From positions 1 to 31,910 of the IMG/VR virus record IMGVR_UViG_3300032323_001221: a stretch of 31,910 nt of DNA. One strand, 5' to 3'. A program made the translations under genes and the position numbers. The notes beneath the pieces are model-generated. The model saw nothing but the letters and a program-made list of their open reading frames with translations, was not told the origin of the DNA and ran no database searches. This document shows positions 1 through 31,910 of this stretch, one piece after another. Source of the DNA: a virus. Within the stretch, counting starts at the first letter, position 1, and the number at the start of each line of letters is the position of its first letter.

Positions 1-106
1 TTGCCGTTTTTAAGCTCGCAACCTGATTTTTTAATTCAGCCGTTTTTTTAATTACGTCCTCAGATTTAAATTGAATATCTAATATTAAAGTTTGCGTTTC
101 AGCCAT
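1..106 (-). CDS. Start of the tape-measure gene (partial, duplicate of 31788-31893)
   Basis: This is the 5' end of the tape-measure protein, present only because of the terminal repeat. The ATG is at 106-104 and the protein begins MAETQTLILDIQFK. On the closed circle, the gene starting here continues at 31787 and ends at 28969. Its start lies 22 bases downstream of the end of the 659-residue structural gene at 129, so the two are adjacent in the same transcription unit. It should not be counted as a separate gene. Confidence 0.9.
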   Translation of the reverse strand, partial: MAETQTLILDIQFKSEDVIKKTAELKNQVASLKTA

Positions 107-123
107 TGTAAAAAGTTTTTAAA
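1..123. repeat. Left copy of 123-bp exact terminal repeat (circle junction)
   Basis: Bases 1-123 are identical to bases 31788-31910, checked base by base. The copy holds the first 35 codons of the tape-measure gene (minus strand, ATG at 106-104) and its short leader. Because the repeat lies within a gene that reads intact at the other end, the likeliest explanation is the overlap left when an assembler linearises a circular or circularly permuted molecule. A true short terminal repeat on virion DNA is possible but less likely in the middle of a gene. Confidence 0.95.
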
Positions 124-128
124 ATTAA

Positions 129-2108
129 TTATCCAATTCGCAAAAGCTCAACCGAAGTCGATTCGCTGGAGCTTGTAAAATCTTTTATTTCCTGAACGTA
201 ATAATACCCCGACGGATTTTCCAAATAAATAGGAATCGAAAAATCGAAGTCCTGAATGTCGAATTCAGTTAAACGAAAATCCAATTCAATTTTTAAAATG
301 TTATTTGTTATTCCTTGAATTAAACTTTGATAAAAACTTTCATATAAAAATTTCCATTCTAAATTAAAATCCAAAAAACTTTGTTCGTGAAATCCAGCAA
401 AAGGAATATTTACGCTTTGTGTTGAATTCGCTTCGTTTGGCGCGGTATAAATAACAGTTGTATTTTCATTAAATAAAAATAAAATTCGCGGTTCATCGTC
501 GAATTCAATTCTATTAATTTCAGTATTCCAAATATTAATTAAAACCGTGTTAAATGATTTTCCCAAAATTCGAGAATACAAAGTATAATTAAAATCTGAT
601 TTAATATAGCTAATTTCTTTTGGCAAACTTTGATTTAAAACATTTACCGAATAACCGTAAAGTGTATCGGGTACATATTGAAAATTCATTTTTTGCGCGT
701 AGCCAGATATTTTAAAAGTATAAACGGGATTAATAGATAAATCTATTTTACTTTGCCACTCTTTCGAAATAGGTTTATTTTCATTCAATTCGTTAATCAT
801 CATTAAACGAATTTCTTTTGTGAATTCATTAACGATCGGAATTACCCCCGCTAAATTACAAACCTCTTTAAATAATTTTCCGCATGTCCATTCGGGCAAA
901 CTTTCCTGTATATTATAAAGACGGTTGTAATGAGAAACAGGAGCGTTTACAATACTTACAACGCTTATTTTTGCGTAATCTAAAGTTAATTGAGTATTGT
1001 AATAAGTTGGCGGCGGTAATGTTGAATCTAAACGCTGGTACATTTCTAAATAAACGTAAACTTCGGGCGTTTGGGTTTCTGTTAAAAACTGATCAAAAGA
1101 AACATTTAAAACAAATGAATTATCGAAAGCTCCTACGGTTGTTTGCGTTAAAACTTGCTCTGTTAAAATAGTTGAAACGCCTCCGATAATTTGAACGCAG
1201 CGCGCCCGAAAACGTGCTTCAACTAAATTATTTGCGTCGCCGGGAAATCCTTTTGTTATATCACTTTGAAAATCGATTTTAAAAACATATTCGCCCGGAA
1301 TTAAAATAACATATTTATTCGTGGACCATACGCCCCATTTATCAGTGAAAGCTGAATTATACGGGTCTAATAATGAATCGTAAGGCGTTACGCGCGTGTA
1401 AGTATTATAAACCCCGCCTAAACTTTGGTTAGTTGTTTTAATGGCTTGTAATTGCAATTCGAATATATTTCGCCCGCCTACATTGCAATTTATTACAGGA
1501 ATTAAAAGTTTTTCAAAATCTGCATTACTCCAAAAAGAACCCGTAAAAGTATAACCGAAATAAAGCCCTATTTTATAAAATAAATACTTTGCGAAAACTA
1601 AAGGAATTAAACCCTGACATTGAACGGAATTATTCGAAACGCTTTGATTTCCTGTATTTAAAATTGAATAAATATAACCGTCCGAAAAAACATTATTTAT
1701 TGAATTTATTATTTCAGCTTTTATCCATTTATGATCTAATTCGCTAAGGTCTAATTCACGAAGATTTAATTTATTTATCGAATCGTAAAAAATAGCATTA
1801 TCGGAATTAATTAAAACTTCTAAACGTTCGCTCAAACTTTCGAAACTGAATTGCGCTGCATTCATTATTTCTATTCCGTTTGCTTGGACCGTTCCTAATT
1901 GTTTAATATATTTTTTTGTTGAATTATCATTTCCCTGAACCATTCCGATTGCAGCTAAATTATTCGCCGTTGCGGGTAAATTAAGTTTATTAGTAAAACT
2001 CGATTGCCTTTCCAGCGTTCCAATATTTGCGACGCGCTTCGTGGTCGAAATAACCGTTCCCGAATCTAAATCTAAAGGCGTTTCGCCTATTTTAATAATT
2101 TGATTCAT
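129..2108 (-). CDS. Large virion structural protein, probably tail tip or tail-associated
   Basis: This encodes 659 residues with no signal peptide or membrane segment. The composition is that of a beta-rich virion protein, with many Asn, Tyr, Ile and Phe residues. No catalytic motif is visible. It starts exactly where the 571-residue gene ends (its ATG shares base 2108 with that stop) and lies 22 bases upstream of the tape-measure gene on the closed circle. That position, between the head-tail joining genes and the tape measure, suggests a tail component such as a distal-tail or baseplate-hub protein. I recognise no named family with confidence; the role is inferred from size and neighbours. 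Confidence 0.6.
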   Translation of the reverse strand: MNQIIKIGETPLDLDSGTVISTTKRVANIGTLERQSSFTNKLNLPATANNLAAIGMVQGNDNSTKKYIKQLGTVQANGIEIMNAAQFSFESLSERLEVLINSDNAIFYDSINKLNLRELDLSELDHKWIKAEIINSINNVFSDGYIYSILNTGNQSVSNNSVQCQGLIPLVFAKYLFYKIGLYFGYTFTGSFWSNADFEKLLIPVINCNVGGRNIFELQLQAIKTTNQSLGGVYNTYTRVTPYDSLLDPYNSAFTDKWGVWSTNKYVILIPGEYVFKIDFQSDITKGFPGDANNLVEARFRARCVQIIGGVSTILTEQVLTQTTVGAFDNSFVLNVSFDQFLTETQTPEVYVYLEMYQRLDSTLPPPTYYNTQLTLDYAKISVVSIVNAPVSHYNRLYNIQESLPEWTCGKLFKEVCNLAGVIPIVNEFTKEIRLMMINELNENKPISKEWQSKIDLSINPVYTFKISGYAQKMNFQYVPDTLYGYSVNVLNQSLPKEISYIKSDFNYTLYSRILGKSFNTVLINIWNTEINRIEFDDEPRILFLFNENTTVIYTAPNEANSTQSVNIPFAGFHEQSFLDFNLEWKFLYESFYQSLIQGITNNILKIELDFRLTEFDIQDFDFSIPIYLENPSGYYYVQEIKDFTSSSESTSVELLRIG

Positions 2109-3823
2109 TACGCGAATTGATTAAAATATTTCGGTTTAACAAAAGTTAATTCGACATTAAAATAATCGTCCTTAGTTGAACGAATGTTAAATGTACCCGG
2201 TTCAACTATTACCCCTATCCATTTTGAAATTTCTTCGTTATACCAATATATTTTCGGGCTTGTTGCTAAAATCTTTAATCCTTCGGCTTCGTTCTTTGTT
2301 AGCGTGTTCGAACCAACTTGCACCGCTGGAGAAACATTTTTAAAAGTTACGTTTTCGAAATCCGAAGTTCCCGAAATATTATCAAAATAACTTTCGTAAT
2401 TATTCCCGTTTTCTACGTTTAACGCTTCGTAAATTTTACCTTCAAATAACCAAAAATCCCAACCGCCTAAAGTGTTTAACCATTTAACATAAAAAGTATT
2501 GCAGCTTTGTTCAATTGGGCGTTTAACGATTAAAGTAATCGGGGCTAAACAGTCATAAAAATAATCGTCTATTAAACGCCCAAAACGAATCGTAACTTTT
2601 TTTCCGTAGGTTGCAATTCCAGCTAAATGAACCGATAACGCTTCGGGGATATTTATTCGAGCTAAATTAATAAAATCAGTAAAAATAAACGGGTCGGTTG
2701 TATAGGTATCTAAATTTCCGTTCGTAACTTGAATAGTATAACGAATGAAATAATCTTCGAAATCTGTTAAAGTTGAATTACCTAAAAAAGAAAGTGAAAA
2801 TTCAAAGCCCGGAAAAAATACAGGTTTTTCAAATTGTGTAATCCATTGCGGCATAAATTCAGGGTAAAAAAACGTCCCTTCGGTATTCGCAAAATATTTA
2901 TTATAATATCCGTTGTTCGGGTCCCCAATTTGAAACGCGCCCGCAATTGCATATTTAACGTCCTCAGTATCGTAATAAGTTATAAAACTTTCTGAGCTTC
3001 CAATCCAATTATCCTTAGTTGCAAAATAAAACGGCGTGTATAAATTTGTTTCTTCGGTTCGAACCGCGTTTGGATTGATTAAATTTTCAGTATAATTTAA
3101 ATTAATTAAACTACGCAAAGCCCCCGAAATTTCGGCGCGAATAAATCCGTTTTTATCGGGTGTAAAACGTAAATCTCTATTTATTGGAACTAAAGCGTTA
3201 TTCGTTATTCTTAGCGTAACATAAAAGTTAATTCGATTCGGAAAATTAATTATAGCTAAAAAAAACGGGTTAAACATGGACCACGTTTTATTGAAAGTTA
3301 CTTCGGTTCCTGTAATATTTAAAATCTCGAAATTTTGCGCTAATCCTGATTCCGAAATTAATTGTATTGTTTCACCCACTACAAATTCATCGATTTGCGC
3401 GCCGCCGTCAATAGCTACATAGGTTCCGTTCCAATCACTTTGAAAACTATTATCTTTAAAATCCTGTCTTTGCATTTCAATTACAACGGGATTAAATGCA
3501 GCTACTACATTAACATCGAAATTAATACTTCCAGCCGTTGGGGGTAAAACTATATCACTCGAAAATGTATCGGGTAAAAAAACGCTAAACGGGATTGAAT
3601 CGATAGTAATGTTAAACCCTGTTTTGTCAATAACAAAACCCGTTAAAACGGTTGAAGGTGTATAAGTTAAAATTATTTTATCCCCTATCTTTAAAGCCGC
3701 TGGATTCGCAAAACTGAATTGATAAAAAGCGGGGTTAAATGCGCTTTGCTCAAAATTAACATTATCCCGAATTCCCTTTTGTTCAAGTACCGAATTAATA
3801 TTAGTTATAATTTCAGTTGCCAT
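2108..3823 (-). CDS. Large virion structural protein of unknown role
   Basis: This encodes 571 residues rich in aromatic and beta-branched residues, with no transmembrane segment and no recognisable enzyme motif. It overlaps the upstream gp10-like gene by 11 bases and the downstream structural gene by one base, so translation of the three is probably coupled. Its length, composition and place in a run of tail genes suggest a tail or tail-tip structural component. The N-terminus has short Gly/Pro-bounded beta segments (for example PTAGSINFDVNV near residue 94). A more exact role is not visible. Confidence 0.6.
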   Translation of the reverse strand: MATEIITNINSVLEQKGIRDNVNFEQSAFNPAFYQFSFANPAALKIGDKIILTYTPSTVLTGFVIDKTGFNITIDSIPFSVFLPDTFSSDIVLPPTAGSINFDVNVVAAFNPVVIEMQRQDFKDNSFQSDWNGTYVAIDGGAQIDEFVVGETIQLISESGLAQNFEILNITGTEVTFNKTWSMFNPFFLAIINFPNRINFYVTLRITNNALVPINRDLRFTPDKNGFIRAEISGALRSLINLNYTENLINPNAVRTEETNLYTPFYFATKDNWIGSSESFITYYDTEDVKYAIAGAFQIGDPNNGYYNKYFANTEGTFFYPEFMPQWITQFEKPVFFPGFEFSLSFLGNSTLTDFEDYFIRYTIQVTNGNLDTYTTDPFIFTDFINLARINIPEALSVHLAGIATYGKKVTIRFGRLIDDYFYDCLAPITLIVKRPIEQSCNTFYVKWLNTLGGWDFWLFEGKIYEALNVENGNNYESYFDNISGTSDFENVTFKNVSPAVQVGSNTLTKNEAEGLKILATSPKIYWYNEEISKWIGVIVEPGTFNIRSTKDDYFNVELTFVKPKYFNQFA

Positions 3824-4301
3824 ATATTTCAGTTTTTGCGCTCTTTACGAAATCCAAAATTAATCTTTTACTTAATTGATTTATTCGCCCGTCATTGATA
3901 ACTGAATTTATTATTCCTGTGGGCTTATTCATTCCCCGAAAGTTTTTCCCTGATCTATGCAATAAATCCCCTTCCCTATGGATTTTTCGCGCAATTAAAA
4001 AAGCTAAAGTATTTTTTGAAATATTGTCGCGTGGAATTATCCCCTTATCATTTATCCATTTTAAAATAATTCCTTTTAAACTTCCATTACCGCCGCCCGT
4101 GGTTTTTTTTCGCCCGTATTCAAGCCCGTAAATAAAAGCGCGTCCGAAAAGTTTATACGAACCTAAACTAATAACCGAATTCAAACTATCTTTTGTTTTT
4201 CCGCTGGCAGTCGTTCCCGCCGCGTCTAAACTTTTACGCAAATCGGAAATTAATTTTTTATCGAAATCCTCAATAGTTTTTTTATCCAGCGACAAACTCA
4301 T
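3813..4301 (-). CDS. Putative HK97 gp10-like head-tail joining / tail-completion protein
   Basis: This encodes 162 basic residues. The pattern is an N-terminal helix, a central SGKTKDSLNSV and YGLEYGRKKT segment, then IILKWINDKGI and LAFLIARKIHREG. The same order of motifs (short beta hairpin, an 'xGR' loop, a KWI-x-KGI helix, and an 'AxxIARKIxxxG' helix) is seen in gp10-like neck proteins of siphophages. The start ATG follows the stop of the IPT gene by one base, and the end overlaps the next gene by 11 bases. The family call is by eye and not certain; an uncharacterised tail-completion protein is the alternative. Confidence 0.45.
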   Translation of the reverse strand: MSLSLDKKTIEDFDKKLISDLRKSLDAAGTTASGKTKDSLNSVISLGSYKLFGRAFIYGLEYGRKKTTGGGNGSLKGIILKWINDKGIIPRDNISKNTLAFLIARKIHREGDLLHRSGKNFRGMNKPTGIINSVINDGRINQLSKRLILDFVKSAKTEIYGN

Positions 4302-4302
4302 T

Positions 4303-5037
4303 TTAATCGAGTAAAATAGTTAAACAATTTTCTTTTGTGTATTTTATCCCGTCTGCATTTGTAATTGTTAAAGAGCGCGTCCCCGTTAAAGCTGCAATAT
4401 TTACAGTAATGTTTAAAACCGCTTCGCCGTTCGAAATATATTCAACGCTATTAATCGTAATTAATTCGCCGTTAAATTCCCAAATCGTTAAAGGGTCGTT
4501 TATGAAATTAGTTCCATAAACCGTAATATCCAGCGTTTGCCCCTGATAAATCGAAGTTGGACTAATTGAACTAATAACAGGGTTCGAATAATAAAACGGC
4601 GGTTGTGGACAAATTCCGTCCTCTTGTTTTAATTTAACTTGAAATTGCAAAACAACGCCCGTTAAATTTTGATCTAAGAAATTAAAAACATCGTTTAACG
4701 CAACTTCGCCCACCTCGAAAACTTCGGGATGCGAAATTAAATTAGTTACGAATTGATTTGCAACGTAACGTTTTGATTCTATTATTTCATTGTGTTGCTC
4801 CTGAGTAAATTCGGGTTGCGACTTATCGCAAAATAAAATAATAGGCGAATACTGTTCTTTAATTTGAGCAAACTTTGAATCCCGAATAAATTTAAAATCT
4901 ATTGGCTGGTCCATAAATACGCAAGGCAAAGAAACTTTGTCAGCTTGTACGTTTTGAAGCCATTTAGGACCTGAATAAAACAAGCCCGCGCCCATTATCG
5001 GATTCGAACAACTTTTTAAAATTTCAACTATTCTCAT
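4303..5037 (-). CDS. Tail-terminator-like protein with C-terminal IPT/TIG domain
   Basis: This encodes 244 residues in two parts. Residues 1-148 form a compact alpha/beta region with KWLQN near 25 and IILFCDKSQPEFT near 66. Residues 153-244 have the clear signature of an IPT/TIG immunoglobulin-like domain: ISSISPTSIYQGQTLDITV, then YGTNF and a final SLTITNADGI strand. The N-terminal part resembles small terminator or completion proteins of Bacteroidota siphophages in size and position, but this is inference. The start lies 4 bases after the stop of the frameshifted chaperone product, which fills the gap upstream. The Ig-like domain would be displayed on the particle, perhaps to bind surface glycans. 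Confidence 0.55.
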   Translation of the reverse strand: MRIVEILKSCSNPIMGAGLFYSGPKWLQNVQADKVSLPCVFMDQPIDFKFIRDSKFAQIKEQYSPIILFCDKSQPEFTQEQHNEIIESKRYVANQFVTNLISHPEVFEVGEVALNDVFNFLDQNLTGVVLQFQVKLKQEDGICPQPPFYYSNPVISSISPTSIYQGQTLDITVYGTNFINDPLTIWEFNGELITINSVEYISNGEAVLNITVNIAALTGTRSLTITNADGIKYTKENCLTILLD

Positions 5038-5041
5038 TTGT

Positions 5042-5847
5042 TTATTTTTTGTGTTTTCGTTCGTGTTCTTGCATTATTAATTTTTCGTACCGCTGGTTAA
5101 ATTTCCGAAGCTCTGAGCGCATTTTAAAAGTTAAATTAACCTCATACATTGACAAATCTAAAACCGCGCTAAATTTCAACGGGTCGCCCTCTGAAAGCGA
5201 ATAAATCGTGCCGAATTTACCAAACTTTTCCAGCTCTTTAATTCCAGCGCGGGTTTCGAGTTCGGAATAGCTTTCATCTGCTCCCTTTGCTTTTGTAGAG
5301 AAATCTGCAATTTGTTCAAAAAAAAAGCGGAAACAGGATAGGCAATATAAACAGGCATTTTCATTACTTCATTATTTGCAATGTTTTCAATATCCTTTCG
5401 GGCTTCTATTTCGCGGTCCTTGAATTTTCCTTTATAAATCATTGCAGCAAGCATTAAAGGGATTTTTTCGCAAAAGTTTGTTTTCTCGTTCGAAATTGTT
5501 TTTTCGAATATCTCCATACAACCGTAATTCATTAAACCCGGATCGATTGACGTTTTATAAACGTTTTCCCCACACTTAAATTCTTTCGGGCATTGCCATT
5601 CGTCCTTATCTAATTTCGTTTCTAAAATAAAGTTATAAGCGGGCGCGGCTATTTTGGTAATCGCTTCAAAAGAATAATCCAACAATTCGGATTTTTCGAG
5701 CGTTGAAACAATGGATGCAAGGGTTACTAAATCTTTTTCGTCCCCGTTCGCCCATTGCAGCAAATCGATTGTTTGCCCTACGGTTAAATCTTCCCACGAT
5801 CCCGCAATTAAAATTATTTTTCCGTTAATTTCAAAAGGTAAATTCAT
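5042..5847 (-). CDS. Tail assembly chaperone, -1 frameshifted (G-T type) long form
   Basis: A -1 slip at the T9 run (5326-5318) leaves the short frame at codon 176 and enters an open frame that runs to a TAA at 5044-5042, giving about 268 residues. The extension includes GIKELEKFGKFGTIYS and LSEGDPLKFSAVLDL, which match the look of T-domains of chaperones (a KxGxxxTI motif followed by GDPLK and a helix). The extension fills the otherwise empty 139 bases before the next gene, leaving 4 bases between stop and ATG. Seen directly: the slippery run and the open frame. Inferred: that ribosomes use it. A G:GT ratio is typical of this system. Confidence 0.7.
5176..5847 (-). CDS. Tail assembly chaperone, short (unshifted) form
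   Basis: This encodes 223 residues starting MNLPFEINGKI with the phrase LTVGQTIDLLQWANGDEKD near residue 21, as in tail assembly chaperones (lambda gpG type). The helical middle ends in MPVYIAYPVSAFFLNKLQ at about 161-178, where a run of nine T's sits in the coding strand. In lambda-like phages this protein binds the tape measure before the tube forms and is not part of the virion. Unusually, four further genes separate it from the tape measure. The overlapping longer form is listed separately. Confidence 0.65.
   Translation of the reverse strand: MNLPFEINGKIILIAGSWEDLTVGQTIDLLQWANGDEKDLVTLASIVSTLEKSELLDYSFEAITKIAAPAYNFILETKLDKDEWQCPKEFKCGENVYKTSIDPGLMNYGCMEIFEKTISNEKTNFCEKIPLMLAAMIYKGKFKDREIEARKDIENIANNEVMKMPVYIAYPVSAFFLNKLQISLQKQREQMKAIPNSKPALELKSWKSLVNSARFIRFQRATR
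5318..5326 (-). promoter_or_regulatory. Ribosomal -1 frameshift site (T9 slippery run)
   Basis: The coding strand reads GC-TTTTTTTTT-GAAC. In the zero frame the codons are GCT TTT TTT TTG, which contain the heptamers T-TTT-TTT and T-TTT-TTG. After a one-base backward slip, the codons become TTT TTT TTT GAA and open the extension of the tail chaperone. An obvious strong stimulatory hairpin was not found by eye just downstream. Confidence 0.65.
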
Positions 5848-5856
5848 AAATATTTA

Positions 5857-7083
5857 TTATCGTTTTCCGGGTGTTGTTATAATTGATTCTTTTGTTTTTT
5901 TTCCAAGCAAACCAACAACCCCGTAGCGTATCGCATCTAAAGCGTGGTTAAATCGGTCTACGGGTTTATTTATTGTTTTGCCTTGCTTATCTGTTTGCCA
6001 AATGTAATTCTTTATTTCTTTTTGAATGTTCGGGCTTCGAACTAAATAAACGGGGTATTGTTTTATTTTTTGAATTCCCTGAATAATACTATCGGGACCT
6101 TTTACCGTGCTTTGAATATTAAACCCGCTGGTTAAAATTTCTTTTATTGATTTCGGTTCGGCTGAATCTGCAAAAATTGTATCGTTTCTTTTTATACCCG
6201 CTTCGCTCATTCTTTTGCAAATTTCGGGGTTTGTTAGTCCGTAATCGTAAATAAGTTCCTGAATGTAAATTGCACCCTCTGAAAGTCGAATGTGAACAAG
6301 CGCGCTCGGATCATTCGTAAAACCGAAGTCAAGCCCGTAACATTCCATTTTAAAGTTTTCGGGCATAACGTCTACCGATTGCCAATTTTCGAAAACCTTT
6401 CCACGTTTGCCGCCGCCCCAAAAACCGAAAACATCGGACCGCGCCGCTTCGGGATCGTCTTTAATCATTCGTTCCAAAACGCGAATGTAATCGGGGTGCA
6501 AGTTTTTAAAATTATCTTTGTAGGTTGCATGAATTAACAAAGTATCTTCGGGTCTAACCTTATCGTGAAATTCGGCTTTTAAAAAACAATCTTCATTATC
6601 GGTGTTGTAAGTGAAAATTATTTCAAGTTCCGCCCCTTTTACCGAACGCAAAGATTTATCCAGCTTGTCGAAATCGTCCTTATTTACCTCATCCGCTTCT
6701 TCAATCCAAACGAAAGTTGCTTCGGTAATTGATTTCATTTTAGCCGTTGAATTTCCTGAAGCCGCCCTAAACCCTTTTGCGAAAATTCTATTTCCTGTTT
6801 TCAAATGAGTAATTTGCATTGTATTTTCGAGAATGTGAAAATCGCTTTGAAGTTCTTTTTCTTCGATTATATCAATTATCTGTTGAAAGCTCGATCCGCG
6901 AATATCTGCAAAATGCTGGCGGGCTAAAATACCGCGAAAATATTCGGGGCTGTATAACTTAGTTATGGCGTATTGCGCGACCTCGAACGACCTTCCAGCC
7001 CCACGACCGCCGAATAAGTGCTTATATCGTTTCTTTTGGCGGTATAAATCAATATACGCCGAATTAACTTGCAGGGCTTTCAT
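5857..7083 (-). CDS. terL: Terminase large subunit
   Basis: This encodes 408 residues, the ATP-driven motor and nuclease that packages DNA into proheads. Visible motifs are a Walker A-like GGRGAGRS at 25-32, a Walker B FVWIEEADE at 124-132, and nuclease-domain acidic residues in GLDFG (D252), FADSAEP (D306) and NHALDAIRYG (D383). This layout fits the PBSX/SPP1-like Terminase_3 group, whose members usually package by headfuls, in keeping with the circular map. The start overlaps the small-subunit gene by 20 bases. No intein or frameshift is seen. Confidence 0.95.
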   Translation of the reverse strand: MKALQVNSAYIDLYRQKKRYKHLFGGRGAGRSFEVAQYAITKLYSPEYFRGILARQHFADIRGSSFQQIIDIIEEKELQSDFHILENTMQITHLKTGNRIFAKGFRAASGNSTAKMKSITEATFVWIEEADEVNKDDFDKLDKSLRSVKGAELEIIFTYNTDNEDCFLKAEFHDKVRPEDTLLIHATYKDNFKNLHPDYIRVLERMIKDDPEAARSDVFGFWGGGKRGKVFENWQSVDVMPENFKMECYGLDFGFTNDPSALVHIRLSEGAIYIQELIYDYGLTNPEICKRMSEAGIKRNDTIFADSAEPKSIKEILTSGFNIQSTVKGPDSIIQGIQKIKQYPVYLVRSPNIQKEIKNYIWQTDKQGKTINKPVDRFNHALDAIRYGVVGLLGKKTKESIITTPGKR

Positions 7084-7408
7084 TCATGTTTTGAAATATA
7101 ACGCGTAATGGTTCCCCGTCTTTTCCGGTGTGTTCAACTTTTTGATCTACTTTGCCGTGTCCCGAATCCATTAATTCTTTAAACGCTGGCGTGTCCCCCT
7201 CTAAAGATTTTTCAATTTGCTTTAAAACCATTTCGTCTTGAATCTCCATTTTTTCTTTTTTGCCTGTTAGCGGGTTCGTAGTTTCGCGCATAACTTCCAA
7301 CCATTGCCGAACTATTGTAGCGCGGTTTCTGCTTCCTTTCGGGCGTCCGTTGGGATTACCTGATTCGCCTTTTTCCCAACTTGGTTTTAAATTTTCTGAA
7401 TTTGGCAT
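7064..7408 (-). CDS. terS: Terminase small subunit
   Basis: This encodes 114 residues from the ATG at 7408. An in-frame ATG at 7462 would add 18 residues, but it lies within the -7 promoter element at 7460-7467, and the sequence MPNSENLKPSWEKGESGNP looks like the natural N-terminus. The ESGNPNGRPKGSRNR segment is the usual basic start of phage DUF5681-type small terminase proteins. The rest is helical, with an LEGDTPAFKELMDSGHGK segment. The end overlaps terL by 20 bases. This protein would recognise the packaging site and feed DNA to the large subunit. Confidence 0.8.
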   Translation of the reverse strand: MPNSENLKPSWEKGESGNPNGRPKGSRNRATIVRQWLEVMRETTNPLTGKKEKMEIQDEMVLKQIEKSLEGDTPAFKELMDSGHGKVDQKVEHTGKDGEPLRVIFQNMNESPAS

Positions 7409-7459
7409 ATTCGGTGTTTTTTCGGTGTAAACGAAAAAAAATAATATTGGTTTACAAAA

Positions 7460-7467
7460 CAAAGTTA
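7460..7467 (-). promoter_or_regulatory. Putative promoter (-7 box TAACTTTG) for terminase genes
   Basis: The minus strand reads TAACTTTG, matching the Bacteroidota -7 consensus TAnnTTTG. It sits just after the terminator at 7471-7505 and about 52 bases before the small-terminase ATG at 7408, so it would restart transcription for the packaging and tail genes. No good TTTG -33 box was found at the expected distance. Confidence 0.45.
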
Positions 7468-7470
7468 AAT

Positions 7471-7505
7471 AAAAAAAGCCGAACGAATTAACGCCCGGCT
7501 TTTCG
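7471..7505 (-). terminator. Rho-independent terminator after the replication module
   Basis: On the minus strand a stem AAGCCG...CGGCTT (arms at 7501-7496 and 7481-7476) closes a loop of 14 bases and is followed by a run of T. It separates the replication genes from the terminase genes. Confidence 0.75.
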
Positions 7506-7543
7506 AAACTAAGTGTAACCCCTTACACGCTCATTCAAAACCT
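7471..7543 (-). ncRNA. Candidate small RNA with GGGG-loop hairpin
   Basis: Between two genes the minus strand carries a -7-like box TATCTTTG (7556-7549), then a perfect hairpin GTGTAA-GGGG-TTACAC (7528-7513), then the terminator at 7471-7505. A transcript from this box would be about 70 nt with no useful reading frame. The loop shows UAAGGGGUU, the exact complement of AACCCCUUA before the gene at 17324, and shares 6-7 bases of complement with six other early leaders. No convincing -33 element is seen, so it may instead be the 3' end of the upstream mRNA. Confidence 0.35.
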
Positions 7544-7558
7544 CGAAACAAAGATAAT

Positions 7559-7891
7559 TTAATTTTCGATTGCAGCGCGAATTAAATAATTTTCTTCAGG
7601 AAATATTTCTATTTCGACCTCGCAATAATCAAAGTTAATTAATTCGCCTTCAGGGTTTCCGTTGCAAAAAAAATAATTTATTTCAATATGCAAGCGGTCG
7701 GATATTTTTTTAAATTCCTGATCCGAGTTAAATAAATAATCAATTCCGAGTTTATTAAATGCAAGGGCTTTTATCCCTATATCTATTTTGTCCTCGTCGA
7801 ATAAATCAATAAGTGAACAGTTCCATTTTTCGAGCTGCTGGATAAGTTCGATTTTAGTAAACGTTAATTTTTGTTTTGAATAACCTCTCAT
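7559..7891 (-). CDS. Small acidic protein of unknown function
   Basis: This encodes 110 residues with alternating helix and strand segments (KIELIQQLEKWNCSLIDLFD near 13; YCEVEIEIFPEENYLIRAA near the end). There is no membrane segment and no recognised motif. The start overlaps the end of the preceding 78-residue gene by 4 bases, so translation is probably coupled. It is the last gene of the replication transcription unit before the terminator at 7471-7505. I do not recognise a family. Confidence 0.6.
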   Translation of the reverse strand: MRGYSKQKLTFTKIELIQQLEKWNCSLIDLFDEDKIDIGIKALAFNKLGIDYLFNSDQEFKKISDRLHIEINYFFCNGNPEGELINFDYCEVEIEIFPEENYLIRAAIEN

Positions 7892-8124
7892 TTTTCAAAA
7901 GTTTTATCAAAATAATTCTCTGCTTCGTCCCAAAGTTTAAGGGCTTTTGTCATTTCAACTTTGCCGCGCTTTTGCAAATAGGCATTTACAATTTCTTTTT
8001 TTTCAGTTTCTAAATAACTTTCAATTATTTCTAAAACTTCGGGATAATCTTTATTTAAACCTTTATGAGATTTCAAAATAAAAAGAATCGAATTAAGCGG
8101 GGTTTTGGTTTTTAAAATACTCAT
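7888..8124 (-). CDS. Small helical protein of unknown function
   Basis: This encodes 78 mostly helical residues, rich in Lys and Glu (VLEIIESYLETEKKEIVNAY in the middle). There is no membrane segment, no cysteine pair and no HTH that I can call. It overlaps the next gene by 4 bases and follows the 143-residue gene by 18 bases. It may be a small accessory or host-takeover protein of the replication module, but that is only context. Confidence 0.55.
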   Translation of the reverse strand: MSILKTKTPLNSILFILKSHKGLNKDYPEVLEIIESYLETEKKEIVNAYLQKRGKVEMTKALKLWDEAENYFDKTFEK

Positions 8125-8142
8125 AGTTTAAAAATTTGCGGG

Positions 8143-8574
8143 TTAAAAGGTGGTATTTATGGTTTCTTCGGGTTTTGGCTGCATTCCTAAATTATCTATT
8201 GTTTCGGGCGAATCATTCCAGCTACAAATTAATTTTTCGTTTGCTGTTCTAAAATCTGAATAAAGGACGTTTAGCGGGTTAAGGTTCCCGTGTTTAGAAA
8301 TTACGCTTTCATCCCGTCTTATTTCGCATCGCGTAGTTAAAAACTCAATCATTGCTTCGTGATCGATAAAATCGAATCCGTTTTTTTTTAGTGCTTCTCG
8401 AATTCCGTTTTCTACGAAGCGGGTGTATTGTTCGTGGGTTGAATTTAGTATTTCGATCGCATCGGGATTATCTTTCAATTTAGTTTTTAGTAAATCATTC
8501 CCGTAAATTTCGGCGGTAAATTTTAGCGCGCCTTTGATTTTTTCGCGTTTGTTAAAGTTTGGTTTTGCTTTCAT
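8143..8574 (-). CDS. Protein of unknown function in the replication module
   Basis: This encodes 143 residues: a basic N-terminus (MKAKPNFNKREKIKG), a helical core, and a polar C-terminal tail (MQPKPEETINTTF). Residues 75-95 include AMIEFLTTRCEIRRDE. No enzyme motif is visible. The leader reads AATACTATGAAA, as does that of the neighbouring PP-loop gene, which it follows by 17 bases. I do not recognise a family. Confidence 0.55.
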   Translation of the reverse strand: MKAKPNFNKREKIKGALKFTAEIYGNDLLKTKLKDNPDAIEILNSTHEQYTRFVENGIREALKKNGFDFIDHEAMIEFLTTRCEIRRDESVISKHGNLNPLNVLYSDFRTANEKLICSWNDSPETIDNLGMQPKPEETINTTF

Positions 8575-8591
8575 AGTATTTTTTTATTTGT

Positions 8592-9335
8592 TTATTCTAT
8601 ACACTCGCACGCTGGAGAATGCCAATCTTCAATTTCCCAATCGATTTTTAATTGCGATCGGTCCGAGTTTATTAATTCAGTCCAACTTTTATTTCTCCCT
8701 AATCCTTTAATTTCAGAAAGTTTTGTCGCGTTTTTTTCCATATAAATAATGCGCTCTTTTAATTCATCGGATAATTTTAATATTTCATTTTTCTTCATAT
8801 TTGGACAAAAGAAACAAGAACTTTTTCCGGGCAAAGTTAAGCCAGCATTTTCAATAACTTCAATACATTTATCTCTATTCCAACCCCATTCGATTAAAGG
8901 ATAATAATTTTCGAAATTTTCATTTGGATTTTCTTTTATTCGCCTTTCTTCGCCAGCATCAAAACCAACCCACATTTGCATTTTTTCATCAGGGTAATTT
9001 GTTTTAATATATTTTTCAATAGGTGTTATTTTAAATTTTTGGCTGCAAGTTTTCCAACCGAACGCAATCGGGGGAATGGTATTATTATTTAAACAATCTT
9101 GTTCTAATGTTAGTTCGTCCCCGTTTTTTGTTTTATACCTCAATGTTTTTATTTGCGGGAAATTTTTAGTTATTAGCCAAGCGTTTAATTCATTTATAAA
9201 TTGATATGTATGCGGGTGTTCTCCGCCTGTATCAGCAAATAGTATTTCATCGGGGATTAAACCATATTTAACCATATTAACTAAAATTGCGGTTGAGTTT
9301 GTACCACCGCCAAAAGAAACAATTATTTTTTTCAT
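8592..9335 (-). CDS. PP-loop enzyme of the PAPS reductase superfamily
   Basis: This encodes 247 residues with the ATP-binding PP-loop SFGGGTNS at 7-14, FADTGGEHP near 33, and a WVGFDAGEERRI motif near 122. These place it in the adenine-nucleotide alpha-hydrolase / phosphoadenosine phosphosulfate reductase superfamily. It is rich in cysteine: C81, C97, C157, a CFFCP pair at 174-177 and a C-terminal CEC at 243-245, which suggests a metal or iron-sulfur site. Superfamily members reduce sulfate nucleotides, thiolate tRNA or insert sulfur in DNA (DndC); which applies cannot be told, and no dnd partner genes are present. It lies 11 bases downstream of dnaB, inside the replication unit. Confidence 0.75.
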   Translation of the reverse strand: MKKIIVSFGGGTNSTAILVNMVKYGLIPDEILFADTGGEHPHTYQFINELNAWLITKNFPQIKTLRYKTKNGDELTLEQDCLNNNTIPPIAFGWKTCSQKFKITPIEKYIKTNYPDEKMQMWVGFDAGEERRIKENPNENFENYYPLIEWGWNRDKCIEVIENAGLTLPGKSSCFFCPNMKKNEILKLSDELKERIIYMEKNATKLSEIKGLGRNKSWTELINSDRSQLKIDWEIEDWHSPACECIE

Positions 9336-9346
9336 AGTATTTTTTT

Positions 9347-10744
9347 TTAAAATGGTAATTCACGATCGACTTCGTAAAATGATTTATTTGGCTGCAAATT
9401 AGTTTTTAATTCGGGAAATTGATTCGGGCTTTCATTCATTCCAAAAAAGCTGCTCATTGTGGAATTGTGCCGAAAACCTACGGAACCCGTCGCCCCTTGC
9501 CTGTGCTTTTCAAAAAGTAAAAATATTTCGTTTGTATAAGGCGCGCCCGTTTCTTCGTTTTTTAAATCGTAATATTCAGGGCGCCAAATAAAAGCGACTG
9601 TATCGGCGTCTTGTTCGATTGAACCTGATTCGCGTAAATGAGAAAGGGATGGTTTTTTGTCGGTTGTTTCTTCGCATTTTCGATTTAACTGAGCTAAAAC
9701 AATAAAGGGAATGTTCAATTCTTTTTGCGCGGCTTTCAAAGTTCGGGATATTTGCGAAACTTCCGCCTCTCTGTTACCCCCTTTGAACCCTTCTAAGGTC
9801 ATCAATTGCAAATAGTCGATAATTACCCACTCGCATTGATTTAAACGCGCGTGTCGTTTTATAATGCGTATTGCTTCATTAACCCCGCATCCAGCTTTAT
9901 CGTAAATTTTAAAAGGTTTGTTTTCAACTATTCCGATTGTTTTTTCGAAATACGTTAATTCATCAGGGTTTAACGTCCCGTCCCGAAGTGCCGAAGATCG
10001 GATTCGTTCGTTTGAGTTTTGCAAAATTAAACGCTGGGTTAATTGCGATTGCGACATTTCGAGATTAAAATAAATTCCGGGCTTGCCTGTTTGCATCCCG
10101 AAAAATAAAGCTAAGGCGGTTTTTCCCATACTTGGACGCGCCCCGATAATAATTAATTCGTTTTGCCACCCGCCCGTGAATTTATTAACGGATTCAATCC
10201 CCGTTTCTAAGCCGCTTGTTTGCCCTGACTTCGCTAATTCAGCGCGCCTATAATATGCTTCCCGTTCGTTTGTGGTTAATTCAGACATTTCAACTATCTT
10301 TTGAAGTTCGGAACCTTCCTCAGTAAGTTTGGTTAGGCGTTTAATCATTTCTTCGGCTATATCGCGCCCCGGTCTTTTTTCGTGCAGACCTATTCCAACC
10401 TCATAATAGATTTTAGTGATATTTCGCGTTATTAAGGCGTTATGAAGCGTTTCTATTATTTCGGGGATGTTCTCGTTATAAGTTACGTTTTGGCTCGTTT
10501 TAAGGGCTTCGGCGTATTCGTCCATTGAAAACGATTCCGAAGATTTCCAAGCGGTTAAAAGTGAAACGGGATCGGGGCGTTTATTTTCGTCGTTTATTTT
10601 TTTTATAAAATGGAATGCTTTTCGACAAAGTTCGTTTTCAAAATGGTGCGGTCCGATTTGAGAAATGATCTCTTTGTAAATTTCATTCGGGCTTAAAAGT
10701 ATTCCGATTAAGGTTTTTTCAATTTGATCGTTTGGGTTATTCAT
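9347..10744 (-). CDS. dnaB: Replicative DNA helicase, DnaB family
   Basis: This encodes 465 residues from the ATG at 10744. An in-frame ATG at 10834 would add 30 residues, but MNNPNDQIEKTLIG is the normal DnaB start, follows an AACCCC leader, and overlaps the initiator gene by only 8 bases. The N-terminal DnaB domain is followed by the RecA-like motor: Walker A GARPSMGKT at 201-209, Walker B VIIDYLQLM at 307-315, and RESGSIEQDAD at 371-381. The helicase unwinds DNA at the phage fork and is presumably loaded by the winged-helix protein encoded just upstream. Confidence 0.95.
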   Translation of the reverse strand: MNNPNDQIEKTLIGILLSPNEIYKEIISQIGPHHFENELCRKAFHFIKKINDENKRPDPVSLLTAWKSSESFSMDEYAEALKTSQNVTYNENIPEIIETLHNALITRNITKIYYEVGIGLHEKRPGRDIAEEMIKRLTKLTEEGSELQKIVEMSELTTNEREAYYRRAELAKSGQTSGLETGIESVNKFTGGWQNELIIIGARPSMGKTALALFFGMQTGKPGIYFNLEMSQSQLTQRLILQNSNERIRSSALRDGTLNPDELTYFEKTIGIVENKPFKIYDKAGCGVNEAIRIIKRHARLNQCEWVIIDYLQLMTLEGFKGGNREAEVSQISRTLKAAQKELNIPFIVLAQLNRKCEETTDKKPSLSHLRESGSIEQDADTVAFIWRPEYYDLKNEETGAPYTNEIFLLFEKHRQGATGSVGFRHNSTMSSFFGMNESPNQFPELKTNLQPNKSFYEVDRELPF

Positions 10745-11447
10745 AGTGAATTCTTTTTTTAGGGGTTTTGATTTCGTATTTTCCAGCGTTTTGAGTGTTT
10801 CGAATCCATTGCTGCAATTTATTTTGGATTCCAAAATTTCTTTGATGATTTAATTCTATTCCGCCGTCCTTATGCGGGGTTGAATAATAGTTAATAAAGT
10901 CTTTATAAAGAATTTCAGGGTAACCGCTATTCGGGTGTTCTTCCTTAAATTTATTTATTCGCTCTGTGAATTCTTCGGCGGTTGCTTTCACGAACCAATT
11001 ATGCAAACCTAAATTAGAACTTTTTGAAACTTGAATTTCATTTTCTGCAAAAAAGTCTTTATTGTTTAATAAGTCTATATCGTTTAATAAGTCTTTTTTT
11101 TGTGTCCAATTGCTTTCCATTTGGTTTTCATTTGGTTTCCGCGTGCTTTTCATTTGCTTTCCATTTAATGGAAGGCAAATAACCCTATTTTTATATTGAT
11201 TTTGAGTTTTCGAAACCGTTTTAATAAAGCCGAATTCCTCTAATTTATTTAAAGTTTTAATCATAGTTGTTCGGGAATTAATCCCGCTCATTTCCTGAAT
11301 ATCGACTAAAATAATAGCGAATTTTTCCTTCCATAAACTTTTGTTCGCCCTGTTCAATAACGCGAAATAAACGGCTATTAAATAAGGGTCAACCTTTTCG
11401 GGGTTTTCATCAATCCACGAATAGAATTTATTGAAATAATCAAACAT
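10737..11447 (-). CDS. Winged-helix replication initiator / helicase-loader-like protein
   Basis: This encodes 236 residues. Residues 1-95 form a winged-helix domain (LIAVYFALLNRANKSLW, then SGINSRTTMIKTLNKLEEFG as the recognition region). A low-complexity linker at about 95-135 is followed by a C-terminal helical domain ending in NFGIQNKLQQWIRN, which looks DnaD/helicase-loader-like. It lies directly upstream of dnaB with an 8-base overlap, as lambda O/P genes precede helicase functions. The DNA encoding the linker holds five 11-bp repeats and AT-rich 18-bp repeats, so the gene probably contains the origin it acts on. Confidence 0.7.
   Translation of the reverse strand: MFDYFNKFYSWIDENPEKVDPYLIAVYFALLNRANKSLWKEKFAIILVDIQEMSGINSRTTMIKTLNKLEEFGFIKTVSKTQNQYKNRVICLPLNGKQMKSTRKPNENQMESNWTQKKDLLNDIDLLNNKDFFAENEIQVSKSSNLGLHNWFVKATAEEFTERINKFKEEHPNSGYPEILYKDFINYYSTPHKDGGIELNHQRNFGIQNKLQQWIRNTQNAGKYEIKTPKKRIHYE
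11053..11094 (-). repeat. AT-rich 18-bp direct repeats, candidate DNA-unwinding element
   Basis: On the plus strand, AAGTCTTTATTGTTTAAT (11053-11070) is followed by AAGTCTATATCGTTTAAT (11071-11088) and a partial third copy AAGTCT (11089-11094). The repeats lie in the linker part of the initiator gene, next to the 11-bp iterons. Because 18 is a multiple of three they also give a repeated peptide (DLLN). AT-rich repeats beside iterons are typical of phage origins such as that of lambda. Confidence 0.5.
11113..11167 (-). repeat. Five tandem 11-bp iteron-like repeats, candidate replication origin
   Basis: On the plus strand five successive 11-base units occur without gaps: CTTTCCATTTG, GTTTTCATTTG, GTTTCCGCGTG, CTTTTCATTTG and CTTTCCATTTA. 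The period is about one helical turn and is not a multiple of three, so selection on the protein does not explain it. The site is inside the initiator gene and 19 bases from the AT-rich 18-bp repeats. Together they look like a lambda-type origin with initiator-binding iterons. That the encoded winged-helix protein binds them is inference. Confidence 0.55.
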
Positions 11448-11449
11448 AA

Positions 11450-11659
11450 CTATTCAGCTAAAAACCTTGAAATTGCTAAATCTTCAATTCCATACATTGC
11501 TAATTCACGTATAAAATCATTTAGTAAATCTTCCTTTGAATTGTGTTCAATATTCAATGCAGCTTGATTTTCAATTTTAGCTAAACGGAATTCTAAATAA
11601 TAGCATTTAGCCATTTCAATAATTTCATTTTCCGTTAATTCTTTAAATGTTGTTCTCAT
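11450..11659 (-). CDS. Small protein of unknown function
   Basis: This encodes 69 acidic, helical residues (LTENEIIEMAKCYYLEFRLA, then LLNDFIRELAMYG). It has no membrane segment and no clear HTH. It is the first gene after the structured RNA and terminator at 11671-11778 and lies 2 bases before the initiator gene, so it heads the initiator-dnaB operon if the terminator is efficient. Its start codon lies 11 bases beyond the terminator T-run, which leaves almost no untranslated leader from the RNA element. Confidence 0.55.
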   Translation of the reverse strand: MRTTFKELTENEIIEMAKCYYLEFRLAKIENQAALNIEHNSKEDLLNDFIRELAMYGIEDLAISRFLAE

Positions 11660-11670
11660 TTTTTTTTAAA

Positions 11671-11739
11671 ATAAAAAAGCCCTAATCGACTTGCGGTGAG
11701 ACCGGAATAAAAGTTTATTCCTCGCAAGCCCATTAGGGC
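11671..11739 (-). terminator. Terminator formed by the outer stem of the structured RNA
   Basis: The 8-bp stem GCCCTAAT/ATTAGGGC encloses P3 and P4 and is followed by TTTTTTATTTT on the minus strand, ending 12 bases before the next ATG. This is a rho-independent terminator with an unusually large, structured loop. It may be conditional, because the 5' arm can pair instead within GCCC-TAAT-GGGC. Confidence 0.6.
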
Positions 11740-11778
11740 AAAATATTTTTCCTTGTTCGGGGTCTCACGTCCGAACGT
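11671..11778 (-). ncRNA. Structured RNA with pseudoknot potential, own promoter and terminator
   Basis: About 105 nt on the minus strand with nested pairing that I checked base by base. P1 is GTTCGG/CCGAAC (11776-11771 with 11760-11755). P2 is GCCCTAAT/ATTAGGGC (11739-11732 with 11686-11679) followed by six T. P3 is CTTGCG/CGCAAG (11728-11723 with 11695-11690). P4 is GGAATAA/TTATTCC (11721-11715 with 11710-11704). The P1 loop carries GTGAGACC, perfectly complementary to GGTCTCAC (11703-11696) between P4 and P3, which gives an 8-bp kissing pseudoknot. A -7 box lies just upstream. GCCC-TAAT-GGGC can also form an alternative hairpin that would break P2. It encodes no protein of note. I match it to no known RNA class. 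Confidence 0.7.
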
Positions 11779-11782
11779 TTCA

Positions 11783-11790
11783 CAAATATA
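11783..11790 (-). promoter_or_regulatory. Putative promoter (-7 box TATATTTG) of the structured RNA
   Basis: The minus strand reads TATATTTG, fitting TAnnTTTG. Transcription from it would begin about where helix P1 starts (11776). A TTG triplet at 11808-11806 is 15 bases upstream, closer than usual for a -33 box, so the promoter call is moderate. Confidence 0.45.
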
Positions 11791-11798
11791 ATCTTTTT

Positions 11799-12035
11799 TC
11801 AATTACAACCTTTCATGCTGCAAATTATTTTTCCGTGTATTACTTTCGCGTGCTGGCATTTTCCCGCCCTGATATCGTAATAATTAAAATCGCATTTAAT
11901 TTTCCACATTTGCCGAAATGAATAAGAGCTTTCAAATAGTTTTGTAAACTGTTCAAAGTTTAAATCGATTTCATCCAGCATTACAAAAGGTTCGGTTTTA
12001 TGCTTTGCTAAATAGTTTTCAAATTCCGCTTTCAT
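11799..12035 (-). CDS. Small protein with C-terminal Cys/His cluster
   Basis: This encodes 78 residues. The N-terminal half is acidic and helical (MLDEIDLNFEQFTKLFE). The C-terminal half holds a cluster of potential metal ligands: CDFNYYDIRAGKCQH at about 48-62, a His in KVIHGK, then CSMKGC near the end. This resembles a small zinc-binding fold, though no named family is recognised. It overlaps the upstream nuclease gene by 17 bases. It is the last gene before the structured RNA cassette. Confidence 0.5.
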   Translation of the reverse strand: MKAEFENYLAKHKTEPFVMLDEIDLNFEQFTKLFESSYSFRQMWKIKCDFNYYDIRAGKCQHAKVIHGKIICSMKGCN

Positions 12036-12348
12036 TTAATAAAGTTTTTAAATCATTTAATAAATCCTTTGAATTCTTTGCGGTGTACCTGAGTAATTTA
12101 AAACCCATTAAAGACGCGCGGTTATATTTTTCGCAATTTGCCGTGTAACCCGTCAATGTTTGGTGTCCACCCATACCGCTCCAATGGTTCCCGCCCATAC
12201 CTTCGAATTCAATTAAACAATTGAACTCTAAAATATAATAATCGGACTTCCAGCGGCGCGAAGTATCAAAACGGAATTCCTGTGCAAGTGTCAAATTATA
12301 AGCGCGGCAAAATAAATTAATATCTATTTCGAAAACTTTTTTACTCAT
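12019..12348 (-). CDS. Small PD-(D/E)XK-type endonuclease (DUF559/Vsr-like)
   Basis: This encodes 109 residues. The order RRWKSDYYILEFNCLIEFEG at 31-50, then GGHQTLTGYTANCEKYN and FKLLRYT at 83-89, follows the nuclease pattern with an acidic residue (D36), an E-x-E core (E47, E49), a tyrosine/lysine helix and a final strand. The Lys of E-x-K is replaced by Glu49, as in some DUF559/Vsr relatives. Placement between an exonuclease and replication genes suggests a DNA-processing role such as resolving branched intermediates, but this is inference. It overlaps the exonuclease gene by 8 bases. Confidence 0.55.
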   Translation of the reverse strand: MSKKVFEIDINLFCRAYNLTLAQEFRFDTSRRWKSDYYILEFNCLIEFEGMGGNHWSGMGGHQTLTGYTANCEKYNRASLMGFKLLRYTAKNSKDLLNDLKTLLNESGI

Positions 12349-13039
12349 TGCCGAAAAGGTTTAAATTCATCCATTCGCGGCACTCTAAAACACGTTTGTT
12401 AATTGCTTCGATAGTTTCCTCGTTTCGTTCTATTTCAATCTCAAAAACGCGCTCATTAACGGGTATATCTTCGTAAATCGAAAGGCGTTCTATTTCTTCG
12501 CAGCCCTTTAAATATTCAATGCTTTCAATATCGGGGCAATTCATTTTAAACCATAAAGATTTTTTTTCCTGTTCGATTAAATTTAGCGGTGTATTAACTA
12601 AACAATATGCAAGGGTCGCGGATTTCGCACCCGTCAAACTCATGTAACCGTGAAGCTGGAAATAGTAATCTTTGTTTAATGGTTCGTTTTTCGCTTTAAA
12701 AAAAGAAAATATATCCCACGAAGTTTTTATATCGGTTACAATATCGTTTTTTAAAATATCCCATTCGCCCGTTATAAATTCGTTACTCATTCGGGCTTTA
12801 TTGTTTACGAAATAGTTTTTTTTAAACTTTGAATAAAGCGTTATTGATTCCTCCTCCTGTGAAATACCTTTTTCAAGATATTTGTTTTGAATCGATTTTG
12901 TTCGCCCGTATTTTTCGTTAATAAATACCTTTATTAATTCAGCTTTGCAAGTTTCTGAAAGCTGCCCGGATTTTGTCCGGGCTTCAGTCATAATTGCACC
13001 AAGTGAGCTACAACGGAATTTTATATTATCTGCATTCAT
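12341..13039 (-). CDS. YqaJ/lambda-exonuclease-like recombination nuclease
   Basis: This encodes 232 residues with the order of motifs of the YqaJ viral recombinase family: an early SSLGAIMTEA, glutamates in KGISQEEES (62-64), GEWDIL with D94, VTDIK with D103 and K105 (the PD-(D/E)XK core; spacing D-9-D-x-K), and YYFQLHGYMSL (Q128). Such enzymes resect one strand of double-stranded DNA to give the 3' tail bound by a RecT/Beta annealase. The RecT gene is immediately upstream, with a 4-base overlap, so the pair is a Red-like recombination system. Confidence 0.8.
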   Translation of the reverse strand: MNADNIKFRCSSLGAIMTEARTKSGQLSETCKAELIKVFINEKYGRTKSIQNKYLEKGISQEEESITLYSKFKKNYFVNNKARMSNEFITGEWDILKNDIVTDIKTSWDIFSFFKAKNEPLNKDYYFQLHGYMSLTGAKSATLAYCLVNTPLNLIEQEKKSLWFKMNCPDIESIEYLKGCEEIERLSIYEDIPVNERVFEIEIERNEETIEAINKRVLECREWMNLNLFGNE

Positions 13040-13896
13040 TTTTCGGACGGGGTTAAACTCATATATTTTTCCTGAAATAGCTGGTTAAGTTCTTCAGGAA
13101 TTGAACTCGCGTAAACTTCTAATTCGTCGATTGTTTCGGAGCTTTCAATTAATTGCCTTAAACGTTCGATTTCGGGATTAACTATTATTTCTTCGTGATC
13201 TACATAGGTTACATTTTCGCCCGTTTCATCGTTAATTACCGATTGATCGATTTTAACAGCGGTTTGCATCTCAATTGAAAGAATACCCCATTTAGACAAA
13301 GTAGATTTTAAAACAGTCTTTTTTGCCATTGCGTCGAAGTCTGTTTTCCACGGTCCATTATTAAAAGATTTCGAATATTTTTTGCCGTGCTGAATTACTT
13401 TTTCCGTGGTCCAAAAACAAGTCTTTTCAAAACCGTTTATTAATTTGAAATAAGCTGCATAACCGATAATTTTTCCTTCGCCCGGCAAATCAAAGTTCGC
13501 GGTTAAGTTTTCCGTTAACGTGTTGAAGCTCTCAAATTGATTTTCGTAAACTTCGATTACATTAATATTTAGGTATTGACCAGAACGCTGGGCAAGTTGA
13601 ACTAAACCTTTAACGCCTAATTGAAATTGCGCCGCTTTTCCGTAAGGAACGATCCACGCGAAGCCCAAATTTTGGTTAATGGGTAAATCTAAAGTTGCAG
13701 CCATTAACGCGGCGTTATATACCGAAATCGGATCGGCGTTTTTTAACATTGAATTGTTAGCGGTAATTTGTAGAATCGAGCTTATAAATTGTGTTGAACG
13801 TTTGCCTATTACTTCCTGAAATTTATTCTTTACGGCTGGCTTTTCGAAAAATGTTTTAATAGTATTTTCGATTTTTACGGGGGTTTTGTTTTCCAT
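13036..13896 (-). CDS. recT: RecT-family single-strand annealing protein
   Basis: This encodes 286 residues, close to the usual RecT length. Typical segments are DPISVYNAALMAATLDLPIN near 56-75, FAWIVPYGKAAQFQLGVKGL, and MAKKTVLKSTLSKWG near 185-199. RecT anneals complementary single strands during phage recombination and can help form concatemers for packaging. The start is preceded by AAAACCCCTGTAAAAATG, one of seven early leaders with the AACCCC motif. It overlaps the exonuclease gene by 4 bases, so the two are made together. Confidence 0.93.
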   Translation of the reverse strand: MENKTPVKIENTIKTFFEKPAVKNKFQEVIGKRSTQFISSILQITANNSMLKNADPISVYNAALMAATLDLPINQNLGFAWIVPYGKAAQFQLGVKGLVQLAQRSGQYLNINVIEVYENQFESFNTLTENLTANFDLPGEGKIIGYAAYFKLINGFEKTCFWTTEKVIQHGKKYSKSFNNGPWKTDFDAMAKKTVLKSTLSKWGILSIEMQTAVKIDQSVINDETGENVTYVDHEEIIVNPEIERLRQLIESSETIDELEVYASSIPEELNQLFQEKYMSLTPSEK

Positions 13897-13916
13897 TTTT
13901 ACAGGGGTTTTAATTG

Positions 13917-14279
13917 TTAAAAGTTGAATTTAAAGTTAATAATTTTGCTTGAATTATCGTTTAAATCGTTGGCTTTTTTTATAGTTATTAAGCCGCTTTT
14001 TTCGTGAAATTGCAAGGTCTTTGAAAGGTTTGAAACCTGATATTTAAAACGTAAATCGTTAACCTTTTTATCGTTTCGTTTAATCTCGTTTTTGATTCCG
14101 TAATGATCGCGAAGCTCCTTTAAAAAATCCCGCGTTTTATATTGGACTTTGTGCAAACAATCTTCGAAGCGTTTAACGGGTTCTATTTCTTCCAGCGGTA
14201 AAACAGTTTGAAAGTTTGCGATTTCTTCGGGGCGGAATGTTATTTGTATTTCGCCGTTTGCAAGTTTTTGAATTTTCAT
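13917..14279 (-). CDS. Protein of unknown function upstream of recT
   Basis: This encodes 120 basic residues beginning MKIQKLANGEIQITFRPEEI. A helical middle (RFEDCLHKVQYKTRDFLKEL) is followed by a C-terminal segment, LSKTLQFHEKSGLITIKKAN, that might be part of a small winged or wedge-like fold. No family is recognised. The leader reads AAAACCCCAAACAAAAATG. It lies 20 bases upstream of recT in the same operon. Confidence 0.55.
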   Translation of the reverse strand: MKIQKLANGEIQITFRPEEIANFQTVLPLEEIEPVKRFEDCLHKVQYKTRDFLKELRDHYGIKNEIKRNDKKVNDLRFKYQVSNLSKTLQFHEKSGLITIKKANDLNDNSSKIINFKFNF

Positions 14280-14298
14280 TTTTGTTTGGGGTTTTGGT

Positions 14299-14715
14299 TT
14301 AGTTAAAATGCTTTGCTAAAATTGGTTCGAATGATTTTGTAATTTCAATATTAACCGAGTTAAACGCGTGAACAAAATTCGCTTCGGTTGTTTTTTCATA
14401 GTTTCTGAAAAGTTCTAAACGGCATTCGTGGAAATAATCCTTAATAATGCGTTCGGCGTTCATTGCGTTACTATTTCGAACGTTTATTCCGTAACGGTCC
14501 ATTATATTGATTACTTCTATAAACTGTTTTAAAATAGGGTTGTAAGCGTAGTAATTTAATTCGCTGGAATTAGATTTAAAAAATATCCATTCCTTAAATT
14601 TATTTGCTTTGTCGCATTCCTTTTTTACTTCGGCTTTTCTGTTTTTAGATCGTGCCGTTAAAATACCGCCAAAGATTAAAAGCGCGGCTCCTGTGAGTAC
14701 AAATAAAGATTTCAT
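14299..14715 (-). CDS. Small membrane-anchored protein of unknown function
   Basis: This encodes 138 residues with a single N-terminal hydrophobic segment (SLFVLTGAALLIFGGIL, about 3-19) followed by a basic RSKNRK stretch, so the C-terminal part is probably cytoplasmic by the positive-inside rule. The rest is helical and polar, with no known motif. It is the second gene of the recombination operon and is preceded by AAACCCCTAAAAAATG and the GGGCGG hairpin. The role is unknown; early phage membrane proteins often act in exclusion or takeover, but nothing here shows that. Confidence 0.55.
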   Translation of the reverse strand: MKSLFVLTGAALLIFGGILTARSKNRKAEVKKECDKANKFKEWIFFKSNSSELNYYAYNPILKQFIEVINIMDRYGINVRNSNAMNAERIIKDYFHECRLELFRNYEKTTEANFVHAFNSVNIEITKSFEPILAKHFN

Positions 14716-14743
14716 TTTTTAGGGGTTTAAGGGTTTTAAATGT

Positions 14744-14761
14744 GGGCGGTTTTACCCGCCC
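14744..14761 (-). promoter_or_regulatory. GC-rich hairpin between first and second genes of the recombination operon
   Basis: The minus strand reads GGGCGG-GTAAAA-CCGCCC followed by ACATTTAAAACCC. There is no T-run, so it is not a standard terminator. It may protect an mRNA end or partly stop transcription. The same stem occurs at the matching place of the other early operon (17090-17108). Confidence 0.6.
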
Positions 14762-14768
14762 GTTTGTT

Positions 14769-15023
14769 TTAGTTTTTACGATCTAAAAATCTAAATGCTT
14801 GAGTTAAATTATCGTGAAAGCATCCACAAAAATAATCTGAATTATAATCGTCTTTTTGTCCGATTCTTTTTGTATAAAAACAAGTTGCTGAATCTGAATT
14901 TCCGTTTTGTGCAAAAGATACTTCGTAACCTTTGTAATCGAAGTAATAAAATTGACCGCTAATAATTGGTTCCATTCCTGTAATTTTTTTTGCTTTTTTG
15001 ATTGCGCTTGTTAAAGTTGCCAT
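14769..15023 (-). CDS. First gene of the recombination operon, unknown function
   Basis: This encodes 84 residues: MATLTSAIKKAKKITG, then a beta-rich middle (QFYYFDYKGYEVSFAQNG) and a C-terminal helix (HDNLTQAFRFLDRKN). It has three cysteines (CFYTKR and CGC). No family is recognised. It is the first gene after an operator-bearing promoter, with a leader containing TTTAACCCCTAAAAAAAAGC before ATGGCAAC. The other operator-controlled operon also begins with a small ATGGCAACT gene. Confidence 0.6.
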   Translation of the reverse strand: MATLTSAIKKAKKITGMEPIISGQFYYFDYKGYEVSFAQNGNSDSATCFYTKRIGQKDDYNSDYFCGCFHDNLTQAFRFLDRKN

Positions 15024-15068
15024 TTTGCTTTTTTTTTAGGGGTTAAACTTTTACCGTTTTGGTATATT

Positions 15069-15103
15069 CAAAGATAGACTTTTTCTATCATATACAACAC
15101 AAA
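15069..15103 (-). promoter_or_regulatory. Early promoter with overlapping operator (recombination operon)
   Basis: The minus strand has the -7 box TATCTTTG (15076-15069) with a TTG 18 bases upstream (15097-15095) and a TTTG 23 bases upstream. The inverted repeat GATAGA-N5-TCTATC (15073-15089, 17 bp) overlaps the -7 box, so a bound dimer would block polymerase. The identical arrangement occurs at 17358-17390. The HTH protein at 16276-16476 is the obvious candidate to bind it (inferred). Confidence 0.7.
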
Positions 15104-15170
15104 GCAAAAAATATTTTAAAAATAATTGTAAAGTACTGAAAATGTGCGCGGTTATTTTCGTTTTGCAGCT

Positions 15171-15205
15171 TAAAAAAGCCCCAAAAAGTTAAAATTTCAG
15201 GGCTT
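15171..15205 (-). terminator. Terminator closing the regulator operon
   Basis: On the minus strand AAGCCC (15205-15200) pairs with GGGCTT (15181-15176), followed by a run of T. It lies 28 bases after the stop of the 28-residue gene and about 70 bases before the next operator-promoter, so it separates the two early operons. Confidence 0.7.
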
Positions 15206-15232
15206 CAAGGTGTCAAAATCGGCGTGTTTTGC

Positions 15233-15319
15233 TCATTCCGAATCAAAATCCGTTAAATGGACGGTTAAAAAATACATTGAAACCGCCGCCGCAAACGTTC
15301 CAAAAATAAACCCTAACAT
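15233..15319 (-). CDS. 28-residue hydrophobic peptide
   Basis: ATG at 15319-15317 overlaps the stop of the 97-residue gene by 7 bases; the stop TGA is at 15235-15233. The peptide starts MLGFIFGTFAAAVSMYF and ends LTDFDSE: one hydrophobic segment of about 18-20 residues with an acidic tail, as in small membrane phage peptides. Support is the tight overlap, the membrane-like composition and the terminator shortly after the stop. It is too short to be sure. Confidence 0.4.
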   Translation of the reverse strand: MLGFIFGTFAAAVSMYFLTVHLTDFDSE

Positions 15320-15606
15320 ATAACCTCAAATAAGTGATGAATTATATTCCCTTCGTGCTGGCTTAAGGTCGCAACGTGTTTTAAAAAGTAATCTGGATCG
15401 GAATTATTAAATGGGCGTCCCGTTCCAATGTCTTGAAATATTCTAACCTCTGTTTCTTTTTCCTCCTGATTGCATAAAAAATAAACGGAAATCGTTTGAT
15501 CCTTTTCGTTAATAATTGAACTTAGGAATGTGGACCCGCGCAATACATTTAACGTCCATCTTTGATCGTTTTGCGGTAAACTGTGTTTAATAATAACCTT
15601 ATTCAT
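15313..15606 (-). CDS. Small protein resembling DUF7352-type phage proteins
   Basis: This encodes 97 residues in a beta-rich pattern: W-x-LNVLRGSTFLSSI, then QTISVYFLCNQEEKETEVRI, then FQDIGTGRPF and a final HHLFEVIC. The series 'hydrophobic strand, long strand, GTG-[RH]-P loop, closing strand' is like a widespread family of small phage proteins of unknown function (DUF7352); the match is by eye. The start codon ATGA overlaps the stop of the DUF3127 gene, and the 28-residue gene overlaps its end. Confidence 0.5.
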   Translation of the reverse strand: MNKVIIKHSLPQNDQRWTLNVLRGSTFLSSIINEKDQTISVYFLCNQEEKETEVRIFQDIGTGRPFNNSDPDYFLKHVATLSQHEGNIIHHLFEVIC

Positions 15607-15872
15607 AGTTTAGAGATTTTCCACGCGTTAACCTTTGTAAAATACTTATCGTTATACTCGCGGCTTTCCAAATTAATCGAAACGCTCAATTTATCATTTA
15701 GCTGAATTCCGTTTAATAGGTTTATTTTATCCCCGAATAAAGTAATCGAAACGGGTTTTGGATATTGCCCTTCCTGTTCAACTATTATATTTTGGCTGGT
15801 CCATTCCCCACCGTCTTTTTTTGCGCCCGATTCAATCGGTAAAATTTTAATCAAAGTTCCTTGAATTTCCAT
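15603..15872 (-). CDS. DUF3127 OB-fold protein
   Basis: This encodes 89 residues with the family's full pattern: MEIQGTLIKILPIESGAKK, W-x-SQNIIVEQEGQYPKPV, LFGDKI in the centre, and NLESREYNDKYFTKVNAWKI at the end. DUF3127 proteins are common in Bacteroidota and their phages and are predicted to adopt an OB-fold like single-strand DNA-binding proteins. Its place near the recombination genes agrees with a DNA-binding role, but the biochemical function is not established. It is an independent pointer to a Bacteroidota host. Confidence 0.75.
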   Translation of the reverse strand: MEIQGTLIKILPIESGAKKDGGEWTSQNIIVEQEGQYPKPVSITLFGDKINLLNGIQLNDKLSVSINLESREYNDKYFTKVNAWKISKL

Positions 15873-15874
15873 TT

Positions 15875-16276
15875 TTAGTTAGTTTTAGTTTTGAATTCGT
15901 AAATCGGTTTATCTGTTTTCGTTTGAGTTGCTTTTTTTTGTTTGCCGTTATATTTGCGTTTATCTTCCAGCGTTTCGATTTTATCCAAAAGCTCATTATT
16001 TAAACGCTGGTATTTTGCAAGGATATTTTTTAAATAATCGACGTTTATAAATTGGTTCTCCATTTTCGCGCGTAGATCGGAAATTGTTTCGGCTTGTTCA
16101 CTTATTACAAAATTTAAGTGCGCGCGGTGTTTTTTTAATTCCGCGTTTTCTAAAAATAAATTGCTTTCCATTTTTTCGAGTTTTGAATTTTTATTTTTTA
16201 AGTAAGCGTTTTGAATTGATTGAACTGCTATCGTAATTGCAGCCCCTGAATAGATTATAATGTTTAGCGCGTCCAT
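15875..16276 (-). CDS. Membrane-anchored coiled-coil protein
   Basis: This encodes 133 residues. The N-terminus (about 5-22, NIIIYSGAAITIAVQSIQ) is moderately hydrophobic and may be a membrane anchor. Residues 30-108 show heptad-like spacing of Leu and Ile (SKLEKMESNLFLENAELKKH; LRAKMENQFINVDYLKNILA), predicting a coiled coil. The C-terminus is basic. It overlaps the HTH gene by one base. The function is unknown; it might be an inner-membrane anchor for an early complex. Confidence 0.55.
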   Translation of the reverse strand: MDALNIIIYSGAAITIAVQSIQNAYLKNKNSKLEKMESNLFLENAELKKHRAHLNFVISEQAETISDLRAKMENQFINVDYLKNILAKYQRLNNELLDKIETLEDKRKYNGKQKKATQTKTDKPIYEFKTKTN

Positions 16277-16476
16277 TACTTCGATTTTTTGGTTTTGAGT
16301 TTGTTTAAAGCGTTAATTATTATTTTAGCGTAATCGTTTGAACAGTTACGAAACCCGCTTTCAATATGTGAAATATATTTTCCGTTTTGAAGCCCGATTT
16401 CTTTTCCTAATTCGTTTTGCGTAATATCTAATTCACGCCTTAACTTTCTTATTCGCATTCCGTTTTCCGTTTTCAT
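16276..16476 (-). CDS. XRE/Cro-type HTH regulator
   Basis: This encodes 66 residues that are essentially one HTH domain: IRKLRRELDITQNELGKEIG, then NGKYISHIESG and a helix ending in a basic tail. The phrases ITQNELGKEIGL and YISHIESG are the usual XRE turn and recognition helices. It lies in the operon whose promoter carries the palindrome at 17361-17379, and the same operator sits before the recombination operon at 15073-15089. The simplest model is that it represses both, including its own operon. No second regulator reading the opposite way is present. The start overlaps the upstream stop (ATGA). Confidence 0.8.
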   Translation of the reverse strand: MKTENGMRIRKLRRELDITQNELGKEIGLQNGKYISHIESGFRNCSNDYAKIIINALNKLKTKKSK

Positions 16477-16922
16477 ATATCGTTATTTCGTCGCATATCG
16501 TAATATAAATCGGGATCAGGTCCCTCGTCTGAGCCGTCGAAATCTTCCAGCTCTAATATCATTTTTTCGATTTCGTTTAAACTTTCGATTGAAAGCAAGT
16601 AAAGGATATTTCGCCCCTTATAAATTATCGATCCAAATTCAAATTCAATTGAATCGGGGTGATTCATTAAGCCGGGTTCGAATTCAAAATGGTAATAAAC
16701 CGTAATCATTCGGTCTTGGAAAATAATGCTTTTATTATTCATTTTTAATTTTTGTTTTCGTTTAAGTTCGTTTGAAATATGCACGTTTAAAGTTCCAACG
16801 GGAACGCTGAATTTTTTTGAAATTGAATTAACTGTTTCGCTCCCTTGCTTTCTGAAATAGTATTTAACGGCTTCGGCAAGGTGTTTTAAATTATATCTAA
16901 TTGGCTGCATAAAATCGCTCAT
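16473..16922 (-). CDS. DNA-binding-like protein of unknown function
   Basis: This encodes 149 residues. Residues 10-60 contain an HTH-like run (LAEAVKYYFRKQG then NSISKKFSVPVGTLNVHISN) ending in a basic RKQKLK, a likely recognition helix. The C-terminal half is beta-rich and acidic, ending EDFDGSDEGPDPDLYYDMRR. I infer a second small regulator but see no named family. The start overlaps a short upstream gene by 26 bases; an in-frame ATG at 16910 (MQPIRYN) is an alternative that reduces the overlap. Confidence 0.55.
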   Translation of the reverse strand: MSDFMQPIRYNLKHLAEAVKYYFRKQGSETVNSISKKFSVPVGTLNVHISNELKRKQKLKMNNKSIIFQDRMITVYYHFEFEPGLMNHPDSIEFEFGSIIYKGRNILYLLSIESLNEIEKMILELEDFDGSDEGPDPDLYYDMRRNNDI

Positions 16923-17073
16923 AAATTACCCGCGCGTTCGTTAAATCGCTTAGGGCTTCGATTAAATTATCTGCTTCGGTTCTTTGTTCGCTGGTTAAAT
17001 AATCGAGTTGCATTAAATGTAAAAGCTGCGATTTGTAATTTTCGATTATTAAATCTAAAGTTTTGTTTTTCAT
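16897..17073 (-). CDS. Short helical protein, 58 residues
   Basis: ATG at 17073-17071 and TAG at 16899-16897 give 58 residues: MKNKTLDLIIENYKSQLLHL, then LTSEQRTEADNLIEALSDLT and an ending RFYAAN. It is fully helical in outlook, with no membrane segment. It fills an otherwise empty gap of nearly 200 bases, is preceded by the AAAACCCC leader motif six bases before the ATG, and overlaps the next start. These points make it likely to be real despite its length. The function is unknown. Confidence 0.55.
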   Translation of the reverse strand: MKNKTLDLIIENYKSQLLHLMQLDYLTSEQRTEADNLIEALSDLTNARVIYERFYAAN

Positions 17074-17089
17074 TTGATCGGGGTTTTGT

Positions 17090-17108
17090 GGGCGGTTATT
17101 AGCCGCCC
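17090..17108 (-). promoter_or_regulatory. GC-rich hairpin between first and second genes of the regulator operon
   Basis: The minus strand reads GGGCGG-CTAATAA-CCGCCC followed by ACAAAACCCC. It is the same stem as at 14744-14761, in the same place relative to the operon's first gene and the AACCCC leader. It lacks a T-run, so a role in RNA stability or partial termination is more likely than full termination. Confidence 0.6.
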
Positions 17109-17114
17109 GAATTA

Positions 17115-17324
17115 TTAATTTTTAACGATAATTACTATTTCAGCATCGAATGTATTGGATGCAAACGAATTAATACCGTCTTTTCTTAAATAGTCAATAG
17201 CGTAAACTTGCTTATTGATAACATACGCTTTTGTTATTTTTTCAATATCATTAAATTGCTTTAATGAATGAGCAAGTAAATTTTTGTAAAAGTTGCTTTC
17301 TGTGGTTGTTTGCTTAGTTGCCAT
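17115..17324 (-). CDS. First gene of the regulator operon, unknown function
   Basis: This encodes 69 residues beginning MATKQTTTESNFYKNLLAHS, with a helical N-terminus and a beta-rich C-terminus (KAYVINKQVYAIDYL and FDAEIVIIVKN). No family is recognised. It is the first gene after an operator-bearing promoter. The leader holds AAACCCCTTAATTC, the closest match to the loop of the candidate small RNA at 7471-7543. Its likely high early expression suggests a takeover or regulatory peptide, which is inference. Confidence 0.6.
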   Translation of the reverse strand: MATKQTTTESNFYKNLLAHSLKQFNDIEKITKAYVINKQVYAIDYLRKDGINSFASNTFDAEIVIIVKN

Positions 17325-17357
17325 AAAAAAGAATTAAGGGGTTTGTTTTTGTTTCAA

Positions 17358-17390
17358 CAAAGATAGAATAATTCTATCTAATAAAGCAAA
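17358..17390 (-). promoter_or_regulatory. Early promoter with overlapping palindromic operator (regulator operon)
   Basis: The minus strand has a -33 box TTTG (17390-17387), a 21-base spacer and the -7 box TATCTTTG (17365-17358), a good Bacteroidota promoter. A perfect 19-bp palindrome, AGATAGAAT-A-ATTCTATCT on the plus strand (17361-17379), overlaps the -7 box. Its core, GATAGA-N5-TCTATC, is the same as the operator at 15073-15089. Confidence 0.75.
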
Positions 17391-17445
17391 TTTATTTTTA
17401 AAATAATTGCATTTTCTTTTGTAACCCCCGTAAAATAAAGGAAAA

Positions 17446-18120
17446 TTATTTTGCCGAAGCAAGCCCGAAACCAAGAAAAGCCCCGAAAACGATTTTAAAA
17501 ACGGTTGTTTGAAACCATTTTTTGCGGTCCTTTATATATATATTATTCATTCCCTTAAGCTGGATATTAGGATTGTCAATGTGCAATCTAACAACCTGAT
17601 CCGATTTGCGAAATAAACGATTAATAAAGCCGTTTCGAAGCGTATCTCCTAATGAATACGTAAATTGTCCATTCGTAATAAGTGAATCGATTAAAAGGTT
17701 TCCTTCGCGGGTTATTTGACCGTCAATAGAAAACCATTTTTCAGATTTTGAAAATATAACAGGAACCCGAAGATAATTTAATGAATCTATTTTTTCGGTT
17801 TCTGCTAAAGGGATTTCGGTTTTAATAATGTACCGGGTTTTAAATTGAATTACCTCTTTTGGGTTTTTCATTTTCATTACCCTGAGCGCGAAAATTTCCT
17901 GTTCGTTTTTTAATAACTGATCGTCTTTAATTTTAATGTTTACGTTTTGCGTATAAATCAAACTTGAATCCAGCAACCGCGTTGTTTTAAACATTTGAAT
18001 TTCGGAATCTTGTTTTTTAAGTTCTTTGATATATTCACGGTTTAAATCGCAGCTTCGAAAAAGCATTATAATTAAACAAGCAATTATAAAAATAAAACCT
18101 ATATTAATTCCCTTATACAT
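17446..18120 (-). CDS. Protein with membrane segments at both ends (possible spanin-like)
   Basis: This encodes 224 residues. Residues 6-22 (NIGFIFIIACLIIMLFR) form an N-terminal membrane anchor, followed by a polar helical and beta region, and residues 205-222 (VFKIVFGAFLGFGLA) form a second hydrophobic segment. The YSLGDTLRNGFINRLFRK and KDRKKWFQT segments resemble a group of uncharacterised Bacteroidota phage membrane proteins (DUF6808-like, by eye). Its place downstream of lysozyme and a holin-like gene would suit a spanin or lysis-linked role, but that is context only. It overlaps the 65-residue gene by 8 bases and is the last gene before the early promoter. Confidence 0.5.
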   Translation of the reverse strand: MYKGINIGFIFIIACLIIMLFRSCDLNREYIKELKKQDSEIQMFKTTRLLDSSLIYTQNVNIKIKDDQLLKNEQEIFALRVMKMKNPKEVIQFKTRYIIKTEIPLAETEKIDSLNYLRVPVIFSKSEKWFSIDGQITREGNLLIDSLITNGQFTYSLGDTLRNGFINRLFRKSDQVVRLHIDNPNIQLKGMNNIYIKDRKKWFQTTVFKIVFGAFLGFGLASAK

Positions 18121-18310
18121 TCGTTCCCGTTATTAATAAAAGTTGAATCCAAAATTTAGAAAATTCGCTTTTGTTTCGAAGGTTGTTTTCCAAAACTTTT
18201 TTTGCAAAGCTCAAAGGCATTTCTTTTTCCATTACGTAATTAGAAACAACCATTATTAAACGCTCATCCGCTTCTAAATCGGTTTTCGGTAAATATGTTT
18301 CGAGTTCCAT
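18113..18310 (-). CDS. Small protein of unknown function
   Basis: This encodes 65 residues: an acidic N-terminus (MELETYLPKTDLEADERL), a helical middle (EMPLSFAKKVLENNL) and a weakly hydrophobic end (FWIQLLLITGTNV). Nothing resembles a histidine-kinase ATPase domain, which is relevant because the PAS-HisKA gene ends 5 bases upstream. It overlaps the next gene by 8 bases. No family is recognised. Confidence 0.5.
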   Translation of the reverse strand: MELETYLPKTDLEADERLIMVVSNYVMEKEMPLSFAKKVLENNLRNKSEFSKFWIQLLLITGTNV

Positions 18311-18314
18311 TTTA

Positions 18315-18884
18315 TTAAATTTGCCTTGCAGCTTTTTTAACTAAATTGTGAATTGATTTATCGAGCTGCTCAACTGATAAATTAACCATTTCGAGCAATT
18401 TAACATTTTCTTCGTTTGTTTCGGTAAAATCTTTTTCGATTAACATTTTAACAAGCCCCGCAATGCTCGTTAACGGCTGGCGTAATTCGTGGGAAAGCAT
18501 AAAACGGAAATCTTCTAAAAGTTGCTTTTGCTTTTCGTATTCGTGCGAAGTAATCGACGTAACGTCGGTAATCGGTAACCCTACAAAATGCAAAGAATTT
18601 AGAATGAAATAAATATTCCAAAGGTTCCAGCGCATCGATCCGTTTTTTTGTTTTGTCTTAGCGTAAAATCGAATCGGTAACGGGGCGCGGTCCTTTGATT
18701 TTTTTATTGAATCCGAAAACTCGTTAAAATCGGAATCGTCCGAAATTATTTCAGAAACATTTTTTGGTTTAATATGGCTTGTATATTCCTTAAACAAATC
18801 ATTGCTTCCAATTATAGCCCCGTTTTCATCGGTAACTAAATAAAATAAATCAATTGAATTTGTTAGAATATACCGCGTAGACAT
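18315..18884 (-). CDS. PAS-HisKA protein: truncated sensor histidine kinase without ATPase domain
   Basis: This encodes 189 residues. Residues about 8-108 look like a PAS sensor domain (YLVTDENGAIIGSND; IYFILNSLHFVGLPITDVT). Residues 115-185 form a HisKA dimerisation and phosphoacceptor domain with the H-box FMLSHELRQPLTSIAGL and the acceptor His132. The gene stops there: the N, D, F and G boxes of the HATPase domain are absent both here and in the next gene. It has no membrane segment. A promoter-like box lies at 18945-18972. Seen: the domains and the missing ATPase. Inferred: that the protein could pair with, or take phosphate from, a host kinase and so alter a host two-component system. 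A degraded gene is less likely because the frame is clean. Confidence 0.7.
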   Translation of the reverse strand: MSTRYILTNSIDLFYLVTDENGAIIGSNDLFKEYTSHIKPKNVSEIISDDSDFNEFSDSIKKSKDRAPLPIRFYAKTKQKNGSMRWNLWNIYFILNSLHFVGLPITDVTSITSHEYEKQKQLLEDFRFMLSHELRQPLTSIAGLVKMLIEKDFTETNEENVKLLEMVNLSVEQLDKSIHNLVKKAARQI

Positions 18885-18930
18885 TAACCTAAATTAAAGG
18901 CGCAAAATAAACCAATAAAAGATTAATTGT

Positions 18931-19440
18931 TTACGATTTCAATGCAAAGTTAATTTTTGAAAACATTGCAAACCATTTATTAAATGATTTTAATAAATAA
19001 ACTGAAGTGCAAACAAGCATAAAACTAAATTCAATAGCCAAACAAAGCCCGTTTAAATCGTTTTTAACGCTTATCGTTTCTTTGTGGGGGTGTAATGTTA
19101 TAAATTCGTTTGTGCTTCGTGTGTCGCCTTGTTTAAGGTATTTCAAATCATTTAGTTTTAAAGTATCTGAAAAGCGAATAATGTCTTTTGGAATTTGTAA
19201 ATTATAATTAACCGCGGTTGTTTCTTTTTCAGCAAAAAATATTTGTCCTGATTCCGAAACAAAGTAATTATTTTTAAAATCAAAGTTTTCGTTTAAATAA
19301 TCGGTTTGCATTTCCGTTACTTTTCCGTACTTGCTTATAACTTCAATATGCTTATATTTATGAATTTTGCATATTTTACCAATAACGCAAACAGGATCGA
19401 GCGAATAAGTAATTAACGTGTCTAAATTATTATTAATCAT
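18931..19440 (-). CDS. Protein with C-terminal membrane segment, unknown function
   Basis: This encodes 169 residues. Residues 1-125 are soluble and beta-rich (YKHIEVISKYGKVTEMQTDY). Residues 131-150 (GLCLAIEFSFMLVCTSVYLL) form one membrane segment, followed by a short basic tail, so the bulk may face either side depending on insertion. It overlaps the holin-like gene by 8 bases. Its end overlaps the putative promoter of the PAS-HisKA gene. No family is recognised. Confidence 0.5.
   Translation of the reverse strand: MINNNLDTLITYSLDPVCVIGKICKIHKYKHIEVISKYGKVTEMQTDYLNENFDFKNNYFVSESGQIFFAEKETTAVNYNLQIPKDIIRFSDTLKLNDLKYLKQGDTRSTNEFITLHPHKETISVKNDLNGLCLAIEFSFMLVCTSVYLLKSFNKWFAMFSKINFALKS
18945..18972 (-). 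promoter_or_regulatory. Putative promoter for the PAS-HisKA gene
   Basis: The minus strand shows TTTG (18972-18969), 16 bases, then the -7 box TAACTTTG (18952-18945). The start codon of the PAS-HisKA gene follows about 60 bases downstream. The spacer is somewhat short for a Bacteroidota promoter, so confidence is modest. Confidence 0.35.
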
Positions 19441-19639
19441 TTTTCGCCTCCTTTTCTTTTGGCTTCCAAACCCATTTTAACGTTATAACAGCCCCGATAA
19501 TATACGCGAATGTTTCTTTGTCTATTTTCTTTAAAAAGAATAACCAAAAGCCCGTAATTATAGCCATCGACCCGACGCAATAATTCCAATATTCAAATAG
19601 AATATTTAAAACGGTTCTGAGTTTACGCGGTTCAATCAT
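19433..19639 (-). CDS. Holin-like small membrane protein
   Basis: This encodes 68 residues from the ATG at 19639. A longer open frame runs up to 19759, but the shorter start overlaps the upstream stop by 8 bases, like the other junctions here. The protein begins MIEPRKLRTVLNILFEYWNY and has two hydrophobic segments, about 17-36 (CVGSMAIITGFWLFF) and 43-58 (TFAYIIGAVITLKWVW), then a charged tail (KPKEKEAKND). Small size, two membrane segments, a charged C-terminus and closeness to the lysozyme gene fit a class II holin, though no holin family is recognised. Confidence 0.5.
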   Translation of the reverse strand: MIEPRKLRTVLNILFEYWNYCVGSMAIITGFWLFFLKKIDKETFAYIIGAVITLKWVWKPKEKEAKND

Positions 19640-20408
19640 TGCGAACGATTTTAAATTGTGTATTTCCTGAAACCGAACGCCCCGATAAATCAAAATAACT
19701 TTTAAAATTTTCTTTTTTATTTCTGCATTCGAAATAAGCAATTTCCGAAACCGTCGCATTTCCGTTTAAATCGATTTCCCGAATAGCTAAGTAATTAATT
19801 CCGTTTTCGAAATTATTTGTTTGAATATTATAAACGCTTTCGCTCGAATTGTTTTCTATTTGCGGCTGGATTGTTTCCGCTATTTCCCATTTAATTAAAT
19901 CCTTTGAAATAATTAATTCGAAACGATCCGTATTTGTATTTGAACACGTTTTAAATTCAACGTTTAAAAATTCCGCACCCATTACCGCCGAAAGCCCGCA
20001 AAACTCAACCGCTAAAGGCGAAATAATTAACGAGTAAGGGCAAAAATTATCAATTAATTCGGACGAAATCGAATAACAAATTACAACGCTATCAATCCCC
20101 GCGTCGATTAAATTTCCATAACCGATAAAAATACAATCCGAATTATATTGCCTAATTTCATTTACTATTAATGGACTACCAAAAGGGCTGCTATAACTAA
20201 AACGCGCCTGTTGAGTAGCTAAAATCTTTTTAACTTTTACGCAAATGGTCGTATCGGTAATATTTGCCGAAATACATTGCCCCGTATTATTTAATGAATT
20301 AAAAGACGGGAAACCCCAAAAGGATTTTACAACTTTTGCCGAATCGCATTGCGCGTTACCAATGTTTACAAAAGTTAAAAAGGCGAATAATGTAATTAAG
20401 TTTTTCAT
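19632..20408 (-). CDS. Secreted protein resembling type IX secretion cargo
   Basis: This encodes 258 residues. A clear signal peptide (MKNLITLFAFLTFVNIGNA, cleavage before QC at about 19/20) sends it out of the cytoplasm. Residues 134-225 match the module that precedes sorting domains in many Bacteroidota secreted proteins: EFLNVEFKTCSNTNTDRFEL, then LIKWEIAETI and INYLAIREIDLNGNATVSEI. The end, YFDLSGRSVSG...FKIVR at 238-256, resembles the final strands of a type A type IX sorting domain but lacks some of its usual length. Host-like secretion signals in a phage lysis region are unexpected. The role is unknown: a secreted decoy, surface modifier or lysis aid are possibilities. Confidence 0.55.
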   Translation of the reverse strand: MKNLITLFAFLTFVNIGNAQCDSAKVVKSFWGFPSFNSLNNTGQCISANITDTTICVKVKKILATQQARFSYSSPFGSPLIVNEIRQYNSDCIFIGYGNLIDAGIDSVVICYSISSELIDNFCPYSLIISPLAVEFCGLSAVMGAEFLNVEFKTCSNTNTDRFELIISKDLIKWEIAETIQPQIENNSSESVYNIQTNNFENGINYLAIREIDLNGNATVSEIAYFECRNKKENFKSYFDLSGRSVSGNTQFKIVRND

Positions 20409-20461
20409 AAACCCATTTACGATTGAATCGCATTTAGGTTTATTGTTTTTTTAATAATTAA

Positions 20462-20917
20462 TTACATAAAATAAAAATCGCTTTCTATTTTTCTACGCTT
20501 AATTAATCCGGGTAACTTTTGACCTCCAGCATTAACCCATTTTGCAAACTCTAAAGCAATTGTTTTATCGTTTGGATTTGCTTTTACTTTTTTAAATAAA
20601 GTAGATTTAGCAAGCGCGCCAACGCCCAAATTAAAAGCAAAAGAAACAAGCGCGTCAAATTGATTTTGCTTTAATTCGACATTAAAAAGTAATCCTGAAA
20701 CACCACTTTCAAAATTTAACAAAGTAGCTTTTAAAAGTTCTTCGGCTTCCTGTTTATTTTTTAATTTATCCCCCATTTTAACGGGTTTTTTATCAGGGTA
20801 AAAAGTGGAACCGTACCCAATAGTCGGAACGCCCGCGCTACATAAATAAGCGTTTAATTTTAACCCTTCAAAACCTTTTATTAAATCGATTCCAGCTTGA
20901 CTAATTTTCATTTTCAA
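20462..20917 (-). CDS. T4-type lysozyme (GH24 endolysin)
   Basis: This encodes 151 residues, an endolysin that cuts the glycan chain of peptidoglycan at lysis. The catalytic triad follows the E-8aa-D/C-5aa-T rule: E17 in IKGFEG, C26 in place of Asp, and T32 in PTIGYGS. The C-terminal FDALVSFAFNLGVGAL and LPGLIKRRKIE segments are the normal GH24 motifs. No signal peptide or SAR anchor is present, so export would depend on a holin; the small two-helix protein downstream is a candidate. The start overlaps the fibre-adjacent gene by 17 bases; an alternative Met3 start would shorten this. Confidence 0.92.
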   Translation of the reverse strand: MKMKISQAGIDLIKGFEGLKLNAYLCSAGVPTIGYGSTFYPDKKPVKMGDKLKNKQEAEELLKATLLNFESGVSGLLFNVELKQNQFDALVSFAFNLGVGALAKSTLFKKVKANPNDKTIALEFAKWVNAGGQKLPGLIKRRKIESDFYFM

Positions 20918-21089
20918 TTAATTTAAAACCTTCGGGATTAAATACGCCCGAAGTAATGTAAGTATAAGTATATTTCCCGAATTCGAAATCTTCGGGTATT
21001 TCATAAACGTTTTCCGATTCGCTCATTTCATTATATGCGATTCCATAACTAACAATTTCGTTTTGTTCGGGAGAAAATAAACCTTTCAT
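20901..21089 (-). CDS. Small protein next to the tail fibre, unknown function
   Basis: This encodes 62 acidic residues rich in Tyr and Glu (MKGLFSPEQNEIVSYGIAYN; EIPEDFEFGKYTYTYITSG). The start shares one base with the fibre stop and the end overlaps the lysozyme gene by 17 bases. It may be an accessory fibre protein or fibre chaperone by position, but it matches no family that I recognise. Confidence 0.5.
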   Translation of the reverse strand: MKGLFSPEQNEIVSYGIAYNEMSESENVYEIPEDFEFGKYTYTYITSGVFNPEGFKLIENEN

Positions 21090-23446
21090 TATGCGTAAAT
21101 AACTTTATTAATAATTCCGTTTGTTGTATTTCCTGTTATATAAAGCGTTTTATTTGATTTATCAGACGCAATATATCCCACGGCGTTATCAGTTATTAAT
21201 GTTAAAACCATTGATTTAATACTTAATAAAGTTGTTAAATCAAAAATAGAAAGTTTCATGTAATTTGTTGAAGCAAAACCACCAATTACAAATAAAAAGT
21301 TTTCCGTTTCATCAAAATCAATATAATTAGCATTTAATGTATTTTGCAACGAATTTATTAATGTTAAAGTTGTTGAAGTTGTTGTTTCATAAAACAAAAT
21401 TCGACTTCCAGCAACCGCGACAATTCTATTTATTGACGGAATATATTTTATTGATCTTGCATTATTCGCAGCCCCGCTAATTGGAGCAAAAGCCAAAGTA
21501 TTTGTCGATTTATTAAATCCAAAAATACCTGTATTAACTGTTCCAATTAATAAACCCGCTTGCGGTCCTGATGTAACTAATGTTAATTCAAAAGTATTTG
21601 AAGCCCCCGCGCTAATTGTAACGCCTGTTCTCGCATAGGTTGAATGATTAATAACATTCATTGTTGTACCATTGTAAGCGTAAACGTTACCCGTAACGCT
21701 GGAATCGTCGTAAACGCCCCTACAACCAGCCGTTAAACCCGTTACCGCCGTCGAACCAAGCGAAACACCCGTTGAAGCGGTAAAACGATTTATAACATTT
21801 ACTCCACTAAACGCCCAAACTTGCCCCGTTTGAGCTACAAAAACAAGCCCCGAAGCACCCGTTACGCTTGTGGTACTTAATGCCTCTGATGTTTGCGTAT
21901 CGTAACAAATAACATTTCCCGTTGTCGTATTTGCGACGAAAATTCTATTACTTCCCGGAACTTTTACAATCGCATTTGCACCCGAAAAACCAATGTACTC
22001 ACGTTCGACGTATGGAATCGAACCAACAGAAACAATTGAAGGTAAATCGAGTTTTTCAATAGTTCGCCACCCTTTTGACGCGCTCCCATTTGTTGAATAA
22101 AACTTTCGTGCCGTTGGGCTTGTTTCGTCGTTTACTAATTCAAAAGTTCTATTTGCGGTTAAATCCCCGCCGCCTGTTATTGATTTCGTACCGCTTAAAG
22201 TTCGAGCATTTGTAACGGGGGTAAAACCTAAAGCCGTCGCAATTGTTTTATTTTTCCAAAGTTGCGTTGAACTTTCATAAAATAAACCCTCATTATTTGC
22301 AACCGAAGAAATTGAAACATCGTGTAAACTTTCTATTTCTAAAACTTCAGCAATTTTAAAAATTATTCGCCCCTGATTTGGATGCGAACGGGCGCAAAAC
22401 CCTATAAAAATTTCATAGTTTGGATGCGCTGGAATAGTTGAAGTAATACCGCCCGCAACGGTTGAAGATAAATAAAGTAAATCCCCCGCAGAAAAAGCCG
22501 AAGTGTTTAAATCGTGCGCGCTTCCAGAAACCGCTACAAATCCGTCTGAATTATTAGGAATATTTGCCGTAACCCAACCAATTGTTTTTTTTGAATTAAC
22601 ATTATTTGCCTGAGCTAAAACCGCGTTTGGACGGTTTCCCGTTGCCCCCGATAAATAAACTATTTGCCCCTTTGTTAATGTGGACCCCGTCGAATTTCTA
22701 ACCACAATTTGTACCGTTTCGGCTTTGTCTACGTTCCCGTCGTTATCCGTGTCGTAAACGCTTTTAAACATATCCCCGCCGCCGATAGTTTGTAAAGCCC
22801 AAACCGCATTATCTAAAGTATTATCGGAACAGATATAAACATTTCCATTATCTAAAACCCAACGCGAACCAATTACAAAACCTTTTGTTATATCGTCAAA
22901 CTCATTCGGAATTTGTGTGAACGTATAACGAACCTCACGAATAGTAAAACCGTTTTGCTCCATTACGTATAACCGCCCCGCTTCCCACTTCAATTCGTAA
23001 TCAATCGAACAAATTTGCGCGATACCTTTCGCCCCACCTAAACCCGCGTCGGTTGTACCTTTTTTAAATTTCGCGCCGTTATCGAATAATAAACCCGCGT
23101 TAGTAAATTCAATATTATTATCGGTTGTATTTCCTAAATCGGTTACTTGCTGCAAAGTTCCAACGCCAGCGCCACCGCCGCCCGTTCCGTAATCCCCTAA
23201 AATAATATATAATTCATTCAGGAAATCGGAACCCGAAACAGGAAAAACCGAAGTAGCCCCGTTTATTAATTCAACTTCGTCGTAATTTATTTCAATATTA
23301 CTTTGATTAATAAAAGTAATTCTAACAATATTACCCAAATTAAACAACCGCAAACCGTCTTTTAAAACGTCGTAATTATTTGTTAAATCATTTCTTAAAT
23401 CGACTATTTCTATTCGACCGCCCGCGTTCGTTATTGTAACGTCCAT
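21089..23446 (-). CDS. Tail fibre / receptor-binding protein with C-terminal beta-propeller-like domain
   Basis: This encodes 785 residues. The N-terminal 100 residues are beta-rich with a Gly-rich hinge (GDYGTGGGGAGVGTLQQVTD near 108-127). A calcium-loop-like DTDNDGNVDKAE lies near 235. Residues about 480-785 show repeated hydrophobic blades: IVKVPGSNRIFVANTTTGNV, GLVFVAQTGQVWAFSG, GVYDDSSVTGNVYAYNG, IKYIPSINRIVAVAGSRI and NFLFVIGGFAS, the look of a six- or seven-bladed propeller of the YVTN/NHL type. In phages this fold at a fibre tip usually binds the host surface. It abuts the connector gene. Confidence 0.65.
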   Translation of the reverse strand: MDVTITNAGGRIEIVDLRNDLTNNYDVLKDGLRLFNLGNIVRITFINQSNIEINYDEVELINGATSVFPVSGSDFLNELYIILGDYGTGGGGAGVGTLQQVTDLGNTTDNNIEFTNAGLLFDNGAKFKKGTTDAGLGGAKGIAQICSIDYELKWEAGRLYVMEQNGFTIREVRYTFTQIPNEFDDITKGFVIGSRWVLDNGNVYICSDNTLDNAVWALQTIGGGDMFKSVYDTDNDGNVDKAETVQIVVRNSTGSTLTKGQIVYLSGATGNRPNAVLAQANNVNSKKTIGWVTANIPNNSDGFVAVSGSAHDLNTSAFSAGDLLYLSSTVAGGITSTIPAHPNYEIFIGFCARSHPNQGRIIFKIAEVLEIESLHDVSISSVANNEGLFYESSTQLWKNKTIATALGFTPVTNARTLSGTKSITGGGDLTANRTFELVNDETSPTARKFYSTNGSASKGWRTIEKLDLPSIVSVGSIPYVEREYIGFSGANAIVKVPGSNRIFVANTTTGNVICYDTQTSEALSTTSVTGASGLVFVAQTGQVWAFSGVNVINRFTASTGVSLGSTAVTGLTAGCRGVYDDSSVTGNVYAYNGTTMNVINHSTYARTGVTISAGASNTFELTLVTSGPQAGLLIGTVNTGIFGFNKSTNTLAFAPISGAANNARSIKYIPSINRIVAVAGSRILFYETTTSTTLTLINSLQNTLNANYIDFDETENFLFVIGGFASTNYMKLSIFDLTTLLSIKSMVLTLITDNAVGYIASDKSNKTLYITGNTTNGIINKVIYA

Positions 23447-23986
23447 TTAAAAAAGTTTTCTTTTAAAAATACTTTTATTCCCTTTTACCGCGCCTAAATA
23501 AGACGTTCCCCTATGATTAATTCGCCCGCGAAAATTGCAGCTTTTTTCCCATTCGGGGTAATCTTCAAAATTATCATTTAAAAAATCAATTAATCTTTTT
23601 GCGTATTCCTGAGCCGAACCGCGCGCCGCTTGAATCGTCCTTTGCAAAGTTGGTTCGGGGACCATATCGGAAAAATCCGTTTTCTTTGAAACAACCCCGT
23701 AAGCGGTAACGGTTGTTTGATTTTGTGCAAGCAAACGCGAATAAGCCGAATAACAAAGAAACCCCGCGTATTGTGCTTTTAATTCGGGGTAATAATAAGT
23801 TGCTGGAAACGTAGGCGGCGTTACTTCGGTAAAAAGTTTTAAATATAAATCTTTTCCCAAAAGTTCGTATAAATCCAATTCCTGAGCTTCGATAATATAC
23901 GGATCTAAACGCGCTTCGGGTACATTATCAGAAATAGCCCGAAACATTTGAATATCAGAAACCGAAATTAATTTAATTGTTTGCAT
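23447..23986 (-). CDS. Head-tail connector protein (DUF6712-like)
   Basis: This encodes 179 residues that are helical from the start: IKLISVSDIQMFRAISDNV, then ARLDPYIIEAQELDLYELLG, and a tyrosine-rich LKAQYAGFLCYSAYSRLLAQ segment. The order of helices and the 'IxEAQxxDLxxLLG' motif match the connector family seen in Bacteroidota phages (DUF6712, gp6-like). The end carries basic residues (NKSIFKRKLF). The start overlaps the portal gene by 14 bases, which fits a head-tail joint encoded with the portal. Confidence 0.7.
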   Translation of the reverse strand: MQTIKLISVSDIQMFRAISDNVPEARLDPYIIEAQELDLYELLGKDLYLKLFTEVTPPTFPATYYYPELKAQYAGFLCYSAYSRLLAQNQTTVTAYGVVSKKTDFSDMVPEPTLQRTIQAARGSAQEYAKRLIDFLNDNFEDYPEWEKSCNFRGRINHRGTSYLGAVKGNKSIFKRKLF

Positions 23987-25322
23987 TTTGTCTAAATGGA
24001 TTTAAAATTTGTTCGATTTGCTCATTCGCTAAAATTGGAAACGAAGCCCCGATAATTGCTTTCGCAGTTTCAAAAGGGTAAACCCCGTTTGCAACGTTCG
24101 TCAATATATCAGTCAATAAATTGATTTGAACGCGATTTAATGCGTTTTGCGGCGGTTTAATATCCGTTTCAATATTCTGTATTAAATTATTATTTTGAGC
24201 CGTTAAAACGTTCGTTTCAACACATGCCGCCGTGTTCAATTGTAAAGGCAAAATAGAAACGGGCTTTCCGATTAAACGCGAAAACTGTTCTTCGAAAACT
24301 ATTCGATCGGGTTCGGTTTCGGAATTGTAAATAATATACGCTTCTATTAATTCGCTCGACGTTGCTAAACTTCCCGGCTGCAATACGCCCGCCAAAATGT
24401 TAGGAATAGCGAAGCATTTAACAATAGCTTGTTCTACGCTTTTTTCGTGGTATTCAAAACGGTTATCCACGCCCGAACCCGCATTAAAAGGCGTGAACGT
24501 TGGGGCTTGTTGCCCCGGTTCGACCTCTACATACATTATATTCCCCGCGCCGTCCGCACCTTGAAATTCGGTTAAAACTTGCTGCTTTTGAAATCTAATA
24601 TTTTCGGATTCAGAAACCCCATAATCGATATACATTCCCGAACTTGTAAAAGACGTGCGAATGTTTTTATTTTTATAAAGTTTTGCTTGGTAATCCGTTT
24701 CAATATCTTCAGCTACGGGATCCGCTAAACCTACGGGATAAGCGTTAAAACCCGCCTGTGAATACCAAAGAACTTGACCGGGATATTTTGCGGCTTTTTC
24801 TGCATAATTAGCCCCTTCCATTTCGTTTATTTCCTCAATTACTTTCGAAGGATCAAAGCGGTTTAAATAAACAATATCGGCGCGGTTAAACTTACTTATT
24901 TGACTTGACCCGTCCCAATTATTATAATACGCAATTTGCCCGTTTAAAGCTAAACGCGTGTCCTGAAAAGGCATATAATTACGTTCGATAATTTGCCCCA
25001 AACCATTATATTTTACGTGGACCGCAAAACCATACAACGCGGCGTAATCATTCGCGCAAAGGTTTAATAACTTATCCATTGTAACGCCGTTGCGATTTGT
25101 AACGGATTTATAAATTAATGGATCGGAAAACCCCCTTCCAACTATAAACCGTCTAAAACGATTTACGCAACGTGTCGCAACACCTGAACACGCTATTAAA
25201 TCAACCATTCTTTGCGGGTAAGAATTATCGGAATCCCAACCTAATATTTTTTCCTGTTTTAACGAAGTTATAATTAATCGTTTATTACTTCGCGGTATTG
25301 TTATTCGGCTTCCGTTTTCCAT
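23973..25322 (-). CDS. Portal protein
   Basis: This encodes 449 residues, in the usual size range for a portal of small siphophages. Typical segments are MVDLIACSGVATRCVNRFRR (38-57), LCANDYAALYGFAVHVKYNG near 88, DIVYLNRFDPSKVIEE near 149, and the clip/wing pattern AIVKCFAIPNILAGVLQPGS near 302. The last segment (FAIP--LAG then SSELIEAYIIYNSETEP) is diagnostic of portal proteins. It forms the ring through which DNA enters. Unusually, it comes after the capsid gene in the transcription order rather than before. Confidence 0.9.
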   Translation of the reverse strand: MENGSRITIPRSNKRLIITSLKQEKILGWDSDNSYPQRMVDLIACSGVATRCVNRFRRFIVGRGFSDPLIYKSVTNRNGVTMDKLLNLCANDYAALYGFAVHVKYNGLGQIIERNYMPFQDTRLALNGQIAYYNNWDGSSQISKFNRADIVYLNRFDPSKVIEEINEMEGANYAEKAAKYPGQVLWYSQAGFNAYPVGLADPVAEDIETDYQAKLYKNKNIRTSFTSSGMYIDYGVSESENIRFQKQQVLTEFQGADGAGNIMYVEVEPGQQAPTFTPFNAGSGVDNRFEYHEKSVEQAIVKCFAIPNILAGVLQPGSLATSSELIEAYIIYNSETEPDRIVFEEQFSRLIGKPVSILPLQLNTAACVETNVLTAQNNNLIQNIETDIKPPQNALNRVQINLLTDILTNVANGVYPFETAKAIIGASFPILANEQIEQILNPFRQNANN

Positions 25323-25341
25323 TTCGAAAAGAATGATTTAA

Positions 25342-25881
25342 TTAAATTGTTTTTTTTGGTAAACGCCCTCCCCTTTTTTTTGTAATCTTTTCAAGTTTCG
25401 GAGCTTCAAATTTAGCGGAATCAATATGCGTTTCTTCGGGCAAAGTTTCCAAACTAATTTCTTTTTTTGCTGGTTTTTCAATTAATTGAAAAAACTTCGA
25501 AAACTGTGGATTTTGTTTTAAAATCGCATCAATTTTTTCATCCGTTGCGTTTTCAATTGTAAGCGTGTCGGGGCTTCCAAACATTCTAAATGAAGTTGTA
25601 AGCATTTTGTATTTCTTCAATTGTGCCATTGGTTTTTTATTAATTTGTTTTATTTCTAAATTCAAATTTACGGAATTATCCCAACCCTCGCCCTTAGTCG
25701 AAATTTTCTTTAATTCGAAATAAGCATCAATAGCACATTGAAAACAACGCGCGCCCCTCGGTTCGCGCCCTGTAATGGCTGTATAAAGTTGAAAAACCCT
25801 TTGCATTGCATCCGAATTACGCGAATGTAGCAAAGGGCTTTTTAATTCATCCAGCTCATTTTTTAGCTGGTCTAAAATCAA
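25342..25881 (-). CDS. Protein of unknown function between tube-like and portal genes
   Basis: This encodes 179 residues. Residues 40-53 contain a Cys pair with a basic turn (RGARCFQCAIDAYF). The middle has LTTSFRMFGSPDTLTIENAT, and the C-terminus is Lys-rich (KKRGGRLPKKTI). The start overlaps the tube-like gene by 4 bases and the end lies 20 bases before the portal. The small Cys-x2-Cys domain could bind a metal or be structural. No family is recognised; a minor head protein is suggested by position only. Confidence 0.5.
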   Translation of the reverse strand: MILDQLKNELDELKSPLLHSRNSDAMQRVFQLYTAITGREPRGARCFQCAIDAYFELKKISTKGEGWDNSVNLNLEIKQINKKPMAQLKKYKMLTTSFRMFGSPDTLTIENATDEKIDAILKQNPQFSKFFQLIEKPAKKEISLETLPEETHIDSAKFEAPKLEKITKKRGGRLPKKTI

Positions 25882-26459
25882 TCGAACAAACTTGCTAAAA
25901 ACGCTTTTGTAGTCGCGTAGTCCGTATCAAACAAAGTAGCTGGCAAATATGGTTCTTTGATTTGTTCTGAAGAACCTAAAGTAATATTATAAGCCCCTTG
26001 TGTTTCCTGATCGTTTACAATACGTTCTAAAACATTAATTGTTAATCCCGAACGTAAACCGTAAATTTCAAAAGGTACTTGACCCGTAGACCCCGCAAAG
26101 TTATTTTCGACGATTGCAACAACTTTTACGTTTGTCATGTATTCCAATTGTTGTTTAATATTTGCAGCATTATCGAAAACTTTAAACATACATTCATGCT
26201 GAAAAGTGTTTGAATAACGCGCTTTTACTAAAGAACTTTTTGGATCAATAGAATTATTTTTACCCTCAAAACGAAACAATGAAGCACCCGCTTCGAGTGT
26301 GAAACTTTCAATTAAGTTTGGATTCGTCAAACTCTCTGTAATACTTGCAATATCAGCAAAGTTTACAAGATATAACATATCTTTTACACCCGCCGAAATC
26401 GGTTTGGTGCAATCTAAAAAAATATCGGCATTTATACCGGGACAACTAACGCTTGGCAT
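25878..26459 (-). CDS. Virion structural protein, possibly the major tail tube protein
   Basis: This encodes 193 residues from the ATG at 26459. The open frame goes up to 26504, but the 15 extra residues would fall inside the terminator hairpin at 26484-26513, and MPSVSCPGINADIF looks like the true start. The protein is beta-rich with short polar loops (VKVVAIVENNFAGSTGQVPF; GLRSGLTINVLERI; QGAYNITLGSSEQIKEPYLP). It directly follows the major capsid gene and has the size and strand pattern of a tube protein, but no firm family match is possible by eye. Confidence 0.45.
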   Translation of the reverse strand: MPSVSCPGINADIFLDCTKPISAGVKDMLYLVNFADIASITESLTNPNLIESFTLEAGASLFRFEGKNNSIDPKSSLVKARYSNTFQHECMFKVFDNAANIKQQLEYMTNVKVVAIVENNFAGSTGQVPFEIYGLRSGLTINVLERIVNDQETQGAYNITLGSSEQIKEPYLPATLFDTDYATTKAFLASLFD

Positions 26460-26483
26460 AGTTTTAAATTTTTTATTAGTGAA

Positions 26484-26513
26484 TAAAAAGCGGGGAAAAA
26501 TCAATTCCCCCGC
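26484..26513 (-). terminator. Terminator after the major capsid gene
   Basis: On the minus strand GCGGGG (26513-26508) pairs with CCCCGC (26495-26490) across a 12-base loop and is followed by TTTTTA. It lies between the capsid stop (26523) and the ATG at 26459. It would partly stop transcription so that capsid is made in larger amounts than the genes after it. Confidence 0.75.
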
Positions 26514-26522
26514 AATTAAATT

Positions 26523-27575
26523 TTAGTATGCAACTTGAATTAAATAATCTTGCATCAATTTCGCATCTACGCGATATTTGCCCTTAAAATTATTTAGTTC
26601 GGTATCTTCAGAATAATAAACTTTGAATGTTTCCGCATCCGCTAATTTATCACTTCCAACCGCTAAATTCATTTTAGTCGTTAATAGTGCGCGGTGCGGT
26701 AAATCGTAGGTTGTACCATTATCGAAATCCGCTTGAATTGTACGATCCCAAAAATCCATTCCGTAAATAGTTACGTTTCTATAACGAAGTGTTGAATAGC
26801 CGTTTTCAATACGAATAAACGAAGCATCCGCCCCCTGAGATTCCAAATACGCTGCGTAGTTTTCTAATAGCGTAGTGGTAACAATCATAATTTTATCGGG
26901 TGCGCTTTTTAAACGTGAATCAGCCGAAGCCATTAATTTCTGAAAAGTTGTAAACGCTTTGTTTGCAGCTAAATTTAATTGAGCCGTTTTTGAAGCTCCA
27001 GCATTTTCAGAAATTGCAACACGGCGCGCAGCATCCCCAGCAACAACCGCGAAAATTTGCTTCCATAAACCATCGATAATTGTATAATCTGTTAACGAAA
27101 CGCCATCCGTAATTTTACCGCCATCGTCTACGTTTTCCGCATCCTTGTCGTTAAACCAAATAATACGAAGTAAATCTTCCTGAGCCGCCGCAGTCATACG
27201 ATCTACTACGAAACTTGCAATTGTCGTTCCTGTTACGTCGCTGCGGTCCATTCCTAATCTTTGAGCGTAAACCCAAAAAGAATTTACCAAATCTTCAGCG
27301 CATAACTGCAACCAAATTTTAAGGTTTTCAGGTTCCCAAAACTTTTCAGTCATTGGAATATTATTCGAGCTTACACCCGAACCGCAACCCGCGTCCTTTT
27401 TAGTAATTTTTGACAATGTACCCAAAAACGGAATTTGTTTTTTAGTAACGATTCCGTCGTAAACTGTCATCAAATCTGCAACCGCTGGATTTTCGAAAAT
27501 GCTTTCTATTACCGCTTCGCCTATGTCTTTTGCCTCTTGACCGTTGAAGGTCAAATCTGAAGGATTTAAAATCAT
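26523..27575 (-). CDS. Major capsid protein (HK97 fold)
   Basis: This encodes 350 residues beginning MILNPSDLTFNGQEAKDIGE. Features typical of Bacteroidota HK97-type capsids are the N-terminal IESIFENPAVADLMTVYDGI region, a Cys/Gly loop AGCGSGVSS near 62, a helix with RLGMDRSDVTGTT near 106 and a final AKLMQDYLIQVAY. It lies 34 bases downstream of the protease-scaffold gene. Its own terminator follows directly, consistent with high expression. Confidence 0.85.
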   Translation of the reverse strand: MILNPSDLTFNGQEAKDIGEAVIESIFENPAVADLMTVYDGIVTKKQIPFLGTLSKITKKDAGCGSGVSSNNIPMTEKFWEPENLKIWLQLCAEDLVNSFWVYAQRLGMDRSDVTGTTIASFVVDRMTAAAQEDLLRIIWFNDKDAENVDDGGKITDGVSLTDYTIIDGLWKQIFAVVAGDAARRVAISENAGASKTAQLNLAANKAFTTFQKLMASADSRLKSAPDKIMIVTTTLLENYAAYLESQGADASFIRIENGYSTLRYRNVTIYGMDFWDRTIQADFDNGTTYDLPHRALLTTKMNLAVGSDKLADAETFKVYYSEDTELNNFKGKYRVDAKLMQDYLIQVAY

Positions 27576-27609
27576 TTTTTTATTTATTTAAAAGGTAATT
27601 AAATTGAAA

Positions 27610-28677
27610 TTAGTTTTTTGCTCTTTGATTTGGTTTGATTTGCGACTTATCAAAAGACGAAACCGCCTTTGTTTTCGAAGCACCTTCAGCGCGTCCCGGT
27701 CCTGTTTGAACTGTTCTTTGTGCTTTTGCGCTTGGGGTAAATTCGCCCGTAATGTTTGAAAGGTTTGCAATAATCGGTTGAACTTCAGCTAAAGCCGTTT
27801 CAAGTTCTGTAATACGTGCTTGCATTTCTTCAACAGATTGAGCCGCAACGGGGTTAATTTCGGTAATTAAACCGCTAACCGTTACGATTACTAAACCTGA
27901 ATCTAAAGTATGCGTTCCGTCGGGTGCATATTCGCCCGTTTCAACCAAATAAACTTCGTCCCCAATTGCTGGTTCCGCTGCTTCGGTTTGAATAAAAATA
28001 GCGGTTCCATCTTCTAAAAAAGCATCTAGATTTTTTACCGCTTCGCCTGATAGGGCTTTCAAAGCGCGTTTTGCAATCGCTTTAAAGTTTTGTAAATTAA
28101 AGTTTGGCTTGTTCATTTTTGAGTTTGTTAAATTATTGTTTGAATTGTTTTCGTTATATAATGCAACCGCTTTCATAGTATCTATAACCTCAGTCGCGAA
28201 ACCCATTTTAACCGCTTCGCTCGCGGTATAATAAGTTTCTATTTTCATCCATTGTAAAATTTCGGATATATCAATTCCGATTTTTTTAGAATAGAATTTT
28301 GCCAACATTTTTTCTTCTTCTTTCAACATCGACGCGTATTTTTGCATCGAAGCCGCATCCCCTTCATTCGCGCCCCACGGGTTATGAATCATAAATTCTG
28401 AATTGCTTGTAATTTTTCGAACGGGTGCCGCTAAAAAAATAACTGTTGCAATACTTTTGCATTCGCCTTCAGCAATTGTTTCTAAATTAAAACCTATTTG
28501 TTTTGCTTGCGAAACTAAATAATCATAAATCGCATACCCCTCCGAAACAAAACCGCCGGGCGAATGGATGTGAGCCGTTACCGTTTCCCCTGAATGGACC
28601 GCGCCCAATTGCTCAATAACATTTTTCAAAAAAACGTCTTGACCGATTACGCCGTATAAATAAATATGATGATTCAT
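27610..28677 (-). CDS. Prohead protease (ClpP-like) fused to a scaffold domain
   Basis: This encodes 355 residues. Residues 1-175 are a ClpP-type serine protease: IHSPGGFVSEGYAIYDYL at 37-54, a Ser75 nucleophile in GECKSIATVIFLAA, and His98 in FMIHNPWG. An Asn-rich linker (ENNSNNNLTNSK, about 176-187) leads to residues 188-355, which form a charged helical scaffold-like domain with EEMQARITELETALAEVQP. An in-frame ATG (Met188, 28116) with an A-rich leader (AACAAACTCAAAAATG) may start a separate scaffold protein, as in lambda C/Nu3. The protease clears the scaffold from the prohead. It lies directly upstream of the capsid gene. Confidence 0.8.
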   Translation of the reverse strand: MNHHIYLYGVIGQDVFLKNVIEQLGAVHSGETVTAHIHSPGGFVSEGYAIYDYLVSQAKQIGFNLETIAEGECKSIATVIFLAAPVRKITSNSEFMIHNPWGANEGDAASMQKYASMLKEEEKMLAKFYSKKIGIDISEILQWMKIETYYTASEAVKMGFATEVIDTMKAVALYNENNSNNNLTNSKMNKPNFNLQNFKAIAKRALKALSGEAVKNLDAFLEDGTAIFIQTEAAEPAIGDEVYLVETGEYAPDGTHTLDSGLVIVTVSGLITEINPVAAQSVEEMQARITELETALAEVQPIIANLSNITGEFTPSAKAQRTVQTGPGRAEGASKTKAVSSFDKSQIKPNQRAKN

Positions 28678-28730
28678 TTGTCAAATGTATTTAGATAGTT
28701 AAATTGAAAGTTTATCATTTTAGTTGTAAA

Positions 28731-28982
28731 TCATTTTTCTTGAATCCATTTTAACGCCCTGTATATTGTTTGAATCCCGCAATTGTATTTATTTGCAGCG
28801 TTATAAATCGCATCCATTCGCGTTTGACCTATCTTTTGGAATGTATCGACATCGTAATAAATGTTTCGATATTTAATTGCAAACGGTTCTATTAATCCCG
28901 CTTTATAAAGTGAAATTATTTCGCCCGAATCACTCAAACGTTTTATAATTTCTAATCGAGTTTCCTGTTTAGATTGTACCAT
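28731..28982 (-). CDS. Small HTH-like protein overlapping the tape-measure end
   Basis: This encodes 83 residues whose C-terminal half reads DAIYNAANKYNCGIQTIYRA, a helix-turn-helix-like pattern (helix, C/G turn, recognition helix with R and K). The N-terminal helix (RLEIIKRLSDSG) is charged. It overlaps the tape-measure end by 14 bases and is followed by a gap of 53 bases before the protease gene. It may be a small DNA-binding regulator between the tail and head modules, or a head-completion protein; the sequence does not decide. Confidence 0.5.
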   Translation of the reverse strand: MVQSKQETRLEIIKRLSDSGEIISLYKAGLIEPFAIKYRNIYYDVDTFQKIGQTRMDAIYNAANKYNCGIQTIYRALKWIQEK

Positions 28983-31893
28983 TTACGCGAACTTCTGAAT
29001 AATCAGATTGTTTTTTGTTTATATCCGTAACCTTTACGACGGGAGAAATACCCGAAATAGCCGAAATAAGGCGTTCAGTTGAATCATTAACCGCCGTTGG
29101 TACATTTGCCCCGCCGAAATTAATAACGCCCGTTGCGAATCTGTTTCGAGTGTTTAGGAATTCCAATAAGCCGGGGTAATTAGTTTGTGCAAAATTAGTT
29201 CCGTTTGCAGTTATAACCGATTCGCCCCTTGAAAGCCGCGCGGGGATCGAATCACTTGTTTCGGTTCCCGGTCCATTTAATCCAATAACCCCACCCGCAA
29301 AGCCCGGGGGCGCTGGCGGTTTTTGAGATTGTATCGCAGCAATTTGAGCCGCCGTCGTAATCCCAACACCTATTGCAGCAATAGCCCCGCCTATTGGACC
29401 AAGCTGCGAAAAACTTTGAATAATTGCCTGAGCCGCCCCGATTAACGCCTGAACGATTGAAAACGCTTTTTGTGTTTCGAATTCTTTCTTTGCAATTTCA
29501 TATTTTCTTTGCGCGGCGTCCTTTTCAATTTTTTCAATCTTTTGCGCTTTTTGTTCTTCGCTTAAAGTTGAATTATTAATGGCTTGTATTTCAGCTTGGG
29601 CGTTTTTATCAATTTCATTTTTTTGTGCTTCAAACCTTAAAGAAATAATTTCCTGTACTTTATTAACGCCCGCGCTAATAGTTTCGACCGCTTCGGCGGC
29701 TTTTGCAACGTCCTCGTCGGATAACCCTAAACTTTGCCCGAATGTAGGTTGGTCGGGTTTAACTTCGCCTAAACCTTTTCGAGCCGCCGCCAAAGCGTTT
29801 TTAATTGTTTCGATTCCTTGTAATTCGGCTTTTGTTATTACCCCGTCCGAACCCGCGAACTGTTCTGTTAATGCTAATTGCGCTTCTAAACTTTTTATTT
29901 GAATATCCAGCTTTGCCGCTTGCTTTTCGGCTTCGGTTTTTGTGCTTAAATCCACGGCGTCCTGATCTAATTTCAATTGAGCGTTTAAAGCTGCGATTTG
30001 ATTGTTGAAATCTTCAGTTGCATAAGTATCTTTTATTTTTTGTATTTCCGCTTGTTTGATTTTTTCTATTTCGGCTTCGGTTGCACCTTGTTTTTTTAAC
30101 GCCGCTTCCCGCGCAACAAATGAATTTTCGAAAACCGCTAAACGATTCGTTAAACTATCCTGTTCAATTGCCAATAATTGCGCTTGTACGCTTAATTCAT
30201 TATCGATTCGAGATTGTGTTTTTTCATCTTCGGCTTTTTTCAAATCTGCATCAAATTTTGTAAGGGCTTTTTGTTTATCCGATTCAATTTTAGCTCTAAT
30301 CTGAATTTCTTTTTCTCCATTACCTTTTAAAATTGCGGCTTTATCGTCGAATGTTTTAGCTAATTTTTCGCGTTCGTTTAAATTAAATTCATTATCTAAA
30401 TTCGCTAAATCTTCATTGTACTTTTTTCGGGCGGCGGCGGCTTTTTCGCCCGCTGCTTTGTTGGCTTCGGCTATTTTATTATTTTTTTCCGTTTCGGCTG
30501 CTATTTCTTTTGCAGCGGTTTCTGTTTTTGAATCTAAAACTTTTCCAGCTAAAGCCGTTATTTCATTTGCTAAAGCTATTTGATCCTTTGCGCTGGCTTT
30601 TGCCGTCTTTGCCAATTCTAATTGTGCGCGTAACTGTTGAATTAACTTATTTGTCGAATCCTCGAAACTTTTTGCCTTTTGTTTTTCGATTTCAACCGTA
30701 CTTTTTCCAGCCGCCGCCACTAACTTTATTTCCCGATCGTAAGTTGCACCCACAATAGACGAATAACGTTCGTAAGCGTCCCGCGCAAAATTGATTGAAT
30801 CTGCTTGTTTTTTATACTGTTCGGCGGCTGCATTTGCGGCGCGTGTTTGTTCGCTTGTTAAACCTAAAAAATCCGTTACCGCGTTTTTAATATCGTCAAA
30901 ATAAATAATTAATGCAGCTATTCCCCCAATTAATAAAGCTATTCCACCCGTTGCGATTGCGTACGCTTTCGCCGAAGTAACCCCGAAAAATTCCGTAATC
31001 CCTGTTAATACAGTTGTACCAAAAGCCAAAACCGCATTCCCCGCTATTAACGCTTTTTGTTTTACAAGTGTAAAAGTATCAGCAATCGCGCCCTTTTCTT
31101 TTACAATGTTTGCGATTTGTTGACCGATTGCAAGCGCTTTCGTGCTTTGCGCTAATGCTTCGGTTACGTTTTTATTTTCGCTGAATGCAAGCGTTACTAA
31201 TTGCGAAGCCGAAGCCGCCGCGCCCGCCGTTGCTATTGTATCTTCAAAAGTTCTTTTTGCGGGGTTCTTAGGTTCCTTGTTTCCGAATTCGTCTAACTTT
31301 CCTTCGAGCTGCCCGATTGCTAAACCTAAATTTTCGGCTTCGGTTTTGGCTTCGCTAAATTGAACTGAATTAACATCGGTTGTTTGAATTACTTTTTGCA
31401 AGTCGCCTAATTTAGCGCGCATCCCCTCTAAAGTATTCCCGTAATTCCCGACGTTTTGCGTTCCTACGCTTATTCCTGAATTAAATAATAAAATACCTTG
31501 CTTTGCATCGTCTACCTGTTTCTTTGCGTTAAAATACGCTTGGGTAAATTTTGTGGTTCCGTCTGCATTTTGTTCAAGCGTTCCCGTTAAATTTTTTAAT
31601 TCAATTTCCGCTAATTGAAAGTTTCTTAAAAGTTCTTCATAACTTCCAGCATTCGCGTTTACCGCTTGGGCTTGTATTAATAATTGCCTTTCGTTATTTG
31701 AAATTTCTTTCGTTAATAATTTAATTTCCGTTGCGGTTTTAACATAGGCGTCTGTTACTTCACCCTCGCTTTTTAATAATTCAGCATTTGCCGTTTTTAA
31801 GCTCGCAACCTGATTTTTTAATTCAGCCGTTTTTTTAATTACGTCCTCAGATTTAAATTGAATATCTAATATTAAAGTTTGCGTTTCAGCCAT
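28969..31893 (-). CDS. Tail tape measure protein
   Basis: This encodes 974 residues, starting at the ATG at 31893 (MAETQTLILDIQFKSED). Long coiled-coil stretches rich in Ala, Lys, Gln and Glu cover about 1-200 and 350-800. Hydrophobic segments lie near 310-335 (AYAIATGGIALLIGGIAALI) and near 845-880 (QLGPIGGAIAAIGVGITTAA). The C-terminus has the usual tape-measure ending: PPGFAGGVIGLNGPG then DSIPARLSRGESVI. At about 1.5 angstroms per residue this predicts a tail near 145 nm. The gene continues across the window junction, and its first 106 bases are duplicated at 1-106. Confidence 0.93.
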   Translation of the reverse strand: MAETQTLILDIQFKSEDVIKKTAELKNQVASLKTANAELLKSEGEVTDAYVKTATEIKLLTKEISNNERQLLIQAQAVNANAGSYEELLRNFQLAEIELKNLTGTLEQNADGTTKFTQAYFNAKKQVDDAKQGILLFNSGISVGTQNVGNYGNTLEGMRAKLGDLQKVIQTTDVNSVQFSEAKTEAENLGLAIGQLEGKLDEFGNKEPKNPAKRTFEDTIATAGAAASASQLVTLAFSENKNVTEALAQSTKALAIGQQIANIVKEKGAIADTFTLVKQKALIAGNAVLAFGTTVLTGITEFFGVTSAKAYAIATGGIALLIGGIAALIIYFDDIKNAVTDFLGLTSEQTRAANAAAEQYKKQADSINFARDAYERYSSIVGATYDREIKLVAAAGKSTVEIEKQKAKSFEDSTNKLIQQLRAQLELAKTAKASAKDQIALANEITALAGKVLDSKTETAAKEIAAETEKNNKIAEANKAAGEKAAAARKKYNEDLANLDNEFNLNEREKLAKTFDDKAAILKGNGEKEIQIRAKIESDKQKALTKFDADLKKAEDEKTQSRIDNELSVQAQLLAIEQDSLTNRLAVFENSFVAREAALKKQGATEAEIEKIKQAEIQKIKDTYATEDFNNQIAALNAQLKLDQDAVDLSTKTEAEKQAAKLDIQIKSLEAQLALTEQFAGSDGVITKAELQGIETIKNALAAARKGLGEVKPDQPTFGQSLGLSDEDVAKAAEAVETISAGVNKVQEIISLRFEAQKNEIDKNAQAEIQAINNSTLSEEQKAQKIEKIEKDAAQRKYEIAKKEFETQKAFSIVQALIGAAQAIIQSFSQLGPIGGAIAAIGVGITTAAQIAAIQSQKPPAPPGFAGGVIGLNGPGTETSDSIPARLSRGESVITANGTNFAQTNYPGLLEFLNTRNRFATGVINFGGANVPTAVNDSTERLISAISGISPVVKVTDINKKQSDYSEVRVNGTI

Positions 31894-31910
31894 TGTAAAA
31901 AGTTTTTAAA
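31788..31910. repeat. Right copy of 123-bp exact terminal repeat
   Basis: This is identical to bases 1-123. It contains the start of the tape-measure gene (ATG at 31893-31891) and 17 bases of its leader. Removing one copy gives a circle of 31,787 bp. Confidence 0.95.

Follow-up and report, generated by a model that had tools for sequence, protein, structure and literature searches.

The window analysed here is the IMG/VR virus record IMGVR_UViG_3300032323_001221 over its 31,910 bases, the large genes of which are all encoded on the minus strand. This strand also encodes an RNA cassette (11790 to 11673), which reads, in this direction, as a TATATTTG box, the hairpin P1, an A-rich linker, the elements P2/P3/P4 and T6. 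It is preceded by a gene of 78 aa (11799–12035, minus strand), which ends 8 nt before the box and is a different gene in L009, L019 and L022, and it is followed by a gene of 69 aa (11450–11659, minus strand), the ATG of which lies 13 nt past the T-run and the place of which is taken by other genes in relatives. Further downstream on the same strand are a replication initiator-like gene of 236 aa (10737–11447; PHROGs phrog_270 and phrog_18020) and a gene for a DnaB-type replicative helicase (9347–10834; Pfam DnaB_C, 2.5e-72; phrog_19). A sequence-only reading of this DNA had placed the element in a phage replication module; it lies at the front of this module, with the initiator-like gene and DnaB downstream. 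A PAPS-reductase-like gene (8592–9335, minus strand) lies just past the DnaB gene.

All parts of the cassette are given here for the minus strand. The box TATATTTG (11783–11790) is a promoter-type box of the TAnnTTTG (−7) type, as judged from its letters and from the statistics of the family members, and the predicted RNA of ~105 nt (11673–11779) would have its 5′ end near P1 and its 3′ end in the T-run, according to the limits of conservation in 14 homologues and 87 members. P1 (11755–11776) is a hairpin of 6 bp, GTTCGG (11776–11771) with CCGAAC (11760–11755), identified by covariation. Its loop contains the first pseudoknot strand, GTGAGACC (11761–11768), the Watson-Crick core of which pairs exactly over 8 bp with the second strand, GGTCTCAC (11696–11703), which is located between P4 and P3 and covaries with the first. 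The A-rich single-stranded linker AAGGAAAAATATTTT (11740–11754), in which AAAA and TTT are invariant in the 14-sequence alignment, leads to the long P2/P3/P4 hairpin (11679–11739; −31.5 kcal/mol), which is also delimited by covariation. This hairpin is comprised of P2 (8 bp, GCCCTAAT/ATTAGGGC, 11739–11732 with 11686–11679), P3 (7 bp with one G-U, GGCTTGC/GCAAGTC, 11730–11724 with 11694–11688) and P4 (7 bp, GGAATAA/TTATTCC, 11721–11715 with 11710–11704). P2 passes through one G·G mismatch into P3, giving a nearly continuous stem of 16–17 bp that forms a predicted intrinsic terminator with TTTTTT (11673–11678), a T-run also found in the members of alignment A3. The minus strand of the RNA region folds at −41.1 kcal/mol, compared with −25.2 kcal/mol for shuffled sequences (z −4.2), and is more stable than 200/200 of them.

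Every element named by the sequence-only reading, which had described a structured RNA with a pseudoknot, a promoter box and a terminator, is thus present on the minus strand, including the TAnnTTTG-type box upstream (TATATTTG) and the six T after the outer stem (11678–11673). The stems that it listed all exist, but P1 lies outside the others, and what it called the outer stem is the nearly continuous P2+P3. Its proposal of a terminator switch based on a GCCC-TAAT-GGGC hairpin finds little energetic support: the hairpin exists and recurs in relatives (reduced in L020), but it is weak in the window, at −7.7 versus −31.5 kcal/mol. During in-silico prefix folding, GCCC/GGGC forms at an early stage, with −6 to −8 kcal/mol, and the terminator hairpin comes last, with −31 to −36 kcal/mol, so that a switch would need an additional factor.

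Homologues were collected without motif bias by means of two protein anchors (the initiator and an exonuclease), which led to related contigs and to 14 aligned intergenic sequences; the covariance model (CM) R1 subsequently added L016 and L020 to this set. Two pattern scans of IMG/VR followed by CM R1 yielded at least 87 members in uncultivated phage contigs (R1 E-value 1.9e-12 or better), a lower bound, 15 of which were reached through the protein anchors and are free of pattern bias. The patterns fix GGGCTGCGAG, and the second also ACCGCAG, so that conservation of these segments in pattern-found members is partly built in; P1, the variable pseudoknot positions and most of P2 and P4 were left unfixed. 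TGCGAG and CCGCA are invariant in the unbiased homologue set. CM scores are 69–152 bits in the sense orientation and at most ~38 bits in antisense, and together with the G-U pairs they give the strand of the RNA, which is the sense strand. Each record, in contigs of up to 55 kb, holds one strong match, always in sense. Two close relatives by exonuclease, L017 and L021, contain no strong copy in the whole record, that of L017 being a fragment, and the RNA may be dispensable or replaced in them.

The earlier reader had named no matching RNA class, and Rfam 15 likewise gave no match for the window (at gathering or E <= 5) and no gathering-threshold match for nine loci holding divergent members. 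ARAGORN detected no tRNA or tmRNA in the RNA region, and the annotations made nearby include no cognate effector gene for a CRISPR-like or guide RNA. The literature searched contains no description of this RNA, the supplementary models of human microbiome RNAs (PMC8040213) lying outside this comparison. A blastn comparison of the region and the clade-B core with 50,697 phage records produced no convincing match, and no good match was found in the parts covered of the cultured or deposited phages L373–L375, L478 and L479. In a pattern scan of genome contigs, those that were CM-scored among the matches listed proved to be noise. Neither a CM search nor a pattern search of 395 Bacteroidota genomes identified a member, the CM being insensitive there (8 candidates scored per genome), and none of the 4 pattern matches resembled the RNA. 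A free structural descriptor scan was abandoned as too permissive, recovering 36/87 known members and 4 chance matches per 1.24 Mb of shuffled sequence. On these comparisons, the predicted RNA represents a family of phage RNAs that had not been catalogued before.

The earlier reading had pointed to compensatory change in homologues as a check, and such change is seen in all five helices. In alignment A1, which has no motif bias and into which the pseudoknot was written, 97.8% of cells are paired and 17 pairs show two-sided change (P1, 2; pseudoknot, 4; P2/P3, 6; P4, 5). The covariation score is 0.437 versus 0.187 for shuffled alignments, 0/500 of which reach it, and sliding the structures by 1–3 columns lowers pairing to 29–46%. 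Alignment A3 (82 distinct sequences) shows two-sided change at 25/38 pairs, including 5/6 pairs of P1, with a score of 0.419 versus 0.160 (0/500), and its slid controls collapse too. Paired cells in A3 amount to 99.8% in P1, 96.4% in the pseudoknot, 96.6% in P2/P3 and just 76% in P4, because the length of P4 varies. The structure, strand, edges and location of the predicted RNA are established by sequence comparison.

The pseudoknot evolves in a manner of its own. Compensated alleles in the unbiased set include GTGAGACC/GGTCTCAC, GGTAGTAGC/GCTACTACC, GGTCGAAGC/GCTTCGACC, GGTAGTATC/GATACTACC, AGTAGAATC/GATTCTACC, GGTCGAATC/GATTCGACC and GGTGGAATC/GATTCCACC, and the 87 members hold 22 complete alleles, several of which occur in RNAs with widely different sequences outside the pseudoknot. 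In the 8-bp core, 689/689 cells are Watson-Crick and none is G-U, compared with a G-U share of 12–13% in P1 and P2/P3. Among near-identical RNAs, that is, pairs with 1–6 differences outside the pseudoknot, which share ancestry so that the counts are not independent, two-sided change affects 7.3% of base pairs in the pseudoknot, 0.27% in P2/P3 and none in P1 and P4, a rate per base pair ~27 times faster in the pseudoknot than in P2/P3; one-sided change, by contrast, affects 0.5% in the pseudoknot versus 5.8% in P1. L161 and L241, for example, have 2 other differences and 2 changed pseudoknot base pairs, and L174 and L227 have 6 other differences and 3 changed pseudoknot base pairs. Both octamers are absent elsewhere in the window, the fetched flanks show no enrichment of own-allele octamers of the kind that a trans partner would produce, and no association by eye exists between the pseudoknot allele and the type of the downstream initiator. 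The idea that the loop (T-NNN-A) resembles an anticodon was rejected: its triplets show no amino-acid logic and form pairs within the RNA. Template switching between arms was also discarded as the cause of the concerted changes, because P2 and P4 are inverted repeats as well and yet keep G-U pairs.

A candidate for the same fold is present in L415 (5726–5598, minus strand), a GC-richer phage contig first fetched as noise. Its CM score of 37.4 bits (E about 5e-7) equals those of the best antisense artefacts; an exact 8-bp pseudoknot, GTGAAACC/GGTTTCAC, occurs at the predicted place, a pairing that is not encoded in the model. The L415 element has no T-run, follows directly on an 849-aa gene and precedes an HNH-like gene by ~20 nt, and a clamp-loader-like gene is situated further downstream. 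L415 is likely to carry a distant family member, represented by one sequence only.

The TAnnTTTG box matches at 6/6 positions in 65/85 members and at >=5/6 in 84/85, compared with 7.5% of random positions; the box belonged to model R1, though the RNA supplies most of the score. A TTTG at −33 is absent in the window and not consistent across members, and the −33 TTTG of Flavobacterium johnsoniae promoters is likewise inconsistent (PMC7366714). The boxes and the nearest RecT proteins, which are those of Leeuwenhoekiella and Riemerella phages, suggest that the hosts are Bacteroidota, probably Flavobacteriia. Other regulatory regions were observed on the minus strand of the window. A second promoter-hairpin-terminator cassette (7570–7455) is located before the terminase genes and consists of a TATCTTTG box, a GTGTAAGGGGTTACAC hairpin, a terminator (7504–7473) and then TAACTTTG; over its ~113 nt it is 94–99% identical in most close relatives and 78–87% in a few, with compensatory change at 6/22 pairs and no match in Rfam at gathering. 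A 289-base intergenic region ahead of early genes (15312–15024) contains a TATTTTTG box followed by the terminator-like AAGCCC..GGGGCTTTTTT and, past this, a promoter-type box TATCTTTG, and is 72–88% conserved in relatives across ~300 nt. A promoter with a pair of near-consensus TTTG and TATCTTTG (17445–17325) lies upstream of an early gene block.

Across nearly all loci, a downstream ATG on the same strand is located 0–13 nt after the cassette (nested ORFs or contig ends obscure this in a few cases), and the gene before the cassette usually stops only a few bases away. DnaB is encoded ~0.6–1.6 kb downstream in 64/87 loci, several of the remaining loci being truncated contigs. As far as annotation by reading the sequence allows, a helicase-like gene replaces DnaB in L151, L193, L196, L205 and L211, mostly with a 675–716-aa gene after it, and other genes occupy this place in L240, L246 and L167. 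The first downstream gene differs even among close relatives (HNH-like, 65–73-aa ORFs, a 227-aa gene and several initiator types), and methyltransferase-like and nuclease-like genes also occur downstream across the loci. Since the genes right after the RNA change so freely, a metabolite switch for one pathway is not favoured. The initiators of L161, L164 and L173 differ in their N-terminal parts but end in similar tails (KQP..TRAS.GVKME), which would fit an exchange of N-terminal domains beside the RNA.

The reading that we prefer, tentatively and at somewhat less than even odds, is that of a self-terminating leader or small RNA that meters the expression of the replication genes. The RNA would start from its own promoter, and most transcripts would end at its own terminator to give a stable small RNA; read-through at the same terminator would supply the mRNA of the replication module, because the start codon 0–13 nt past the T-run leaves no space for another promoter. 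A phage protein, a host factor or the short RNA itself might raise read-through. Arrangements of this kind occur in phage lambda, where terminators head phage modules (pR′-6S RNA-tR′ and nutR-tR1) and read-through decides expression. Read-through in lambda requires the proteins Q or N, and no Q- or N-like protein was identified for this RNA. The lambda 6S RNA, unlike the RNA described here, is not known to contain a conserved pseudoknot. The put RNA of phage HK022 is also a structured early phage leader, possibly acting on RNA polymerase in cis; it is comprised of two simple hairpins and has no terminator of its own, and the resemblance is one of type. The closest counterpart may be IsrK of the Gifsy-1 prophage, in which a terminated small RNA and a read-through mRNA arise from one promoter and the short form acts on the long (PMC4825925). 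IsrK has its own promoter, a leaky Rho-independent terminator and a read-through mRNA with a small ORF directly downstream (PMC4825925), an arrangement that the present RNA would share: the order of promoter (−7 box only), short RNA, intrinsic terminator and same-strand ORF is predicted here from the sequence. However, IsrK controls an antirepressor operon, and its long mRNA and trans effect have been demonstrated; the likeness is one of layout only.

Several observations speak against the leader model. Phage genes are normally packed closely, so that a short distance to the ATG says little in favour of action in cis; there is no consensus −33 element, the gene right after the RNA varies and L415 has no T-run. 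Furthermore, a terminator alone needs no conserved pseudoknot, and the model leaves the fast change of the pseudoknot unexplained. Action in trans alone is nearly as likely: the product would be a free small RNA that binds another RNA or a protein of the host or the phage, its adjacency to replication genes reflecting conserved synteny only. This is a serious possibility, if short of an even chance, given that the promoter box and terminator form a cassette of their own, that the structure goes far beyond a mere terminator, that upstream and downstream genes change independently and that the hypervariable Watson-Crick pseudoknot suggests a specificity element. On the other hand, most copies of the RNA stand in front of a replication module and all are in sense, the fetched flanks show no enriched partner site for the pseudoknot sequence, and L415 lacks a terminator.

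The remaining explanations are far less probable. A DNA element (a single-strand origin, a primosome site or a recombination site) would fit inverted repeats that adjoin replication and recombination genes at a place where neighbours are exchanged; it is very unlikely, in view of the numerous G-U pairs, confined to one strand, in P1, P2/P3 and P4, the promoter box and T-run at the edges and a crossing pseudoknot, which is typical of RNA. A self-cleaving ribozyme resembling pistol has a slimmer chance still. Pistol is phage-associated and has a pseudoknot from a hairpin loop to a junction (PMC4604425), and the shared plan extends to P1 loop, internal junction and A-rich linker. By the definition of the pistol pseudoknot (PMC4604425), however, the partner is on the other shoulder, the second strand in the 87 members being part of the 3′-side segment from P4 to P3; sequence and Rfam matches are lacking, and the present RNA forms a promoter-to-terminator unit with a terminator end. 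Least probable of all is an ordinary intrinsic terminator that lies near a hairpin by chance: the 16–17-bp stem and T-run suit it, but covariation in P1 and the pseudoknot is no weaker than in the terminator stem, which contradicts it, and TGCGAG and CCGCA are invariant in the unbiased set.

It is also tempting to speculate, although this is improbable at present, that the pseudoknot is an allele-specific self-recognition code, by which the short RNA would recognise only leaders or sister RNAs of the same allele, for instance through strands exchanged between two molecules. Such a code would account for concerted Watson-Crick double substitutions in an RNA that is otherwise near-constant. If this were true, the expression of replication genes would be set for the phage's own genome and not for that of a co-infecting relative.

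The family is strongly supported, has no Rfam entry and is widely distributed among uncultivated phages whose hosts are probably Bacteroidota, a phylum in which phage gene control is little known. Its pseudoknot follows an unusual mode of evolution that is directly testable. Because the RNA keeps the boundary of the replication module while its neighbours are swapped, it may serve these phages as a common point at which replication is controlled.
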